Of a DNA stretch of 64,000 bases, positions 1 to 64,000 are shown in pieces; positions within the stretch are counted from its first letter, which is position 1; each line of letters starts with the position of its first letter. Source of the DNA: Hyphomonas sp. (lineage in GTDB: Bacteria > Pseudomonadota > Alphaproteobacteria > Caulobacterales > Hyphomonadaceae); assembly GCF_018402285.1 (NCBI RefSeq), contig NZ_JAGYJH010000006.1:496847-560846 (forward strand), read 5' to 3'. The notes under the pieces were generated by a model, which did no database searches, was not told the origin of the DNA, and was given only the letters and a program-made list of their open reading frames with translations. Both the position numbers and the translations under genes were made by a program.

Positions 1-1256
1 CTCCGCTCGCTGCTGCGGCCACGGGCGCTGCTGCGGCCGCCGCGGTCACGGTCTCCGCCGCGTCCGCCGGTCTTGCGGTCGCGCTTTTCTTCCGGGGGAA
101 GGGTTTCAAGCTCTTCCAGAAGGCCGTCCGGCATGAATTCCGGAACGTCCTTCTTGATCATCTTCAGCACGAAGCCCCAGGATTTATCATCCGCAGGCGT
201 CACAACCGTATAGCTCTCGCCGGTGCGTCCGGCCCGGCCCGTGCGGCCGATGCGGTGGACATAATCTTCATCCTTCGGCGGCGGGCCGAAATTGAACACA
301 TGGCCAACGTCGGGAATGTCGAGACCGCGCGCGGCTACATCCGAGGCGACGAGCAGTTTCAGCTTGCCGTCGCGAAAGCGCTGCAGCGTTTCAGACCGCA
401 CGCTCTGCGGCAGGTCGCCATGGATCGGCGCGGCATCATGGCCATGCTTGGTCAGCGAGGCGGCAACGATGTCCACCTCGACCTTCCGGTTACAGAACAC
501 GATACCGTTCTTCACATTCGTTGCTTCGATCACGCGGCGCAGCGCCGTGCGGCGTGCCTTGCCGTCATTGGTCGGCAGCTTGACGACAAATTGCGAAATC
601 GTCTCGGCGGTCTGGGCCGGCCGTGTGACTTCGATCTTCTTGGGATCTTTCTGGAAGGTCTTGGCAAGGCGCTGGATATCCGTCGGGAAGGTGGCGGAGA
701 ACAGGAGCGTCTGGCGGTTTGCCGGCAGCTTGGCACAGATCTTCTCGATGTCAGGAATGAAGCCCATGTCCAGCATCCGGTCAGCCTCGTCGATGATCAG
801 CGTCTCGACGCCCATCATCAGGATCTTGCCGCGATCAAACTGGTCCATCAGGCGGCCCGGCGTCGCGATCAGCACGTCCACGCCGCGCTGGAGCAGAGTT
901 TCCTGGTCCTTGAAGCTTACCCCGCCGATCAGCAGCGCCATGGTGAGTTTGAGGTATTTGCCATACTTCTCGAAGTTCTCGGCAACCTGCGCGGCAAGCT
1001 CGCGCGTCGGGCAGAGGATCAGGCAGCGCGGCATCCGTGCGCGGGCCCGGCCGGTCGAAAGGCGCTGAATCATCGGCAGCACGAAAGCGGCCGTCTTGCC
1101 GGTGCCCGTCTGGGCCACGCCCGTCACGTCGCCACCCATGAGGATATGCGGAATAGCTTCGCGCTGGATCGGGGTGGGGATGGTATAGCCGGACTCGGTC
1201 ACGGCCTTGAGGATGTTCTCGGCCAGGCCGAAATCCGCAAATGTTGTCTCAGTCAA
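1..1256 (-). CDS. DEAD-box ATP-dependent RNA helicase, RhlE-like (partial, C-terminus off the left edge)
   Basis: ATP-dependent RNA unwinding in ribosome assembly or RNA turnover is the usual role of this family. The minus-strand translation shows the canonical motifs in order: AQTGTGKT (motif I), PTRELAAQ (Ia), DEADRMLD (II), SATFPTDIQ (III) and VHRIGRTGRAG (VI). It then runs into an Arg/Gly/Ser-rich basic tail (GGRGGDRDRGGR) that leaves the window, a tail typical of RhlE-type proteins. I chose the TTG at 1256 because a GGAG lies 9 nt upstream and it gives the family-like N-terminus (L/M)TETTFADFGLAE. An in-frame ATG at 1301 would add 15 residues and cannot be excluded. Family assignment is secure; the exact paralogue (rhlE or another DEAD-box protein) is not. 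Confidence 0.93.
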   Translation of the reverse strand, partial: MTETTFADFGLAENILKAVTESGYTIPTPIQREAIPHILMGGDVTGVAQTGTGKTAAFVLPMIQRLSTGRARARMPRCLILCPTRELAAQVAENFEKYGKYLKLTMALLIGGVSFKDQETLLQRGVDVLIATPGRLMDQFDRGKILMMGVETLIIDEADRMLDMGFIPDIEKICAKLPANRQTLLFSATFPTDIQRLAKTFQKDPKKIEVTRPAQTAETISQFVVKLPTNDGKARRTALRRVIEATNVKNGIVFCNRKVEVDIVAASLTKHGHDAAPIHGDLPQSVRSETLQRFRDGKLKLLVASDVAARGLDIPDVGHVFNFGPPPKDEDYVHRIGRTGRAGRTGESYTVVTPADDKSWGFVLKMIKKDVPEFMPDGLLEELETLPPEEKRDRKTGGRGGDRDRGGRSSARGRSSER

Positions 1257-1402
1257 AGGGGTAGTCTCCGGGATGTCTGGTTGATTTGCCCGGCCGCCCA
1301 TATTGGCGGCTCTGTCCTGCAGCTGCTGATCCCCATGACCGGCAAGCCGCAGCCGGGCGAATCCCATGCCCGGAGCGTTTGATGAGCCGCCTTTATATCA
1401 GA

Positions 1403-1429
1403 AACGCCCGCCATGGAAGGGCGGGCGTT
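1403..1429 (-). terminator. Intrinsic terminator downstream of sodB
   Basis: A 10-bp GC-rich stem, AACGCCCGCC (1403-1412) against GGCGGGCGTT (1420-1429), with a 7-nt loop, lies 27 nt past the sodB stop codon. On the minus strand the stem is followed by a short TTTCTGAT; on the plus strand it is followed by TTCTTATTTT, so it could work in either direction. No plus-strand gene ends here, so it most likely ends the sodB transcript. Confidence 0.75.
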
Positions 1430-1456
1430 CTTATTTTGTGCAAATTCAGGAAAGGC

Positions 1457-2065
1457 CTATGCGCCCGCGTCCGCGAGGTTCTGGTTCACGAAGTCCCAGT
1501 TCACCAGGCTGCCAAGGAAGGTATCCATGTAATCCGGGCGGCGGTTCTGGTAGTCCAGATAATAGGCATGCTCCCAGACATCCATGGTCATCAGGGGCGT
1601 TGTGCCCTCTTCGGTCAGGGGTGTTTCGGCGTTCGGCGTCTTGGAGATCACCAGCTTGCCGCCCTTGTAGGAGAGCCAGGCCCAGCCAGACCCGAACTGC
1701 GTGGCGCCGGCCTGTTTGAACTCTTTGACGAAGTTGTCATAGCCGCCAAGGTCGCGCTCGATCAGTTCGGCCACCTTGCCGTGGGGCTTGCCGCCGCCAC
1801 CGGGTTTCATCGAGTGCCAGTAGAAGGTGTGGTTCCACACCTGGGCGGAGTTGTTGAACACGCCGGCCTTGGACTTGTCGGCGGCTGAAATCTTGATGAC
1901 TTCCTCCAGAGACTTGCCGGCAAGGTCAGTGCCTTCAACCAGCCCGTTAAGGTTGGTCACATAGGCCTGATGGTGCTTGCCATAGTGGAAGTTCAGGGTC
2001 TCTTCCGAAATGTGCGGGGCAAGCGCATTGCGGGCATAGGGAAGGTCGGGAAGGGTGAAGGCCAT
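1457..2065 (-). CDS. sodB: Superoxide dismutase, Fe-type
   Basis: Dismutates superoxide to hydrogen peroxide and oxygen, probably in the cytoplasm because no signal peptide is present. The protein is 202 aa, normal for the Fe/Mn family. Metal ligands are visible: His27 (FHYGKHHQAY), His79 (QVWNHTFYW), and the Asp/His pair in DVWEHAYY near residue 161-165. Gln75 just before WNHTFYW is the second-shell glutamine position typical of Fe-SODs; Mn-SODs usually have Gly there. The ATG at 2065 (MAFTLPDLPY) is preceded by AGGA at 7 nt; a longer reading frame starting at 2122 has no family-like extension. It is divergent from the gene at 2132, with 66 bp between the starts. Confidence 0.95.
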   Translation of the reverse strand: MAFTLPDLPYARNALAPHISEETLNFHYGKHHQAYVTNLNGLVEGTDLAGKSLEEVIKISAADKSKAGVFNNSAQVWNHTFYWHSMKPGGGGKPHGKVAELIERDLGGYDNFVKEFKQAGATQFGSGWAWLSYKGGKLVISKTPNAETPLTEEGTTPLMTMDVWEHAYYLDYQNRRPDYMDTFLGSLVNWDFVNQNLADAGA

Positions 2066-2131
2066 GGCGGTGTCCTCTTTGCGCGTTTTTGGTCTCTTTC
2101 GCTCGCGAGCGGTTTCGCACATATGGGGTTC

Positions 2132-2782
2132 ATGTCAAACGAGACCAGACCTCTGACCCAAACACCCTGGGAAGAAATCGACAAAAGAGTCCGCCGGGTA
2201 GACGAGGACCGGTGGATTTCCAGCCGCTTTGCGCCCGCCGCCGAGCGCCGGGCGCTGGTCGCGCTCTATGCCCTGGCTTACGAACTTGTAAGGGTGCGCG
2301 AGGCGGTTTCGGAGGAAACCCTCGGCCTCATCCGCTTCCAGTGGTGGCGCGAGGCCATCCAGGAGATCGAGGCGGGCAAGCCCCCGCGCGGGCATGATGT
2401 CTGCCTGGCGCTGGCTGAAGAGATCGCCGCCGGCCGCCTGAAGCCGGGCGCCCTGCAGAAGCTGGTCGACGGGTATCAGGCCGCCTTTGTCGAGAACGAC
2501 CGCGCCCGCGAGCCGGAAGGCTGGCTCGGGCTGACAGCGGCCAATGTGCTCATCCCGGTTCATAACTGGGCCGGTGACCTCCAGGCCGTTGCGGCGGCGT
2601 ATGCGGCCTCGCGCCGCCATGCCTCCAAGGCATTCGGGCCTATCGCTTCGCCCGCGCCAAAGGAGCTGCGCGCAGCCATCGCCCATTACCGCCTGCGCAA
2701 GCTTTACTGTGAAGGCAAGACGCCCAACCCCTTCACCAAGCGCTTCTCGATCATGAAGGCGATGAACACCGGGGAAGTGTGA
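2132..2782 (+). CDS. Squalene/phytoene synthase-like protein, short form
   Basis: A 216-aa protein whose N-terminal half matches the squalene/phytoene synthase superfamily, the NDUFAF6-like branch common in Alphaproteobacteria: DEDRWISSRFAP, then ALYALAYELVRVREAVSEE, then LIRFQWWREAI. The DxxxD substrate-binding motif of true synthases is not present at the expected place (AYELVRVRE), so catalysis of head-to-head prenyl condensation is doubtful. In eukaryotes this branch is linked to respiratory complex I assembly. It is shorter than the roughly 270-280 aa usual for the family. The start is uncertain between ATG 2123 and ATG 2132, and neither has a strong ribosome-binding site. It ends 7 bp before the convergent lpxL-type gene. 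Confidence 0.75.
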   Translation: MSNETRPLTQTPWEEIDKRVRRVDEDRWISSRFAPAAERRALVALYALAYELVRVREAVSEETLGLIRFQWWREAIQEIEAGKPPRGHDVCLALAEEIAAGRLKPGALQKLVDGYQAAFVENDRAREPEGWLGLTAANVLIPVHNWAGDLQAVAAAYAASRRHASKAFGPIASPAPKELRAAIAHYRLRKLYCEGKTPNPFTKRFSIMKAMNTGEV

Positions 2783-2789
2783 CGCCGAT

Positions 2790-3752
2790 TCAGAGAACGC
2801 CCGCGGCTTTCCAGGCCTCCTTGGGCCAGCGGCGGTGTTGCCAGAACCATTGGCCGGGCTCCGCCCGCACCTGCGCTTCGATGAAGCGGGTGATCCTCTG
2901 GACCGCGCGTTCAATGTCCGCCTCCGGATGACCGGTGTCCTCGGGTACGAAAGGCGAGTGGAACTCGATACGGAATCGGGCAGGGCCCGTGCGCACGGTG
3001 GAGACCGGAACGATGGGCACGCCATATTTCAGCGCGAGCCGCGTCGGGCCGGGCGCGGTCATGGCGTCATGGCCGAAGAAGGAAACCGGGATGCCTTCAT
3101 TGAACTTCTGGTCATTCATCAGCGCGACAGGCGCCCCCTTGGCCAACGCCCGCATAAGCTCGCGCGTGCCGATGCCCTTTGGGGCGTTCACAGCGGTGCC
3201 GTAGTCATGGCGCAGATCGGCAATGCGCTTGTCGATATGCGGGTTGTTCAGGGCACGGTAGGTCATCACCGCATGCGGGATGCGCTTGACGATGGCCGCT
3301 GGCATGATCTCCCAGTTGGCGAAGTGGCCGGAGATGAACACCGCGCCCTTGCCGCTGGTATTGATCTGGTCGAGCACATCGAGCCCGATGATCTCGACGC
3401 GGCCACTGGTGTAAGGATCGATGCTTGGCAGATGCGGCAGCTCACCCGCCGTGCGCCCGGCATTCTCCCACGCGGCCAATGCGGTGTCTTCGATCTGCTG
3501 CGCGTTCCAGTCCGGGAAGGCGAGGCGGAGGTTACGCTTCGTGGTCTTGTGCTGGGAGAGAAGCGGGCCGATCTTCTTCACCAGCCAGCCGCCGAAGTCT
3601 GATGCCTTGTCCGGCCCCAGCATCTTCATGGGCCCCCAATAGATCAGATCCCAGGCAATCGTTTCCAGCCGCCAGGCAATGCGCTGGCCAAAGGTGGCGC
3701 GGTTGTCGATGTCCTTCGGGCGGACATAGGCGGTGGGGGGCTGGCTGTTCAT
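2790..3752 (-). CDS. lpxL: Lipid A biosynthesis late acyltransferase (LpxL/HtrB family)
   Basis: Transfers a secondary fatty acyl chain to KDO-lipid IVA at the inner membrane. The 320-aa length fits the family. The catalytic HX4E motif is visible as HFANWE in GAVFISGHFANWE near residue 142. The TRELMRALAKGAPVALMND segment and the PIVPV segment are typical of the acyl-acceptor half. It is the last gene of a minus-strand operon and its ATG overlaps the lpxK stop codon by 4 bp, implying translational coupling. Which secondary position it acylates (LpxL or LpxM role) cannot be told from sequence. Confidence 0.9.
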   Translation of the reverse strand: MNSQPPTAYVRPKDIDNRATFGQRIAWRLETIAWDLIYWGPMKMLGPDKASDFGGWLVKKIGPLLSQHKTTKRNLRLAFPDWNAQQIEDTALAAWENAGRTAGELPHLPSIDPYTSGRVEIIGLDVLDQINTSGKGAVFISGHFANWEIMPAAIVKRIPHAVMTYRALNNPHIDKRIADLRHDYGTAVNAPKGIGTRELMRALAKGAPVALMNDQKFNEGIPVSFFGHDAMTAPGPTRLALKYGVPIVPVSTVRTGPARFRIEFHSPFVPEDTGHPEADIERAVQRITRFIEAQVRAEPGQWFWQHRRWPKEAWKAAGVL

Positions 3753-4747
3753 GGCAGGCTCAGGCGTTTGAAGATCGGCGCGAGCACGGCGTCAAGCGCT
3801 GCGGTGTCCTCGAAGACGGCCTTGACCGGCCAGGCGCGGATTTCCTGCCGCACGTCCGGGTGCAGGCGGACATGATCTTTCGACGTTGTAATCAGACCGG
3901 CCCCATGATCGCGCGCCAGGCTGCGCAGGAACTGCACGTCGCCTTTTGAATAAGGATGGTGATCGGCAAATGGCACGGCATCGGCAACCTGCCCACCAGC
4001 CTCTGCCAGGCTGTCGAAGAATTTCTGCGGCCGGCCGATGCCTGCAAAGGCGACGAGCGGTCCAGGCGGGGGCGCCTCTACCGGCACGAGCCGGGCGCGC
4101 AGAACCGGCAGGCCGCTGGCAGTCACCTCGCGCGGCACCGGGCCTTCCCCCATCAGCACCACGGCCTGAGCACGGGCGAGGCCCTCGGGCACTGTCTCCC
4201 GCAAGGGTCCTTTGGGCAGGACTTCGCGATTGCCGAAAGGCGCCCCGGCATCAATGACGATCAGGGTCAGGTCTTTCTTCAGGGACGGATTCTGGTGACC
4301 GTCATCCATGATGATCGCCTGCACGCCGTCCTCTGCCATCGCCTTGGCCGCGACAGGCCGCTCGCGTCCGATCCAGGCTTCGCCGGACTGGGCCAGCAGA
4401 AGCGGCTCGTCGCCCACATCGCGCCAAGCGTGCAAGCTAAGGTCTGCTTTCAGCGGGCCGCGCTCGGTGCCACCATGGCCGCGCGACAGGCTGGCGGCGC
4501 GCGCTCCGGCCGCATTGATCCGGCTGCGGATGGCTTCGGTCACCGGCGTCTTGCCCGCCCCGCCTGCGGTGAGGTTGCCAATACAGATCACCGGGACGGG
4601 GGCTGTCTCCGGCTCTGCTCGCGCCAGCTTGCGGCGCAGGCCCCAGAGATAGGCTATCGAGAAAGGTGTCAGCAGGAGGCGGGTGAGGGGCGCAGCTTCG
4701 CGGGATTTCGGGTCAAGCCCGGCCGACCAGAAGTAGGGCGCCTTCAC
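3749..4747 (-). CDS. lpxK: Tetraacyldisaccharide 4'-kinase
   Basis: Phosphorylates the 4' position of the lipid A disaccharide to give lipid IVA, on the cytoplasmic face of the inner membrane. The 332-aa protein starts with a membrane-associating helix and has the Walker A motif GNLTAGGAGKTP near residues 57-68. It also has the HQNPSLKKDLTLIVIDA segment (DGHQ motif) characteristic of LpxK. It overlaps waaA by 4 bp upstream and the acyltransferase by 4 bp downstream, so these pathway steps are one translationally coupled unit. Confidence 0.95.
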   Translation of the reverse strand: MKAPYFWSAGLDPKSREAAPLTRLLLTPFSIAYLWGLRRKLARAEPETAPVPVICIGNLTAGGAGKTPVTEAIRSRINAAGARAASLSRGHGGTERGPLKADLSLHAWRDVGDEPLLLAQSGEAWIGRERPVAAKAMAEDGVQAIIMDDGHQNPSLKKDLTLIVIDAGAPFGNREVLPKGPLRETVPEGLARAQAVVLMGEGPVPREVTASGLPVLRARLVPVEAPPPGPLVAFAGIGRPQKFFDSLAEAGGQVADAVPFADHHPYSKGDVQFLRSLARDHGAGLITTSKDHVRLHPDVRQEIRAWPVKAVFEDTAALDAVLAPIFKRLSLP

Positions 4748-6033
4748 CGCCGCGTCTCCCAGTTGCCATCGGAGCCTTCCAGAAGCGGCCTCGGCAACAA
4801 CGGCAGGAGCGCGCCAAGGGTAAGCAGCATGGGCTCTTCAGACCGGGCAGCGAGCACGGCGAGCGCGTCTGCAGGCACCGGCGTAGGGGCATGCAGGAAG
4901 TCTGCGAGCGAAGCTGTGTCTGTCACGGTGTGGACGAGACCGCTCGCTTCGAGGCCTGCCATCAGCTCGGCAAAATTGTGAACGTGCGGTCCGGTCGCCA
5001 CGGGGCGGTTGAGACGGATTGGCTCGAGAGGATTGTGTCCACCGACACCTTCGGCATGCCCCCCGCCGAGATAGACTGCTGACGCTGCGCGCAGCCAGAT
5101 GCCCATCTCGCCCATCGTGTCGGCCAGCAGCACCCGGTCGCGTTTGTCGGGCTGCACGCCCTTGGAGCGGCGCGCATGGCGCAGGCCGCGCTGCTTCAGC
5201 AGGGCTTCGATCTCTTCGCCGCGTTCGGGATGGCGCGGGGCAATGATGAGGGCAACGTCCTCGTCCAGCGCGGCAGCCGCGTCGAGGAAGATTTCCTCTT
5301 CACCCGGATGAGTGGACGCCGCCAGGAGGCAGCGCCGCCCGGCAATGAAATTGGTCACGATCCGCGTCAGTTCCACCTCGTTGGCGGCCGGCGGCGGCAA
5401 CGCGGATTTGAGGTTTCCTGCTGCACGCACCGGGCGGCCGAGCAGGTTTTCGAGGCGCTGGCCGGTATCAAGGTCGGCGGCGAGCACGATGTCGAACCGG
5501 CCGACAAGCTGACGAAACAGGCCGCGCACCTTGTGCCAGCCTTCGGCCGATTTCTGCGTCATGCGCGCATTGACGAGCGCGGTGCGCGCGCCGCTCTTGC
5601 GGGCTTCATGGATCAGGTTGGGCCAGATCTCGCCCTCGGCGAAAACGCAGAGGTCGGGCTTCCAGTGGCGGATAAAGCGCCGGGCGGCCTGAGGCGTATC
5701 CAGAGGTGCCATCGCATGGATGGCATTGTCCGGCAGCAGCGGGCCGAGAAGCCGGGCTGAGGTTTGCGTCTGGCTGGTGAAGACGAGCATCACGCCGGGA
5801 CGGGCCGCGATCAGGCGCCGGCCAAGTTCCAGCAGCAAGCCGCTTTCGCCGACGCTGGCGCCGTGCAGCCAGATCAGCGGGCCGGGCCGGCGGGGTGGCA
5901 GGCGTTTGGCATAGCGCTCATGCAGGCGCAGATAGTCTTCCTTACCTGACCTGGCCCGGGCGCGCAGCACGAAGCCAAGGAAAGGGGACATCGCATAAGT
6001 GGCGAGCCGGTAGGCGAACAACGCAGGCGTCAT
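4744..6033 (-). CDS. waaA: 3-deoxy-D-manno-octulosonic acid (KDO) transferase
   Basis: Adds KDO from CMP-KDO to lipid IVA, forming the inner core of LPS. The 429-aa protein has an N-terminal membrane anchor (MTPALFAYRLATYAMSPFLG), then the GT-30 acceptor-domain signature HGASVGESG holding the catalytic glutamate near residue 63. The C-terminal half has STHPGEEE, IIAPRHPER and GGHNPLEP, all WaaA hallmarks. Its ATG directly abuts the stop codon of the upstream DUF374 gene (TGA then ATG, no gap). Whether it adds one or two KDO residues is not predictable. Confidence 0.95.
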   Translation of the reverse strand: MTPALFAYRLATYAMSPFLGFVLRARARSGKEDYLRLHERYAKRLPPRRPGPLIWLHGASVGESGLLLELGRRLIAARPGVMLVFTSQTQTSARLLGPLLPDNAIHAMAPLDTPQAARRFIRHWKPDLCVFAEGEIWPNLIHEARKSGARTALVNARMTQKSAEGWHKVRGLFRQLVGRFDIVLAADLDTGQRLENLLGRPVRAAGNLKSALPPPAANEVELTRIVTNFIAGRRCLLAASTHPGEEEIFLDAAAALDEDVALIIAPRHPERGEEIEALLKQRGLRHARRSKGVQPDKRDRVLLADTMGEMGIWLRAASAVYLGGGHAEGVGGHNPLEPIRLNRPVATGPHVHNFAELMAGLEASGLVHTVTDTASLADFLHAPTPVPADALAVLAARSEEPMLLTLGALLPLLPRPLLEGSDGNWETRR

Positions 6034-6813
6034 TCAGACAGAAGCTCCGGCTTGGCTGGCGTGGACAGGGTGCCCGGCAAGGGTTTCGGCCCGGCCGGTC
6101 GCCTCATCCATGCCGCGTTGCAGCGCGTCTTGCAACGCTTCGGGCTCGGCTGAGCGTGGGCACTCGATCAGGGGACCGAAGACAATGGCGCCTTTGGTGA
6201 AGGGCAGGGGAATGATGAACCGGTCCCAGCTCTTCAGACGCAGCACCGGCTTAGCGCTGACGGCATAGGGCAGGACAAGGGCGCCGGCGCGTTGGGCAAG
6301 GGTGACGGCGCCCTGGCTGGCGACGCGCCGGGGGCCGCGGGGGCCGTCGGGCGTCATGCAGACAGATTCGCCTGCGCGAAGCCTGCCGGCAGCTTCGGCA
6401 ATGGCGCGCAGGCCGCCCTTGTCCTTGTTGCCTTTCTTCTTGTTGCCTGCCGAGCCGCGTATGAGATCGATATCCAGCCTTGTCACCGCCCGGGCAACAG
6501 ATTCCCCGTCCGGCGACAGCGAGATCATCATGGCGGTGCGGCCGCGGCGTTCAGGCCAAAGGCGAATGGCGCGGTTCCAGCCCGACGGCATCAGGAGGAT
6601 GGTCTCATGCCAGCAGGCGATCACGAAGCCGGAGGGCCCGGCTGCCGCCAGCGCGGCGCGTGTTTCTGCCTCGTTTTCTATGGTCCAGCGGATCGTGCGG
6701 CCAACCAGCGCCATCCATGCCCAGATCATGAATCCAAGCACGGCAACAACAGGGGCGGAGCGGAAGAACGCTTTCATCGGGCGGCTTATACTGCGCTTCG
6801 CAGGGCGCGCCAT
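6034..6813 (-). CDS. DUF374 lysophospholipid-acyltransferase-like protein
   Basis: A 259-aa inner-membrane protein of the DUF374 family, which in Alphaproteobacteria usually sits beside waaA and lpxK. One N-terminal membrane segment (about residues 15-36) is followed by CWHETILLMPSGW, the equivalent of the acyltransferase H motif, by MISLSPDGE, and by MTPDGPRGPRRVASQGAVTL, the family signature. Context argues for a role in lipid A or KDO-lipid modification, but the reaction is not established. It is the first gene of the lpx/waaA operon. The ATG at 6813 has no clear Shine-Dalgarno sequence. Only 34 bp separate it from the encoded CCA end of the tRNA-Val gene upstream on the same strand, with no terminator between. 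Confidence 0.82.
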   Translation of the reverse strand: MARPAKRSISRPMKAFFRSAPVVAVLGFMIWAWMALVGRTIRWTIENEAETRAALAAAGPSGFVIACWHETILLMPSGWNRAIRLWPERRGRTAMMISLSPDGESVARAVTRLDIDLIRGSAGNKKKGNKDKGGLRAIAEAAGRLRAGESVCMTPDGPRGPRRVASQGAVTLAQRAGALVLPYAVSAKPVLRLKSWDRFIIPLPFTKGAIVFGPLIECPRSAEPEALQDALQRGMDEATGRAETLAGHPVHASQAGASV

Positions 6814-6847
6814 GCATCAGTTCAGCGAGACATGCGGGCAGGAAGGA

Positions 6848-6922
6848 TGGTGGGCGATACAAGGTTCGAACTTGTGACCCCTGCCGTGTGAAGGCAGTGC
6901 TCTACCGCTGAGCTAATCGCCC
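6848..6922 (-). tRNA. tRNA-Val (anticodon CAC)
   Basis: The minus strand reads GGGCGAT as the 5' acceptor arm, a GCTC/GAGC D-stem, an anticodon stem CTGCC/GGCAG with loop TTCACAC (anticodon CAC, decoding GUG), a T-arm ACAAG-TTCGAAC-CTTGT, the 3' acceptor ATCGCCC, discriminator A and an encoded CCA. Total length is 75 nt and all four stems pair perfectly. It lies directly upstream of the lipid A operon on the same strand. Confidence 0.97.
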
Positions 6923-7424
6923 GACCGCGAGCGCGCTGCCTAATCCTGGTGCGAGGGCAGGTCAAGCACATATCTCAATGCAGGAAGGGCGTAGGCAAGG
7001 GCGGTGTTTCGTGTTTATCTACAAGATCATGGACGCATGGTTCCGGCCACTTGCCATGCAGATTTGCAACGCGCGGGTCTGATACCTGGTGAAGCCTTGC
7101 TGTGGTGGCTGACACCGGTGGAACTTCGCCAGTTAGCGCTGAGCCTGCAACCGGTTGCATTTAAAAGCCGATTGCCTCCTTCCGGATCATGTGATGAACG
7201 CCAGATGAACGCCTGTTCATTATGAACAACTGTTCATATTCTTTGATTAAGCAAATGTTATATAGATTTCCTCTTGAGAAACCCTGCAAACATTGTCATT
7301 TAGCGGACATACACAGACGGGCCGGCAAGGTCCGCGTGATGAACCTTAAGAAGGACAGGCACAGATAGCCCCCCATCGGGCTGTCTTAACATCTAGAACG
7401 ATAAAATCGCCTGGAGAGAGCAGA
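6923..7424 (+). other. 502-bp non-coding region with a structured leader
   Basis: No convincing gene lies between tRNA-Val and the small protein at 7425. Positions 6923-7194 show nothing I recognise. Positions 7195-7236 hold tandem dyads (separate entry), and 7236-7276 is unusually AT-rich (TTGATTAAGCAAATGTTATATAG), as expected for a promoter, though no well-spaced sigma-70 pair stands out. Downstream, GCGGAC (7303-7308) can pair with GTCCGC (7330-7335), and AGCCC (7367-7371) with GGGCT (7378-7382), so the transcript could carry a structured 5' leader or a small RNA of about 100-150 nt. Confidence 0.5.
7195..7236. promoter_or_regulatory. Tandem dyad operator candidate (TGAACRNNTGTTCA x2 plus a half site)
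   Basis: Two 14-bp imperfect palindromes of the form TGAAC(G/A)NNTGTTCA occupy 7206-7219 and 7223-7236, 17 bp apart centre to centre. A further half site TGAACG lies at 7195-7200. The first two GAAC boxes (7196-7199 and 7207-7210) are also spaced as GAAC-N7-GAAC, the format of the alphaproteobacterial LexA box, so an SOS operator is one reading and an unrelated dimeric repressor another. The sites adjoin the AT-rich likely promoter of the gene at 7425. Confidence 0.5.
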
Positions 7425-7667
7425 GTGAAAGATTGGTGTGACGAAGAAGGCGCTAAGCGCCTCCGTGAAAAAATCAATTCGTATTGGGCAGAACGCGGTT
7501 ACGAGGTCGATGTCGACCTTGTGGACGCCGGGTTTGTCCCTGCGATGCGGAGCGCACGTTGTGACGTGCGGTCCAACATGGTCAATGGCATGCCGCGCCG
7601 CCGCGCTGCCGGTGAAGTGGGCTCCTCCCGCCCGACTTACCGTCCGCGCAATGAGGCGATGGCCTGA
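7425..7667 (+). CDS. Small conserved uncharacterised protein (80 aa)
   Basis: A basic, soluble 80-aa protein starting MKDWCDEEGAKRLREKIN, with the phrase GFVPAMRSARCDVRSNMVNG in the middle and an Arg/Pro-rich tail. I believe it resembles a small family found in Alphaproteobacteria, but I know of no function. The GTG start at 7425 has GGAGAG 7 nt upstream (7413-7418). It sits behind a long leader and the tandem dyads at 7195-7236, suggesting strong or regulated expression. Its last 31 bp overlap the 3' end of gph on the other strand. Confidence 0.72.
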   Translation: MKDWCDEEGAKRLREKINSYWAERGYEVDVDLVDAGFVPAMRSARCDVRSNMVNGMPRRRAAGEVGSSRPTYRPRNEAMA

Positions 7668-8350
7668 TCCCTCAGGACTGACAAGGCTGGAAGCAATTGG
7701 GAATAGTGACCGATGACACTGTCGGGCGCGATATCTTCGATAGCTTCTGCTTCGTAGCCAAAGGTCACGAACAGGAAGGGCAGCCCGGCATTCCGGGCTG
7801 CCCTTTCATCTGTGCGGCTATCCCCCACGAACAGGGCGCGTTCCGGCATGCCGCTTGCGGCGGCAATCGCCTCGAACACGTGATCCTGATGGGGTTTGCG
7901 GTTGGTGGCGCGATCCGCGCCAAGGATGGCAGCAAACCGGCTTGTGAGACCAAGCTCATCAATCAGACGCTCGCTGAGGTCCTGCCGCTTGTTGGTACAC
8001 ACGCAGAGTGTGGCGCCCGCATCCAGCAGCGCGTCCAGCGCTTCGGGGCAGCCGTCAAACGGGCGCGAGCCGACAGCAATATTGTCGACATAGTAGGCGA
8101 TGAACCGGTCAAAGGCCGCGTCCATCTCGGCGGCCGGGAGCGTGACACCCTGAACGCCGAAGCCCTTTTCCATCATGGCCCGGGCGCCGTTGCCGATCAG
8201 CGTGGCGATGGTTGGCAGGTCGACCGGAGCGAGGCCTGCCTCAACCAGTACATGGTTGAGCGCGCCCAGCAGGTCCGGCGCGGTGTCCACCAGCGTGCCA
8301 TCCAGATCGAACGCGATGGTCCAGCCTTCAAAGGCGCCTGTTTCAGCCAT
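7637..8350 (-). CDS. gph: Phosphoglycolate phosphatase (HAD superfamily)
   Basis: Hydrolyses 2-phosphoglycolate, formed during DNA repair, to glycolate. The 237-aa protein has HAD motif I DLDGTLVDT (residues 15-23), a cap domain, motif II CTNK, a lysine in the NRKPH segment (motif III) and motif IV GDSRTDERAA. The ATG at 8350 has GGAGG 7 nt upstream; a longer reading frame upstream is not family-like. Substrate specificity across HAD phosphatases is hard to read from sequence, so gph is the likeliest, not the only, assignment. It overlaps the 80-aa gene by 31 bp tail to tail. Confidence 0.85.
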   Translation of the reverse strand: MAETGAFEGWTIAFDLDGTLVDTAPDLLGALNHVLVEAGLAPVDLPTIATLIGNGARAMMEKGFGVQGVTLPAAEMDAAFDRFIAYYVDNIAVGSRPFDGCPEALDALLDAGATLCVCTNKRQDLSERLIDELGLTSRFAAILGADRATNRKPHQDHVFEAIAAASGMPERALFVGDSRTDERAARNAGLPFLFVTFGYEAEAIEDIAPDSVIGHYSQLLPALSVLRDQAIASLRGR

Positions 8351-8431
8351 CAGATACCCTCCTTCGCCCTCGCCAAGATGCGGGGTTTCGTCTAGGCGAT
8401 GGGGCAGAGGAAAGCGAGAGGGAGCCCGCAT

Positions 8432-9817
8432 TTGACCGACACTGCCAGACCGCGCGCCGCTGTTATCCTTGCTGCCGGCAAGGGAACCCGGATGAAGTCG
8501 CCCCTGCCCAAGGTGATGCACGCCGTGGGCGGGCGCCCGATGATGGACTGGTCGATTGCGCTGGCCCGGGAAGCTCGCGCCGAGCGGATCGTTGCGGTTG
8601 TGCATCCTTCGCAGGACGTGCTGATCGGACACCTCAGACAACACCATCCCGATATTGCGATTGCCTTCCAGGACCCGCCGCAGGGAACAGGGCATGCCGT
8701 GCGCTGCGCGCAAGGCGCGCTTGCCGACTTCGAGGGCGACCTGGCTGTGCTCTATGGCGACAGCCCCCTGGTCCCGGCAGAGACAATCGAAGACCTTTTC
8801 GGGACACTTTCGGCCAACACCGGCCTCGGCGTGCTCGGCTTTGACGCCGAAGAGCCCGGCCTCTATGGCCGTTTGATCACCGCAGAAGACGGCAGTCTCG
8901 AGGCCATCGTCGAGGCGCGCGAGGCCAGCCCCGATCAGCTCAGGGTGCGCCTGTGCAACTCAGGGGTCATGGCAGGGCGCGCGGGCGACATGTTCCGCCT
9001 CCTCGCAAAGGTCACCAACGCCAATGCCAAAGGCGAATACTACCTGACCGACCTTGTGGGCCTCGCCCGCGCCGAAGGCATACGCTGCGCCGTGGCGGTC
9101 TCGGGCGAGGACGACCTCATCGGCTGCGATTCCAAGGCAGACCTCGCCGAGGCCGAAGGCATTTTCCAGCAAAAGCGCCGCCGCGCGCTGATGGATGCGG
9201 GCGTCACCCTGGTGGCCCCTGAAACCGTGTTCCTTTCCCATGATACCGAGATCGGCGCCGACGCCGTGATCGAGCCCAATGTCGTGTTCGGCTCCGGCGT
9301 GAAGGTGGCGGGCGGGGCGCAGATCCGCGCGTTCAGCCATCTGGAAGGCGCCATTGTCGGCGAGGGCTGCAGCGTCGGGCCCTATGCCCGCCTGCGGCCG
9401 GGCACGGTGCTGGCGGCCAACGTTCACATCGGCAATTTCGTCGAGACCAAGAACACGGCCATGGGCGAAGGCGCCAAGGCCAATCACCTTGCCTATCTCG
9501 GCGACGGCACCATCGGCGCGGGCGCCAATATCGGCGCGGGCACGATCTTCTGCAATTATGACGGCTTCCTCAAACATCAGACCGATGTGGGCGAAGGCGC
9601 GTTTGTCGGCTCGAACTCTGCCCTGGTCGCGCCGGTGAGAATCGGCGAAGGCGCCTATGTCGGCTCCGGCAGCGTGATCACCAAGGATGTTCCCGATGAC
9701 GCCCTGGCGGTGGGGCGCGGCCAGCAGATCACCCGCGAGGGCTGGGCCAAGAATTACCGGGCAAAGAAAGCCGCCGAAAAGGCCGCCCGCACTGCAGGCA
9801 AGGACAAGAAGGGCTGA
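8432..9817 (+). CDS. glmU: Bifunctional N-acetylglucosamine-1-phosphate uridyltransferase / glucosamine-1-phosphate acetyltransferase
   Basis: Makes UDP-GlcNAc, the precursor of peptidoglycan and lipid A. The N-terminal pyrophosphorylase domain shows LAAGKGTRMKSPLPKVMH; the C-terminal half is a left-handed beta-helix with hexapeptide repeats (IGADAVIEPNVVFG, IGAGANIGAGTIFCNYDG). I prefer the TTG at 8432, which has GGGAG 7-8 nt upstream and yields 461 aa with a normal N-terminus; an in-frame ATG at 8399 adds 11 residues but lacks a good ribosome-binding site. It is followed by rpiA 9 bp later. Confidence 0.96.
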   Translation: MTDTARPRAAVILAAGKGTRMKSPLPKVMHAVGGRPMMDWSIALAREARAERIVAVVHPSQDVLIGHLRQHHPDIAIAFQDPPQGTGHAVRCAQGALADFEGDLAVLYGDSPLVPAETIEDLFGTLSANTGLGVLGFDAEEPGLYGRLITAEDGSLEAIVEAREASPDQLRVRLCNSGVMAGRAGDMFRLLAKVTNANAKGEYYLTDLVGLARAEGIRCAVAVSGEDDLIGCDSKADLAEAEGIFQQKRRRALMDAGVTLVAPETVFLSHDTEIGADAVIEPNVVFGSGVKVAGGAQIRAFSHLEGAIVGEGCSVGPYARLRPGTVLAANVHIGNFVETKNTAMGEGAKANHLAYLGDGTIGAGANIGAGTIFCNYDGFLKHQTDVGEGAFVGSNSALVAPVRIGEGAYVGSGSVITKDVPDDALAVGRGQQITREGWAKNYRAKKAAEKAARTAGKDKKG

Positions 9818-9826
9818 GGGCCGGAC

Positions 9827-10528
9827 ATGGCGAGCGAAAACGAAAAGCAGAATGCGGCCGCCGCCGCGATGGACTTTGTCGAAGAGGGCATGACGATTGG
9901 CCTCGGCACAGGCTCGACGGCGAAATTCTTCGTCGAGATGCTGGCCGACGAGATCGCCGATGGCCTCATCGTGCGGTGCATCGAGACGAGCAACCAGACC
10001 CGCGAGCTGGCGCGCAGCCTCGGCGTGCCACTGATCCCGTTCGAGCAGGTGGACCGCATCCACCTCACCGTGGACGGCGCCGATGAGGTCGGCCCTGGCG
10101 GCGTGCTGATCAAGGGCGGCGGGGCGGCGCTGCTGCGCGAGAAGATCATCGCCAACGCGTCAGATCATATGGTCGTGATCGCGGATAGTTCGAAAGAAGT
10201 GCCCCATCTGGGCGCATTTCCGTTGCCGGTGGAAGTCACCCCGTTCGGTTACACGATCACGGCCAAGAAGGTGCATGACGCCCTCGTTGCCTCCGGCGTT
10301 GAGCGCCCGCGGATCGAGCTGCGCAAGGCGCCCGGCAGCGTCGACATGCTGGTGACCGATGGCGGCAATTACATCCTCGACTGCCATTGCGGGCGTATTC
10401 CTGACCCCGCCAAGACAGGCGCCTATCTCTCCGGCGTGCCGGGCGTTGTAGAGCATGGCCTGTTCATCGGCATCGCCCGCACGGTGATCATCGGCGAGGA
10501 AAATGGCGCACACATCATTGAATACTGA
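9827..10528 (+). CDS. rpiA: Ribose-5-phosphate isomerase A
   Basis: Interconverts ribose-5-phosphate and ribulose-5-phosphate in the pentose phosphate pathway. The 233-aa length is normal. Visible signatures are GLGTGSTAKFFVEML near residue 25, DGADEVGPGGVLIKGGG with the active-site aspartates, and LREKIIANAS. A GAGG lies 8 nt before the ATG. It sits in a plus-strand run glmU-rpiA-gor; the rpiA-gor pairing recurs in Alphaproteobacteria and links NADPH supply to glutathione reduction. Confidence 0.96.
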   Translation: MASENEKQNAAAAAMDFVEEGMTIGLGTGSTAKFFVEMLADEIADGLIVRCIETSNQTRELARSLGVPLIPFEQVDRIHLTVDGADEVGPGGVLIKGGGAALLREKIIANASDHMVVIADSSKEVPHLGAFPLPVEVTPFGYTITAKKVHDALVASGVERPRIELRKAPGSVDMLVTDGGNYILDCHCGRIPDPAKTGAYLSGVPGVVEHGLFIGIARTVIIGEENGAHIIEY

Positions 10529-10582
10529 GGCGGGGCCCTCACATCTGCTGGCGAAAACACGCTGACCTTCAAGGACCTTCCC

Positions 10583-11968
10583 ATGACCGACACCGCCTAC
10601 GACTATGACCTGTTCGTGATTGGCGGCGGCTCGGGAGGCGTGCGCGCGGGCCGGATTGCAGCGCAGGCAGGCGCCCGGGTCGGCCTGGCCGAAGAATACC
10701 GGATGGGTGGCACCTGCGTCGTGCGCGGCTGCGTTCCGAAGAAGTTCATGGTGTATTCCAGCACCTATGGCAAACATATCAAGCTCTCTGCCGGGTACGG
10801 ATGGTCTGTGGGCGAAGTATCCTACGACCACAGCGATTTCATGGTGGCGCTGCATGCCGAGGTCGAGCGCCTTTCGGCTATCTATGACCGCAACCTCAAG
10901 AATGCGGGCGTTGATGTGTTCGATGATCGCGCCGAATTCGTGGACGCACATACGCTGCGCCTGAAAAAATCCGGCAAGACGGTCACGGCCGCGAAAATCC
11001 TGATCGCGACCGGCGGCCGCCCCTGGATGCCGTCTGCCGATGAGCTGCCCGGTATCGAACACGCCATCGACTCCAACGGCGTTTTTGAAATGGACACGCT
11101 GCCGGGGCGCATGCTGATCGCAGGCGGGGGCTATATCGCAGTCGAGTTTGCCCACATCTTTGCCGGGCTCGGCGCCGAGGTCACCCTCGTCTATCGCGGC
11201 GAGACGGTGCTGCGCGGTTTTGACGATGAAATCCGGCTCGCCGTGCATGAGGGGCTTAAGGAAGCAGGCGTGCGCGTTGTCACAAAATGCACCTTCAAAT
11301 CCATCGAGAAGACCGCAGACGGCCTCAAGGTCACCCTGAGTAGCGGCAACGAGATCGAGACCGACGTCGTGCTGATGGCGGTCGGGCGCCGGGCGAATAC
11401 GGACGATCTTGGCTGTGAAGAGGCGGGCGTGAGACTGGCAGAGCAGGGCGAGGTGATCGTCGATGAATGGTCGCGCACCAATATCGAGAACATCTGGGCT
11501 GTGGGCGATGTCACAGGCCGCGTGGCGCTGACCCCGGTGGCAATCCGCGAGGGCCATGCCTTTGCCGACACAGAGTTTGGTGGCAAGCCCTGGAAGATGG
11601 ATCACAGCAACATTCCGACCGCTGTGTTCACCCAGCCGGAAGTCGGCACAGTCGGCATCTCCGAAGCCGAGGCCCGCAAGACCTTCGGCGAGATCGACAT
11701 CTACAAGACGAAGTTCCGCCCGATGAAAAACATGCTCAACGGCGACCAGACACGTACCTTCATGAAGATCGTGGTGCGCGCGTCCGACCAGCGCGTGCTG
11801 GGCGTGCACGTCGTGGGCGAAGACGCCGCCGAGATGATCCAGACCGCTGCGATTGCCGTGAAGATGGGCGCGACCAAGCAGGATTTCGACGAGACCTGCG
11901 CGCTGCACCCGTCTGCAGCTGAGGAACTCGTCACGATGCGGACGAAATGGGTGCCTGAAGGGGGCTAG
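10583..11968 (+). CDS. gor: Glutathione-disulfide reductase
   Basis: NADPH-dependent reduction of oxidised glutathione. The 461-aa flavoprotein has the FAD dinucleotide-binding motif GGGSGGVRAG (residues 14-23), the redox-active disulfide Cys45/Cys50 in GGTCVVRGCVPKK, the NAD(P)-binding GGGYIAVEFA, and the dimer-interface catalytic histidine in LHPSAAEE near the C-terminus. VRGCVPKK is the glutathione-reductase version of the disulfide motif. The TAG stop lies in a palindromic CTAG that also supplies the stop codon of the convergent TIR-ParA gene. Confidence 0.95.
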   Translation: MTDTAYDYDLFVIGGGSGGVRAGRIAAQAGARVGLAEEYRMGGTCVVRGCVPKKFMVYSSTYGKHIKLSAGYGWSVGEVSYDHSDFMVALHAEVERLSAIYDRNLKNAGVDVFDDRAEFVDAHTLRLKKSGKTVTAAKILIATGGRPWMPSADELPGIEHAIDSNGVFEMDTLPGRMLIAGGGYIAVEFAHIFAGLGAEVTLVYRGETVLRGFDDEIRLAVHEGLKEAGVRVVTKCTFKSIEKTADGLKVTLSSGNEIETDVVLMAVGRRANTDDLGCEEAGVRLAEQGEVIVDEWSRTNIENIWAVGDVTGRVALTPVAIREGHAFADTEFGGKPWKMDHSNIPTAVFTQPEVGTVGISEAEARKTFGEIDIYKTKFRPMKNMLNGDQTRTFMKIVVRASDQRVLGVHVVGEDAAEMIQTAAIAVKMGATKQDFDETCALHPSAAEELVTMRTKWVPEGG

Positions 11969-13272
11969 TGCCCCTTCTTCCCCTCGTTCAGTGCCCGGAT
12001 CTCCAGAGCAACCTGCTTAAGGCTTTCGCGGATGGCCTTGAGCCCCCCGCCGCGCCCGGCATGGGTGACGAGCTGGCGCCAGGCAGGCTGGTCTTCCTGC
12101 GGGGCCCTGACCGCAAAATGGGCCGAGCGGGGCAGGGCGGCGGTCAGAAGCGCCTTTGACAGGGCAAAGCCTGCCACGCCATCAAACACGCCATTGCGCG
12201 CATCGGCCTCGAAGGTCGACTGTTCGTTGCGGTTGACCGCATTGAACAGGATGCAGAGCTCCGGGCGCTTGCTCTCCTCCACCTGGTTCTGGATCACCTG
12301 ATTGAGCAGGCGCACCCCGCGCAGGGAATAGATATCCGCATGCATCGGGGCGATCACCCGGTCGGCCGCTTCCAGCGCGCAGCGGGTGAGGAAGGTGGCG
12401 TTGGGATTGGTGTCGAACACGATGAGGTCATACTCGCTGCGATAATGTTCCACGCAGCGCAGGAAATGCTGTTTCACGGCGGCCAGCGCGTCCGGGTCGC
12501 CTGAGAAGGCGTATTTGGAAATCTCGAACTGCCCGGAGATGATGTCGAGCCGGCCCGGCGGGCCCTCAACGCCGAGGATGGAATGGACAAACTGGTCCCG
12601 CGGCGCCGGCGTGAAAGGCTGGGTGGTGAGGCTCAGCCAGTTCTCGGCCGGAGACGCCGCGTCGCGCGCGTGGAGGCGCGAGCGCTCGAACAGCGATATG
12701 ACCGACCGGTCCTGCGCGGAGGAGGCGTCGGCCGCCTCCATCGAATAGAAGGTCTGGGTGAGGTTGTATTGCGGGTCGAGGTCGATCAGCAGGACGCGCC
12801 CGCCAAAGGCTTCCTGCCACGCGCCGAACACTTGCGCGCTGACGGTGGTCTTGCCGACCCCGCCCTTGAGGTTCATCACCGCGATGACCGGGCACTTCTT
12901 CCGGTAGGCGTCCTGCGCTTCTGCGACGAGCTGCGCCAGCCCGTCCGGGAGGGAGGATGAGAGGCGCAAGTGCGGCTGGACTTCCTGCTTGAAGAAGCCG
13001 TTGAGGCGCGCCTTGTCGACCTGGTAGGGGATGAGCTTGAGACCAAGCGCCTTGGCCGCTTCGACATCCTGGCGCACCCATTTGGAACGCACGGCAGCGG
13101 CCGAAACCAGCATGATAACGGCAAACGCCTTGTCGATGGCGGCGTCAGCCTCCTCGCGGGAGGTGTCCTCTCCGGGGTAGTATACCGTTACGGACGCAGC
13201 CCGCAGCGCTTCATGCAATGCGAGCAGGGCGTCCGGGTCTTTGCCCGAATGGCTTATGTATATGTGCGACAT
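11965..13272 (-). CDS. TIR domain-ParA/MinD-type ATPase fusion protein
   Basis: A 435-aa soluble protein joining two domains. Residues 1-90 read as a TIR fold: HIYISHSGKD at the start (the S-x-S-x-x-D box), VTVYYPGED, AFAVIMLVSAAAV, then SKWVRQDVEAA and KLIPYQVD. Residues 128-425 are a ParA-like P-loop ATPase: deviant Walker A KGGVGKTT (136-143), Walker A' LLIDLDPQYNLT, and Walker B-like LIVFDTNPNATFLT. At the position of the catalytic TIR-NADase glutamate (WVxxE in SARM1-like TIRs) the protein has Asp69 (WVRQD), so NAD hydrolysis is uncertain. There is no ParB or parS partner nearby and no defence genes around it. The ATG at 13272 is chosen over one at 13341 because it starts at the first beta-strand of the TIR fold and follows GAGG/GGGG. 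The function is unknown. Confidence 0.85.
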   Translation of the reverse strand: MSHIYISHSGKDPDALLALHEALRAASVTVYYPGEDTSREEADAAIDKAFAVIMLVSAAAVRSKWVRQDVEAAKALGLKLIPYQVDKARLNGFFKQEVQPHLRLSSSLPDGLAQLVAEAQDAYRKKCPVIAVMNLKGGVGKTTVSAQVFGAWQEAFGGRVLLIDLDPQYNLTQTFYSMEAADASSAQDRSVISLFERSRLHARDAASPAENWLSLTTQPFTPAPRDQFVHSILGVEGPPGRLDIISGQFEISKYAFSGDPDALAAVKQHFLRCVEHYRSEYDLIVFDTNPNATFLTRCALEAADRVIAPMHADIYSLRGVRLLNQVIQNQVEESKRPELCILFNAVNRNEQSTFEADARNGVFDGVAGFALSKALLTAALPRSAHFAVRAPQEDQPAWRQLVTHAGRGGGLKAIRESLKQVALEIRALNEGKKGH

Positions 13273-13368
13273 GTGGCCCCGCGCCTCATGGATATTCTGT
13301 CTGGATGGGCCTTTTAACGGGCCAATCCGCGATTCCGCCATCTTCTTGCAGTGAAATTATGGTGAAAC

Positions 13369-13397
13369 TTGAGCAAGGGGCGCTCATATGTTTTATG
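13369..13397 (+). promoter_or_regulatory. Candidate sigma-70 promoter of the DAHP synthase gene
   Basis: TTGAGC at 13369-13374 and TTTATG at 13392-13397 are separated by 17 bp, and the start codon follows at 13426. The TIR-ParA gene diverges from the same intergenic region. Assigned by eye only. Confidence 0.4.
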
Positions 13398-13425
13398 CGG
13401 CAAAACTTCTAGTGAGACCCGAGCA

Positions 13426-14802
13426 ATGACCTGGCATCCTTCCGACTGGCGTAACCTGCCTGCCAAGCACATCCCGCAGGATTATCCTGACGCGGCCGCC
13501 CTGGCAGCTGTTGAAACCCGCCTGAGAAGCTTTCCGCCGCTGGTTTTTGCCGGCGAGGCACGCCGCCTGAAGGCGCGGCTGGCCGATGTGGCCGCGGGCA
13601 AGGCGTTCCTGCTGCAGGGCGGGGACTGCGCCGAGAGCTTCAAGGAGTTTCACCCGGACAATATCCGGGACACGTTCCGCGTGATCCTGCAGATGGCCGT
13701 TGTGCTGACCTTTGCAGCGGCCAAGCCGGTCGTGAAGGTGGGCCGCATAGCCGGGCAGTTCGGCAAGCCCCGCTCCGAGCCGACCGAGACGATCAATGGC
13801 GTGACGCTGCCCTCCTATCGGGGCGACAATATCAACGGGATGGAATTCACCCCTGAGTCCCGTATTCCGGACCCTGAGCGTCTGATCCAGGCCTATTCGC
13901 AATCGGCCGCGACGCTCAACCTCCTGCGCGCCTTCAGCCAGGGCGGCTATGCGAGCCTTGCCAACGTGCATCGCTGGATGCTCGGCTTCGTGGACCGCTC
14001 GCCGCAGGGCGAACGCTATCAGAAGCTGGCCGACCAGATCTCTGCCTCGCTGCGTTTCATGGAGGCCGTTGGTCTCAACGCCGAGAGTGTTCCGCAGATG
14101 TCTCAGGTGGAGTTCTACACCAGCCATGAGGCGCTGCTTCTGGGTTATGAGGAAGCGATGACCCGCATCGATTCCACGAGCGGCGACTGGTATGACACCT
14201 CCGCCCACATGCTGTGGATCGGCCACCGCACGCGCCAGATCGATCATGCCCATGTCAATTTCTGCAAAGGCGTCAAAAATCCCATCGGCATCAAATGCGG
14301 CCCCGGCCTTGAGACCGACGAGCTGCTGCGGATGATTGATACGCTGAACCCGGCTGACGAGCCTGGCCGCATCACGCTGATTTCGCGCTTCGGCTCGGAC
14401 GGCGTGGCCAAAGGCCTGCCCCCGCTTGCCCGCGCAGTGAAGAAATCCGGCCGCACGGTGGTCTGGTCCTGCGACCCGATGCACGGCAACACGCTGAAAA
14501 CCGGCACTGGTTTCAAGACGCGGCCTGTAGACCGTGTGCTGTCTGAAGTGCGCCAGTTCATCGATGTTCTGTCGGCGGAAGGCTGCTATCCGGGCGGGGT
14601 CCATTTCGAGATGACCGGCCAGAATGTCACCGAGTGCATCGGCGGCGCGCAGGCGATCTCGGAAGAAGACCTCTCCAGCCGCTACCACACCCATTGCGAC
14701 CCGCGTCTCAATGGCGAACAGGCGCTGGAGCTCGCCTTCCTCGTGGCAGAAAAACTCCAGGCCGCAGAAGCCGGCGCGGACGCGGCTCGTAAGGCGAGCT
14801 GA
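13426..14802 (+). CDS. Class II 3-deoxy-7-phosphoheptulonate (DAHP) synthase
   Basis: Catalyses the first step of the shikimate pathway, condensing phosphoenolpyruvate and erythrose-4-phosphate. The 458-aa protein matches the plant-like class II type: QGGDCAESF near residue 66, [12 protein letters not shown] near 106, [14 protein letters not shown] near 126, and [12 protein letters not shown]-like [12 protein letters not shown] near 345. A longer reading frame begins at 13369, but [21 protein letters not shown] is the family N-terminus. It is a single gene with no other aromatic-pathway genes beside it. Confidence 0.95.
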
Positions 14803-14833
14803 GCCCGGCTTGTTCTAAGCGGAAGAGAGCCTC

Positions 14834-15460
14834 TTAGAGGCCGTAGGTTTCCATGAGTTTCAGGGCGAACGCCTTTGCGCGTTCGTCCTTGGAGGCCTTG
14901 GCGGCGTCGTCATCGCGCATCGTTTTCTGGGCGTTGAAGAGGATCATCGCTGTTTCTTCGTCCGCATTCGGAAAAACCGAAAGCCTGCCCCGGTCGCGGC
15001 GGTAAATCGCCGTGACGGTTCCGGTTGGTTCGCCGATAAGGCTGAAACCGCCCATTTCTCCGGCCAGCTTGATTTGCTCGGCGCGCTCGCCGGCAAGATT
15101 GGCGGCGCTGTCCCAGGTCTGCACGCCGGCGCTGAAAATCTGGGCGCCGCCGGCGTCTGTCCAGAGACAGCGTGTTTCGGTTGAGGTGGTTTCGAGCGTG
15201 CCTGTGGCAGTGATGCCCAGGGCGGCGAGTTCTTCTGCGGGCAGCCAGTTACAGGGATTTTCATTCACCAGGGCGGCCCATTTGTCCCAGTCGAAATTAC
15301 CGGCAGGCGCGGTAACGGGCGCTGCGGCCTCGCCGGGTTCGGCGGCCGCCGGGGCCGCCCCGGGTGTGGCGGGCGCCTCCACTGGCGTGGCAGGTTCGCT
15401 GCCGCCACAGGCGGCCACAGAGAGGAGGGCGAGGAGGGGCAGGATTTTCAGCGCCTTCAT
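14834..15460 (-). CDS. Putative lipoprotein, third gene of the envelope operon
   Basis: A 208-aa protein with an N-terminal signal and lipobox SVAAC (lipidated Cys18), followed by a Pro/Ala/Glu-rich linker to about residue 55 and a globular domain (NFDWDKWAALVNENPCNWL, later ETRCLWTDAGG). It has two further cysteines (in NPCNWL and TRCLWT) that could form a disulfide. I recognise no named family. It lies 4 bp after the OmpA-like lipoprotein gene and is very likely cotranscribed with it. Confidence 0.72.
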   Translation of the reverse strand: MKALKILPLLALLSVAACGGSEPATPVEAPATPGAAPAAAEPGEAAAPVTAPAGNFDWDKWAALVNENPCNWLPAEELAALGITATGTLETTSTETRCLWTDAGGAQIFSAGVQTWDSAANLAGERAEQIKLAGEMGGFSLIGEPTGTVTAIYRRDRGRLSVFPNADEETAMILFNAQKTMRDDDAAKASKDERAKAFALKLMETYGL

Positions 15461-15464
15461 GGGA

Positions 15465-17099
15465 TCACTCCGTCAGATAGCCCTTCTTGCCGGGCAGGAT
15501 GAGAATATCAACGCGCCGGTTTTCTGCGCGGCCTTCCTCGGTGGCATTGTCTGCCACCGGACGGCTCGCGCCATAACCCTTTATGGTCACGTCTGCGGGA
15601 ACCGGCGATATCTTGGCCGACAGGTTTGCCCAGACAGATTTTGCCCGGTTCTCCGAAAGCGTCTGATTGGACGCGGCCGAGCCGGTTGAATCGGTATGAC
15701 CCTCGACCGTCACGCGGATGTCGGCGCCATAGTTTTCCAGCTGGGCGGAAAGGTCGCTGAGGGCAGCTTCCGCTTCCGGCCTGATCTCGAACTTGCCCAC
15801 ATCAAACAATAGCGCGCTGTCGAGCGAAAGACGGATCTCAGCGCCGACGGCGGCGATGGCGTCAATGTCGGCCCCGGAGTGATTGCCGCCGCAGGCCGCG
15901 CTGGCATTTGTCAGCCGGACGAACGGAAACTTGTCGCCCTTCTGGACGAACGGGCCGATATCGACGTCCGAACGGGCGCCTTCGATCTCGCCCACTTCGA
16001 TCCAGTTTTCTCCATCTGAGGATATGGCGAGCTCGGTTTTCTCGATCACCGGCCCGATCTCGAAGATATAGAGGTCCACCCCGTCCACATCGACAAGGAT
16101 ATTGTCCGTAAACTGCGTGACGAGAGCGCCGTTACAGCCAAGGGAGATGAAGTCTGCGCTGTAGGTGTTGCGGTAGTCGGGTTCGCCCAACGCAGTCTCC
16201 GGGAAGTCAAACGGCGGCTTGGAGGGCCGCTCGCCCGGCGTGAAGCTCACGACCCGGTCGGCAAAGGAAAGGGCGCCGAGCGGCAGGCAGATTTCCCGCT
16301 TGCCGCTGCCATAGACACGGCCGGGGCAGTCATCGCTTTCGCGGCCCTTGCCCGGGGCGTCCCGGTCGATTTTTGGCGGGGGCGCTTCAAGTGTCTTGGG
16401 CAAGAGAAGGCGGATGTCTTCTTCAGTGATGCCCGCCCCGCCGCTGCCCTTGATCAGGGCCTTGAGCTCGGCATTGGTGGCGGTGAAGCGTCCGTCGGAT
16501 TGCTCTTTCAGCAGTGCGTCGAGTTCCTCCTTCGTCATCGTGAAGGACCCGCCCATGCTCTCGACCAGATGATGCAGCGTCGGGCCCGTCAGTTCCAGGA
16601 CCGGGCCCATCCGGGCGAGCTCCAGCGCCTTCTGGGCGCCGGGCGTTGCGGCCACCAGCCCGTCCTGCGCCGCGCGCAGGGCGCCGGTCCCGCTGCCGGT
16701 GTCGTCCTCGGCAGCGGCCTCCTCGGCGAGCGCCATCTGGTCGGCCAGCGGGCTGAGGTCGAGGGTGGGGTAGGCGTCCTGCAGCTGGCTGAATTCCCCC
16801 GCCGTCGCGCCCACCTGTCCATCACTGGTGAAATTCCACAGCGCGACACGGCCATCGCCGCGCGCCTCGACCCAATAGACCGTGCCATCCAGATCCGTGA
16901 CGGGGATAGCGGTTTCCGGCAGGCCTTCCGGGCGGACAAATCCGTCATCGGCCGCAGCGGCGGCTTGCGGCGCGCCGCCTTCATCAGACGTCATGGGTGG
17001 CTCAGGTGCTTCCGGACTGGCCGGGGCAGGGCCGCTACCCCCACAGGCTACAAGCAGAACGAGGCCGGCGCTGGCCAGCAGGGTCTTCATAGTCGCCAT
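15465..17099 (-). CDS. Large OmpA-domain lipoprotein
   Basis: A 544-aa lipoprotein (lipobox LLVAC, Cys19) expected in the outer membrane facing the periplasm. After a Pro/Ala-rich linker comes a region of unknown fold (60-280), then a beta-sandwich-like stretch (about 282-420: SFTPGERPS, VDLYIFEIGP, AISSDGENWIEVG) resembling secreted carbohydrate- or ligand-binding domains. It ends in an OmpA peptidoglycan-binding domain (425-535: LLFDVGKFEIRPEAEAAL, VEGHTDSTGS, LSENRAKSVW, NRRVDI). The start at 17099 uses ATG overlapping the TGA of the upstream gene by 1 bp, with GAGG 8 nt upstream, so the two are translationally coupled. It probably tethers the outer membrane to the wall. Confidence 0.82.
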   Translation of the reverse strand: MATMKTLLASAGLVLLVACGGSGPAPASPEAPEPPMTSDEGGAPQAAAAADDGFVRPEGLPETAIPVTDLDGTVYWVEARGDGRVALWNFTSDGQVGATAGEFSQLQDAYPTLDLSPLADQMALAEEAAAEDDTGSGTGALRAAQDGLVAATPGAQKALELARMGPVLELTGPTLHHLVESMGGSFTMTKEELDALLKEQSDGRFTATNAELKALIKGSGGAGITEEDIRLLLPKTLEAPPPKIDRDAPGKGRESDDCPGRVYGSGKREICLPLGALSFADRVVSFTPGERPSKPPFDFPETALGEPDYRNTYSADFISLGCNGALVTQFTDNILVDVDGVDLYIFEIGPVIEKTELAISSDGENWIEVGEIEGARSDVDIGPFVQKGDKFPFVRLTNASAACGGNHSGADIDAIAAVGAEIRLSLDSALLFDVGKFEIRPEAEAALSDLSAQLENYGADIRVTVEGHTDSTGSAASNQTLSENRAKSVWANLSAKISPVPADVTIKGYGASRPVADNATEEGRAENRRVDILILPGKKGYLTE

Positions 17100-18766
17100 C
17101 AGTTCGTCCTCTGATAACTGGCCTTGATGGTCTGGTAGAACATCTCGCCCTCGGTGGCGCGCCACATCGGGTTATTGTTGTGCTCGGCTTCGCATCGGCC
17201 AAGCTCGTCGAGCACGCCGACCATCTCCTGATTGAACTCAGCCCATTTGGCGTCATAGGCTTCCTTTGTGCCCTGGAAGCTTTTCTGGATGTCGGCCTTC
17301 TGCTGGGCCCAGGACATTTCGACAAACTGGTGGGGCTTGGGCACCGTGTCGCCCATCGTGATCGCCGTACTGACGAAATCAGCCGTGCTCATATAGATGA
17401 TCCGCAGGCGCTCATAATTTAACAGAAGCTCGTCCAGCTCCCGGAACGGCTCGCGATAGCATGCTTCGCAGGCGTCATAATTGTCCCAGGCTGCGCTCAT
17501 TTCCTCGTCAAATTCGTTTTCGACAGCCGGCGGACGGCAGGTCAGCGGCATGGGCGGGAGATTGGACGGGTCAGGCTCCATCTCCCGGTCAGACTCCACC
17601 AGCATCCGCAGCCGCTCGATCTCCGCCCGGTTGGCAGAAGCCTGCCGGTTGAGATCGTTGATCCGCCCTTCGGCCTGCGCCAGGCGATCGGCATATCCCT
17701 CATCCACCGGAGCAGGGCCGGGGTCTGCGGGAGCGGTCTCGTCCCCTGCGCCCGGCTCGTCCTTGGGCGCATTGCCGGGCTCAAAATCTTCCGGTTTCAG
17801 CTCGATCGGGCGGCCCGAGCCGGTTGTCGTCTCGCCCGTGAACGGATTTGGCGGGCCATCCTCTTTCGGCTTGTCCCCGTCCTTGCCCGCCGTCGCATCC
17901 TTGTCCTTGTCGCGTGCTGTTTCCGGCGGCGGCTTGTCGACATCGAACGGGTTGGGCGGCTCAGCTGGCTTACCTGCAGTCACATCCTTGTCGCTCTCGC
18001 GCGGGCCATCCACCGGCGGCGGGTCTTCGACTTCAAACGGATTGGGCACGCCGCCGGGCGGGGGCAGCTCCTCGCCCTGCGCATAGGCCGGGGCGGGCGC
18101 CTGCACCGCGACCATCGTCAGCCCCCCGATCAAAACCAGGGCGGCCGCTCCGCTCTTGTTGCGGCGGACCAGCATCACGGCAAGGAACAGCGCGATCACC
18201 CCAAGCAATCCCGCGATTACATAGAAGATGGGAGACGTCCCCCCGCGCGCACCGCCTGGGCGTTCGCCGCCGGCTTTCCCGGCCGCCGCAGCGATTTCCG
18301 GATTGGAGTAGACGCGCGCCATGCTCGGCGGCGCAGGCGCTCCCTGCCAGAAAACAAGCGTGGCGCGGGCGGGCGCCCCGCCCGGTGAGGCCAGCTGCAC
18401 GCCGACATCGCCATGGGCGCGGCCTTCAAACACGAAATTGCCGCTGCTGCCGGTGGAGCCCGACTGAACCGCCTTGCCCCAGTTCTGACGATGCAGGGTC
18501 ACCTCCAGCGGACGCGCCTGGCTGGCCGCGATCACGTGCACGGAGAAGGGGGCGGAAACGTTTGTGCCGCGCACATAATACCGGACGGGCGTTTCCCCGA
18601 CAGTGACCTCGGCGGCAGCAAACCGCCCCTCCTTGCCCGGACGGTCGCCATAGTCGAGCTTCACGGCCTTGATCTCGTCGCCAGGCGGGGTTCCGGGCTC
18701 GGCAAAGGCGAGCGCCGCAAAGAAGAGCGTGGCCAGGAAGGCCACCAACACACGTCCGTGCAGCAT
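17099..18766 (-). CDS. Envelope membrane protein with NPF repeats and an internal signal-peptide-like segment
   Basis: A 555-aa protein heading a three-gene operon. Residues 1-22 are a signal peptide, 30-145 a predicted beta-rich extracytoplasmic domain, and 180-200 a transmembrane helix followed by RRNKSG. Then LIGGLTMVAVQAPAPAYAQ (212-230) looks like a second signal peptide with an AxA cleavage site. Residues 235-310 carry three PNPF motifs (242-244, 272-274, 307-309) in a Pro/Asp/Lys-rich repeat of about 30 aa containing (V/A)TAGK. Residues 357-392 look like a coiled coil, and the C-terminal domain has several cysteines (TCRPP, DACEACYREP). No family recognised. It may be a fusion of two once-separate secreted proteins. 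Confidence 0.75.
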   Translation of the reverse strand: MLHGRVLVAFLATLFFAALAFAEPGTPPGDEIKAVKLDYGDRPGKEGRFAAAEVTVGETPVRYYVRGTNVSAPFSVHVIAASQARPLEVTLHRQNWGKAVQSGSTGSSGNFVFEGRAHGDVGVQLASPGGAPARATLVFWQGAPAPPSMARVYSNPEIAAAAGKAGGERPGGARGGTSPIFYVIAGLLGVIALFLAVMLVRRNKSGAAALVLIGGLTMVAVQAPAPAYAQGEELPPPGGVPNPFEVEDPPPVDGPRESDKDVTAGKPAEPPNPFDVDKPPPETARDKDKDATAGKDGDKPKEDGPPNPFTGETTTGSGRPIELKPEDFEPGNAPKDEPGAGDETAPADPGPAPVDEGYADRLAQAEGRINDLNRQASANRAEIERLRMLVESDREMEPDPSNLPPMPLTCRPPAVENEFDEEMSAAWDNYDACEACYREPFRELDELLLNYERLRIIYMSTADFVSTAITMGDTVPKPHQFVEMSWAQQKADIQKSFQGTKEAYDAKWAEFNQEMVGVLDELGRCEAEHNNNPMWRATEGEMFYQTIKASYQRTN

Positions 18767-19071
18767 CGGTCACATCCCCTTGTCGAGCCGGAGGAGTCTC
18801 AATTTGCGCTGAAATTGTCGCAGGCCGCTGCGTTGATCAACCCCAAAAGAAGAAGGCCATGGCTAACAGCCAGGTAACACTGCGCGCCTTGTGTTGTGTT
18901 TGCTCGGTATTGCGCCCTGGGAGCGGGGCAGCCTTCAGCCGGGCTTGCAGACAACCCTGACGCAAAAATTTCATTACCCGGATATCTTGCTCTCAATCGG
19001 CCTTTCAGGCATCAGGCCCGGCTGCTCAGAAATCAGGCATACGCCTGGAAAAGATCCAAGGGAGGGCAGTC
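18767..19071. promoter_or_regulatory. 305-bp divergent intergenic region
   Basis: This separates the envelope operon (minus) from the MATE gene (plus). No gene is apparent. CTAA (18863-18866), seven bases, then GTAA (18874-18877) is a degenerate version of the CtrA half-site pair TTAA-N7-TTAA, one mismatch in each half. A GGGAGG ribosome-binding site precedes the MATE start by 6 nt. No terminator or strong hairpin was seen. Confidence 0.35.
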
Positions 19072-20487
19072 ATGACGGCGACGTCGCGCCTGCCCGCCTG
19101 GGCAAGGCCAAGGGATATCGCGGACCTGATCCGCCTGTCGGTGCCCATCGCCGTCAGCCGCATGGCCATGATGCTCATGGGCCTGACCGATGCCATCGTG
19201 CTCGGCCAGTATGCGCCGGGGGAGCTGGCATACGTGCTGTCGGCCTGGTTGCCGATGAGCATCTCGCTTGGCTTTGGAGTCGGCATCCTTCTGGGTATCC
19301 AGGTGCTGACTTCTGAAATGCTCGGAACGGGCAGGGAAGCCGGCTCGGGGCGGATTTTCCGGCGCGGTCTCTGGTGGGCCGTCCTGATGGGCGCAGTATT
19401 CACTGCGGCGCTCCTGCCGTTTGCCGATCCGTTTTTCCATTGGGTGTTTGTCACGATAGCGCCGGTCAGCGAGACCCCGTCGTCCGTTTCGCCAGAGATC
19501 GTCGCCAGCTCGACTGCGTCGGTCACGCGCATCCTGGCTCTCGGCCTTGCCGGGCACATGATCTCCCAGGCCTGCTCCTACTATCTGGAGGCGCTGCGCC
19601 GGCCGCTGCTTGTCACCATCGTCATGTATACCGGCGTGGTCATAAACCTCTTCGCAAACCTCGCCCTTGTTGCGGGCTGGTGGGGCTTTCCGCAGATGGG
19701 CGCCGAAGGCGTGGCCTGGGCCACCACCGGCACGCGCTGGCTCATCGCAGCTATCCTGCTGATCTTCGTGGCGGCGCTCACGCCCGCCTTCCGCCGCTCT
19801 CCGCCGGCGGCAAAGGAAGAACCGCGCCGCCAGCTCGCCGTTGGCGTGGGCACGGCCATTTCCAATATTGCCGAATATGGCGGCTTCAACATTACCTTCA
19901 TCATCGCCACCTGGGTCTCCATCGCGGCCAACGCCGTCTATGGCTATTCGGTTCAGATCATCGGCGTGTGCTTCATGTTCTATCTGGGCATCGCCACGGC
20001 GACATCCGTGCGCGTGGCCGAAGCGATCGGGCGGGGCAGCCAGGAAGAAGTCCGCAATGCCGGGCGCCTGGGCGTGGCGGCAACTTTCGTGATGGGGGTC
20101 ATCCTCGGGGTACTGCTGGTGATCTTCGCCGGGCCGGTCTCGCGCCTGCTGGTTCGGGAGGACGCTGTCATTGGCGGTATCGCCATTGCGCCCGCCATTG
20201 CGGGCCTCCTGTGGCTGGCGGCGGCGGTGACCGTGTTTGATGGCCTTCAGGCGACCGCCTCCTTTGCCCTGCGGGCGCAAGGTATGGTCTGGCTGCCCAG
20301 CGCCATCCATATCAGCTCGTTTTTCCTGGTAATGATCCCGGTCTGCTACTGGCTGGCCATTTCGCTTGGCCGCGGAGCCGCGGGTGTTCTCGAAGGCGCG
20401 TTCATCGCCGTCTTCTTTGCCGGGATGGCACAGCTTGTCCTGCTGGAATGGAAAACGGCGCGCCCCGATATGGTGCGCGCCGCCTGA
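19072..20487 (+). CDS. MATE family multidrug/cation antiporter
   Basis: A 471-aa polytopic inner-membrane protein with about 12 hydrophobic segments arranged as two similar halves, typical of MATE exporters of the NorM/DinF group. The first half opens with ADLIRLSVPIAVSRMAMMLMGLTDAIVLGQY, the family TM1 pattern; the second with GTAISNIAEYGGFNITFII. It would export toxic cations or metabolites using a sodium or proton gradient. The ATG at 19072 is preceded by GGGAGG at 6 nt. No local regulator is seen, and the substrate is unknown. Confidence 0.92.
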   Translation: MTATSRLPAWARPRDIADLIRLSVPIAVSRMAMMLMGLTDAIVLGQYAPGELAYVLSAWLPMSISLGFGVGILLGIQVLTSEMLGTGREAGSGRIFRRGLWWAVLMGAVFTAALLPFADPFFHWVFVTIAPVSETPSSVSPEIVASSTASVTRILALGLAGHMISQACSYYLEALRRPLLVTIVMYTGVVINLFANLALVAGWWGFPQMGAEGVAWATTGTRWLIAAILLIFVAALTPAFRRSPPAAKEEPRRQLAVGVGTAISNIAEYGGFNITFIIATWVSIAANAVYGYSVQIIGVCFMFYLGIATATSVRVAEAIGRGSQEEVRNAGRLGVAATFVMGVILGVLLVIFAGPVSRLLVREDAVIGGIAIAPAIAGLLWLAAAVTVFDGLQATASFALRAQGMVWLPSAIHISSFFLVMIPVCYWLAISLGRGAAGVLEGAFIAVFFAGMAQLVLLEWKTARPDMVRAA

Positions 20488-20517
20488 TCCGGAACAGTCC
20501 CCGCAAGGACCAGAACC

Positions 20518-20784
20518 TTAGATGTCCTTCAGTGCCGAAGCCGGCTTGAACGCCATCGAGGTTTTCTCGGGAATCTTGATGGTCTCTTTGGTTGCCGGAT
20601 TGCGGCCTTCGCGCGCATTCCGGGTTTTGGCCGAGAAAGTGCCAAAGCCGGCGATTGCAACCTGCTGGCGTGACTTCACTGCCGCAGCGACGGTGTCAAA
20701 GAGTGCGTCGACGGCTTTGCCAGCGTCGCTTTGCGACAGGCCGGAAGCTGATGCCACCGCTTTGGTCAGTTCACCCTTGTTCAT
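20518..20784 (-). CDS. hup: DNA-binding protein HU
   Basis: An 88-aa nucleoid protein that bends DNA non-specifically. The HU/IHF fold is clear: MNKGELTKAVASASGLSQ, then VAIAGFGTFSAKTRNAREGRNPAT, with the GRNPxT motif at the tip of the beta-arm. The RNPATKE arm and lack of IHF-specific features favour HU. The ATG has GGAG 7 nt upstream. It is monocistronic, with a 99-bp upstream gap that includes a GAATC site. Confidence 0.96.
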   Translation of the reverse strand: MNKGELTKAVASASGLSQSDAGKAVDALFDTVAAAVKSRQQVAIAGFGTFSAKTRNAREGRNPATKETIKIPEKTSMAFKPASALKDI

Positions 20785-20883
20785 AGGGGTTCTCCTCTAG
20801 GTTAAATGACGTTTACACGCCATTGCCCCGACTTACCCACGATTCGTTACCCGTGAATATGCCGGACGCCCTATAAACACGGG

Positions 20884-21795
20884 CTAAACCCCGAGAATCC
20901 AGCCCTCTTCTTCGGCCACGTGCTGGTTTTGTTCAGGGGAAAGTGATTTGGCTGTGGAAAAAGCCGCGCCAAGTGTGCCTTTTTCGTCCAGATCGGCGTA
21001 GTGGCGGGCTATCTGGCGAACCTGGGCCTCGTCGGCAACTTCGCCCTTTTCCGGTTTTGCCTTCACGAGGGCGGGGTAGATCTCTGCCATCACGACGTCG
21101 ATACCCTCCAGAGACCCGGCGGTAAGGGGCTCGGTGCCAAGCTCGAATGGCCAGATTCTGGAGGTCGGCCAGGCCTGTCGCAGGGCATGCACATGCGGGA
21201 TGCCGGTCAGCGTCTGACTGCCTACAGAGCCTGTGTAGGCAAGCTGCCAGACAGACTTTGGCTGGCCTGTCTTTTTCTCTTTAAGATAGTTTTCGCAGGC
21301 TCGGAATTCGGCCAGCGCCGCGCCGGCATAGTCCGGGCGGGTGGCCGAAAGCGTCGAAACCACATCCCGCGCGGGCGCGCCCCAGAAGGGGAAAGCGCCT
21401 TTGGAGATCGCATAGTTGAGACCGGCCGCGATGGCGTAGCGGGCATTGGAATTGTCCGGCTTGTCCTTCAGCTTGGTCGCCAGGTGGGCATAGGTGGCCG
21501 CCCACGGTGCCTGTTTCGATATATCCAGGCCAAGTGCGGCGGCCGTGCCCGCCGGGAAGCCGAGCGAGAAGTCAAATCCGATCAGGATCTTGTCGCCCCG
21601 CTTGGTCAGCTTGGTGACCATGTCTTCGATGAAAGCCCGTGCCTTCAGGCGCGTGTCGATATTCACGCCGCGATATTGCAGCTTGAGGCGCGCATCCTTG
21701 GCCAGGACCCCGATCCAGATCGAATTGGCGCCGAGCGACGGCTTGGCCGCCGCGCTCCAGTCCACCATGATATAGGCGTCAAACAGGGCAGCCAT
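20884..21795 (-). CDS. Uncharacterised protein with RNase H-like N-terminal motif
   Basis: A 303-aa soluble protein. It begins AALFDAYIMVDWSAAAKPSLG and contains ILIGFDFSLGFPAG, two acidic beta-strand motifs reminiscent of RNase H-like or DUF429-type folds, and PFWGAPARDVV and WQLAYTGSVGSQTLTGIPHV downstream. Homologues in other Alphaproteobacteria have, as I recall, carried weak labels such as molybdopterin or cobalamin synthesis protein, which nothing in the sequence supports. Its ATG lies 2 bp after the stop codon of the reductase gene upstream, so the two are coupled. Confidence 0.6.
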   Translation of the reverse strand: MAALFDAYIMVDWSAAAKPSLGANSIWIGVLAKDARLKLQYRGVNIDTRLKARAFIEDMVTKLTKRGDKILIGFDFSLGFPAGTAAALGLDISKQAPWAATYAHLATKLKDKPDNSNARYAIAAGLNYAISKGAFPFWGAPARDVVSTLSATRPDYAGAALAEFRACENYLKEKKTGQPKSVWQLAYTGSVGSQTLTGIPHVHALRQAWPTSRIWPFELGTEPLTAGSLEGIDVVMAEIYPALVKAKPEKGEVADEAQVRQIARHYADLDEKGTLGAAFSTAKSLSPEQNQHVAEEEGWILGV

Positions 21796-21797
21796 GG

Positions 21798-22820
21798 TCA
21801 GCCTAGCTTGACCAGCATCTTGCCGGTGTTGGCACCGGTGAAGAGGCCGAGGAAAGCGTCAGGCGCCTTCTCGATACCGTTCATGACTGTTTCCTCGTAT
21901 TTCATTTGGCCGCTCGCGATCCATTTCGCCATGTCGGCGTGGAAGGCGGGCGTCATATCTGCATGTGTGGAAACGATAAAGCCCTGAAGTTTGAGCTGTT
22001 TGCCAACGGCCTGGATAATGTTGTGCGGGCCTTCCGGTTTGCCGGTCGCGTTGTACTGGGCGATCATTCCGCAGAGGGCAAAGCGCGCCATCGGCCGCGC
22101 CGCTTCGATGGCAGCCGAGAGGTGGTCGCCGCCGACATTGTCGAAATAGACATCGATGCCCTTGGGTGCAGCGACCTTCAGCGCCGCCACCAGGCCGTCA
22201 AAGCCGTTTGCCTGCTTGTAGTCGATTACATGATCGGCCCCGAGGGATTTGACGAAGTCGCACTTCTCCTTGCCCCCCGCCGTACCGATGACGGTGCAGC
22301 CCTTTATCTTGGCGATCTGGACGACCGTTGAGCCGACCGCGCCGGCGGCGCCCGAGACGAACACCGTGTCGCCCTCCTTGAGCTCACCCACCCGCAGGAG
22401 GCCGGCATAGGCTGTCAGGCCGGGCATGCCGGCGACGCCCAGATAGGCACTCTCCGGCAGGCCGGTATTGGGCAGCTTCTGCACCATCGCGGCGTGCGGC
22501 GGGGCCACCCAGGCCGTGCGCCAGCCAAGCATGGAGGAGACAAGGTCGCCTGCCTTGAAGTCGGGATGTGCCGACGCGGTGACCCGCCCCACCGCGCCGC
22601 CCTGCAGCGTCTCGCCGATCTGAAAGGGGGGCACATAGCTCTCCCGGTCATACATCCGCCCGCGCATGTAGGGGTCCACCGACATCCATGTGTTGACGAC
22701 CTGGATCTCGCCATCCTTCGGATCGGCCACGTCAACGGAGCGGCTGGCAAAGTCGGAGAGCTTGGGCATGCCGACGGGACGTGCGGCGAGGCTCCAGTCA
22801 GTTGAGGTCAGTTTGGACAT
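21798..22820 (-). CDS. NADP-dependent MDR-family enone reductase (CurA/leukotriene B4 dehydrogenase type)
   Basis: A 340-aa zinc-independent medium-chain reductase that likely reduces double bonds of alpha,beta-unsaturated carbonyls. Features: WMSVDPYMRGRM near residue 45, the NADP-binding stretch VSGAAGAVGSTVVQIAK near 150, and DVYFDNVGGDHL. The ATG at 22820 has AAGGA 6 nt upstream; an upstream extension to 23003 is not family-like. It is divergent from the Gfo/Idh/MocA gene at 23042. Confidence 0.9.
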   Translation of the reverse strand: MSKLTSTDWSLAARPVGMPKLSDFASRSVDVADPKDGEIQVVNTWMSVDPYMRGRMYDRESYVPPFQIGETLQGGAVGRVTASAHPDFKAGDLVSSMLGWRTAWVAPPHAAMVQKLPNTGLPESAYLGVAGMPGLTAYAGLLRVGELKEGDTVFVSGAAGAVGSTVVQIAKIKGCTVIGTAGGKEKCDFVKSLGADHVIDYKQANGFDGLVAALKVAAPKGIDVYFDNVGGDHLSAAIEAARPMARFALCGMIAQYNATGKPEGPHNIIQAVGKQLKLQGFIVSTHADMTPAFHADMAKWIASGQMKYEETVMNGIEKAPDAFLGLFTGANTGKMLVKLG

Positions 22821-23041
22821 GGGCGTTCCTTCCTGGGAGTGTCTTGTGGGGCCCGGAATGGCCGGGATTGTCCCCGATCTGTCCGGTCTTGTCTCTCCCA
22901 GATGACCCGGCAGGCACCGGATGTGAAGGGGGTGACCCGAAGAAACCGCTGAACCTGCGCCTGTCCCGGCCTGAAGCCAGCACTTGCAGACGCCGCCCGG
23001 CACATGTCATGTCCCCCAAGAAAAAAGGGATCAGGGCAGGA

Positions 23042-23968
23042 ATGACAAGGCTCAAGGTAGGCGTCGCGGGCGCCGGTGTTTTCGGCAATTACCACGCTCA
23101 GAAGGCCGCAGCATCGGCGCGCGCCGACCTTGTCGGCATCTTCGATGTGGACCTCGATCGCGCCCGGCATCTCGCCGGCACCTTCGGTGCCAGGGGTTAT
23201 TGCGATTATCCCGAATTCCTCGGCCTCTGCGACGCGGTGGTCATCGCTGTCCCCGCCGTATGGCACGAGCGGCTCGCCCGCCAGGCCATCGAAGCGCACT
23301 GCCACGTACTGGTCGAAAAGCCCCTGGCGCTTACAGGTATTGCGGCACGGGATCTTGCCGATGAGGCCGCTGCCCGCGGTCGCATCCTGCAGGTTGGCCA
23401 TCAGGAGCGCTTCGTCGCCATGGCGATGGGCGTGCTGGCGATCGAGGAAACCCCGCTGCTGATCGAGTCGGTACGCTCCGGCCCGCCTGCGCCCGGTGGC
23501 CGGGCAGGGGACGTGTCGGTGATCTGGGATCTCATGATCCATGATCTTGATCTTGCCGCCATGATGCTGGGCCGGGAGTTCACCCATGTCGAGGCCACCG
23601 GCCGCAAAGTGCATTCAGCCCATATCGATGAGGCCGAAGCCGTGTTCCACTATGCTGGCGGCGGGCAGGCGAAACTGCGCGCCAGCCGCGCGGCCGATCT
23701 GCGCGAACGCACCATGCGGGTCGTCTATCCCTCGGGCGAGATCGACATCGACTTCCTGACGCGGCGCCTGAAGAACACGACGCCCTATGAAGTGCGCGTG
23801 GACATAGCTGCCGACCTGCCCGACCCGCTCGGCGCGGCGGATGAAGGTTTCTACGCGGCGTGCCTTGGCCTGGCGCGCAGCCCCGTGCCCGCCCATGGCG
23901 CGGTGGCAGCCGTCGCAATGGCCGAAGCGGCCGAGGCGAAGGCCCTCGCCGGTATCGCCGCGCTCTAG
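23042..23968 (+). CDS. Gfo/Idh/MocA family oxidoreductase
   Basis: A 308-aa NAD(P)-dependent sugar or cyclitol dehydrogenase. The Rossmann fold starts VGVAGAGVFGNYHAQK, followed by the catalytic-lysine motif VLVEKPLAL near residue 94, and HDLDLAAMMLG near 175. Relatives in other Alphaproteobacteria lie in lipid A clusters (GnnA-like UDP-GlcNAc oxidation), but no aminotransferase partner is present here, so the substrate is open. The ATG at 23042 follows AGGGCAGGA; an in-frame ATG at 23009 is possible. Confidence 0.88.
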   Translation: MTRLKVGVAGAGVFGNYHAQKAAASARADLVGIFDVDLDRARHLAGTFGARGYCDYPEFLGLCDAVVIAVPAVWHERLARQAIEAHCHVLVEKPLALTGIAARDLADEAAARGRILQVGHQERFVAMAMGVLAIEETPLLIESVRSGPPAPGGRAGDVSVIWDLMIHDLDLAAMMLGREFTHVEATGRKVHSAHIDEAEAVFHYAGGGQAKLRASRAADLRERTMRVVYPSGEIDIDFLTRRLKNTTPYEVRVDIAADLPDPLGAADEGFYAACLGLARSPVPAHGAVAAVAMAEAAEAKALAGIAAL

Positions 23969-24243
23969 GCGCGCCTCCGGCTTTTTTGCTTTTTTCCGCA
24001 TCGGCGCAACCATCTGGATGGAGCGCGTCGTGCTAGCTGCCACCAGCAGCAGTCCCGCAGTGCCAAACACGGCCACGCCGCCCATGTCGCGATGCCGTTC
24101 AGCATACGGATGACATCGGGCTGGATCACGAAGTCGTGGTATGCCGCAAACGCGGCGCCCGCAGCGCCGGGCCCGAGCAGAATTCGCCAGAGGATCTCAA
24201 CGCCGACCAGCGGCGCATGATACTCGTCTTCAAGGCGGGCCAC
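23965..24243 (-). pseudogene. Probable remnant of a small membrane protein gene
   Basis: The 320 bp between the Gfo gene and the SDR gene has no intact convincing gene. On the minus strand, frame 1 reads VEILWRILLGPGAAGAAFAAY then PDVIRMLNGIATWAA and degenerates into CLALRDCCWWQLARR. From about 24085 another frame continues sensibly as VFGTAGLLLVAASTT, a membrane helix ending in basic residues (RKKAKK). A third frame upstream reads LIIFPAPCLLWPALKTSIMRR. This looks like a two- or three-helix membrane protein broken by frameshifts, but chance is not excluded. Confidence 0.3.
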
Positions 24244-24285
24244 AGGAGGCAGGGCGCCGGGAAGATAATCAGCCTGGCGATCAGA

Positions 24286-25002
24286 TCAGTGCGTGACCAG
24301 GTCCCGGTAGACGATCCTTTGCCCGGTGCGTGTTTCTTCCGGCGCCACGAGCTTCACGATCTCCCTGGCCACATCTTCCGGTGTCGGCAGGGTCATCGGG
24401 TCTTCGCCCGGCATTGCTTCGGCGCGCATCCCGGTGCGCACGGCGCCCGGATCGAAAAGGTTGGCACGCAGCGCCATTTTCTCGCTCTCGTCTGCCCACG
24501 CTTTGACAAGCGCCTCCAGGCCCGCCTTGGACGCCTGATAGGGCCCCCAGAACGCGCGCGGGCGGGGCACCACGCCGGAGGTGATGAAGACGGCCCGCGG
24601 GCTTTCCGAGCGATGCAGGCAGGGGCCGAGCGCGCGGATGAGATGCGCGTTGGCCGTCAGGTTTACCTGAATGGTTTCCTCAAAGCTGCGGGGACCGCAG
24701 GTCTCCAGAGGTCCAAGCGTGCCGAGCAGCGCCGCATTGGCGACAAATCCGTCAAGCGCGCCGAACTTGTCCGCGATGACCTTGCCGAGCGTTTCGATGC
24801 CCTTGGTGTCCTTGAGGTCCATCGGAACGAGGACCGCTTCGGAGCCAAGCGCCCGGATTTCATTGTCGAGCTTCTCAAGCGCCGCTTTGGATCGGGCAAT
24901 GGCCAGGACAATGCTGCCCTGACGGGCGAGCTCGAGGCTGATCGCACGGCCAATGCCGCGCGAGGCGCCGGTGACGAGGACTAATCTGGGTTTATCGGTC
25001 AT
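24286..25002 (-). CDS. Short-chain dehydrogenase/reductase
   Basis: A 238-aa classical SDR: cofactor motif TGASRGIG (residues 11-18), NAALLG near 92, catalytic Ser in VFITSGVV and Tyr/Lys in GPYQASKAG. Substrate unknown. An SDR of this kind often follows purF in Alphaproteobacteria. The start is ambiguous: ATG 25002 gives the usual N-terminus (MTDKPRLVLVTG) but has no good ribosome-binding site, while ATG 25032 would overlap the end of purF and could be read by coupling. Confidence 0.88.
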   Translation of the reverse strand: MTDKPRLVLVTGASRGIGRAISLELARQGSIVLAIARSKAALEKLDNEIRALGSEAVLVPMDLKDTKGIETLGKVIADKFGALDGFVANAALLGTLGPLETCGPRSFEETIQVNLTANAHLIRALGPCLHRSESPRAVFITSGVVPRPRAFWGPYQASKAGLEALVKAWADESEKMALRANLFDPGAVRTGMRAEAMPGEDPMTLPTPEDVAREIVKLVAPEETRTGQRIVYRDLVTH

Positions 25003-25024
25003 ACGGGGAGTGTTACGGCGAACA

Positions 25025-26476
25025 TCAGACATCGTCCAGCAGGGACAATTGCCGCTCTTTGTCGGCCTGGTCGCGCTGGTGATCCAGGAGTTGAGTTGGA
25101 TAGTCTCCGGTGAAGCAATGGTCTGCGAACTGCGGCTGCATCCCGTTGCGGACCGGCTCGCCAATCGCCTTGTAGAGGCCGGGCACCGAGAGGAAGCCAA
25201 GGCTTTCAACTTTCAGCTCACGGACCATTTCTTCATGGGTATGGATCGCGGCGAAGAGTTCGGACTTTGCAGCCATGTCGATGCCGTAGAAATCCGGGTT
25301 CACGATCGGCGGGCTGGCCGAGCGGAAGTGGATTTCGCGGGCACCGGCCTCTCGTACCATCTGCACGATCTTCTTGGACGTGTTCCCGCGCACGATGGAA
25401 TCGTCCACCAGGATGACGCGTTTGCCCTCAAGCACGGCGCGGTTGGGGCTGTGCTTCTTGGAGATAGCCGTCTGACGCCCGGTCTGGGTCGGCTGGATGA
25501 AAGTACGGCCGACATAATGGTTCCGGATAATGCCCATCTGGAAGGGGATGCCGGAGGCTTCGGAAAAGCCGAGGGCGGCGGGCACACCGGAGTCCGGCAC
25601 CGGCACGATCACGTCGGCATCGGCATGCGTTTCCAGCGCAAGCTGGTTGCCCATCCGGCGACGGACCTCATAGACCGAGCGGCCCTGGATAAAGCTGTCG
25701 GGGCGGGCGAAGTAGACATATTCGAAAATGCACGGGCTTGGCGGGCGCGGCGGGAAGGCGCGGATAGATTCGATGCCTTCCTCGCTGATCACGACGACTT
25801 CGCCATTCTCGATCTCTCGGACAAACTCTGCGCCGATGATGTCGAGCGCGCAGGTTTCGGAGGCCAGCACATAGGATTTGCCATGCCGGCCGAGGATCAG
25901 CGGGCGCAGGCCAATGGGATCCCGTGCCCCGATGAGTTTCTTGCCGGTAATGCCGACGAGGGCGTAGCCGCCTTCGATCTGGTGCATCGCGTCGACAAGA
26001 CGTTCGACGAATTTCTTCTTCGGGCTGCGGGCGACGAGATGCAGGATGACTTCGGTGTCCATCGTGGACTGGAAGATCGCGCCATTGCGGACGAGTTCCT
26101 GGCGCAGGATGCGGGCATTCGTCAGGTTGCCGTTATGCGCCACGGCGAACCCGCCGGTATCTAGGTCTGCAAAGATCGGCTGGATGTTGCGGGCCATCGG
26201 GCGGCCCTGCGTGGAGTATCGGTTGTGGCCGATGGCGGCGTGGCCGGGAAGGCGCTGGCGAAGGTCTCCGCCGAAGCTTTCGCCGACGAGGCCCATATGG
26301 CGCTCGGAAGAAAACCGCTTGCCGTCATAGCTGACGATGCCGGCCGCTTCCTGTCCGCGGTGCTGGAGGGCGTGAAGCCCCAGGGCTGTGAGCAGACTTG
26401 CTTCAAGGCTGCCAAAGACTCCGAAAACGCCGCATTCTTCGCGGGGTTTATCGTCATCATGATCGAAAAAGACCAT
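25025..26476 (-). CDS. purF: Amidophosphoribosyltransferase
   Basis: Commits PRPP to purine synthesis by transferring ammonia from glutamine. The 483-aa protein has a short propeptide before the catalytic N-terminal nucleophile Cys15 (EECGVFGVFG), the glutaminase motifs HRGQEAAGI and GHNRYSTQG, and the PRPP loop VILVDDSIVRGNTSKK. At the place where Bacillus-type enzymes have an Fe-S cysteine (HPCFYGID) it reads NPDFYGID, so it probably lacks the 4Fe-4S cluster. The ATG at 26476 is chosen because it gives a normal propeptide; upstream sequence to 26575 is not family-like. Confidence 0.96.
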   Translation of the reverse strand: MVFFDHDDDKPREECGVFGVFGSLEASLLTALGLHALQHRGQEAAGIVSYDGKRFSSERHMGLVGESFGGDLRQRLPGHAAIGHNRYSTQGRPMARNIQPIFADLDTGGFAVAHNGNLTNARILRQELVRNGAIFQSTMDTEVILHLVARSPKKKFVERLVDAMHQIEGGYALVGITGKKLIGARDPIGLRPLILGRHGKSYVLASETCALDIIGAEFVREIENGEVVVISEEGIESIRAFPPRPPSPCIFEYVYFARPDSFIQGRSVYEVRRRMGNQLALETHADADVIVPVPDSGVPAALGFSEASGIPFQMGIIRNHYVGRTFIQPTQTGRQTAISKKHSPNRAVLEGKRVILVDDSIVRGNTSKKIVQMVREAGAREIHFRSASPPIVNPDFYGIDMAAKSELFAAIHTHEEMVRELKVESLGFLSVPGLYKAIGEPVRNGMQPQFADHCFTGDYPTQLLDHQRDQADKERQLSLLDDV

Positions 26477-26590
26477 CGGACGTTCCGGCTTTGCTGGTGG
26501 GGGCCTATGCCTAGGCGGGGATATAGGCCGGTTCGTCTGCGGGCGAAAGCCCGTCAGTGACATTCCTGTCATCAAATCACAGGAGGTGTC

Positions 26591-27466
26591 TCAGAATGGC
26601 TCTGCCGGCATCGAGGCGGCGTGGCGGAAAACGATGTCGGCTGCCGAAGGGTGGAGCGGACGCAGGCGCGGCAATGTCTCCGAAACCTGTTGGCGCCAGC
26701 CCGCCACGTCCGGTGTTTCGGGCAGGGCGCGCAGGTCGAGCCAGCCGGACCCGGGGATTATGTCTGCCAGGGCCGCCTCCTGCGTCTGCACGATCCAGAC
26801 ATGGTTGTCTGCCGCTTCGCCGTGGCGCCGGGCGGCGGCCGCCATATCCTTTTCGCCCGTGTGGGCGGGAAGCTGGTCCACGCCCCAGAAAACAGCGGCC
26901 CGTTCAGGGGCAGCCTCAGAGGCCGCCGCGCAATGCATTCCGGCTATGCGGATGGTCCTGTCGATGTTCACCGCGTTCCAGCCCCGAAGCACGGTGAGGG
27001 TATCTGCCAGCGCGGCTGATTTCTGTCCATCATGGATGGGCGCTTCGCGAACAATCTCGGTTGCAAGCTGGCCCGTCGCAGCGCCGGCCGCATACGCGTC
27101 GAGGACAGCAGCCCCCGCACACGGGACATCGAGGATCAGCAGGCCGAGCATGCCCGATTGGGCCAGGGCTTCTGTCAGGGCGCCTTTTAGCGCGACGCGC
27201 TCCTGGCTGATCGCTCCGCCGCCCTCGAAGCTGATCAGATCGGCTCCCGATACACTGAGCGCCAGCGCGGCGATGCCCGGATCCCCTGGCGAAAGTGTCT
27301 CCACTCGAACGGCCAGCGTCTTGAGTGTCTCTGAAACGGCTGGCTTGGGAGCAGGCTCCACCGGCGGGGCGGGCGCGGGCCGGGTGGCGCACGCTGAGAC
27401 AAGGGCTGCCGCCAGACCTGCCAGGAACAGCGGGCGGGCGAATGTCAGCGCGCTGGTCTGCATCAT
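26591..27466 (-). CDS. Lipoprotein resembling a degenerate erythromycin-esterase-like domain
   Basis: A 291-aa predicted lipoprotein (lipobox LVSAC, Cys26; Pro/Ala linker to about 45). The rest shows a weak likeness to the EreA family: LILDVPCAGAAVLDAYAAG, then LTVLRGWNAVN and IRIAGMHC, matching the blocks usually read as EA...LDxY and WMRxYN...FYGxD. The catalytic Glu/His box expected near the start (GExTHG) is replaced by FEGGGAIS, so hydrolysis is unlikely. It lies between cvpA and purF, genes usually adjacent. The ATG at 27466 has GAGG 6 nt upstream. The family link is my inference. Confidence 0.6.
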   Translation of the reverse strand: MMQTSALTFARPLFLAGLAAALVSACATRPAPAPPVEPAPKPAVSETLKTLAVRVETLSPGDPGIAALALSVSGADLISFEGGGAISQERVALKGALTEALAQSGMLGLLILDVPCAGAAVLDAYAAGAATGQLATEIVREAPIHDGQKSAALADTLTVLRGWNAVNIDRTIRIAGMHCAAASEAAPERAAVFWGVDQLPAHTGEKDMAAAARRHGEAADNHVWIVQTQEAALADIIPGSGWLDLRALPETPDVAGWRQQVSETLPRLRPLHPSAADIVFRHAASMPAEPF

Positions 27467-27530
27467 TTGGATCCTCGGGTTTTGCTGGAAAGCAGTCTAG
27501 CCCGCCTGTCGCGGCTGACAAGCTGCGGCG

Positions 27531-28058
27531 CTATTGCTGCCGGAGCGCCTCGATTTCACGGCCCGCTTCCTCGGCTTCTCCCGTCACGGTATCGGCAATC
27601 TGCTCGAGATAGGGATAGCTGAAGCTCTCGTAGATGAAGGGCGGCACCCGGTCATGTTCGACGGCGACATTCAGCAGCACGGCAAAGAAGACCAGCGCGA
27701 TGAAGCCCCGGAAGATACCGAAGACGAGCCCGGCGATGTGATCGAACAGGCCGATCTCGCCATTGGTCATGATCGATTTGGACAGGCTCTGACCGAACCA
27801 CGCGACGATGACATAAACGATGAGGAAGGCCGAGATCACCAGAATGATGTCCGGCGCGAGCGGGTGGCTGCCTTCCGGCAGCAAGCCTGCAACGGTCGTG
27901 CTGAAGAATTTGCGGGCATAGTAGGCTGCCGCCAGGGCGCCGATGAACGCGCCGAGTGTGGCCAGTTCCCTCAGGAAGCCGCGCGCAAACGCCATGATCG
28001 CCGAAACGATGACGACGCCGGCGACGATTCCGTCAAAAGCTGAAATGTTTTCAAGCAT
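27531..28058 (-). CDS. cvpA: CvpA family membrane protein
   Basis: A 175-aa inner-membrane protein with four hydrophobic segments, opening FDGIVAGVVIVSAIMAFARGFLRE, the CvpA signature (AxxRGFxRE). In E. coli cvpA precedes purF and is needed for colicin V production; its true role is in envelope homeostasis and is not well defined. Its ATG overlaps the radA 3' end by 8 bp, indicating coupling. The C-terminal 35 residues are acidic and probably cytoplasmic. Confidence 0.9.
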   Translation of the reverse strand: MLENISAFDGIVAGVVIVSAIMAFARGFLRELATLGAFIGALAAAYYARKFFSTTVAGLLPEGSHPLAPDIILVISAFLIVYVIVAWFGQSLSKSIMTNGEIGLFDHIAGLVFGIFRGFIALVFFAVLLNVAVEHDRVPPFIYESFSYPYLEQIADTVTGEAEEAGREIEALRQQ

Positions 28059-29433
28059 CAGGCGCGTCCGGCGCGAGTAAATCGACGAGGCCGATAAGCC
28101 GCGCAATCGGGGTCACCGTCAACCCGCTCTCTGCTGATGGGCTGCCCTCCGGCACGAAAGCCGTATGGAAACCGAGCCGCGCTGCCTCTTTCAGGCGCTG
28201 GTCCATGCGCGGCGCTGGCCTGACCGCGCCAGACAGCGCGATTTCACCAAAGAACACCGACCGTTTGGGAACCGGGTTTCCGGCGAGCGAGGAGAGCAGG
28301 GCCGCCGCCGCCGCCAGGTCGCCCGCAGGTTCGGTAATCTTGTACCCGCCCGCGACCGAAAGGTAGACATCCATCCCGGTAAAATTGACCCCGCAGCGTG
28401 TCTCGAGCACCGCCATCAGCATGGCGAGCCGCCCGGCATCAAATCCGATCACGCTCCGCCGGGGCGTGCCGAACGGGCTCTTGGCCACCAGCGCCTGCAC
28501 CTCGGCCAGAACGGGGCGCGAGCCTTCCATGGCGGCAAACACAGCCGTGCCCCCCCCGCCTTCATCCTCGGTGGAGAGGAACAGCGCCGAAGGTTCCTTC
28601 GCCGGGGCGAGGCCATAAGGGTGCATCTCGAAGATGCCGATCTCGTCTGTCGGCCCGAAACGGTTCTTCACCGCGCGCAGGATGCGGAACTGATGCCCGC
28701 GCTCGCCTTCGAAATAGAACACCGCGTCGACCATATGCTCGACCACGCGCGGCCCCGCGATCGTGCCCTCCTTGGTGACATGGCCCACCAGCACCAGCGC
28801 TGCGCCAGACTTCTTCGCCCAGCGCACCAGCTCCTGCGCGCAGGCCCGCACCTGCGCTACCGAGCCGGGCGCAGCCTCCAGGCTGTCCGACCAGAGCGTC
28901 TGGATGGAATCGATCACCACGAAATCGGGCGCGCCTTCCTTCAGCGCGGCGAGGATCTTGCGCAGGTCTGTCTCGGTCGCAAGCTGGACGGGCGAATTGG
29001 CCACCTTCAGGCGCTTCGCCCGCTCCTGGATCTGCGCCGCCGCTTCTTCGCCCGACACATAGACCGTCTTCACCCCATTGCGGGCAAGACGCGCCGCCGC
29101 CTGCAAAAGGAGCGTGGATTTGCCGATCCCGGGATCGCCCCCGATCAGCGTCGCCGAGGCAGGCACGATGCCCCCGCCAAACACCCGGTCAAGTTCTTCC
29201 ACACCGATGACGATCCGGCTCACCGCTTCGGTCTCCGCGTCCAGCGCGACAAACTCCGCCTTCGGGCCGCGCTTGGTGCCCGCCTTCTCGGCCTTCAGCG
29301 CGCCGGGCGGGGCAGAGACGGCTTCTTCCACCAGCGTGTTCCATTCCCCGCAGGCTTCACAGCGTCCGGCCCATTTGGCGGCAACCGCCCCGCAGGACTG
29401 GCAGACAAAAGCGGACGTGGGCGTTTTCGCCAT
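28051..29433 (-). CDS. radA: DNA repair protein RadA (Sms)
   Basis: A RecA-like branch-migration ATPase in recombination. The 460-aa protein has the N-terminal C4 zinc finger (Cys11, Cys14, Cys25, Cys28), Walker A GGDPGIGKSTLL, the RadA-specific KNRFG motif (AVKNRFGPTDE) and a C-terminal Lon-like domain (GMDVYLSVAGGYKI, GEIALSGAVRPAPRMDQRLKEA). The start at 29433 (MAKTPTSAFVCQSCG) is family-like; an upstream extension to 29541 is not. It heads the radA-cvpA run. Confidence 0.96.
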   Translation of the reverse strand: MAKTPTSAFVCQSCGAVAAKWAGRCEACGEWNTLVEEAVSAPPGALKAEKAGTKRGPKAEFVALDAETEAVSRIVIGVEELDRVFGGGIVPASATLIGGDPGIGKSTLLLQAAARLARNGVKTVYVSGEEAAAQIQERAKRLKVANSPVQLATETDLRKILAALKEGAPDFVVIDSIQTLWSDSLEAAPGSVAQVRACAQELVRWAKKSGAALVLVGHVTKEGTIAGPRVVEHMVDAVFYFEGERGHQFRILRAVKNRFGPTDEIGIFEMHPYGLAPAKEPSALFLSTEDEGGGGTAVFAAMEGSRPVLAEVQALVAKSPFGTPRRSVIGFDAGRLAMLMAVLETRCGVNFTGMDVYLSVAGGYKITEPAGDLAAAAALLSSLAGNPVPKRSVFFGEIALSGAVRPAPRMDQRLKEAARLGFHTAFVPEGSPSAESGLTVTPIARLIGLVDLLAPDAPDA

Positions 29434-29572
29434 GGGGAATCGGTTTCCATCTGTATTGTGAGCAACAGAGTCTAGGCGCGGGGCCGGGCCAGCGCAAACG
29501 GCAACCCCACCTGAACCGGTGGTTTCCAGACGGTCAGACATAGTGCAATCTCATCCAGGATAGGGACGACAC

Positions 29573-30023
29573 ATGATGATCCGCGCACTTGCCGCTCTGG
29601 CCTTGCTCGCCGCCGCCAGCCTTCCTGCGGCGGCAGAATATGACGAGCCTGCCAATATCAATGCCGCCTTCGCTCAGGGCAGGACATTTGCTTAAAAAGC
29701 CACAGGCAGCCAACGAGAAATGGACCTGCGCTGCCTTCTGGTATGTCTGGTCAGACATGGCCGTTGATGAATTTGGCGAGGCGATGGTCGCCAGACTGGG
29801 CCCGGCGATGAGGGAAGCAGCGGCGCGGGAAGCCTCTGCGCACTGGGAAAAACAGGCAGTGCTTGAAATGGGCCTCGGCATGGGCGAGCCCGACCCGGAA
29901 ACCGAGCTCTATATCGAATTGCAGACCGACAAGGCCTGGGAACTTGCTCAGGGTGTCGTCTGGGGCGAGGACTACGCCTTCGTGTCCATTCTCGGCCAAT
30001 GCGCCCTGCCCGCAGGCCAATAG
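29573..30023 (+). pseudogene. Secreted protein gene split by a frameshift
   Basis: Reading from ATG 29573 gives a good signal peptide (MMIRALAALALLAAASLPAAA) and early mature sequence, but stops at TAA 29693-29695. The next frame then runs without interruption to 30023 as KKPQAANEKWTCAAFWYVWSD and a helical Ala/Glu-rich domain ending SILGQCALPAGQ. Removing one base from GCTTAAAAAGCC restores a single 149-aa exported protein with two cysteines. The start offered by the second frame alone (29589) has no signal peptide. The cause may be a real mutation or a sequencing error in the A5 run. No family recognised. Confidence 0.7.
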
Positions 30024-30059
30024 CTGGCCACACCTGCGCCCGCCCGCTAAAGGGGCGGG

Positions 30060-31271
30060 ATGAAACAGGTGGTGATCATCGGGGCAGGGCCAGCGGGCCT
30101 GATGGCGGCAGAAGCGGCGCTGGAACGCGGCGCGCGCGTCGCGATCTATGACGCGATGCCCAGCCCCGCCCGCAAATTCCTGATGGCCGGCAAGAGCGGC
30201 CTCAACATCACCCATTCGGAAGACGAGGCATTATTCCGTTCCCGGTATACCGCGCCGGACGCGCGTCTTGCCGCGGTGGTAGAGGCCTTCGGCCCCGCAA
30301 AGATAACCGCCTGGATGGCCGGGCTCGGCATCGAAAGCTATTGCGGCACTTCAGGCCGCGTGTTTCCAGTCGGCATGAAGGCCTCGCCGCTGCTGCGCCG
30401 CTGGCTGTCGCGGCTTGGGCAAGGCGGGGCGACGCTGCACACCCGACATCGCTGGAAGGGCTGGGGCTCAGATGGCGCGCTCATCTTCGATACGCCCGAA
30501 GGCCAAACGCGCGTCATGGCAGACGCCACCATCCTGGCGCTTGGCGGAGCAAGCTGGGCGCGTCTCGGTTCGGATGGGGCGTGGGCGGATATTCTCGCCG
30601 CGCGCGGCGTAGAGCTTGAGCCCTTCGCGCCGTCCAATTGCGCCTTCACGGCGAACTGGTCCGCGCGCCTGCTCGCGGCGCAGGAAGGCGCGCCGGTCAA
30701 GGGCGTCGCCCTCACCGCAGGCGGCAAGACCCAGCGCGGCGATTTCGTCATCACGCGGGCGGGCATCGAAAGCGGCGCGGTCTATCCGCTCTCAGCGGCG
30801 CTGCGGCACGAACTGGCAGGCAAGGGCTCAGCTACACTTGTCATCAACCTTCTGCCGGATACGGATGAAGCAGCTCTTGCCTCCCGCCTGGCCAGCGCTC
30901 ACGCAAGAGACTCTGTCTCAAACCGCCTGCGCAAGGCCGCGCGGCTCGACAGCGCAAAGATCGCCCTCCTCAATGAAGTGACGCACGGCGCGCCGCCCAA
31001 AGACGCGGCCGCGCTCGCCCGCCTCCTCAAGGCCTTGCCGCTCACCCTGACTGGCACCGCCCCGATGGACACCGCCATCTCCACCGCCGGCGGCGTCGCA
31101 TGGGACGCGCTGGACGAGCGGCTGATGTTGAGGGCTGTTCCGGGGACGTATTGTGTGGGCGAAATGGTCGCCTGGGACGCGCCCACGGGCGGCTATCTGC
31201 TCACGGCCTGCCTGGCGATGGGACGCGCGGCCGGCAGCTTTCTGCCAGCCGCGCCGGGCAACCCTGGCTAG
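30060..31271 (+). CDS. HI0933/YhiN-type FAD-dependent oxidoreductase (TIGR03862-like)
   Basis: A 403-aa flavoprotein of the HI0933 family: FAD motif VVIIGAGPAGLMAAEAAL (residues 4-21), the family phrase SGLNITHSE near residue 44, SGRVFPVGMKASPLLR, and the C-terminal ISTAGGVAWDAL plus DAPTGGYLLTACLAMGRAAG. The physiological reaction of this family is unknown. It is a single gene whose TAG stop shares a CTAG with the convergent redoxin gene. Confidence 0.9.
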   Translation: MKQVVIIGAGPAGLMAAEAALERGARVAIYDAMPSPARKFLMAGKSGLNITHSEDEALFRSRYTAPDARLAAVVEAFGPAKITAWMAGLGIESYCGTSGRVFPVGMKASPLLRRWLSRLGQGGATLHTRHRWKGWGSDGALIFDTPEGQTRVMADATILALGGASWARLGSDGAWADILAARGVELEPFAPSNCAFTANWSARLLAAQEGAPVKGVALTAGGKTQRGDFVITRAGIESGAVYPLSAALRHELAGKGSATLVINLLPDTDEAALASRLASAHARDSVSNRLRKAARLDSAKIALLNEVTHGAPPKDAAALARLLKALPLTLTGTAPMDTAISTAGGVAWDALDERLMLRAVPGTYCVGEMVAWDAPTGGYLLTACLAMGRAAGSFLPAAPGNPG

Positions 31272-31843
31272 TTGAGGCCCTGAGCCGTTGAAATGACCAG
31301 TTCAGCCGGCGGCCGATCTTTGTAGCCTTCTTCGCTGAGCGTTTCCTTTATTCGGCCATCCTTGCCTATGAATACGATCGCAGGGTGCGGAATGCCATAA
31401 AAACGCGAGCCTTCCTTCGAGCCTTCGTTGAACAGACTGAAATCCCGGATGACTGAAGAGTCTTCATCAGAGATGAGCGTGTAGCTCAAATTGCTGCGCG
31501 CCTTGAATTCGGACAACGTCTCAGCGCTATCGTAGGAAATGGCCGCAAGGCTCCATCCTGCTGCCTTCAGCGGAGCGACAGCGCTTTCAAGGTCCACGAG
31601 TTGTTTCTTGCAAAACGGGCACCAGTCTGCTGACCGGAAGAACACCAGAACCGTTCCGTTCTCTCCGGCAATCGAAGCAAGACTCGCGGGCGCTCCATCC
31701 GATGTGAACGCAGCGATCTCCGGTGCGGCGGTGCCATCGGACAGTCCTATTTCAGCAGCAGATTGCAGGTTCGCAGAAGGCTCGGCAGACGCCGTGACCG
31801 CAAGACAGAAAAGAAGTGATGTTGAAAGCAGACTCCGGAGCAT
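31268..31843 (-). CDS. Exported thioredoxin-fold peroxiredoxin-like protein
   Basis: A 191-aa AhpC/TSA-redoxin protein with an N-terminal signal peptide (MLRSLLSTSLLFCLAVTASA), so likely periplasmic. The redox centre is SADWCPFCKKQ, a CxxC with proline and phenylalanine between the cysteines, followed by the cis-proline region GIPHPAIVFIGKDGRI. It probably reduces peroxides or disulfides in the envelope. ATG 31843 has AGGA 8 nt upstream; alternatives at 31852 and 31873 extend the signal peptide. Confidence 0.82.
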   Translation of the reverse strand: MLRSLLSTSLLFCLAVTASAEPSANLQSAAEIGLSDGTAAPEIAAFTSDGAPASLASIAGENGTVLVFFRSADWCPFCKKQLVDLESAVAPLKAAGWSLAAISYDSAETLSEFKARSNLSYTLISDEDSSVIRDFSLFNEGSKEGSRFYGIPHPAIVFIGKDGRIKETLSEEGYKDRPPAELVISTAQGLN

Positions 31844-31915
31844 GATTGTCATCCTGGCGTGAAACATTGGCATTGCTTCCTAGCGCGGGTGCTTTCCGGT
31901 TGCGAGCGTCTGAAG

Positions 31916-31950
31916 TCCTGTCTCACGATCAATTGATCGTTGAGACAGGA
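31916..31950 (-). terminator. Long inverted repeat directly after mlaF, candidate terminator
   Basis: TCCTGTCTCA (31916-31925) pairs with TGAGACAGGA (31941-31950), and the interior CGATCAATTGATCG (31926-31939) is itself a perfect palindrome with one unpaired base, giving a stem of about 16 bp. It begins immediately after the mlaF stop codon. There is no strong U-tract, so termination efficiency is uncertain; it may also stabilise mRNA ends or separate the mla and redoxin transcripts. Confidence 0.55.
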
Positions 31951-32715
31951 TTATAGTGCAGGCTGTATCGGCCCCTCAGCCCGTCCGTTCACGAACTGGT
32001 CAACATACTCATTGCCGCTGGCATAAACGTCCTTCGCCGGGCCCCGCCAGATGATCTGCCCCTCGTAGAGCATTGCGATTTCGTCGGCGATCTTCCTGGC
32101 GCTGGCCATGTCGTGGGTGATCGTCACGGCGGCGGCGCCGAGGCCGCGCACCATTTCGAGGATCAGGTCGTTGATCGCGTCCGCCGTGATCGGATCAAGG
32201 CCGGTGGTCGGTTCATCAAAGAAGATCAGGTCGGGCTCGGAGATGATCGAACGGGCGAGCGAGACACGCTTCTGCATGCCGCCGGAAATCTCCGCCGGAT
32301 AGAGGGCGCCGACATCCGGTCCAAGGCGCACTTTCTTCAGCGTCTCGATGGCGCGTTCCTTCGCGTCCTTGCGGCGCATGCCTTCAGAGTTGATCAGGCG
32401 AAAGGCGACGTTCTCCCAGACGGTCAGCGAGTCAAAGAGCGCGCCGGACTGGAACAGCATCCCGATGCGCGCACGCATCTTCTCGCGCGCCTTGCCGGTC
32501 GCCTGGGTCACGTCGTCGCCGTCAAAGAAGATGGTGCCCTTGTCAGGCGTCATCAGGCCGAGGGCCGTTTTCAGCATCACCGATTTGCCCGAGCCCGAGC
32601 CGCCGATGATGACGAGGCTCTGCCCGCGCGCAACATCGATATCGACCCCGCGCAGGACCTGGTTCCTGCCAAAGGTTTTTTCGACGCCTTCAAGCCGGAG
32701 AAGGGGATGTGTCAC
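31951..32715 (-). CDS. mlaF: Phospholipid ABC transporter ATP-binding protein MlaF
   Basis: ATPase of the Mla system that moves phospholipids between inner and outer membranes. The 254-aa protein has Walker A GGSGSGKSVMLK (residues 35-46), the signature LYPAEISGGMQKRVSLARS, where the SGGM variant is typical of MlaF, and Walker B LIFFDEPTTGLDPI. It overlaps mlaE by 4 bp. Genes for MlaD, MlaC and MlaB are not beside it here. Confidence 0.94.
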   Translation of the reverse strand: MTHPLLRLEGVEKTFGRNQVLRGVDIDVARGQSLVIIGGSGSGKSVMLKTALGLMTPDKGTIFFDGDDVTQATGKAREKMRARIGMLFQSGALFDSLTVWENVAFRLINSEGMRRKDAKERAIETLKKVRLGPDVGALYPAEISGGMQKRVSLARSIISEPDLIFFDEPTTGLDPITADAINDLILEMVRGLGAAAVTITHDMASARKIADEIAMLYEGQIIWRGPAKDVYASGNEYVDQFVNGRAEGPIQPAL

Positions 32716-33494
32716 AGGCCGATCTCCACGAACAGGGTGGACATGACATAGTTGAAGGCGAGGATCAGCACCGCCGCGCCCACCATCGAAAGTGTGGCCG
32801 CGCGGCCAACGCCGGTCGCGCCCGCCTGGCTGCGGTCGCCCTGATAGCAGCCCATGATGGCGATCACGCCGCCGAACACGACCGCCTTGATCAGGCCCGC
32901 GAGAATGTCATTCGTCGTGACAAAATCGAGCGTGTTGCGCAGGTAGACTGTGGAGTCGAAGTCGAGGCCATAGACGCTGACCAGCCACCCGCCCATGACA
33001 CCAATAATATCAGCCAGCGCCACCAGCACCGGCAGGGTGATGAGGGCGGCGATGAAGCGCGGGGCGTAAAGATAGCGGTAGCGGGAGGCAGAGAGTGTTT
33101 CCAGCGCGTCGATCTGCTCGGTCACGCGCATGGCGCCTATCTCGGCGGCGATCCCGGCAGAGACACGCCCTGCCAGCATCAGGCCGGTGATCACCACGCC
33201 GAGTTCCCGCGTGATGCCCAGCACCACGATGCTCGGCACGAACTGTTCGGCGCCGTAGCGGCTGCCGCCTTCATAGATGTTGAGCGCCAGGGCCGCCCCG
33301 ATGAACACGGCGGCCAGCCCGACCACGGGAAGCGAGTAGAAACCGATCCGCACCATCTGGCGCAGGATCTCCCCGCCATACCAGCGCGGGGTCAGGGCGG
33401 CGCCCTTGACCCGGCCGGCAAAGACAGCCAGCCGGCCGATTTCACTGAACAGCCCCAGCGTTGCCCGGCCGATGAGTTGGATAGGGTTCTGCAT
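32712..33494 (-). CDS. mlaE: Phospholipid ABC transporter permease MlaE
   Basis: A 260-aa inner-membrane permease of the MlaE/YrbE family. Family signatures: ILRQMVRIGFYSLPVVGL, GAEQFVPSIVVLGITRELGVVITGLMLAGR, and GAMRVTEQIDALETLSASRYRYLYAPR. It partners MlaF, and the two genes overlap by ATGA. Its ATG follows the alr stop codon by 8 bp, so alr, mlaE and mlaF form one minus-strand unit. Confidence 0.95.
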   Translation of the reverse strand: MQNPIQLIGRATLGLFSEIGRLAVFAGRVKGAALTPRWYGGEILRQMVRIGFYSLPVVGLAAVFIGAALALNIYEGGSRYGAEQFVPSIVVLGITRELGVVITGLMLAGRVSAGIAAEIGAMRVTEQIDALETLSASRYRYLYAPRFIAALITLPVLVALADIIGVMGGWLVSVYGLDFDSTVYLRNTLDFVTTNDILAGLIKAVVFGGVIAIMGCYQGDRSQAGATGVGRAATLSMVGAAVLILAFNYVMSTLFVEIGL

Positions 33495-33502
33495 ATCAGG
33501 CC

Positions 33503-34561
33503 TCAGCGGTAGACACGTTGCACTCTGGGGCCAAGGCCGGTCAGCAGTTCGTAACCCAGCGTGCCGCAGGCAGATGCCTGCGCCTCGAGCTTGGCGTTCT
33601 CGCCCAGAAATTCAACCCGGGCGCCCGGCTTTGCATGCTTTGCGCAATCAGTGATGTCCAGGGTGACGAGATCCATCGAGATGCGGCCAAGGACCGGGCA
33701 GGGGTTGCCCTCCAGCCAGCCGGTCAGTCCGCCCCCGCCTGCCGCCCTCGGGATGCCGTCGGCATAGCCGATGCCGCAAGTGGCCAGGACGCGGTCTTCG
33801 GTCAGCGTATGGGTCCCGCCATAGCCGACTTTTGTCCCTCTTTGTCCTGTAAATGTCGCCAGAATTGTCGCTTCCAGGATCACGCCGGGCTTCAGTTTGA
33901 CCTTTTCGGGCGGGTTTGTGCCGCCATAAAGGGCAAGGCCCGGCCGGGTGAGGTCATAGGCAAAGCCCTTGCCGAGATAGCATCCATTGGAGCTCGCAAG
34001 GCTTGCCGGGGTGTCCGGGAAGCTGTCGGTGATCTCGTTGAACGCCTTTCTCTGGGCTGTATTCATAGGGTTTTCAGGCTCGTCCGCGCAGGCAAGATGG
34101 CTCATCACCAGGACGGGCTGCAACCGCCGCAGGGCCGCCAGATCCTTCTCCGTCATGTCCGCCGGCAGGCCCAGCCGGTTCATCCCCGTATCAAAGTGCA
34201 GCGCACACGACCCCCTGGGCGCATTCGCCCAAACCTTCACATGCGCTTCACTGGAAAGCACGGCCGTCAGGTCTGCGTCCCGATAGACAGACATCTCGCC
34301 CCGCACCGGGCCATTGAGCACGAAGATGCGGGCTGCCTTCCCGGCTGCCTTGCGCACGACAAGGCCTTCTTCGGCATAGGCGACAAAGAAGGTCTGGCAC
34401 CCTGCGATCCGGAGCGCGCGCGCCACCCGGGCAGCGCCCAGTCCATACCCGTCCGCCTTGACAACAGCGGCCGTCGTGGCGCCGGGATGGAGGGCGTCCA
34501 GGTTTCTCCAGTTGTCGGCGATGTTGCCGGTCATCACGGTGGCGCGGGGCATCTGGCTCAT
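33503..34561 (-). CDS. alr: Alanine racemase
   Basis: PLP-dependent production of D-alanine for peptidoglycan. The 352-aa protein carries the PLP lysine Lys35 in AVVKADGYGLG, FDTGMNRLGL in the barrel, and KVGYGGTHTL holding the second catalytic tyrosine. In many Alphaproteobacteria alr lies beside radA; here it instead leads into mlaEF about 4 kb away from radA. Confidence 0.96.
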   Translation of the reverse strand: MSQMPRATVMTGNIADNWRNLDALHPGATTAAVVKADGYGLGAARVARALRIAGCQTFFVAYAEEGLVVRKAAGKAARIFVLNGPVRGEMSVYRDADLTAVLSSEAHVKVWANAPRGSCALHFDTGMNRLGLPADMTEKDLAALRRLQPVLVMSHLACADEPENPMNTAQRKAFNEITDSFPDTPASLASSNGCYLGKGFAYDLTRPGLALYGGTNPPEKVKLKPGVILEATILATFTGQRGTKVGYGGTHTLTEDRVLATCGIGYADGIPRAAGGGGLTGWLEGNPCPVLGRISMDLVTLDITDCAKHAKPGARVEFLGENAKLEAQASACGTLGYELLTGLGPRVQRVYR

Positions 34562-34593
34562 GGGCTCACCGCTAGGCGAGTTTCAGCGCGTTG

Positions 34594-36081
34594 TCATCCT
34601 GCCTGCCTGCCGTTCTCATGATGGGCGAGCCAGGCCGAACCCTTCATGTTCCAGACGGGCGTGAAGAAGATCATCCAGACGATCAGGAGGATCATTCCCC
34701 CGGCGGGAACGACGGCAATCTTCTGCGGTCCGAACATGTCTACCAGGAGGCCCATCAGGGCTGCGCCAAAGGGCGCGCCGGCCATGAACCCGAGCTGGTA
34801 GATCGACAGCACGCGGGCGAGTTTTTCCTTCGGCGCGGCGTCCTGCACGATCGAGCGGCTCATGGCGATCGAAATGCCGGCAGCGTTGCCCCAGATGAAG
34901 ACGATCATCAGGAAGGCCCAGTGGGGCACCACCCACAGCATCGGGATCATGGCTGCCGCCGCAATGAACTGCGCGATCAGCAGGAGGCGTCCCTGGCGCT
35001 TGATCCGGCGAAAGATGGCCAGCACGACGGAGGAGGCAAAAGCGCCCATCCAGAAGGTCACGAACATGTCCCGGATGCCCGATGAGCCGAAATGATAGAC
35101 ATCGCGGTTGATGATCGGCAGCACCACCAGGAAAGAGCCGATCACAAACACGCCGACGCCGAACATCAGCACGGTCATGGCCGAGAGCTTGCCGTCGCTG
35201 CGGACCGCCCTGACCCCGTCCAGAATGTCACCGAATGCCGCGCCGATGCCTTTGCGGCCGGTGCGGACCTGTTTACCGCGCGCCATGAACAGGGCAAATC
35301 CAGCCCCGAAGGCCAGCGCAACACCCTGCGCGATCAGCAGGGTTTCGGCCGGTATCGGGCCGACCGAAAAGCCGCCGAGCCAGGGGGGCATCCGTGTTGG
35401 CTTGTCGGCATATCCGGCAAGGATAAGCCCGGCAATCTGGGCCAGGAACTGCGCCATCGTGGCAAGCGTAACCCCGAGCTGGAGGGTGACACTGGAGCCG
35501 ACACGCATGCGGCGCTCGACGACCTCGTTCACGATCGCGTCACGCGCAGGCATCATGAAGGCGCCGATCGTGCCGATGCTCACCGCGTAAAGGATCATTG
35601 CCGGGTAGCTGAGTTCGCCGCGCGAAACGGCAAACGCCAGAAAGAGCGAAGGGACAGCGGCCAGAAGGTGCAGGAGGATCAGCAACCGCCGGCCATCGGC
35701 CCGTTCGGCGACCACGCCGCCGATCAGGAGGAAAACGACTGAGGGAGCTGAAAGCGCCATGTTGGCGAGGCCAAGGGCAAGGCCGTCGAGATGAAGATGG
35801 CTCTGGCCAGTGATCAGATAAGGGAACAGGACAAGCTGCAGGCCGAATGCCATGAACCAGCTGCACTGAACGCCCAGATAGGCGGGCAGCTCGATCCTGA
35901 CGCCGCGCCGGAGTTTGCGCGCCCGCCAGTTGGTCGCCGTCACCAGAAAGGAGGCGCCGGCCGTGATGGCTTCGCTCACGCCGCTGACCGGCGAGGTTAC
36001 GCTCGCGGCTGCGTCAACTTCAGCCGGGCTGGTTGCCGGCTCTTCAGGCGCTCCGGCATCATTTCCGGTTTGATCTGTCAC
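34594..36081 (-). CDS. MFS transporter (EntS/BacE-like exporter type)
   Basis: A 495-aa polytopic protein with about 12 membrane segments after a 60-residue hydrophilic, Ala/Thr/Ser-rich N-terminus. Features: GGVVAERADGRRLLI (MFS motif A between TM2 and TM3), MMPARDAIVNEVVER and RSIVQDAAPKEKLARVLSIYQLGFMAGAPFGA, the pattern of the MFS_3 exporter branch. It likely effluxes small molecules; substrate unknown. It ends 32 bp before alr starts and could be cotranscribed with it. The long N-terminal tail is unusual; a later start cannot be ruled out. Confidence 0.88.
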   Translation of the reverse strand: MTDQTGNDAGAPEEPATSPAEVDAAASVTSPVSGVSEAITAGASFLVTATNWRARKLRRGVRIELPAYLGVQCSWFMAFGLQLVLFPYLITGQSHLHLDGLALGLANMALSAPSVVFLLIGGVVAERADGRRLLILLHLLAAVPSLFLAFAVSRGELSYPAMILYAVSIGTIGAFMMPARDAIVNEVVERRMRVGSSVTLQLGVTLATMAQFLAQIAGLILAGYADKPTRMPPWLGGFSVGPIPAETLLIAQGVALAFGAGFALFMARGKQVRTGRKGIGAAFGDILDGVRAVRSDGKLSAMTVLMFGVGVFVIGSFLVVLPIINRDVYHFGSSGIRDMFVTFWMGAFASSVVLAIFRRIKRQGRLLLIAQFIAAAAMIPMLWVVPHWAFLMIVFIWGNAAGISIAMSRSIVQDAAPKEKLARVLSIYQLGFMAGAPFGAALMGLLVDMFGPQKIAVVPAGGMILLIVWMIFFTPVWNMKGSAWLAHHENGRQAG

Positions 36082-36226
36082 TCAACCATCCCCACGCGGC
36101 GCATACTCATACAAACCTGCCGATAATGGAACGCGACCGCTAGCAGCAGCCGGGCGCGGTTGCAAAGACATGGCTCAACCGATAGGTTTTCAAGGCACTC
36201 AAACCAGGCTGGCGAGGTCTCTACCC

Positions 36227-36712
36227 ATGCGGACGTTCCGGCAAGCTGCAAGTTGGGGGCTCGCCCTCGCGCTGGCGGCCATGTTCATTCATCTGACGCT
36301 GCATCCGCTGCCAGGGCCAGTTGCAGGCGAGGTGAAGTTTTTCGATGCCCCCGGGGACCATGTTGTATTCGCCGCCCTTGCCCAGAAATCCGGAATAACC
36401 CTGTTTGAGCCTGCCGGACGGTTTGTTGCCGGGGTCCTGGAGCTCGTTGCGGCCATTCTCCTGCTGCTGCCGTTCAGCCGCCGGTTTGGCGCGGTCCTGG
36501 CCGTGTTGATCTTCGGGACCGGTCTTGGACTGCATCTGTCGCCCTGGCTGGGGCGGGAAATCACCCTGCCGGACGGCTCCAGCGACGGCGGGACGCATTT
36601 CCTGGTCGCCGTCATTCTGCTGGCCCTCAGCCTGCTTCTGCTTGTGGTGCACCCGGGTAAACCGCGCACGTCGCGGGTGCTCACACCCGCCCAATACTGG
36701 CGCCAGGCGTAA
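36227..36712 (+). CDS. Small DoxX-like membrane protein
   Basis: A 161-aa protein with four predicted membrane helices. The stretch PAGRFVAGVLELVAAILLLLPF followed by AVLAVLIFGTGLGLHLS resembles the core of DoxX-type proteins, which are sometimes tied to redox stress. I take ATG 36227 (MRTFRQAASW) because GAGG lies 9 nt upstream; ATG 36170 would add 19 hydrophilic residues. It stands alone between the divergent MFS gene and the DUF2336 gene. Confidence 0.68.
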   Translation: MRTFRQAASWGLALALAAMFIHLTLHPLPGPVAGEVKFFDAPGDHVVFAALAQKSGITLFEPAGRFVAGVLELVAAILLLLPFSRRFGAVLAVLIFGTGLGLHLSPWLGREITLPDGSSDGGTHFLVAVILLALSLLLLVVHPGKPRTSRVLTPAQYWRQA

Positions 36713-36776
36713 ACAGGGTTCCATGTCTCGTTAATCAATTGATGCGAACCTGCGCCCGAACGCCCGAGGTTTGCGC

Positions 36777-37979
36777 ATGGCTGACGCGACAGAGTCAAAC
36801 AAAAACCCGCCTTCGGGCATCGCGCAGGACGCACTCCTGCGGCGAATACTCGATGTCGTATCCATGCCCGCTTCGCGGATCCCGCCGCAGGATCGCCAGA
36901 TGGCAGGCGATATCCTCCTGGACATGCTGTTTCATGTAGGTGAGCGCGAGCGGAGGCTTTGTTCGGTGCGCCTTGCCGGCAGCCGGGAGGCGCCCCGGCG
37001 GCTCCTGCGCTACCTGGCCCAGTCCAGCATTCAGGTCGCCCGGCCGCTTCTTGAAGAAAGTGATGCTTTTGACGACTGCGATCTGGCAGACATCATCCGC
37101 CTGACAACACCCGAACACCGTATGGTGGTCGCCCGCCGGCGGAACCTGTCGGAAGCGGTCACTGCTGTCATGGTCGATGTGGCTGAGCCTCCTGTGGTGC
37201 GGGAAATCCTCGCCAACCGGACGGCGATCTTCGCTGAAATGACGATGGACAAGCTGATCGCAGCCTCCCGCGATGAGCCGGGCTATTGCCTGCTTCTGGT
37301 CGACCGGATCGAGCTGAAGCCCGCCCATGCCATGGCCATGTTCTGGTGGGCCGATGCAGCCGCCAGGCGGAAAATACTGACGCGCCATGCGGCTGAGCGG
37401 CAGGAAATGATTGCCCTTTGTTCGGACGTATTTGAAATGGCGGCGGCTGAGGGCTGGCAGGATCCGGTCGTGCGCAAGGCGCTTCAGATGATTGAGCGGC
37501 GCCAGCGCAATCGCGGCGCCATTGAGCGCAGCCCCTATGACAGTCTCGAAGACGCCGTGAAGTCAGCATCCGTAACAGGCATGGATGCAAAGATCGCGCA
37601 GGAGATAGGGTATCTCTCCGGCATCAAGCCGGTCACTGCCGCAAAGATCCTGTCTGATCCGGGCGGGGAGGCTCTCGCGGTGCTCTGTAAAGCGACGGGT
37701 CTCAAGCGGGACTATCTGGGCCTGCTCTGGCGGGCGCTCGAGCGGCCACTGGAACTGGAGCCGGGCGTGCCCCATCCCCGTTTCTCGCTTGTTGCGGAGA
37801 CCTACGAGGTCCTCTCGGTCCTCAAGGCCCAGACAACGCTGCGCTACTGGAACTGGGCCTTGTCGTCGGCCTATTCGCCTGCGGCGCTACGCCACGCCCA
37901 ATCCATGGGTGAACCTGCCAATGAAGAGGCAGAATTCTCGACAGCACAGCGCACGGCACGCCTCGTCTTCGGGCGCTAG
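36777..37979 (+). CDS. DUF2336 domain protein
   Basis: A 400-aa soluble, all-helical protein with repeated short helices (HEAT-like pattern: FDDCDLADIIRLTTPEHRMVVARRRNLSEAV, then VVREILANRTAIFAEMTMDKL). It matches the DUF2336 family, which is nearly confined to Alphaproteobacteria and has no defined function. The start at ATG 36777 has GAGG 7 nt upstream; a TTG two codons earlier is too close to the ribosome-binding site. It lies 94 bp upstream of the Mrp operon on the same strand, with no clear terminator between. Confidence 0.85.
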   Translation: MADATESNKNPPSGIAQDALLRRILDVVSMPASRIPPQDRQMAGDILLDMLFHVGERERRLCSVRLAGSREAPRRLLRYLAQSSIQVARPLLEESDAFDDCDLADIIRLTTPEHRMVVARRRNLSEAVTAVMVDVAEPPVVREILANRTAIFAEMTMDKLIAASRDEPGYCLLLVDRIELKPAHAMAMFWWADAAARRKILTRHAAERQEMIALCSDVFEMAAAEGWQDPVVRKALQMIERRQRNRGAIERSPYDSLEDAVKSASVTGMDAKIAQEIGYLSGIKPVTAAKILSDPGGEALAVLCKATGLKRDYLGLLWRALERPLELEPGVPHPRFSLVAETYEVLSVLKAQTTLRYWNWALSSAYSPAALRHAQSMGEPANEEAEFSTAQRTARLVFGR

Positions 37980-38073
37980 TGCGTTTTTCGGGGCAAACAG
38001 GCTTCCCAATCGCATTGTCGCCCTTTAGGTGGGGCGTTCATCAAATTGGGATCGTTCGGAGCTGAGGGGCGCG

Positions 38074-38559
38074 GTGGCGTATTTCTTGGGACTACTGGCG
38101 GCCTTGGTGGCTTTCTGGTTCGGCAATTCGGGCCATTACAAGCCGCTGATGCTCGGATTTGGCAGCGTCTCGGTGCTGCTCACGATGATACTTGCCTACC
38201 GGCTGGACATCATCGACCGCGAAGGCGCGCCTTATGTCCGGCTCCCCCAGCTGATCAAGTACTATCCCTGGCTGGCGGTAGAGGTCGTGAAGTCGAACTG
38301 GGTTGTGATCCGCGCCTGCCTGCGCGCCGAACTCGATATCACCCCGACGCTCACCAAGGTCAAAACCGTCTGCAGGAGCGACCTTGCCAGAGTTACGTTC
38401 GCAAACTCGATTACCATGACCCCCGGCACGGTGACGGTAGAGATCGAAGGCGACAAACTGCTGGTCCATGGTCTCTACGAGTCTGGCACAGAGCCGGAAG
38501 GCTTCTTCGAAATGGACAAGCGCTGCGCGGCGGCGTGTGACCCCAAGGAGGCGCGCTGA
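38074..38559 (+). CDS. mrpE: Mrp-type cation/proton antiporter subunit E
   Basis: Small membrane subunit of the multisubunit Na+(K+)/H+ antiporter. The 161-aa protein has two or three N-terminal helices, the MnhE signature YYPWLAVEVVKSNWVVIRACL, and the C-terminal motif FANSITMTPGTVTVEIEGDKLLVHGL. I chose GTG 38074 because GAGGGG lies just upstream and the length then matches the family; an earlier GTG at 38029 would add 15 residues. It is the first gene of a ten-gene operon in which nearly every pair overlaps. Confidence 0.92.
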   Translation: MAYFLGLLAALVAFWFGNSGHYKPLMLGFGSVSVLLTMILAYRLDIIDREGAPYVRLPQLIKYYPWLAVEVVKSNWVVIRACLRAELDITPTLTKVKTVCRSDLARVTFANSITMTPGTVTVEIEGDKLLVHGLYESGTEPEGFFEMDKRCAAACDPKEAR

Positions 38560-38855
38560 TGACGGCGGCAGCCCTGATCGCCATCCTGATCGGGATGGGG
38601 CTTTTGCTCGTGCGCGCCCTGCTTGGGCCGACGCTGTATGACCGGATTCTTGCGGTGAATGCCATCGGTACCAAGACCGTCCTCGTGATCGGGCTTCTGG
38701 GTTATGTCATGGGCCGTCCCGATTTCCTCGACATCGCCATGATCTACACGCTGATCAACTTCGTCACGACCATCGCGATCCTGAAATTCTTCCGCTACCG
38801 CTCATTCCAGGTGCCCCTCGCGCGGCGCATCGATCCGGCAAAGGAAGCTGAGTGA
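38559..38855 (+). CDS. mrpF: Mrp-type antiporter subunit F
   Basis: A 98-aa protein with three membrane helices, matching MnhF/PhaF: LLLVRALLGPTLYDRILAVNAIGTKTVL, where GPTLxDRxLAxN is the family motif. The ATG overlaps the mrpE stop codon by 1 bp (TGATG). Confidence 0.93.
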   Translation: MTAAALIAILIGMGLLLVRALLGPTLYDRILAVNAIGTKTVLVIGLLGYVMGRPDFLDIAMIYTLINFVTTIAILKFFRYRSFQVPLARRIDPAKEAE

Positions 38856-38856
38856 G

Positions 38857-39225
38857 ATGGCTGATTTTCTCGCAAACCTTGGCAGCTTCTGGGAAATCCT
38901 GCGCCATCCGCTCGGCGGGGCGGCCTGCCTTGCCGGCGGCCTGCTCATCATCATCAGCTCGATCGGCGTGCTGCGCTTTCCTGATTTCTACACCCGCCTG
39001 CACGCCGCCAGCGTAACGGACACCTCGGGCGCCGCACTTGTGCTGATCGGCATGGCGCTGATGGCCCCCAACTGGCTGGTGCTGGTGAAGCTGCTCTGCA
39101 TCTTCATCTTCCTGTTCCTGACGAGCCCCACAAGCAGCCACGCCCTCGCCAATGCGGCGCATGTGGCCGGGCTGCAGCCGAGGATCGGACCGGTTGGCGC
39201 AGCAAATCCGGAGGACAAGACATGA
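38857..39225 (+). CDS. mrpG: Mrp-type antiporter subunit G
   Basis: A 122-aa membrane protein with three helices and the MnhG motif SSIGVLRFPDFYTRLHAASVTDTSG. It follows mrpF by 1 bp and overlaps the next gene by 4 bp. Required for assembly or activity of the complex in characterised Mrp systems. Confidence 0.93.
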   Translation: MADFLANLGSFWEILRHPLGGAACLAGGLLIIISSIGVLRFPDFYTRLHAASVTDTSGAALVLIGMALMAPNWLVLVKLLCIFIFLFLTSPTSSHALANAAHVAGLQPRIGPVGAANPEDKT

Positions 39226-39842
39226 GAGAGCTCTTTACGGCAGATGCCGGACCGGCGCTCATCAACATTGCGCTGCTCGCGATCCTCTTTGTGGTCGCGA
39301 TTGCAATTGCGCGCCTGCGCAGCCTGTTTGCCATCGTGATGCTGTCGGGCGTCTATTCGCTCGTGTCGGCCGCCTGGTACATCGCGGTCGACGCGGTGGA
39401 CGTGGGATATACCGAAGCGGCCGTCGGCGCGGGCATGTCCACAGCTGTCCTGCTTGGCGCGATGCTGCTCACGGCGCGCACCGCCAAGCCCGAGAAGCCG
39501 CTCAAGAAACTTGGCCCGTTTCTCATCTGCGGCGCAACGGCGGTGATGCTGATCTATGCGACCGTTGACCTGCCAGGCCTCGGAGACCCGAACGCGCCTG
39601 CCAATACCGGCGCCGGCCTGACCTATCTGCAGGTCAACTGGTTTGATACCGGGGTGCCCAACGTCGTGACATCCGTTCTCGCCACCTATCGCGGGTTCGA
39701 CACGATGGGGGAAACCGTTGTTGTTTTCGTGGCAGGCCTGGCTGTCGCCATGCTGCTCGGGTTTGGCGAACGTTCTCTGGCCGAAACGCTGCGCACCGCA
39801 AAGAAGCGCCGCGGCAAGGGCAAGGAGGGCGAAGGATCATGA
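39222..39842 (+). CDS. DUF4040/MbhD-MbhE-like subunit of the antiporter complex
   Basis: A 206-aa membrane protein with about five helices. It opens LINIALLAILFVVAIAIARLRSLFAIVMLSGVYSLVSA, then GYTEAAVGAGMSTAVLLGAML, the DUF4040 motif. The later TGVPNVVTSVLATYRGFDTMGETVVVF corresponds to the MbhE block. This is the part that forms the C-terminal extension of large MrpA proteins in Bacillus-type systems; here it is a separate gene. Confidence 0.88.
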   Translation: MRELFTADAGPALINIALLAILFVVAIAIARLRSLFAIVMLSGVYSLVSAAWYIAVDAVDVGYTEAAVGAGMSTAVLLGAMLLTARTAKPEKPLKKLGPFLICGATAVMLIYATVDLPGLGDPNAPANTGAGLTYLQVNWFDTGVPNVVTSVLATYRGFDTMGETVVVFVAGLAVAMLLGFGERSLAETLRTAKKRRGKGKEGEGS

Positions 39843-40291
39843 AGAGCGATCATCACGTGATTTTGCGCGTCATTGGCAAATGCTTCATTCCGCTGATCGT
39901 GATCTACGGATTCTATGTCCATTTTCACGGCGAAGTCGGGGCGGGCGGGGCGTTCCAGGCAGGCGTTGTGCTCGCCGTCGCGATTATCCTTCATTCCCTG
40001 ACCTTCGGCCTCGCCAACACGATGCGCGCAGTTCCTCCGGCATTTGCCAGAACGCTTGCGGCAATAGGTGTTCTGATCTTTGTCGGCATGGGTTTCTTGA
40101 CGGTCGTGCAGGGGGGGCTCTTCCTTGAATACCAGGCCCTGTTTGCCGAGCCGCCGGGCGGCCATGATGGCCAGCATGCCGGTATCATCATCGTCGAGCT
40201 GGGCGTGCTGTTTGCCGTGGCCGGCGCCATGACGACCATCTTCTACGCGCTTGCCGGCCGCGTGGCTGAAATCCGCGACGAGGACTGGTAG
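39839..40291 (+). CDS. mrpB: Mrp-type antiporter subunit B (MnhB domain)
   Basis: A 150-aa protein with four helices and the MnhB core: IGKCFIPLIVIYGFYVHFHGEVGAGGAFQAGVV, where FHGxxxxGGGFQAG-type sequence is conserved. It overlaps the preceding gene by 4 bp and precedes mrpC by 3 bp. Confidence 0.92.
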   Translation: MKSDHHVILRVIGKCFIPLIVIYGFYVHFHGEVGAGGAFQAGVVLAVAIILHSLTFGLANTMRAVPPAFARTLAAIGVLIFVGMGFLTVVQGGLFLEYQALFAEPPGGHDGQHAGIIIVELGVLFAVAGAMTTIFYALAGRVAEIRDEDW

Positions 40292-40294
40292 GCC

Positions 40295-40795
40295 ATGGTC
40301 GAATTCGTTCTCGAGCGCGCGGGTTACTGGGCGATCATCGGGCTGATGATGATCGGCCTCTACATCGCGTTTTCTGCAGAAAACCTGATCAAGCGGCTGG
40401 TTGGCCTTTCGATTTTCCAGACGACGATCTGCCTGTTCTATGTATCGCTGTCGAAAGTGAACGGTGGCACGGCCCCGATCCTTCTGCCGGAGGACATGCC
40501 CTACTACGATGCGGCTATCCCTAAAGGCACTTCGGGTCCCGACGCCCTGCTGGCGGCAGGCGGCGAGCGGTTCGCAGACCTTTACCACATCTACTCCAAC
40601 CCGCTGCCGCATGTCCTCATGCTGACGGCCATTGTCGTGGGTGTGGCGACGCTTTCTCTGGGCCTCGCCCTGATTGTCCGCATCCGGGAAGCCTATGGCA
40701 CGATTGAGGCCGACGAAGTGCGCGACATCGATATTGAAACCGCCCTCGCTCAGGAACTGGAACAAGCAAAAGAGATCAAAGAGGCTTCGGCATGA
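40295..40795 (+). CDS. mrpC: Mrp-type antiporter subunit C (NuoK-like)
   Basis: A 166-aa protein, NuoK-like, with helices at about 8-27, 35-53 and 110-130. Signature stretches are MIGLYIAFSAENLIKRLVGLS and HVLMLTAIVVGVATLSLGLALIVRI. A 50-residue hydrophilic insert (DALLAAGGERFADLYHIYSN) before the last helix and a charged C-terminal tail make it longer than the usual MrpC of about 110-120 aa. Confidence 0.9.
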   Translation: MVEFVLERAGYWAIIGLMMIGLYIAFSAENLIKRLVGLSIFQTTICLFYVSLSKVNGGTAPILLPEDMPYYDAAIPKGTSGPDALLAAGGERFADLYHIYSNPLPHVLMLTAIVVGVATLSLGLALIVRIREAYGTIEADEVRDIDIETALAQELEQAKEIKEASA

Positions 40796-42330
40796 CGCTC
40801 GAAACCGTGCTGACCACAGCGCCTGCCTGGGCGATCGCGCACGCGCCGGTGATGCTTGTCGCAGTCCCGATGCTGATTGCGCCGCTGGTTGCCATTCTCC
40901 CGAACGGACGCCTGGCCTGGCTGATCACCGTGGCGACCGCTGCGGTGGCTTTCTATCTGGCCATCGTAACGCTGGGGCTGGTCCAGTCTTCCCCGACAGG
41001 CATCCTCTCCTACGAGATCGGGCGCTGGCCGCCGCCGATCGGTATCGAGTTCAGGACAGACGCGCTCAACGCGATGATCCTGCTGCTCGTAACGGGCATC
41101 GGGTTTCTCGCGTCGGTGTTCTCCTGGCCGACGATTTCGTCCGAGCTCGGTAATCACAACAAGCTCGGCATGTTCTTCGCCGCCTTCCTGCTCTGCCTGG
41201 CTGGCCTGCTGGGGGTTGCCTCGACAGGTGACGCTTTCAACCTTTTCGTCTTCCTCGAGATCAGTTCGCTGGCGACCTATGTGATGGTGGCCATGGGCGC
41301 CAAGCGCGACCGGCGCGCGCTGCCGGCGGCATTCAACTACCTCATCATGGGCACGCTCGGCGCGAGCTTCTACATTATGGGCATCGGCTTCCTCTATGCT
41401 GCCACCGGCACGCTCAACATGGCCGACATCGCTGACCGCCTGCCGGCGCTGACAGACAGCCGGGCCGTGCAGGTGGGCTTTGCCTTCATCATTGTCGGCC
41501 TTGGCCTGAAAGCCGCCATGTGGCCGCTGCACCAGTGGCTGCCCAACGCCTATTCCTACAGCCCGAGCTTCGTCACAGTGTTCCTCTCGGCCACGGCGAC
41601 CAAGGTGGCGCTTTATGCCCTGATCCGGTTCCTGTTCACCATCTTCCAGCCGGATTACACATTTGAACTTGCCAGTTTCCACTGGATACTGGCCCCGCTC
41701 GGCATAGCGGCGATGCTGATCTGCAGCTTCCAGGCTGTGTTCCAGACGGATGTGCGCCGCACGCTGGCTTATTCGTCGGTCGCGCAGGTTGGCTACATGC
41801 TGCTGGGCATCTCTCTTGCGACCGCGCCCGGCGTCGCCGCCGGCCTGCTCCACCTCTTCAACCATGCCCTGATGAAGGGCGCGATGTTCATGGCGATTGC
41901 CGGTATCGTGCTGACCTCTCAGGGCACAACCATCCGCGACTTTGCCGGTCTGGGCCGCACGGCCCCCTGGACAATGACCGCGTTTGCAATTGCCGGTCTC
42001 TCCCTCATCGGTGTGCCGCTTACGGCGGGCTTCATGTCCAAGCTCCAGCTGGGCTACGCCCTGTTTGCCGAAGGCTGGTGGTGGGCCGTGCTGCTGGTGG
42101 TGTTCTCCAGCTTCCTGGCTGTCTTCTATGTCGGCCGTATCCTGCAGGCGGCATTCTTCCAGCCCCCCGTCAATCCGCGCAAGACCCACAAGGAAGCGCC
42201 CTTGCTCATCCTTGTGCCGCTCTGGATCCTGGCCCTCGCTAATATCTATTTCGGCATTGCCGCTGACTTCCCGCTGGGCCTTGCCCAGGACGGCGCCGTG
42301 GCTGCCCTTGGACTGGAGGCGTTCCGATGA
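40792..42330 (+). CDS. mrpD: Mrp-type antiporter large subunit, NuoM/N-like (first copy)
   Basis: A 512-aa proton-translocating subunit with about 14 helices. Residues needed for proton transfer in this superfamily are present: Glu156 in FVFLEISSLATY (TM5), the lysine/histidine in LKAAMWPLHQWLPNAY, and the broken-helix lysine in NHALMKGAMF. It overlaps mrpC and the next large subunit by 4 bp each. Of the three large subunits this one is closest to standard MrpD. Confidence 0.92.
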   Translation: MTLETVLTTAPAWAIAHAPVMLVAVPMLIAPLVAILPNGRLAWLITVATAAVAFYLAIVTLGLVQSSPTGILSYEIGRWPPPIGIEFRTDALNAMILLLVTGIGFLASVFSWPTISSELGNHNKLGMFFAAFLLCLAGLLGVASTGDAFNLFVFLEISSLATYVMVAMGAKRDRRALPAAFNYLIMGTLGASFYIMGIGFLYAATGTLNMADIADRLPALTDSRAVQVGFAFIIVGLGLKAAMWPLHQWLPNAYSYSPSFVTVFLSATATKVALYALIRFLFTIFQPDYTFELASFHWILAPLGIAAMLICSFQAVFQTDVRRTLAYSSVAQVGYMLLGISLATAPGVAAGLLHLFNHALMKGAMFMAIAGIVLTSQGTTIRDFAGLGRTAPWTMTAFAIAGLSLIGVPLTAGFMSKLQLGYALFAEGWWWAVLLVVFSSFLAVFYVGRILQAAFFQPPVNPRKTHKEAPLLILVPLWILALANIYFGIAADFPLGLAQDGAVAALGLEAFR

Positions 42331-43835
42331 CCCCGGAAACCCTCATCGCCGCCGCGCTTCTCCTGCCGCTGCTGATGGCGGCAGGCATCGCCGCCATGGG
42401 CAAGTTCCCCAATATCCGGGAAGGGGTAACGATCATCGGCTCGATGGCGCTGTTCGCGGTCGTTATCCAGCTGACCCTGCTTGTGTCATCGGGCGCGCGC
42501 CCTGAACTCTTCATCGGCGAAGCCGCGCCGGGCCTGTCCATTGCGTTCAAGCTGGAACCCCTCGGCGCCCTCTTTGCGGTGGTCGCCAGCGGCCTCTGGA
42601 TCGTGAACTCGTTCTATTCCATCGGCTACATGCGCGGGAACCGCGAACGTAACCAGACACGCTTCTATATCTGCTTTGCCATCGCCATCTGCGGCGCGAT
42701 GGGCGTTGCGATGGCCGGAAACCTCTTCACGCTCTTCATCTTCTACGAAGTCCTGACCCTTTCGACCTATCCGCTGGTGGCCCACAAGGGCGACGCGGCC
42801 GCCCAGCGCGGCGCGCGGATCTACCTCCTGACCCTCCTTGGCACTTCGATCGGCTTCTTCCTGACAGCGATCATGTGGACCTGGGTCGTGGCGGGTCAGC
42901 GGCTGGACTTCATCGATGGCGGCCTGCTCGCCACGGTCGAGATTTCGCCCGTGGTCGCCAGCGCGATCCTGCTGCTGTTTGTTTTCGGCATCGGCAAGGC
43001 GGCGCTGATGCCGTTCCATTTCTGGCTGCCCAACGCCATGGTGGCGCCGACACCGGTCTCGGCGCTGCTGCATGCCGTGGCGGTTGTGAAGGCGGGCGTG
43101 TTCACGGTGCTTAAGGTGTCGATGTACATCTTCGGCGCAGACCTGCTGAACGCCACGCCCTCTCGCGAATTCCTGATGGATGTGGCCTGTATCACCATCA
43201 TCGTGGCCTCGCTGATTGCGCTGACCAAGGACAATCTGAAAGCCCGCCTTGCCTATTCGACGATCGCCCAGCTCGCCTATGTGACGCTCGGCGCCATGCT
43301 GGCCGACAGGGCAGGCTTCATGGGGGGATCGTTGCAGATCGCCGCCCATGCCGCGGCCAAGATCACTCTGTTTATGTGTGCAGGCGCAATCTATGTGGCC
43401 ACCGGCCTGACCAACATCTCCGACATGCGCGGCCTCGGCCGGAAGATGCCGTGGATATTCGTCGCCTTCTTCGTGGCCTCGCTGTCGATCATCGGCGTCC
43501 CGCCCTTTGCGGGCGACTGGCCGAAGTATGAGCTGATGCAGGGCGCGGTTGACCGGGGCGCCGACTGGGTGCCGTTCATCCTGATCGCCTCGTCGGTCCT
43601 GAATATCGCCTATCTGCTGCCCATTGCGATCCTGGCTCTGATGCCGCCTGGGCCGGACGAACCTGTGAAGGAATTCAAACGGCCGGGCGGGGCGCCGGCG
43701 CTGACAGTGGCCGCGCCGGTATTTACCGCCTTCCTCTGCCTGATCCTTTTCCTGCTGGTCGGTCCGATCGGTGACTTCCTGTCGCCTGCGCTCGATGCGG
43801 CCACAACCACAGTCCAGGAGGCCGCGCTGCCATGA
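42327..43835 (+). CDS. Mrp-type antiporter large subunit, NuoL/M/N-like (second copy)
   Basis: A 502-aa homologue of the preceding gene product, also with an intact pathway: Glu141 in FIFYEVLTLSTYPL, GKAALMPFHFWLPNAMVAPTP with lysine and histidine, and HAAAKITLFMC. The SALLHAVAVVKAG stretch is closer to NuoL/NuoM than the first copy. Together with the first and third copies it gives the complex three putative proton channels. Confidence 0.9.
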   Translation: MTPETLIAAALLLPLLMAAGIAAMGKFPNIREGVTIIGSMALFAVVIQLTLLVSSGARPELFIGEAAPGLSIAFKLEPLGALFAVVASGLWIVNSFYSIGYMRGNRERNQTRFYICFAIAICGAMGVAMAGNLFTLFIFYEVLTLSTYPLVAHKGDAAAQRGARIYLLTLLGTSIGFFLTAIMWTWVVAGQRLDFIDGGLLATVEISPVVASAILLLFVFGIGKAALMPFHFWLPNAMVAPTPVSALLHAVAVVKAGVFTVLKVSMYIFGADLLNATPSREFLMDVACITIIVASLIALTKDNLKARLAYSTIAQLAYVTLGAMLADRAGFMGGSLQIAAHAAAKITLFMCAGAIYVATGLTNISDMRGLGRKMPWIFVAFFVASLSIIGVPPFAGDWPKYELMQGAVDRGADWVPFILIASSVLNIAYLLPIAILALMPPGPDEPVKEFKRPGGAPALTVAAPVFTAFLCLILFLLVGPIGDFLSPALDAATTTVQEAALP

Positions 43836-44275
43836 GCAACGACACGACCCCTCCGGTCCGGGATAATTCGGGCCGCTTCGTGAAAACGGCGGCCGAAAAG
43901 GTCAATGCCATGAGCCGGACACCGGATGACGGCATTCACCCGATGTCCCGCATCCTGTTCGGGTGGACCGAAGCCAAGGGCATTGGCGGGATCATCTTCT
44001 GGGGCATGGCGGGACTTTCGATTGTCCTTGTCCTGCTCGATCTGGTCATTGTGCGCCATGAGAAGATCGCCATTGCCAATTCGGTCGGCTTCTACGGCCT
44101 GTGGGGCTTTGCCGCCTTTTCCTTCGTCGTTCTGATGGGCTGGCCCCTCGGCCGCCTCCTGCGCCGGGACGAGAACTATTACGGCGATCTCAGCGGTCCT
44201 CCGGCCGACATTGATCCTGCCATTGCTGACCGTCTGAACGCCGGCGAGCCCAAAGCCTTTGAGGGAGAAGAATGA
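43832..44275 (+). CDS. Small two-helix membrane protein of the antiporter operon
   Basis: A 147-aa protein with a hydrophilic N-terminus (residues 1-50), two membrane helices (about 55-77 and 85-107) and an acidic C-terminal tail. It matches no Mrp subunit name I know. It overlaps both neighbouring large-subunit genes by 4 bp, so it is a fixed part of the operon and probably an accessory subunit or assembly factor. Confidence 0.78.
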   Translation: MSNDTTPPVRDNSGRFVKTAAEKVNAMSRTPDDGIHPMSRILFGWTEAKGIGGIIFWGMAGLSIVLVLLDLVIVRHEKIAIANSVGFYGLWGFAAFSFVVLMGWPLGRLLRRDENYYGDLSGPPADIDPAIADRLNAGEPKAFEGEE

Positions 44276-46050
44276 TGCCGGCCTGGCTTGCAGCCCTCAA
44301 TCCCGGCTGGCTGATGATCCTTGTGGGTCTCGTCGCCCTGTTCATTCCCTATCGTCAGGTCCGCCAGGTGCTGACCGTCGGCGCGCCGCTCGCCGCCATC
44401 GCCCTGCTGGTGATGGCGCCGCATGAAGTTGACCTGCTGACCGCCGAAGCGCTGGACATCACTTTCAGCTTCTACCGGGTCGACAGCCTGAACTTCATCT
44501 TCGGCCTCGCCTTCCTGATCGCCGCGCTGCTCAATGCGATCTACGCGCTGCACACCAACAATCCCCGTCAGGACGGTATGGCGCTCGCCTATGCGGGGGC
44601 TGCGGTCTCCGCATCGTTTGCGGGCGACCTGATGACGCTGTTCATCTTCTGGGAGCTGACTGCGATTACGTCGGTCTTCCTGATCCTGCAGGCGGGCACG
44701 CGCGCAGCCTACTTCGCGTCCATGCGCTATCTGGTGATCCAGATCCTGTCGGGCGTGATCCTTCTGGATGGCCTCTCCTATGTCTGGCGCTATAACGGCA
44801 CGCTCTCGCTGGAAGCCTTCCAGAGCTTCAGTGATCCGGGCGCGATCTACATTTTCATCGCCCTGGGCATCAAGGCGGCGTTCCCCTTCATGCATAACTG
44901 GCTTCAGGATTCTTATCCCAAGTCATCGGTTGTCGGCGCCGTGGTCCTCTCGGCCTTCACCACGAAGCTCGCCGTCTATGGCTTCGCGCGCCTCTTCCCG
45001 GGCTTTGACGCGCTGATCTGGATCGGCGCGATCATGACGATCTTCCCGGTCTTCTTTGCCGTGATCGAGAACGATCTGCGCCGCGTCCTGGCCTACTCGC
45101 TCAATAACCAGGTCGGGTTCATGATCTGCGCCATCGGAGTAGGCGCGGTGGGCGTGGGCAATCCGCTCGCGCTCAACGGCGCCAGCGCTCATGCCTTTGT
45201 GCACATCATCTACAAGGCGCTGCTGTTTATGAGCATGGGCGCGGTCCTCTACAGGACCGGAACCACCAAGGCCTCCGAGCTTGGCGGGCTTTACCGCTCG
45301 ATGCCCTGGACAACGCTGTTCTGCATTATCGGCGGCCTGTCGATTTCGGCGTTCCCGCTCTTCTCCGGCTTCGTTGCCAAGTCGCTCACCATGAGCGCGG
45401 TCGCCTATGAGGGCGTCTCGGATGCCGGGATGGTCGTGGTCTGGCTGATGCTGCTCTTTGCCTCGGCCGGTGTGCTCGAGCATTCGGGCATCAAGATCCC
45501 GTACTTTGCCTTCTTCGGACACGACAGCGGCAAGCGCGTGAAGGAAGCCCCCTTCAACATGCTGCTTGCCATGGGCATGGCAGCCTTCCTCTGCATCGCA
45601 GTCGGCCTGCCTGCCATCGTTCCCGGCTTTGGCTATCAGTGGCTCTACAGCCTCCTGCCATACCCCATAGAGGCGGCGAGTTATCAGCCCTTCACGCTGG
45701 AACACATCCTCACCCAGATGCAGCTGCTTGTGCTGGCGACGTTCGCCTTCATCCTGCTCAAGCGTTTTGCGCTCTATCCGGCAGAAAAGCCCGGTACGAT
45801 CCTCGATACCGACTGGTTCTACCGCAAGGCCGGTTATGGCTTTGTCCAATGGTCGGGCACGGTCTGGGGCAAGATGGGACCGGCGACATCCAGCCTGTTC
45901 GCGCGCTTCTCGGAACGGGCCTACAAACGGCTTGAATCGGCCTTCAGTCCGCGGGGCGAGATCGCGCGGGGCGGTCTTTCCGGCGGGGCCACAGTGTGGA
46001 CTGCGGTGATCCTGGCGGCGGTGCTGCTCTTGTCCTTCCTGTCGGGCTGA
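44272..46050 (+). CDS. Mrp-type antiporter large subunit, NuoL-like (third copy, longest)
   Basis: A 592-aa protein of the same superfamily with Glu128 in FIFWELTAITSVF, IKAAFPFMHNWLQDSYPKSS and the lysine in HIIYKALLFMSMG. Beyond the 14-helix core it has a C-terminal extension with an amphipathic stretch (TDWFYRKAGYGFVQWSG) and a last helix at about 572-590, a layout recalling NuoL/MrpA piston regions. It ends the operon; a hairpin at 46057-46081 follows. Confidence 0.9.
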   Translation: MMPAWLAALNPGWLMILVGLVALFIPYRQVRQVLTVGAPLAAIALLVMAPHEVDLLTAEALDITFSFYRVDSLNFIFGLAFLIAALLNAIYALHTNNPRQDGMALAYAGAAVSASFAGDLMTLFIFWELTAITSVFLILQAGTRAAYFASMRYLVIQILSGVILLDGLSYVWRYNGTLSLEAFQSFSDPGAIYIFIALGIKAAFPFMHNWLQDSYPKSSVVGAVVLSAFTTKLAVYGFARLFPGFDALIWIGAIMTIFPVFFAVIENDLRRVLAYSLNNQVGFMICAIGVGAVGVGNPLALNGASAHAFVHIIYKALLFMSMGAVLYRTGTTKASELGGLYRSMPWTTLFCIIGGLSISAFPLFSGFVAKSLTMSAVAYEGVSDAGMVVVWLMLLFASAGVLEHSGIKIPYFAFFGHDSGKRVKEAPFNMLLAMGMAAFLCIAVGLPAIVPGFGYQWLYSLLPYPIEAASYQPFTLEHILTQMQLLVLATFAFILLKRFALYPAEKPGTILDTDWFYRKAGYGFVQWSGTVWGKMGPATSSLFARFSERAYKRLESAFSPRGEIARGGLSGGATVWTAVILAAVLLLSFLSG

Positions 46051-46056
46051 TGCCAT

Positions 46057-46081
46057 GGCTGGCCGGCTGGTCCGGCCAGCC
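46057..46081 (+). terminator. GC-rich hairpin after the Mrp operon
   Basis: GGCTGGCCGG (46057-46066) and CCGGCCAGCC (46072-46081) form a perfect 10-bp stem with a 5-nt loop, beginning 6 bp after the last stop codon. No U-tract follows, so it may be a weak terminator or an mRNA-stabilising 3' structure. Confidence 0.5.
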
Positions 46082-46218
46082 TGCGCAGTTCAAAAAGGCA
46101 GCAGACAGCCCGAATAAACCTCGTGCGAAGTCGCGCCGTTCGTCAGTGTCTGAATTTCTGTATTTGATGTTTGTCTTTGCTGGCATACGCTTGGCAAGTA
46201 ATCGTTGGGGTGCAGCTA

Positions 46219-46632
46219 ATGTCGGAAGAAGATGGCGCATCGGTCAAATCGGGCGATTTCGTAGCATATGCTGCAGAAATCGTGGCCGCCTATGTACGCA
46301 ACAACACGGTCGCGACGTCCGAACTGCCTGAGCTGATTCGCAATGTTCACCGCTCTCTGGTGGAGCTGGGAGACCCTGTTGCCGAGCCCGAAAGGCTCAA
46401 ACCTGCCGTTTCCGTCAAGAAATCCATCCATCCTGACTACCTGATCTGCCTGGAAGACGGGCTGAAGTTCAAATCCCTCAAGCGCCACCTCAGGTCGAAG
46501 TATGACCTGTCTCCGGACGCGTATCGGCAGAAGTGGGGTCTGCCGGCAGACTATCCGATGGTCGCGCCGGGTTATTCAGCACAGCGCTCAAAGCTCGCAA
46601 AGAAAATGGGCCTCGGCCGGCAGAGCCGCTAA
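46219..46632 (+). CDS. mucR: MucR/Ros family transcriptional regulator
   Basis: A 137-aa DNA-binding regulator of the prokaryotic zinc-finger family that, in Alphaproteobacteria, controls envelope, exopolysaccharide and cell-cycle genes and behaves as an AT-rich-DNA-binding nucleoid-like protein. The family core is clear: SVKKSIHPDYLICLEDG, KFKSLKRHLRSKYDLSPDAYR, WGLPADYPMVAPGYS. Compared with Ros, the second zinc ligand position is Asp (CLED) and the fourth is Lys (RHLRSKY). The ATG at 46219 has GGGG 8 nt upstream. Confidence 0.93.
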   Translation: MSEEDGASVKSGDFVAYAAEIVAAYVRNNTVATSELPELIRNVHRSLVELGDPVAEPERLKPAVSVKKSIHPDYLICLEDGLKFKSLKRHLRSKYDLSPDAYRQKWGLPADYPMVAPGYSAQRSKLAKKMGLGRQSR

Positions 46633-46711
46633 GAATAATCAAAGAAAAACCGCTTCGTTGCGCAGTCGAAACGAAATATTTCGATAATCTGTGTTAACAA
46701 ATTGCTGCGTT

Positions 46712-46763
46712 GACTCTTGATCCCGGAGTCCACTCGCGCGATAGGTGATTCTTACGAATCACC
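46712..46763. promoter_or_regulatory. Cluster of four GANTC sites with an 8-bp inverted repeat
   Basis: GACTC (46712-46716), GAGTC (46726-46730), GATTC (46747-46751) and GAATC (46756-46760) lie within 49 bp just upstream of the PAS protein start codon. The last two are inside a perfect inverted repeat, GGTGATTC-TTAC-GAATCACC (46744-46763). GANTC is the target of the CcrM methyltransferase of cell-cycle-regulated Alphaproteobacteria. The arrangement suggests methylation-sensitive transcription; no clear sigma-70 boxes are visible. Confidence 0.6.
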
Positions 46764-46779
46764 GCGGGGGTGGCGAGTT

Positions 46780-47280
46780 ATGCGTCAACAGAATGTTTTT
46801 TCAGGCGTCACCGATGCCCATGAGGTGCTGATCGGGCACTGGCAGTCACGCCGTGACGGCGAGGGCCGCGTCTCCAGAGACAGCATCGACCCCGGCGCTC
46901 TGCGCAGCGCGCTGGCCTGCATTTCCATCGTGGAAGTGGATGAAAGCGGTGAAAGCCGCTTCCGGATCGCGGGGTCGCGGCTGCGCGAGATCTTCGGGAT
47001 GGAGGTTCGCGGCATGCGCGTGGCCGAGATCGCCGGCGCCCATGGCGAATGCTATGTCCTCGGCCTCTCTGCGGCGCTGGAGCGGGGCGAGCCGGTTGGC
47101 GGCGTCATCGAGATTGGCGGCCGCATCCATGCCTGGCTGAGGCTTCCGCTGGCAGGCGAGGACGGGCAGCTTAACCAGGTCCTGTGTCACGACGAGCTGC
47201 TGCCGAGCCGCCGCATGCTCCGGCCACTCCCCCAGGATGGGGGCCTTATCGGGCATCCCAGGCCGCGCTACGCTGCCTGA
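46780..47280 (+). CDS. PAS-domain protein (PAS_5 type)
   Basis: A 166-aa soluble protein built around one PAS-like domain: VLIGHWQSRRDGEGRVSRDSI at the start, then ISIVEVDESGESRFRIAGSRLREIFGMEVRGM, the hallmark of the alphaproteobacterial PAS_5 family (F-R-x-x-G-S-x-L-x-x-x-F-G). No output domain is attached, so it likely signals through a partner. In Caulobacter relatives similar proteins are tied to cell-cycle control, an inference here supported by the GANTC cluster upstream. Start at ATG 46780; a longer frame to 46717 would cross that cluster. Confidence 0.82.
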   Translation: MRQQNVFSGVTDAHEVLIGHWQSRRDGEGRVSRDSIDPGALRSALACISIVEVDESGESRFRIAGSRLREIFGMEVRGMRVAEIAGAHGECYVLGLSAALERGEPVGGVIEIGGRIHAWLRLPLAGEDGQLNQVLCHDELLPSRRMLRPLPQDGGLIGHPRPRYAA

Positions 47281-47339
47281 TCCCGGCTTTTGCGGGCCAT
47301 ATGCCGGCCACTACAGGAAAGTCGTGGCGATGATGCCTG

Positions 47340-47768
47340 TCAGGGCGCCAGCGCAGCGGACGCATCCTTCCGGATACGGGCCAGCATCGAGGCCAGCCCA
47401 TTGGAGCGCTGCGCCGTCAGGGCGCCCTTGACGCCAATCTCATCGAGCAGGCTTTCTGCATCGAACTCGGCCGCTTCTTTCAGCTCCGCTCCGGCGTAAA
47501 GCCTGATCAGGAGCGCGATCAGACCGGACACGATGATGGCATCGGATTCAGCGCGCAGGCCAAGTTGCTCGCCGGTCACATCGGTGACCATCCAGACCTG
47601 AGACGCGCAGCCCCGCACCCGCGTATCTTCCGTCCGCTCATCGCCGTTCAGCGGAGGATTGTTTTTCCCAAGGTCGATGATGTGGGCATACCGGGCTTCC
47701 CAGTCCTCCAGCCAGGAGAACTCTTCGCGGATTTCGTCGGCAGCTCTTTTTATGCTCATGGCCGTCAT
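47340..47768 (-). CDS. sufE: Cysteine desulfuration protein SufE
   Basis: Accepts persulfide sulfur from SufS for Fe-S cluster assembly. The 142-aa protein shows the SufE fold with the active-site cysteine in RVRGCASQVW and downstream HGKGxxx-like features (ALLIRLYAG). The start may be ATG 47768 or 47759 (MSIKRAADEI). No other suf genes are in the window. A strong terminator ends only 18 bp upstream of its start, leaving little room for an ordinary promoter. Confidence 0.92.
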   Translation of the reverse strand: MTAMSIKRAADEIREEFSWLEDWEARYAHIIDLGKNNPPLNGDERTEDTRVRGCASQVWMVTDVTGEQLGLRAESDAIIVSGLIALLIRLYAGAELKEAAEFDAESLLDEIGVKGALTAQRSNGLASMLARIRKDASAALAP

Positions 47769-47785
47769 CTGGGCCCGTTGCGCCA

Positions 47786-47819
47786 AAAAATAAACCCCGG
47801 CGTGGTGTCACGCCGGGGT
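47786..47819 (-). terminator. Strong intrinsic terminator after the secreted-protein gene
   Basis: ACCCCGGCGTG (47794-47804) and CACGCCGGGGT (47809-47819) form an 11-bp perfect stem with a 4-nt loop. On the minus strand it is followed by TTTATTTTTT (47784-47793), a textbook U-tract. It ends the gene at 47846-48820. Confidence 0.93.
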
Positions 47820-47845
47820 CTGGACTTCGAAATGGGGCGCGAGGC

Positions 47846-48820
47846 TTATTTGTAAACGGCGCCGAGACAGTCTGCGATCTCTGCCAGCGCATGCTGGCTG
47901 ATGCAGTGGGGAACCTCGTATTCCTGGCCCACACCGGCAACGCAGCCCTGCAGCTGCAGGTTCTGCATCTTCATGCAGCTCTGGACGCTGGGCTCCAGCA
48001 TCACGCGGCTCAGCCTGGCTTCGTCGACCGCATCAGCGCCAAGAATGCGCAGGGCGGCAACAGAGGCGATCTGGTTAGCCACAGGCTCCTTGCCGTATTT
48101 CACTTTCTGCTTTCCGCCCGTGAAGCCGCCGGTCAGGAAGCTCGGCAGGCGCACAGCCGTCGCAACGTCAGAGGCGGCGACGACAGCGGTCGTCACGCCG
48201 GCCGCGTTTGTTTCCGACAGCGGGGTTGCGCCATTGGGCGCCACCAGGGCCGCGAGAATGAGATTGTCGGCTGCCTGGCCCTTGCCCTGCAGGACTTTCA
48301 CGGTCTCGGCGCGCTGGCCGCCATTGCGGATACGTGACTTCGCCCAGCCATAGCCCTGCAGCGAGTAGCCCTGTTCCTTGACCATGGCGGCGTTGGAATA
48401 AAGCCGCGCAAGGTCTGCATCGGTCACCGCGATCGCCGTGCCTACAGCGTCGTCTCCGCCCTTCAGCGAGCGGGCATAGCCCCCACCGCTGGCAAAGCTG
48501 CCAACCACGCGGTCGCGGCCATAGTAGGCTTCGATGTCGCGCACATTGGCGCGGAAGTCGGGGTCCTGCGAGGCAACAAGAGCGGAGTAGGAGATCCAGC
48601 CGCGCGTCAGCTGGTCGGCGTTGTAGGAGCCGAGCGTGGCAAGGGCATCGTCGATATCGGTCGTCGATTTGAACGGCTTGCCGCCCACTTCATCGGCATC
48701 GGACTGGTAGGTCATGTAGACGGCGGCTTTTTCAGAAACCGGGTCCTTGCCTTGAGCTGTCGAAATGCCTGTCAGTCCCGAAACTGCCAGAACCGCAGCG
48801 AACACGCGCATTGCAGCCAT
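47846..48820 (-). CDS. Secreted protein of unknown function
   Basis: A 324-aa protein with a signal peptide (MAAMRVFAAVLAVSGLTGISTAQ) and a mature Ala/Gly-rich domain. Recognisable stretches are RGWISYSALVASQDPDFRANVR, YYGRDRVVGSFASGGGYARSLKG and, near the C-terminus, four cysteines (VQSCMKMQNLQLQGC, VPHCISQHALAEIADC) suited to two disulfides, consistent with export. The family appears restricted to Hyphomonadaceae/Caulobacterales-like bacteria as far as I know; function unknown. The ATG at 48820 has GGAG 8 nt upstream. It is monocistronic, with its own strong terminator. Confidence 0.75.
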   Translation of the reverse strand: MAAMRVFAAVLAVSGLTGISTAQGKDPVSEKAAVYMTYQSDADEVGGKPFKSTTDIDDALATLGSYNADQLTRGWISYSALVASQDPDFRANVRDIEAYYGRDRVVGSFASGGGYARSLKGGDDAVGTAIAVTDADLARLYSNAAMVKEQGYSLQGYGWAKSRIRNGGQRAETVKVLQGKGQAADNLILAALVAPNGATPLSETNAAGVTTAVVAASDVATAVRLPSFLTGGFTGGKQKVKYGKEPVANQIASVAALRILGADAVDEARLSRVMLEPSVQSCMKMQNLQLQGCVAGVGQEYEVPHCISQHALAEIADCLGAVYK

Positions 48821-48968
48821 GTTATTCTCTCCCTCACGCGACACGCGATAGTGATGCCTGAACTTCCCTGACGGGGGAACCTCACCTTGTCTGTTTGCCG
48901 CATTACAAATACAGCAGGTGATCGTTCTGGCAGAAAATGCCTAATAAATCTCTCTGGGGTGTTAACGC

Positions 48969-50570
48969 TTGGACCCCCGTATGTCGCAGAAGCGATTACA
49001 GTTTGTCCATGTTGCCTGGCTCGCCTTGTGCGCCGGCAGCGGCCTTGCGGGCCTGATCGCAGGCGCGCCCATGTGGCCGGCGCTCGCGCTGGCGCTTGCC
49101 GCGAGCCTTCCTGCCCTGGCCGGAATCGCGCTTCCGGCAGGCGACACGCTCTGGCGCGGTCTGCTCGTCATCTCCTGGACAGGTATCGCGCTCGCGGGCC
49201 TCGTGCTCAGCGGCGGCGGCATGTCCCCCCTTACGGTCTTGCTGATCGCTGCCCCGCTTGCCGGATTGCTGGCGGGCGCCCGCCGCATGGCAGCGGAGGC
49301 AGGCGTGTTTGCCGCCTTTGCCCTGTTCCTTGTCCTGGTCGCGGGCGGGGCAGGCTGGCTGCCACAGGCGCCTGACTGGGCAGCCGCGATGGCCGCGCCC
49401 TTTGCTTTTTCCGGGCTCGTCGTCTCTGCGCTGATGGTCTGGATGCTGGTGCGCTCGGGTATGGCTGAAACGACCGGGCCGCCACAAGCCGGGGAAAGCT
49501 CCGGTCTGCCCCTGACCGCGTCATCTGCCCGCCTGCCGGTCCCGCAAATGCCCGGGCGCGGCGTGACCCTGATCGATGTCACACCGGAAGGCCGGGTCCG
49601 CGCAGTGGCCGGTGACGCCTGTGGCCTGACCGGGATGCGTCCCGGCGCAGCGCTGGCAGCTCTCTTCGCCGAGGACGGCGCCCCGGAGGGCCTCGGCCTG
49701 CCCGATTGCCGCGTAAGCGGCGAAGCCACGCTGGTTTCGGGCCAACGCGTTCTGTTGATTGCCGAGACGGGCGCGGCCGGAACCGCAATCGTCCTCTTCT
49801 CCCCGCCCGACAGCCTCGCCGATCCTGCAAAAGACGCCCGCGCGGCCTACGAAGCCGAGCTGCAGAAGCGCACAGCTTTCTTCGCCTCTCTCGGGCATGA
49901 CCTGCGCACCCCCCTGCATGCCATCCTCGGCTATGCGGAGATCATGCAGGCAGAGCTCATGGGCCCGATGCCGGAAGTCTATGCAGACTATCCCTCCATC
50001 ATTCACGAGAGCGGCACCGATCTGCTCCTCCTTGTCGATGACATCCTGGATCTGGCCCGCTCCGAAGCCGGTCAGCCCCGGCTTGATCCGGAACCCGTCG
50101 ACCTGTCTGCATCCGCCGAATCGGTAATGCGCCAGCTCAAAGGCCATGCCGACCGGGCCGGGGTCACGCTCAAGCTGAAATCCCAGGACGAGGCGTGGGC
50201 GGAGGCGGACGCGCGCGCCGTGCGCCAGATCTGGCAGAACCTTGTCTCCAACGCGATCAAGTATTCCGGGAGCGGCAAGACCGTCACCCTCGAAACCCGG
50301 ATCGAAGGGGGCGCTGCCATTCTCAGCGTCCAGGACCGGGGCGCGGGCATTCCGGCAGCCGACCTTTCCCGCCTCACCGAGCCTTTCGCGCAGGCAGCGG
50401 GCGCCAAGCCGGGCACAGGCCTTGGCCTGTCAGTTGTCCGGCGCTTCGCCGAGTTGCATGGCGGCGAGCTCCGGTTGAGCTCGAAACCCGGACGGGGAAC
50501 CCGCGCCGAGGTGATCCTGCCGCGCGCCAGCGAGGCGGACCTGATGCCGCTCGACGAAGCGGCCGAATAG
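48969..50570 (+). CDS. Membrane-bound sensor histidine kinase
   Basis: A 533-aa kinase with about six N-terminal helices (10-165), a linker with a possible divergent PAS-like domain (196-280), and a DHp/CA core. The phosphoacceptor is His310 in FFASLGHDLRTPLHAIL; the ATPase boxes are WQNLVSNAIKYS (N), VQDRGAGIP (G1) and PGTGLGLSVV (G2). No response regulator gene is adjacent, so it is an orphan. The start may be TTG 48969 (preceded by GGGG at 9 nt) or ATG 48981. It is divergent from the secreted-protein gene. Confidence 0.92.
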   Translation: MDPRMSQKRLQFVHVAWLALCAGSGLAGLIAGAPMWPALALALAASLPALAGIALPAGDTLWRGLLVISWTGIALAGLVLSGGGMSPLTVLLIAAPLAGLLAGARRMAAEAGVFAAFALFLVLVAGGAGWLPQAPDWAAAMAAPFAFSGLVVSALMVWMLVRSGMAETTGPPQAGESSGLPLTASSARLPVPQMPGRGVTLIDVTPEGRVRAVAGDACGLTGMRPGAALAALFAEDGAPEGLGLPDCRVSGEATLVSGQRVLLIAETGAAGTAIVLFSPPDSLADPAKDARAAYEAELQKRTAFFASLGHDLRTPLHAILGYAEIMQAELMGPMPEVYADYPSIIHESGTDLLLLVDDILDLARSEAGQPRLDPEPVDLSASAESVMRQLKGHADRAGVTLKLKSQDEAWAEADARAVRQIWQNLVSNAIKYSGSGKTVTLETRIEGGAAILSVQDRGAGIPAADLSRLTEPFAQAAGAKPGTGLGLSVVRRFAELHGGELRLSSKPGRGTRAEVILPRASEADLMPLDEAAE

Positions 50571-50798
50571 GCGCGCCAGACAGTCTCCCCATCCGCCGTC
50601 AAAGTTTAAGTTATGTCCGCCACCTGCTGTCGCCAGCGTGCCTGCACTGCGCAGAGGACCGGGCCTGACGTCGGGGGCGCCTGGCGGACGCATGGGGCCT
50701 TTCGTCTGCCATCCGGGGCCACCCAAGAAACCGGTGGCCTCGCCCTGCGAAGCGTGTAACGCTCGGACAATTATCATCGTCCAAAGGGGTATCCCGAA

Positions 50799-51107
50799 AT
50801 GAGAATGGCAATTGTGACCGGCGCCCTGGCGCTGGCGCTCGCGGCATGTGGCGGCACCGGCGGGGCCAAGGCATCCATGGTGAAAGCCTGCACGGACGCG
50901 GGCGAAGAACAGGCCATGTGCACCTGCATCGCCGACGGTCTTGAGAAGAACCTCGATGCCAAGACCTTCAACACGGTCGCAAAGGCAATGGAGCAGGGCG
51001 AGCAAGAAGGCGGCGCGGCCATCGAAGCCCTGCCGGCGGAAGAACAGGCAAAGATCATGGGCGCCATGATGAGTGTCGGCATGACCTGCGCCTTCGGCGG
51101 CGAGTGA
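50799..51107 (+). CDS. Small lipoprotein with paired cysteines
   Basis: A 102-aa lipoprotein (lipobox LALAAC, Cys17). The mature part is helical with ACTDAGEEQAMCTC near its start and MTCAFGG at its end, four cysteines likely forming disulfides. No family recognised. 228 bp separate it from the kinase gene upstream; I see nothing else in that gap. Confidence 0.7.
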   Translation: MRMAIVTGALALALAACGGTGGAKASMVKACTDAGEEQAMCTCIADGLEKNLDAKTFNTVAKAMEQGEQEGGAAIEALPAEEQAKIMGAMMSVGMTCAFGGE

Positions 51108-51144
51108 CTTGACGGGCAGGCGTGAGAAGGGGACGTCTCGGCCC

Positions 51145-51495
51145 ATGATGGAACGCCTGCCTGCCAGACTCTGGACTGACGCGCTGATCCGCCGGGCAAG
51201 CCTTGCCGGCGCCAGCGCGTTTGTTCTCCAGCACGGCGATGATGAGCGCGGTGACGTCCTCATCAAGGTCGCCCGCCTCGATGGCACAGCCGCCGCCTAT
51301 ACCCCCTCCATGAACCTGGAGGGCGAGCGCATCTTCCTCAACCTCGCCGTCCAGGGCATCGGCCCGGACGAACGCGCCGTGGACGATTATGTCCGCCGCG
51401 CAAAAGCCCGTGACAGCGACCTCTGGATCATCGAGATCGAGGACCGTCAGGGGCGCCATTTCCTGACCGAAGAGGTCGAGGGCGATCCGGCCTGA
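51145..51495 (+). CDS. DUF1491 family protein
   Basis: A 116-aa cytoplasmic protein matching DUF1491: LPARLWTDALIRRASLAGASAFVLQHGD, then RGDVLIKVARLDG, and DLWIIEIEDRQGRHFL. Conserved in Alphaproteobacteria, function unknown. Two consecutive ATGs (51145, 51148) compete as the start; both give the family N-terminus MERLPARLW. Confidence 0.85.
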   Translation: MMERLPARLWTDALIRRASLAGASAFVLQHGDDERGDVLIKVARLDGTAAAYTPSMNLEGERIFLNLAVQGIGPDERAVDDYVRRAKARDSDLWIIEIEDRQGRHFLTEEVEGDPA

Positions 51496-51591
51496 ACCAG
51501 GCCCTTTTTCCGCCGCAAGACTGATGTGTCTGTAATCTGGCTATCTCGCAATGCGCAGGGCATCCTCCTGCATCTGACAGGAGGAGATTCC

Positions 51592-51996
51592 ATGAAACTG
51601 ATCATTGCCTGCGCCCTCGCCGCGCTGACGCTGACCCCGGCCGCTTTTGCCTGCGAGTCCTATGTGGCCGATGTGAACAAGGCCGGCCTTGCCGTCAAAG
51701 CCGCCAATAACGAGCGCATGGCGGTCCAGACCCGGTTTGAGGAGGCCGAAGCCCGCCGCGGTGAACTGCGGCGTGAAATCGACGCGACAGGCAACACGCC
51801 CGAGCGGCAGGCAGAACTCGACAGCTACAAGGCCGACATCCGCAAGGCCGAGCTTGCCTGGACCGACCGCCAGCCTGAATGGGACGCCGCCGAGGCCGAG
51901 CTGATGACCGCAATCGAGGCTCATGAAGGCGCCTGCGCCGCCAATGCGCGCACCGGCGTCCTGATCGAGGCGCTGGGCCTCCGGCTCAACCGCTGA
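51592..51996 (+). CDS. Small periplasmic helical protein
   Basis: A 134-aa protein with a signal peptide (MKLIIACALAALTLTPAAFA) and a mature domain that is nearly all helix, with heptad-like Ala/Glu/Arg runs (TRFEEAEARRGELRREID, ADIRKAELAW). It has two cysteines (ACESY and EGACAAN), probably linked to close a helical hairpin. The ATG has GGAGGAG 6-8 nt upstream, a strong ribosome-binding site. No known family. Confidence 0.75.
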   Translation: MKLIIACALAALTLTPAAFACESYVADVNKAGLAVKAANNERMAVQTRFEEAEARRGELRREIDATGNTPERQAELDSYKADIRKAELAWTDRQPEWDAAEAELMTAIEAHEGACAANARTGVLIEALGLRLNR

Positions 51997-52075
51997 CAGC
52001 GGCCGCATAAACCCCCTGTTTACCGTATGCCATCAGTTTGTGGCTTGCCGGGAAAATAGGGGGCCTCGGGCGGCG

Positions 52076-52444
52076 ATGCTGTTCCTTCTCAATGACATCG
52101 TGACCGAGATAGAGGCGCCCGAAATGCGCCTCCTCATCCGGGAATCCGTGTTCGGGGGAAATGTTCAGGCGCTGCGGCCCCGGGAAGCGATGGACCTCGT
52201 CCGAGGCCGCCTCCAGGCGCTGCATGATCGCGGACAGGTACCCGACCAGACGATGGTTGACGATCTGGCCGCGCTGATCATCGCCAAGACCGGCGCCAAT
52301 GCGGCGCTCTTCCCCGTCCATGACGGCCGGGTGGCTGAAGCCCGCCTCACCATCCTGCCGGAAGCCATCCTCGACGCCGTGCGTGCCCGCATCGCCGAAG
52401 GCCGCGGCAGCGACACCTTCACCTTCTGGACGCGCGCGGCCTAG
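52076..52444 (+). CDS. Uncharacterised cytoplasmic protein
   Basis: A 122-aa soluble helical protein, MLFLLNDIVTEIEAPEMRL at the start and RSDTFTFWT-like GSDTFTFWTRAA at the end. It contains LRPREAMDLVRGRLQALHDRG. I recognise no family. The start is uncertain between ATG 52076 and GTG 52041. It lies 103 bp upstream of prfC on the same strand. Confidence 0.65.
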   Translation: MLFLLNDIVTEIEAPEMRLLIRESVFGGNVQALRPREAMDLVRGRLQALHDRGQVPDQTMVDDLAALIIAKTGANAALFPVHDGRVAEARLTILPEAILDAVRARIAEGRGSDTFTFWTRAA

Positions 52445-52547
52445 GCGGGACTGGCCCCGGCAAGGCAGGCTGCCCCTTCTATCCCATGCCTAAATCGGCT
52501 AGGGCGTCGGCCAGCTAGACCAAAACCAGACAAGACCGGCTATCCCC

Positions 52548-54149
52548 ATGTCGCACGTAACTGAAGCCGCCCGGCGGCGCACCTTTGCCATTATCTCGCA
52601 CCCCGACGCGGGCAAGACCACGCTGACGGAGAACATCCTCCTCGCGGGCGGCGCCATCCGGGCTGCCGGGGAAGTTGCCGCGCGCGGCGAAGCCCGCCGC
52701 ACGCGGTCTGACTGGATGAAGATCGAGCGCGACCGGGGGATCTCGGTTTCCGCTTCGGTCATGACGTTCGATTTCGACGGCTACATGTTCAACCTGCTCG
52801 ACACGCCGGGCCACGAAGACTTCTCTGAAGACACCTACCGTACGCTGACCGCCGCGGACTGCGCCGTCATGGTGCTCGACGCCGCCAAAGGCATCGAGCC
52901 CCAGACGCTGAAGCTGTTTGAAGTCTGCCGTATGCGGGACATCCCCATCATCACCTTCATCAACAAGATGGACCGCGAAGCGCTTGAGCCCATCGCACTT
53001 CTCGATGAAGTCCAGGACAAGCTGCAGCTCGACACCGCGCCGCTCTACTGGCCCGCCGCCAGCGGCCAGCGCTTTGCCGGCATGCTCGACCTTGCCCGCA
53101 ACCAGTTCCTGCAGTTCGAGCGCCGCCCCGGCGAGCCTGCCCGCATCGGTCCGGCCACGGAGATTTCCGGGGACACCGGAAGCCTCAAGGCCAATCTCGA
53201 CCCTTACGTCTTCGCCGAAATGGTGGAAGGCATCGAAATGGCGCGCAGCCTGCTGCCGGAATTTGATCCTGAAGCCTTCCGCGCGGGTAACATGACGCCC
53301 GTCGTGTTCGGGTCGGCCCTGCGTTACTTCGGCGTGGCAGAACTCCTGCAGACGCTCCATTCCTATGCCCCGGCGCCCCGCGCCCAGAAGGCCGTCAAGA
53401 AAGGCGCCGAGATAATGATCTCGCGCGATGATCCCTCCGTCAGCGGATTTGTCTTCAAGATCCAGGCAAACATGGATCCCAACCACCGCGACCGCGTGGC
53501 TTTCCTGCGCCTGTGCTCGGGGGAGTTCCGGCGCGGCATGCGCCTGAAGACAACGAGCGGCAAACAGCTCAACATCCACAATCCGCTGATGTTCATGGCC
53601 CAGGACCGCGAGATCGCCGAAACCGCCTATGCGGGCGATGTGATCGGTGTGCCAAACCACGGCCAGCTGCGCGTGGGCGACTCGCTCTCCGAAAATGGCG
53701 ACATCCAGTTCGGCGGGATCCCGAACTTTGCGCCAGAGCTTCTCCGCCGCGCCCGCGTCAAGGATCCGATGAAGGCCAAACACCTCCGCAAGGCGCTGGA
53801 AAGCCTCGCTGAAGAAGGCGTGACCCAGCTGTTCCTGCCCGCCATCGGCTCGGACATGATCGTCGGCGCGGTCGGACAGCTTCAGTTTGAGGTGATGATC
53901 GAGCGGATGACGGCCGAGTACAATCTGGAAGTCATGTTCGAGCCTGCGCCCTATAACGTCGCCCGCTGGATGGCGTCGGATGATCCTAAGAAACTCGAAG
54001 AGTTCCTCGAGCGCAACAAGTCAGTCTCCGGCACCGACCTGGACGGCGCGCCGGTATACCTGGCGAAGAATGCATGGGATGTCGGCTACGCCCAGGAGAA
54101 AAACCCGGGCATCCGGTTTACGGCGACGAAGGAGCGGGCGCTGGCGTAA
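52548..54149 (+). CDS. prfC: Peptide chain release factor 3
   Basis: GTPase that recycles RF1/RF2 from the ribosome after termination. The 533-aa protein has G1 SHPDAGKTTLTE (residues 17-28), G3 DTPGHEDFSEDTYR, G4 NKMDRE, and the RF3-type domain with GVAELL and PNFAPELLRRARVKDPMKAK. The end overlaps the convergent PAN-domain gene by 32 bp. Confidence 0.95.
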   Translation: MSHVTEAARRRTFAIISHPDAGKTTLTENILLAGGAIRAAGEVAARGEARRTRSDWMKIERDRGISVSASVMTFDFDGYMFNLLDTPGHEDFSEDTYRTLTAADCAVMVLDAAKGIEPQTLKLFEVCRMRDIPIITFINKMDREALEPIALLDEVQDKLQLDTAPLYWPAASGQRFAGMLDLARNQFLQFERRPGEPARIGPATEISGDTGSLKANLDPYVFAEMVEGIEMARSLLPEFDPEAFRAGNMTPVVFGSALRYFGVAELLQTLHSYAPAPRAQKAVKKGAEIMISRDDPSVSGFVFKIQANMDPNHRDRVAFLRLCSGEFRRGMRLKTTSGKQLNIHNPLMFMAQDREIAETAYAGDVIGVPNHGQLRVGDSLSENGDIQFGGIPNFAPELLRRARVKDPMKAKHLRKALESLAEEGVTQLFLPAIGSDMIVGAVGQLQFEVMIERMTAEYNLEVMFEPAPYNVARWMASDDPKKLEEFLERNKSVSGTDLDGAPVYLAKNAWDVGYAQEKNPGIRFTATKERALA

Positions 54150-54651
54150 CGCCGGCATCTGCGGTTTCCACCGCCGCCTCGGACGTGTCTGCCTGCGCAA
54201 GTCCCCCGTCCAGCTGGCCGGGATCGCTTGCCGGCGCTACGGCCGGCTGAGGCATTTCGCCCAGCGCCGCGGTCCTGAGTCTGTTGGCAATCCCGGACGT
54301 GGCGAGACGGTTTTCTTCCTTCTTGCCCTGGCCACGCTTGAGTTCGCAGCGGGCAGGGGAGGCACCATAGGTGTCAACAAAGGACCAGGACCTGCAGCTC
54401 ATCTCATCATCACAGGCCGCTTCACAGGCAAGCGCAGACGAGCTCTCGACCACATTATAGGTCGCGCCAAACCGGTAGACATCGCGTTCATGTCCGGCGG
54501 GCAGGGCGGTCTCCTCATACATCGCCTCGGTCCCGGTCGCTTCCAGCGGCGAGATCGGAGGCACCGACATCGTTTTGCCCTCCTTGCCGTCAGCAAGGGC
54601 GCTGGCAGCAAAGCCAAGGCAGGCGGCGGCGATCAGAATGGCAAAGCGCAT
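54118..54651 (-). CDS. Exported PAN/Apple-like domain protein
   Basis: A 177-aa protein with a signal peptide (MRFAILIAAACLGFAASALA). Residues 53-105 look like a PAN/Apple domain: ERDVYRFGATYNVVESSSALACEAAC, then DEMSCRSWSFVD and SPARCELKRG, with the C-x-x-x-C and C-x5-F spacing of PAN_4 proteins, which bind proteins or carbohydrates. The C-terminal third is Pro/Ala/Glu-rich and unstructured. It is convergent with prfC. The assignment is by motif only. Confidence 0.75.
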   Translation of the reverse strand: MRFAILIAAACLGFAASALADGKEGKTMSVPPISPLEATGTEAMYEETALPAGHERDVYRFGATYNVVESSSALACEAACDDEMSCRSWSFVDTYGASPARCELKRGQGKKEENRLATSGIANRLRTAALGEMPQPAVAPASDPGQLDGGLAQADTSEAAVETADAGVTPAPAPSSP

Positions 54652-54732
54652 CGGTTCAGGCTCCCGGCATATATCCGAAAGGCAGGGTAGCCCGGCCGCG
54701 TTAACGAAGCGTTTGCCTTGAACGAGGCCGCT

Positions 54733-56559
54733 TCAGCTGCCGAGGCCGGCCCGCTTTTCCTCGATCTCCAGCCATTCCAGCTCGACCGCCTCCAGCTCAT
54801 CCCGCGCTGCGCCGATGCGGGCAGATTTCCTGTTGAACGCCGCCGGATCGCGCCCATAGAGCTGCGCATCGGCAAGCTCGGCTTCGAGCCTGGCGATCTC
54901 TGCCTGAAGCTTCGGTATCAGCCCGTCGATTTCCTTCTGCCGGTGTTCATCCTTGAAGGAGAGTTTCGACGCTGCCCTGGGTTTAGGCGCCGTCGCCGGG
55001 GCAGGCGCCGCCTTCGCCGCCGGGGCGCTCGGGGCGTCCTTCCGGCGCACGTCTTTGAGCTGCTCCTGCGCGTCGCTCCACCCGCCAGCGGTCTGGATCC
55101 ATTCGCCCCCGCCAATGGGCGAGAGACAGCTCGTCACGGTCGCATCGAGGAAAGCGCGGTCATGGCTCACAAGGATCAGCGTGCCCTCATAGTTGAGCAG
55201 CATGTCCTCCAGGAGGTCGAGCGTCTGCATGTCGAGATCGTTGGTCGGTTCGTCCATCACCAGAAGGTTAGACGTGCGCGCCAGGCCGATGGCGAGGGCG
55301 AGCCGGTTGCGCTCCCCGCCCGACAGCGCGCCGACAGGCTGGCGCAGCTGCTCGGGCTTGAAGAGGAAGTCCCTGGCATAGGCCGCCACATGGCGCTGAT
55401 GCCCCTGAACCATGATGGAATCCCCGCCCTCCGGGGCGAGCGCCTCCCAGATCGTCTCCTTCGGGTCGAGTGTCGCCCGCGTCTGGTCCTGATAGGTCAC
55501 CTGCAGCGTCCTGGAATGCTGGACCGTCCCGGCATCAGGGTCGATCTCTCCCAGCAGCAGTCGCACCAGCGTCGTCTTGCCTGCGCCATTGGGCCCGATA
55601 ATGCCGATCCGGTCTCCCCGCAGGATACGCAGCGAAAGATCGGTAGCGATGATGAGGTCATTCCCCTCCGGGGTCTGATAGGTCTTGGCAAGGCCCCTTG
55701 CCTCGATGACCTTCTTGCTCAGCGAACCGCCCGCATCCGCCGTGATCGTCGCCAGGGATTTGCGGTCATTGAGCGCGCTGCGCACCTGCGCATGCTCTGC
55801 CTTCAGCTGCCGCAGCCGGGCAAGGCGCCCCTGATTGCGCTTGCGCCGCGCCGTCACGCCCCGCGCCAGCCAGTGCTGCTCGTCCTTGAGATGGGTCGTC
55901 ATGCGTTTGAGCTGACGTTCATCCTCTTCCTCAATCTGCTCGGCCCACTGATCAAACTTCACATAGCCTTCCGGGCTTTTCAGCACCTTGCCCTGACGCA
56001 GCCAGAGGGTGTTGGTGGAGATGTTCTCCAGGAAGCGCCGGTCGTGGCTTACCACCAGAACAACCCCGTTGAACGCCTTCAGGCGCTCCTCCAGGAACTC
56101 GATCATCGGCACGTCGAGATGGTTGGTCGGCTCGTCCAGCAAAAGGATCGTCGGCTCCTGCGCAAACGCTCTGGCGAGGGCGGCGCGGCGCATCTGCCCA
56201 CCCGAGAGCGTCCTGGGGTCGGCGGCCGGATCGATGCCGAACTCCATCAGCTCGGCCTCGGCCATGTACGCCGCTTCCAGCCCGTCGGTCGCGTAATCCA
56301 GCACCGTGGCAAACCCGGCCAGATCAGGCTCCTGCGCCACATTTGCAAAGGTTACCCCCGGCTGGCGCCACACCGCGCCGGAATCTGGCTCGGCCGCCTG
56401 CGAGATGATCTTCATCAGTGTGGATTTGCCCGCGCCATTGCGCCCGACCAAAGCGGCGCGTTCGCCCTTGGAAAGGGACAGCGTCACGCCCTCGAACAGG
56501 GGCGTATTGCCAAAGGAAAGGCGCACATCGGTCAGGGTAATCAGAGGGGGCTGGGCCAT
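54733..56559 (-). CDS. uup: ABC-F family ATPase, Uup-like
   Basis: A 608-aa soluble twin-ATPase protein of the ABC-F family that acts on ribosomes and, for Uup, also influences transposon excision and branched DNA. Two Walker A motifs (GRNGAGKSTL near 39; GPNGAGKTTLV near 322), two signatures (LSGGQMRRAALA, LSGGERNRLALA) and two Walker B motifs (LLLDEPTNHLD, LVMDEPTNDLD) are present. A C-terminal coiled coil after about residue 545 (LIPKLQAEIARLEAELADA) is the Uup-specific DNA-binding extension, and an Ala/Pro linker precedes it. Confidence 0.92.
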   Translation of the reverse strand: MAQPPLITLTDVRLSFGNTPLFEGVTLSLSKGERAALVGRNGAGKSTLMKIISQAAEPDSGAVWRQPGVTFANVAQEPDLAGFATVLDYATDGLEAAYMAEAELMEFGIDPAADPRTLSGGQMRRAALARAFAQEPTILLLDEPTNHLDVPMIEFLEERLKAFNGVVLVVSHDRRFLENISTNTLWLRQGKVLKSPEGYVKFDQWAEQIEEEDERQLKRMTTHLKDEQHWLARGVTARRKRNQGRLARLRQLKAEHAQVRSALNDRKSLATITADAGGSLSKKVIEARGLAKTYQTPEGNDLIIATDLSLRILRGDRIGIIGPNGAGKTTLVRLLLGEIDPDAGTVQHSRTLQVTYQDQTRATLDPKETIWEALAPEGGDSIMVQGHQRHVAAYARDFLFKPEQLRQPVGALSGGERNRLALAIGLARTSNLLVMDEPTNDLDMQTLDLLEDMLLNYEGTLILVSHDRAFLDATVTSCLSPIGGGEWIQTAGGWSDAQEQLKDVRRKDAPSAPAAKAAPAPATAPKPRAASKLSFKDEHRQKEIDGLIPKLQAEIARLEAELADAQLYGRDPAAFNRKSARIGAARDELEAVELEWLEIEEKRAGLGS

Positions 56560-56640
56560 GGCCGGGGAGATAGCCGCTGATGCCCGCGCGCGCTAGGGGA
56601 TGACTGGACAAGCCGGGACCTCGCCTTCACAGTGGGTTCC

Positions 56641-57072
56641 ATGACAGAACCCGCTATCCCCGAAGGCTACAGCCCGCATTTCCGCAAATCGCCCTTCACA
56701 GACCCATGGGAACCGCTCTTCTCCAGGACACAGGCACGGGAGGTCTCCATCGGCCTTGTGCTGTCGCAAGCCCACTGCAATTCGCGCGGCCTCGTTCATG
56801 GCGGGCTGATTGCCTCCCTGGCAGACAATGCCATGGGCCTTTCCTGCATGGCGGCCCTTCAGGAAGAAGGCCGCGGCGCGCCAGGCGGCCTCGTCACGAT
56901 CACGCTGGGCACCGACTATCTCGGCCCGGCAAGGATCGGCCAGTGGCTCGCCACGGACACGCACTTCGTCAAGACCGGCGGGTCGATCTGCTTTGCCGAT
57001 TGCCTCCTGCGGGCAGACGGCGTGCCGGTAGCCCGCGCCGGCGCCACCTTCAAGGTCCTGCAGGCCGGTTAG
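56641..57072 (+). CDS. PaaI-type hotdog-fold thioesterase
   Basis: A 143-aa acyl-CoA thioesterase of the PaaI/4HBT group. The catalytic-region motif is SRGLVHGGLIASLADNAMGL, with HGG followed by an Asp eight residues later, then LVTITLGTDYLGPARIGQWL. Substrate unknown. An earlier GTG (56632) would add three residues. It is convergent with the pseudouridine synthase gene, 4 bp apart. Confidence 0.88.
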   Translation: MTEPAIPEGYSPHFRKSPFTDPWEPLFSRTQAREVSIGLVLSQAHCNSRGLVHGGLIASLADNAMGLSCMAALQEEGRGAPGGLVTITLGTDYLGPARIGQWLATDTHFVKTGGSICFADCLLRADGVPVARAGATFKVLQAG

Positions 57073-57076
57073 AGGC

Positions 57077-57748
57077 TCAGCCGAGCGCGGCGCGCTCTTC
57101 CGGCGTCAGCAGGCGCCAGGCGCCCTCTGCCAGATCGCCCAGCTCCAGCGGCCCGAACCGGCTCCGGTGAAGCGCTTCGACATGATTGCCCGCAGCGGCA
57201 AACATCCGGCGCACCTGATGATACCGCCCCTCGCTCAGCGTGAGCCGCGCGGCGCGCGCGCCCGTCACGTCCAGGTCTGCCGGCAGGCAGGGCTTGTCCT
57301 CCCCGCGCAGGATCAGGGAGCCGGACGCGAAAAACGCCCGCTCAAACCCCTCCAGCGGCCGCGCCAGCGTGGCTTCATAGGTTTTGGGAATGTTCGATTT
57401 GGGCGAGATCAGCTTGTGGAGCAGGGCGCCATCATCTGTAAACAGAAGAAGACCGGTCGTCTCTGCGTCAAGCCGCCCGACCGAGGAAACCTTCGGGTCG
57501 CGCTTGAGAAAGCGCGGCGGCAGCAGGTCATAGACGAGCTTGCCCTGGTCCTGATGCGAGCAGGTAAAGCCCGCCGGCTTGTGCATGATGATCACCATGC
57601 CCGGTGCCGGGTCCAGCGGCTCGCCCTCAAACCGCACGTCCTCGCCCCAGCCGGTCACAACACCGCGCCGGATGGCCACTTCCATTTCCTTGCGCGAGCC
57701 ATAACCAAGGCTGGCAAGATATTTTGCAAGCTTGCGGGTCTGCGTCAT
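57077..57748 (-). CDS. RsuA/RluE family pseudouridine synthase
   Basis: A 223-aa rRNA pseudouridine synthase. The S4-type N-terminal domain (LAKYLASLGYGSRKEMEVAI) is followed by the catalytic motif SVGRLDAETTGLLLFTDDG with the nucleophilic aspartate, IPKTYEATL, and the C-terminal EGRYHQVRRMFAAAGNHVEALHR. RsuA (16S U516) and RluE-type enzymes look alike at this level, so the target base is not assigned. Confidence 0.9.
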   Translation of the reverse strand: MTQTRKLAKYLASLGYGSRKEMEVAIRRGVVTGWGEDVRFEGEPLDPAPGMVIIMHKPAGFTCSHQDQGKLVYDLLPPRFLKRDPKVSSVGRLDAETTGLLLFTDDGALLHKLISPKSNIPKTYEATLARPLEGFERAFFASGSLILRGEDKPCLPADLDVTGARAARLTLSEGRYHQVRRMFAAAGNHVEALHRSRFGPLELGDLAEGAWRLLTPEERAALG

Positions 57749-57766
57749 CGCCGGGTCATGCCCTGA

Positions 57767-58810
57767 TCATTTCTGGCGCTTGGGCTTTTCGGCCCTGATG
57801 ATCTTGTAGCCGTCCTCGTCTTCGAGCATTTCATGGCTGCGGAAGCAGGCTGAGAGTTCGGCTTCATACGGAAGATGCCGGTTGGCCACCAGCCACAGCG
57901 TGCCGGAGGGTTTCAGCGTCAGGGAGGCGGCGCGGATGAACGCCTTGCCCAGGGCGGAATTATCCGCCCGCCCTGTATGGAAAGGCGGGTTCATCAGGGC
58001 AAAGTCATATGTCGCCCGGGGCAGGTCTTTGAGCGCATCGGCCCATTTGATCGTGCACCGCTCACCAAACGGCGCCATCGTCTGCTCCTGGCAGAAGAGG
58101 GCGCGGTAGTCCGCCTCATAGAGGTCCATCCGCTCCACATTGGCGCAATGGCTGAGAATCTCGCGGCTCAGGAATCCCGTGCCCGCGCCAATGTCGATGC
58201 CGATGCCCTTGGTATATTCCGGCACGCTGTCGGCCAGAAGCTCGCTGCCCGGATCTATCCGGTCCCAGCTGAACAGCCCCGGCCGGCTCCAGAGACCAGG
58301 TTCGATCTCGCGCGGCAGGTCGGCCTCGATCCACGCCTGCACAAGGTCTTCATTGACGAGGCTTGCATGCTTGACCGTCCAGAAGGCGCGGCATTTGTGT
58401 TTCGACAGGCTGCCCGCATCCCCGGCAATCTCGGCCAGCGTCTTCTCGGCGGTCTTCCCGCCCAGCGTATTGGGCAGGCTGGCAAGCAGATAGCCCCCCT
58501 CCGGCGCCGCCATCAGGGCGCGGGCATAGAGCGCGCGGGCATAATCGCGCTGGCGTGGCGGCACCACAATCGTCAGCATCGCCTCGGGCACATCCACTGA
58601 ACCAGGCTCCAGAACGGTAAATCCGGCCGCTTTCAGCGCGTCATAAGCAGGCTTCTGGCTGGTGCGGCAGACCAGGCGGTCCCTGGGCAGTTGCCCGAGC
58701 CAGGCGCCCGGTTCGGCGTTCAGCACCAGGATCGGGCCCTCCTCCGGCACAGGAACGGCGCCCGTTTCGAGCGCCAGAAGCAGGGTATCAAAAACAATCG
58801 TATCCATCAT
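57767..58810 (-). CDS. rsmC: 16S rRNA (guanine-N2) methyltransferase RsmC-like
   Basis: SAM-dependent methylation of 16S rRNA G1207 is the family role. The 347-aa protein has the two-domain RsmC layout: an N-terminal degenerate MTase-like domain (to about 170) and a catalytic domain with GIGIDIGAGTGFLSREIL and the NPPFHTG motif (Asn-Pro-Pro-Phe) that flips the target base, as in RsmC/RlmG. RlmG is a possible alternative. It lies 18 bp upstream of the pseudouridine synthase gene on the same strand, so both rRNA-modifying enzymes are likely cotranscribed. Confidence 0.9.
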   Translation of the reverse strand: MMDTIVFDTLLLALETGAVPVPEEGPILVLNAEPGAWLGQLPRDRLVCRTSQKPAYDALKAAGFTVLEPGSVDVPEAMLTIVVPPRQRDYARALYARALMAAPEGGYLLASLPNTLGGKTAEKTLAEIAGDAGSLSKHKCRAFWTVKHASLVNEDLVQAWIEADLPREIEPGLWSRPGLFSWDRIDPGSELLADSVPEYTKGIGIDIGAGTGFLSREILSHCANVERMDLYEADYRALFCQEQTMAPFGERCTIKWADALKDLPRATYDFALMNPPFHTGRADNSALGKAFIRAASLTLKPSGTLWLVANRHLPYEAELSACFRSHEMLEDEDGYKIIRAEKPKRQK

Positions 58811-58895
58811 CGCGGCACCGATAGCCGCCTGCGCGCGCTGAGGAAAGCCACCTTGCGCGGAAGGTGAGGCGCAAACGACATCTGCCCGCGCCAGG

Positions 58896-58926
58896 AAAAA
58901 ACCCCGCCGGCGCGAACCGGCGGGGT
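58896..58926 (-). terminator. Intrinsic terminator after the thiolase gene
   Basis: ACCCCGCCGG (58901-58910) pairs with CCGGCGGGGT (58917-58926) across a 6-nt loop. On the minus strand the stem is followed by TTTTT (58900-58896). It ends the thiolase transcript. Confidence 0.92.
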
Positions 58927-58954
58927 CTTTGTCTTCCTGTCCCTTGCGGGAAAA

Positions 58955-60205
58955 TCAGGCCTCAACGCGCTCGATGATGATCGCAGGCGCCATGCCGCCA
59001 GCGGCGCACATGGTAACGAGGCCATACCGGCCGCCCGAACGCTCAAGCTCGTCCAGAGCGGTGCCGATCAGGATCGAACCGGTTGCGCCGATCGGGTGGC
59101 CGAGCGCCATCGCGCCGCCATTGATGTTCACCTTCTCACGGTCGAGATCGAGATCACGGATGAATTTCTCGGCAACCACCGAGAAAGCCTCATTGATTTC
59201 ATAGACGTCGATATCGGTGGTTTTCAGGCCAGCCTTTTCGAGCACTTTCTTCGCAGCCGCGACCGGCGCGTTGAGCATCAGCGTCGGGCAGTCGCCCATG
59301 TTCGCCGTCGCAACAATCCGGGCGCGGGGTTTGAGGCCATGCTTCTTCATGTAGGCTTCCGAGGTGACGAGGATGGCAGCTGCGCCGTCCACCACGCCCG
59401 ACGAGTTGCCGGCGTGGTGAACATGGTTCACCTTGCCTTCGAGCTGGGGATATTTGCGCGTCACCATGTTGCCATAGGTGTTGCCCTGATCGTCAACCGG
59501 AATGTCCATGTACATGCCGAACACGGTCTTCAGGCCGGCAAGGCTTTCCATCGTCGTGCCGGGACGCGGGAACTCTTCCTTGTCGAGGGCCAATGTTCCG
59601 TCCACGTTGTAAACCGGAACGACCGACTTGTTGAAGCGGCCTTCGGCGATGGCGCGGGCAGCGCGTTCCTGGCTGGTCACAGCCAGACGGTCAACGGCTT
59701 CACGGTCGATGCCTTCCAGCGTGGCGATGGCGTCGGCGCAAACGCCCTGCTGCGATTGCGGATGCTTCTCGCGCAGGCGCAGATTGCCGGCATCCATCGT
59801 CGGCGGGTTCTTCGGGTCGGCGGTCGAGGCGGTGTAGCTCATCATCTCGCAGCCGCCGGCAATCACGCAGTCTTCCATGCCGGACATGATCTGCGCAGCC
59901 GCGAGCGAAACCGTCGTGATGCCCGAGCCGCAGAAACGGTCGAGCGTCACGCCCGAAGCCTTGATGTCAAAGCCGGCGTCGAGGGCGGCCATGCGGCCCA
60001 TGTCGGCGCCCTGCGCGCCGCGCTGGCTGGAGGTACCCCAGATGATGTCGTCGACAGTCGCCGTGTCGAGCTTGTTGCGCTCGGCCAGCGCGCTCAGAAC
60101 GGTGGCGGCCAGGTGCTGCGGGTGCATGTGGGCAAGGGCGCCCTTGCCGACTTTGCCGATGCCGCGCGGGGTGCGGACAGCGTCGATGATATAGGCTTCA
60201 GCCAT
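58955..60205 (-). CDS. Acetyl-CoA C-acyltransferase (thiolase)
   Basis: A 416-aa thiolase that cleaves or forms beta-ketoacyl-CoA. The nucleophilic cysteine is Cys92 in DRFCGSG, the second catalytic set is GHPIGATG and MCAAGGMAPA, and NEAFS lies between. Biosynthetic and degradative thiolases cannot be separated by these motifs. It is a single gene with a strong terminator; no fadB-type partner gene is beside it. The sequence MHPQHLAATVLSAL near the start resembles FadI/steroid-type thiolases. Confidence 0.93.
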   Translation of the reverse strand: MAEAYIIDAVRTPRGIGKVGKGALAHMHPQHLAATVLSALAERNKLDTATVDDIIWGTSSQRGAQGADMGRMAALDAGFDIKASGVTLDRFCGSGITTVSLAAAQIMSGMEDCVIAGGCEMMSYTASTADPKNPPTMDAGNLRLREKHPQSQQGVCADAIATLEGIDREAVDRLAVTSQERAARAIAEGRFNKSVVPVYNVDGTLALDKEEFPRPGTTMESLAGLKTVFGMYMDIPVDDQGNTYGNMVTRKYPQLEGKVNHVHHAGNSSGVVDGAAAILVTSEAYMKKHGLKPRARIVATANMGDCPTLMLNAPVAAAKKVLEKAGLKTTDIDVYEINEAFSVVAEKFIRDLDLDREKVNINGGAMALGHPIGATGSILIGTALDELERSGGRYGLVTMCAAGGMAPAIIIERVEA

Positions 60206-60362
60206 GATGGTACTCCCTGTCTTTATGGATAGGCGCGCTCAAATGGCGTCTGGCCTCAGGCTTACGCGCGCGTAAGGACCATGGGAAGCCGTGACGCCGG
60301 GGCAGTGCGGGGCGTCTTGGCGCAGGGGAAACAAAAGGAGCGCGGGCCAGACGGCCCCGGTT

Positions 60363-61517
60363 TCAGACCGGGCGTTTCTCGTCGCCTTCGCCGCCCCAGA
60401 AACGCTTGATCTTGCCCAGGAAGCCTTCGCTTTCCGGGTGGCAGTCGGCGCCGGAGCAGTCACAGAACTGGCGCAGCAGTTCCTTCTGCCGGGGGGTGAG
60501 GTTCTGCGGGGTTTCCACGAACATCTCGACATAGAGGTCGCCGGTCTGCCCGTTCGCGCGCACGCTCGGCATGCCCTTGCTGCGCAGGCGCAGCTTGCGG
60601 CCGGTCTGGGCGCCTTCAGGGATCGCCACGCGCGCGCGGCCCCCATCAATGGTCGGGATTTCGATTTCCCCGCCCAGTGCCGCCGTCGCCATCGGCACTG
60701 GCGCGCGGCAATAGAGGTTGGGCCCGTCACGTTCGAAGATGTCATGCTCGACCACTTCGACGAAGATATAGAGGTCGCCCTTCGGCCCGCCCGCGCTGCC
60801 CGGTTCGCCCTCGCCAGACAGCCGGATACGCATCCCGCTCTCGACCCCGGCTGGGATCTTCACCTGCAGCTTGCGTTCTTCCTTGACCTGGCCATGCCCG
60901 CCGCAGGTCTTGCACGGTTTGCGGATGATCTGGCCGCGGCCCTGACAGATATGGCAGGTGCGCTCCATGGTGAAGAAGCCCTGCTGGGCGCGCACGCGGC
61001 CATGCCCGCCGCAGGTCTCGCAGGTTTCCGGCTTCGTGCCCGGCGCCGCGCCGCTGCCTTCGCAGGGGCGGCAGGCCACGGCCTGGGGCACATGGATGGT
61101 CTCATCCTTGCCGTAGAAGGCTTCTTCCAGAGTGATTTCGAGGTCATAGCGCAGGTCAGCCCCGCGCTGCGGTCCGCTGCGCCGGCGGCCTCCGGCAAAG
61201 CCGCCCGCGCCGAATACCTGGCTGAACAGGTCCTGGAAAATGTCTTCCGGATTGCCGCCCGCGCCAAACGGGCTGCCACCGGCGCCGCCATTCTCGAAGG
61301 CGCCATGGCCATAACGGTCATAGGCGGCGCGTTTCTGCGGATCGGAGAGGACGGCGTAAGCTTCGCCCACTTCCTTGAACTTCTCTTCGGCGGAGACATC
61401 CCCGGCATTCTGGTCAGGGTGATATTTCATGGCGAGTTTGCGATAGGCCGATTTCAGAGCCTTTTCGTCAACGCCGCGCTCGACCCCGAGCACTTCATAA
61501 TAGTCGCGCTTGCTCAT
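60363..61517 (-). CDS. dnaJ: Chaperone protein DnaJ
   Basis: Hsp40 co-chaperone of DnaK. The 384-aa protein has the J domain with HPD (residues 33-35), a Gly/Phe-rich linker (70-115), four CxxCxGxG zinc repeats at 149-156, 166-173, 188-195 and 202-209, and the C-terminal substrate-binding domain. The C-terminal tail has an extra cysteine group, [15 protein letters not shown], before a basic/aromatic end. No dnaK or grpE is in the window. Confidence 0.96.
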
Positions 61518-61571
61518 GATAGGATGCTGCCTGAACTCAATTTCCGCCCTGTGCGGGACATTTGGGGCGCC

Positions 61572-61596
61572 CTCCGGCCCCCCGCAAGGGCCGGAG
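61572..61596 (-). terminator. Hairpin after the LppC-like gene
   Basis: CTCCGGCCC (61572-61580) pairs perfectly with GGGCCGGAG (61588-61596) across a 7-nt loop, 20 bp downstream of the stop codon of the gene at 61617. No U-tract follows on either strand, so it could be a weak or factor-dependent terminator between it and dnaJ. Confidence 0.4.
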
Positions 61597-61616
61597 TCAG
61601 GTACAGATCAGGCCAG

Positions 61617-62915
61617 TTAGCTACCGCCGGGCGGGAATTGGGTAATACCTTTCTCCACCACGGAGGCCCCCGACCCGCCGATCTGCTTGACCGCAAGCCC
61701 GCGCTGGGCCGTCCCGTCGAGGCGATACCGGAAGAGGCCGTTAACCCCCATGAAGCCGTTGGGATCGGTCACGCCGGAATGCTGGATCGCCCCGGTCGCC
61801 GAGAGGTTCACCGCCATCGCGGCCGCGTCATAGGCGGCGGCTGCCAGGTCGGTGGGCGCGCGGCCATAGATCCGGCGGTAGGTCTCCCTGAAAGTCGCCA
61901 TATTGTCCGGATCGGGGGTCGCAAACAGGCCCCCCTCCAGCGTCGGTTCGCGCCAGATGGAGCTGTCATCCCAAAAGCTCGTGCCCAGCAGACGAACGCG
62001 TTTGAGATCAACGCCATTGTAAGGAAGCAGCGGCGCCACCGAGAGCAGCCTGGTGCCCCGCTCGGGGATCATCACGCCGATCCGCTGGTCGGAGACAGAA
62101 TATTCCGCCTTCACAACGCTGGCGATCTGCCGGGCCTGGTCGCCCGCGCCGCTATCAGCCGGATAGAACGCGCTCGACGCCATGCGCCAGCCATTCCTGG
62201 CCGCTTCGGCCCGCATCGCCGCTTCCACCTGCCGGCCATAGGTGCTGTCGGGGCCGAGATAGACAAAGGTCCGGGTCCCGCGGCTGGCGGCATAGCCCAT
62301 CACGCGGACAACCTCTTCCTCCGGCATGATCGAGGCGAGATAGGCGCCGCCACCGGCTGCATTGGGGTCGTTGGAGAAGGCCACCACAGGGACTGACTTG
62401 CGGTTTCCGGCCTGTTTCACCCCGTTCACATTGGCCGAGAAGAGCGGGCCCAGAATAATGTCGGCCCCTTCCTTTATGGCTTCGTCGGCGCGCGCTTCCG
62501 CCGTCGAGGCGCGTCCGGCCGTATCCATTGGCATCATCAGGAAATCGGTGCCCGCCAGTTCAAACAGCGCCAGCTCGATCCCGGCCAGCATGCTCTCGGC
62601 TTCGGCGCGCACATTGGCGCTCGGATGGGTAAAGGGCAGCAGCACAGCCGCGCGCTTCACATCCTTGCCGCGCATGAATTCCGGCGTCAGGCCCCCGTCA
62701 TCCCGGGCAAAAGGCTCCAGTTCGCCTTCCGTGATCACGTCTCCGGGCGAGGCGCGCAGGGGCTCTCCTGTCACCGGATCGACCCTCGGCTGGCCCGTCC
62801 CGATGGAGACCGGCGGGCGCGCCGGCGCCGAGGCGCAGGCTGTCGCCAGCAGCAGCGACGCCAGCACAAGGCTTGGCGCCTGCAGTTTCCTGAGTAAGGG
62901 TGGCAACAATGTCAT
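61617..62915 (-). CDS. Penicillin-binding protein activator, LppC/LpoA family lipoprotein
   Basis: A 432-aa lipoprotein (lipobox LATAC, Cys27) with a periplasmic-binding-protein fold: VLLPFTHPSANVRAEAESMLAGIELALFE, IILGPLFSANVNG, PVVAFSNDPNAAG. Relatives next to rsmI and yraN in Proteobacteria include LpoA, which activates the transpeptidase PBP1A. An outer-membrane lipoprotein regulating wall synthesis is therefore the likely role. It is divergent from rsmI, 47 bp away if rsmI starts at 62963. Confidence 0.88.
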   Translation of the reverse strand: MTLLPPLLRKLQAPSLVLASLLLATACASAPARPPVSIGTGQPRVDPVTGEPLRASPGDVITEGELEPFARDDGGLTPEFMRGKDVKRAAVLLPFTHPSANVRAEAESMLAGIELALFELAGTDFLMMPMDTAGRASTAEARADEAIKEGADIILGPLFSANVNGVKQAGNRKSVPVVAFSNDPNAAGGGAYLASIMPEEEVVRVMGYAASRGTRTFVYLGPDSTYGRQVEAAMRAEAARNGWRMASSAFYPADSGAGDQARQIASVVKAEYSVSDQRIGVMIPERGTRLLSVAPLLPYNGVDLKRVRLLGTSFWDDSSIWREPTLEGGLFATPDPDNMATFRETYRRIYGRAPTDLAAAAYDAAAMAVNLSATGAIQHSGVTDPNGFMGVNGLFRYRLDGTAQRGLAVKQIGGSGASVVEKGITQFPPGGS

Positions 62916-62962
62916 CTTCCGATCCTTCCGACGCCAGTTCGATTCCAGCCGAGGGCAACTCT

Positions 62963-63838
62963 ATGAGCGCCGCCGGTGCCGGGCAACAGCCCGTTGCCGT
63001 TTCACCGGGCCTCTATGTTGTTTCCACCCCGATCGGCAACCTCCGGGACATCACCCTTCGCGCGCTCGACATCCTGTCCGCCGCGGATGAGGTTCTGGCC
63101 GAAGACACCCGCGTGGCGGCAAAACTAATGTCCGCCTACGGGATTAAAGCCCGTCTCAGCCCCTACCATGACCATAATGGGGCCGAACGGAGACCACAGA
63201 TCCTCTCCCGCCTCGCCGCAGGCGGCCGCATTGCCCTGATTTCCGATGCCGGCACGCCGCTGGTGTCCGATCCTGGCTGGAAGCTGGTGCACGACGCGCT
63301 GGAAGCAGGCCACAAGGTGCATCCCGTGCCGGGCGCCTCGGCGCTTCTGGCGGGGCTCGTCGCCTCCGGCCTGCCCAGTGACCGGTTCCTGTTTGCCGGC
63401 TTTCTGCCGCCCAAACCCGGCGCACGCAAAGCCGCGCTCGAAACATTGAAACACGTTCCTGCCACGCTCGTCTTCTATGAAAGCGGCCCGCGCCTGGCCG
63501 ACAGCCTTGCCGATCTGGCTGCCGTTCTGGGGGGCAGGCGCCCGGCCGCCGTCGCCCGCGAGCTGACCAAGATGTTCGAGGAAACAAGACGCGGCACGCT
63601 GGCGGGCCTTGCCGCGCATTACGAAACCGCCGGCCCGCCCCGCGGCGAAATCGTTCTCCTCGCCGGCCCGCCGGAAGAAAAGTCCGCAACAGCCGAGGAT
63701 CTCGACACGGCCTTGCGCGACGCGCTCCTCACGCTCCCCACAAAAGACGCCGCCGCCAGCGTTGCCGAAGCCCTCGGCCTGCCGCGCCGGGAAGTCTACC
63801 AGCGCGCCCTCCGGCTCAAATCCGGTGATGCCGGCTAA
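62963..63838 (+). CDS. rsmI: 16S rRNA (cytidine(1402)-2'-O)-methyltransferase
   Basis: Methylates the ribose of C1402 in the decoding centre. The 291-aa protein has [57 protein letters not shown] and [10 protein letters not shown], all RsmI signatures. I prefer ATG 62963, with GAGG 8 nt upstream, over ATG 62909 and GTG 62900, which would add 18-21 hydrophilic residues and overlap the divergent lipoprotein gene. Confidence 0.95.
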
Positions 63839-64000
63839 GCGAGAGATCGCCGGGGCGCGCGGGCGCGCTGCCGCGCGCCGCGCCGCCCTCTGGCTGCGGC
63901 TCAAGGGCTATTCCATCCTCGCCATGGGCGTGAAACTTCCGGTGGGGGAGATTGACCTGATCGCCCGCAAGGGCCGCCTCATTGCCTTTGTCGAGGTGAA
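63828..64000 (+). CDS. YraN family (UPF0102) endonuclease-fold protein, partial
   Basis: The first 57 codons are present before the window ends. The protein starts [20 protein letters not shown] and shows [21 protein letters not shown], the UPF0102 core, which has the E-x-D...E-x-K arrangement of a restriction-endonuclease-like fold. Its ATG overlaps the rsmI 3' end by 11 bp, and rsmI-yraN coupling is a common arrangement. Function is unknown. Confidence 0.9.

Follow-up and report, generated by a model that had tools for sequence, protein, structure and literature searches.

The partner genes of ParA-type ATPases are often located right behind the ATPase gene. The available part of PMC10241942 describes great diversity among the partners and applies the term orphan to an ATPase for which none has been identified. 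Bacterial TIR domains are commonly read as NAD+-consuming immune effectors. According to the available portions of two further papers, every prokaryotic TIR examined requires a Glu for NADase function (PMC7282519), and TIRs without this Glu still depend on TIR-TIR association (PMC9153377).

A sequence-only reading of the window (the whole stretch of Hyphomonas DNA analysed here, 64 kb in length) had pointed to a gene joining a TIR domain to a ParA/MinD-type ATPase, and could not place it among the standard TIR architectures. The fusion is real, with both domains backed by profile and fold, and no published description of this architecture was found in the literature searched. The features of the locus are as follows.

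11965..13272, minus strand (13272..11965): TIR-ParA fusion gene, 435 aa (open reading frame and translation; start backed by homologues)
12919..13272, minus strand: TIR domain, residues 1-118, with Asp69 at what we take to be the catalytic-Glu position (TIR_2 profile, AF2 model, structure matches)
11968..12897, minus strand: ParA-type ATPase domain, residues 126-435 (AAA_31, 93 bits; Soj fold match; invariant motifs)
10583..11968, plus strand: gor-like gene, convergent neighbour with a 4-base overlap with the TIR-ParA end (Pyr_redox_2, Pyr_redox_dim)
13273..13425, no strand: 153-bp intergenic region between TIR-ParA and the divergent DAHP synthase (start coordinates of both genes)
13351..13367, plus strand: conserved direct repeat GTGAAA-N5-GTGAAA in the intergenic region (kept across Hyphomonas loci)
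13426..14802, plus strand: class II DAHP synthase (DAHPS) gene, divergent neighbour, ATG at 13426 (DAHP_synth_2, 698 bits)

Domains of the fusion and the residue at position 69

An upstream extension of the TIR-ParA frame is open from 13341. The Met at 13272 is the point where homologue alignments begin, and five homologues (L084, L086, L090, L091 and L092) have an in-frame stop immediately 5' of the matching Met. The first homologue alignment comprised 84 loci, of which 79 were distinct, together with the window, which is present twice (P0001 and L009); in one row, L098, the TIR part is missing at a contig end.

The ATPase half matched Pfam AAA_31 (E 2.7e-26, 93 bits) and carries the Walker A NLKGGVGKTT together with IDLDPQ and VFDTNP motifs. 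The full deviant Walker A and Walker B noticed from the sequence are indeed present and the ATPase motifs intact: N134, K136, G137, G138, G140, K141, T142, D164, D166, Q168, N170, D287 and P290 are invariant in 36/36 rows of alignment A2 (like A3, 36 sequences picked by us), and every one of these rows has the deviant-Walker features (KGGxGK[T/S], signature Lys, switch Asp and Walker B Asp). The full-protein structure model had a pLDDT of 89.5, and the best match of its ATPase part was Soj 9a6n_A (Z 26.5, rmsd 2.6, 247 aligned). In Soj 1wcv the residue aligned to D166 is the latter of the two Asp in DLDPQ; 2bek has DLAPQ there.

At the other end of the protein, residues 4-87 matched Pfam TIR_2 with E 1.5e-10 and a score of 42.1 bits (cut-off 28), and all 36 TIR-ParA members compared also matched this profile, with E up to 0.01. 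Because the VIA structure matches of the full model fell mostly on the ATPase domain, the TIR part was folded alone (AF2, pLDDT 95.1). Comparison of this model with SARM1 and ThsB, as suggested by the sequence-only reading, identified a TIR fold (VIA; 9mw2_A, Z 15.3, rmsd 2.5, 117 aligned; 6lhy_A, Z 14.9, rmsd 2.6, 115 aligned), and the first 50 Foldseek rows for the head held 49 TIR proteins and one nucleoside deoxyribosyltransferase.

The Asp of WVRQD, found where NADase TIRs have Glu, is residue 69 of the window protein. It presumably takes the place of SARM1 E642, an equivalence drawn from the motif and the matching fold. Position 69 is D in 38/38 Hyphomonas sequences and Q in 17 of the 21 Henriciella-group rows. 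Among 20 distant rows, 16 have E; Ala or His occurs in two distant rows, so that a single protein family offers natural variants at a key TIR residue. Neither Trp65 nor Asp69 is family-wide, a point that had escaped the earlier reading. The tree of 79 rows was made with a quick method and carries long-branch warnings on L102, L119 and L101.

Judged from 21 pairs among seven close sequences, both domains are held by purifying selection, with a median dN/dS of about 0.1 (0.105 for residues 1-115 and 0.076 for residues 126-432). Glu is absent at position 69, yet the median among close relatives is 0.105; the TIR domain is therefore kept for something. Of the uses proposed at the outset, binding or oligomerisation is favoured, and catalysis by Asp is weakened by the related rows with Gln at position 69 (17) and by the two distant rows with Ala or His. 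The fixation of Asp69 in all 38 Hyphomonas rows would not be required of an unconstrained position, and counts against a non-enzymatic reading.

Distribution, neighbours and partner gene

Hyphomonas are budding, prosthecate bacteria. TIR-ParA is present in single copy in 41 of 42 genomes of this genus, although two of the 41 matches (G038 and G013) cross a stop near the C-terminus; the lone genome without it is also without DAHP synthase. Pfam bore out the housekeeping nature of the neighbours (gor and DAHP synthase), the gor-like gene having 52% identity to an annotated Sinorhizobium gor. This gene lies convergent behind TIR-ParA, within 3 kb, in 31/31 testable Hyphomonas loci. DAHP synthase is divergent from TIR-ParA, again within 3 kb, in 31/31 testable Hyphomonas loci, 21/21 of other Hyphomonadaceae, 14/18 in a second family (f3) and 0/1 for L102. 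Searching for the domain pair across genomes thus revealed a conserved, syntenic, single-copy gene family that was absent from the earlier account. The gene is cleanly missing from some relatives, and so is dispensable there; absences in the class-wide and order-wide searches, which scored no more than 4 and 5 candidates per genome, respectively, are weak. The constant DAHPS neighbour may stem from slow rearrangement instead of function. By eye, the flanks of L102, L103, L105, L106 and L119 look chromosomal, and Pfam confirmed dxs, FliE and a basal-body rod gene beside L105 but not a supposed flgB.

The protein had been described as an orphan with no ParB or parS nearby. No parS-like site occurs in the window with up to 3 mismatches (0 matches, 0.53 expected by chance), and no ParB-type partner was found beside the parA, the spot behind it being occupied by the gor-like gene. 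Orphan is a fitting term for Hyphomonas, where none of the 6 loci read has a partner-like ORF behind TIR-ParA, but not for distant members: in 19 of the 20 distant loci read, a small ORF (79-146 aa) directly follows, with a 4-base overlap in at least 11 of the 19. The one exception, L101, is a Hyphomonadaceae copy keeping Glu. We infer that this second ORF (15 of the 19 constitute set A1) encodes the partner of TIR-ParA. A small-ORF profile run against 61 genomes (37 Hyphomonas, own included) gave a best E of 0.067, in a search without a positive control since no genome behind the profile was among the 61. Among 105 family genomes five matched, G074 and G075 strongly, and the only Hyphomonas match (E 0.024) lay inside a 1304-aa frame. 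A concealed partner gene in Hyphomonas was accordingly put aside, neither search giving a credible match, although a partner that has diverged strongly could have escaped both.

Proposed role and alternatives

On balance, we lean towards TIR-ParA being a chromosomal ParA-type spatial-organisation ATPase, whose TIR head in Hyphomonas would be a non-NADase self-association or adaptor module. It is a conserved core gene with a TIR lacking the enzyme-defining residue, and a spatial organiser is therefore more probable than an antiviral toxin. ATP-bound dimers would bind the nucleoid, where the TIR heads may cluster the protein or hold cargo; hydrolysis through D166 would bring about release, and a moving gradient could result. 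Such a protein would have a positioning role. The lack of a detectable partner in Hyphomonas and in L101 counts against this reading, as does the clean absence of the gene from some relatives; our guess is that in Hyphomonas the TIR head stands in for the partner.

TIR-ParA might instead be a regulator acting at the 153-bp region and coupling DAHP synthase expression to nucleotide state, like ParA-type autoregulators. The divergent arrangement seen in both families agrees with this, but relatives exist with DAHPS and without TIR-ParA, and the protein has no Pfam match to any sequence-specific DNA-binding domain. In Hyphomonas the two starts are 150-166 bp apart in all 31 testable loci, and the direct repeat between them is exact in 28 of 31 and found nowhere else as an exact copy in the 3.04-Mb assembly, the repeat being in line with a regulator. 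However, the median start-to-start distance grows to ~1.5 kb in f3 loci, and no non-Hyphomonas locus has the repeat (86 DAHPS upstream regions scanned) though the gene pair occurs there. We regard this regulator as unlikely. Of the cell-cycle motifs, CtrA boxes came to 0/53 (one-mismatch boxes to 2/53, against 1.1 expected). GANTC occurs in 39/53, against 23.6 by base shuffling; 25 sites share one column among 33 aligned Hyphomonas rows, and the excess was set aside as evidence because shared ancestry can explain it.

Defence systems often contain TIR domains, and TIR-ParA could be labelled a defence gene in a domain screen: an anti-phage or abortive-infection factor whose ParA part would sense invading DNA or replication and whose TIR would act on NAD+, possibly via Asp. 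The retention of Glu in most distant rows and the fixed Asp of Hyphomonas would suit such a factor. The TIR region of the window protein does match the PADLOC models SAVED_TIR (E 1.2e-4, 80/404 positions) and ThsB (E 0.01, 77/183; a second ThsB model, E 0.011, 86/352) but spans none of these models, and some distant members match more strongly (SAVED_TIR 2.4e-9, PDC-S66 1e-8). Gln for a catalytic Glu, the state of 17 related rows, is a classical loss-of-function change and speaks against defence, as do the housekeeping neighbours. No Thoeris-type effector such as ThsA lies beside TIR-ParA, and 8 of 9 neighbouring proteins have no PADLOC match at E 1e-3; the ninth (15468-17099, beyond DAHPS) matches ZorB in its C-terminal MotB/OmpA-type part only, which we took as generic. 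A PDC-M28B match confined to the Walker A stretch (residues 124-166) was likewise taken as generic ParA similarity. Coverage of 80% of the protein was reached by no plasmid or phage sequence among the matches listed (40 of 326 and 8 of 25 records), and such an origin of the window copy was rejected. The sequence-only reading had weighed a chromosomal positioning role against a solitary anti-phage factor; because of genus-wide presence and fixed synteny the former is favoured, and the defence reading, ranked behind, appears less likely still than the regulator.

In an ATPase tree of 46 rows, all 29 TIR-ParA rows fall to the same side of a branch with support 100/97; long-branch warnings apply to L102, L119, L101 and the connection between the TIR-ParAs and L136/L138. 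A two-gene ParA/small-partner module is the probable ancestor of TIR-ParA. The head of L138 is HTH-like by eye, though Pfam gave no match to it at E 1e-5. The plain ParAs that G074 and G092 have between gor and DAHPS were rejected as orthologues, as these belong to a different part of the tree. In the least probable reading, TIR-ParA is what is left of a segregation module of a mobile element, fixed at the locus with only self-maintenance remaining. This reading can point to the closest non-TIR kin in the tree being ParA genes with a small ORF behind them (a join under long-branch warning) and to two other genera having different ParA/small-ORF pairs between gor and DAHPS, but sits poorly with purifying selection on both domains and with a gene found in nearly every genome of the genus.

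Returning to the spatial organiser, a more specific history can be offered tentatively: in the Hyphomonas/Henriciella line a TIR-ParA/partner module may have become a core gene, losing the NADase residue and the partner gene, with the TIR head itself taking over cargo binding or clustering in what would be a new class of ParA-type spatial organisers made of one protein. The TIR domain here belongs to a near-universal, syntenic protein of the genus and is joined to a fully preserved ParA motor. If the proposal is true, cell organisation can draw on bacterial TIRs as assembly modules. TIR-ParA also offers a tractable orphan ParA in a budding, prosthecate bacterium.

Comparison with described systems

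With ParA/Soj partition ATPases TIR-ParA shares the common fold, the deviant Walker A and the hydrolysis Asp, but it adds a TIR head and has neither an adjacent partner gene nor a parS-like site in the window. The orphan and positioning ParA-MinD ATPases McdA, PpfA and ParC, as described in the available parts of PMC10241942 and PMC9178275, are likewise chromosomal, and the small, diverse ORF directly downstream in distant TIR-ParA loci resembles their arrangement; TIR-ParA differs from them in its TIR head, in the lack of such an ORF in Hyphomonas and in having no recognised cargo gene adjoining. The TIR NADases (SARM1, SPARTA TIR-APAZ and ThsB) have the TIR fold in common with it (Z 14.9-15.6). 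They have Glu, whereas Hyphomonas has Asp and most Henriciella-group rows Gln, and the context of TIR-ParA is housekeeping. Among TIR adaptors (MyD88, MAL), MyD88 7beq matches the TIR model with Z 14.8 (rmsd 2.3, 116 aligned); Glu-independent assembly is proposed as an analogy, and sequence-level kinship is not claimed. TadZ/CpaE proteins combine a receiver-like head with a ParA-like ATPase. Both they and TIR-ParA thus carry an alpha/beta head on such an ATPase, making TadZ/CpaE a possible analogue of head-driven localisation, although in the Foldseek and VIA comparisons the head of TIR-ParA matches TIR structures best.

Fold and conserved residues of the fusion

A single open reading frame encodes the protein considered here:
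Window 13272 to 11965, minus strand: TIR-ParA, 435 residues, a TIR head joined to a ParA-type ATPase

Pfam TIR_2 covers residues 4–87 (42.1 bits; cut-off 28) and the remainder matches AAA_31/ParA (93 bits), both families being found in 36 of 36 aligned members, while none of the 25 NCBIfam families listed for the window protein reached its cut-off. An AlphaFold2 model of the whole protein, with 36 homologues as input, had a mean pLDDT of 89.5 (95.1 for residues 1–118 folded alone). Structure superposition placed the ATPase part on Soj/ParA (9a6n_A; Z 26.5, rmsd 2.6, 247 aligned) and the N-terminal part on the TIR domains of TRR-2 (4w8g; Z 16.0, rmsd 2.0, 112 aligned), SPARTA (8i87_G; Z 15.6, rmsd 2.3, 117 aligned), SARM1 (9mw2_A; Z 15.3, rmsd 2.5, 117 aligned) and ThsB (6lhy_A; Z 14.9, rmsd 2.6, 115 aligned). 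TIR proteins made up 49 of the best 50 Foldseek rows for the N-terminal part; the other was a nucleoside deoxyribosyltransferase, and a second enzyme of this kind superposed with a Z of 13.6. Since superpositions and Foldseek both give TIR, the fold proposed by the sequence-only reading stands and a non-TIR N-terminus can be set aside.

Residues N134, K136, G137, G138, G140, K141 and T142 are invariant in the 36-row alignment, as are D164, D166, Q168, N170, D287 and P290. In the TIR part, we take position 69 to be the counterpart of the catalytic Glu of SARM1 (E642), judging by the motif around it and by the matching fold. This position is D in all 38 Hyphomonas rows (window counted once), Q in 17, D in 3 and a gap in 1 of the 21 related rows (Henriciella group), and E in 16, D in 2, A in 1 and H in 1 of the 20 distant rows; when mapped onto a tree built from only the ATPase part, these states require at least seven changes. 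Of 80 rows (window counted twice), 16 have the nearby Trp65. Both parts are under purifying selection among seven close sequences (median dN/dS over 21 pairs 0.105 for the TIR and 0.076 for the ATPase part), and the ATPase part is the slower-changing one in every row group.

Within-group identity, TIR part vs ATPase part
Hyphomonas: 72.7 vs 78.9%
Related rows: 54.3 vs 69.7%
Distant rows: 33.2 vs 50.1%

Distribution and gene neighbourhood

Near full-length TIR-ParA (at least 70% identity) occurs in 41 of 42 Hyphomonas genomes. The sole exception, G018, is 83% complete and misses the adjoining DAHP synthase gene as well, so the region is probably unassembled there. Across Hyphomonadaceae, matches at E ≤1e-20, some of them partial, were obtained in 67 of 105 genomes; in one genus of the family (g3) the figure is 19 of the 29 genomes listed, two of the 19 being partial. 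Wider searches scored few candidates per genome, which makes absences weak: 72 of 299 genomes drawn from the order matched, all in Hyphomonadaceae or a second family (f3), and 2 of 385 drawn from the class matched the single-sequence query, both Hyphomonas, with a profile query adding four genomes that matched in the ATPase part only (positions 116–369 at most).

Pfam bears out the housekeeping neighbours named from sequence alone: the DAHP synthase belongs to class II (DAHP_synth_2, 698 bits), and the other gene encodes a gor-type disulphide oxidoreductase, with 52% identity to an annotated Sinorhizobium gor. Among testable loci, TIR-ParA is divergent from DAHP synthase in 31/31 Hyphomonas, 21/21 other Hyphomonadaceae and 14/18 f3 loci (0/1 for locus L102), and gor is convergent with it in 31/31, 9/21 and 0/18 (L102 0/1), respectively. 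Start-to-start distances to DAHP synthase have a median of about 1.5 kb in f3 loci, and at locus L118 a DUF4010 gene separates the two. Because gor directly adjoins DAHP synthase, without TIR-ParA, in three g3 genomes (G061, G049, G068) and in G081, and also without an insert in Sinorhizobium and Shinella, the fusion gene is probably an insertion into an old gor/DAHP synthase pair. Another setting is seen at locus L105, where TIR-ParA and a small ORF lie between dxs and flagellar basal-body genes (Pfam identified dxs, FliE and a gene of the rod type but did not bear out the presumed flgB); L106 looks the same, read by eye only.

Other ParA modules are also found at or near this spot. The plain ParA genes of G074 and G092, between gor and DAHP synthase with a 122-aa ORF behind, were rejected as orthologues, the 29 TIR-ParA rows grouping apart in the tree (100/97).

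Loci of plain ParA genes with a small ORF behind
L145, 5478–6694: between gor and DAHP synthase
L156, 1706–2928: between gor and DAHP synthase
L147, 5700–8567: two tandem pairs, upstream of DAHP synthase

Two side observations concern the genome of the window. A neighbour protein (window 15468–17099) gave PADLOC hits to ZorB models in its OmpA/MotB-type C-terminal part (lowest E 4.9e-16), a similarity that looks generic, and contig C3:527293–538469 carries three further TIR_2 matches in open frames of 825–1583 aa within ~11 kb, possibly a defence cluster.

A putative small partner gene

A second ORF (79–146 aa) directly follows the ATPase gene in 19 of 20 distant loci (L101–L120), with a stop/start overlap of 4 bases in at least 11 of the 19. 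The remaining locus, L101, is a Hyphomonadaceae copy (38% identity) in the gor-DAHP synthase slot, and no such ORF was seen in the 16 Hyphomonadaceae loci read, six of them Hyphomonas; nor did profile searches find a convincing homologue elsewhere in Hyphomonas genomes. Partner-like genes without a directly adjoining TIR-ParA do occur at L102:895–1293 and at L173 and L174 (genomes G074 and G075). Among 15 of the small ORFs of the distant loci no Pfam family matched more than one (best E 0.004), and PADLOC on six gave a best E of 0.02. PMC10241942 offers a reason why ParA partners often escape identification.

The tree places L136 and L138 closest to TIR-ParA among ATPases that lack a TIR head (support 99/89, a join flagged for long branches), and these too are followed by small ORFs (175 and 181 aa). 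From these and the 19 distant loci, TIR-ParA appears to go back to a ParA gene paired with a small partner, the head being exchangeable. The L138 ParA (1276–2903) has a head of ~80 aa, HTH-like by eye and without a Pfam match, which suggests that heads on ParA can be exchanged.

Possible roles and relation to known systems

The most likely reading, to which we give somewhat better than even chances, is an ATPase for positioning whose TIR head serves assembly. TIR-ParA would bind the nucleoid, its TIR heads would cluster, and it would carry a cargo. Beside defence, the main rival is a regulator acting at the promoter region shared with DAHP synthase, which contains one conserved element:
Window 13351–13367: direct repeat GTGAAA-N5-GTGAAA, between DAHP synthase and TIR-ParA, in a Hyphomonas-conserved block

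The repeat is exact in 28/31 Hyphomonas loci and its exact form is unique in the whole assembly. It was not found in other genera with the TIR-ParA/DAHP synthase pair, and thus leaves the old synteny unaccounted for. Each of its halves is similar to one half of the parS consensus, but the two are arranged as a direct repeat.

That the TIR domain is retained although it lacks the Glu suggests that the head has a structural role. According to PMC7282519, the NADase function of the prokaryotic TIRs examined so far depends on the Glu, and TIR association independent of it is discussed in PMC9153377. The Hyphomonas TIR may instead have an Asp-based activity, a reading kept in view mainly by the strict Asp at position 69. 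Most distant members have Glu there, which leaves room for NADase among them.

No description of a TIR-ParA fusion was recognised in the literature searched, partly among the matches listed only. PMC7159879 describes MinD/ParA-like domains, predicted to be inactive, in conflict systems, and no such fusion was seen there. We file TIR-ParA with the orphan ParA kind, as a fusion apparently new to the literature searched.
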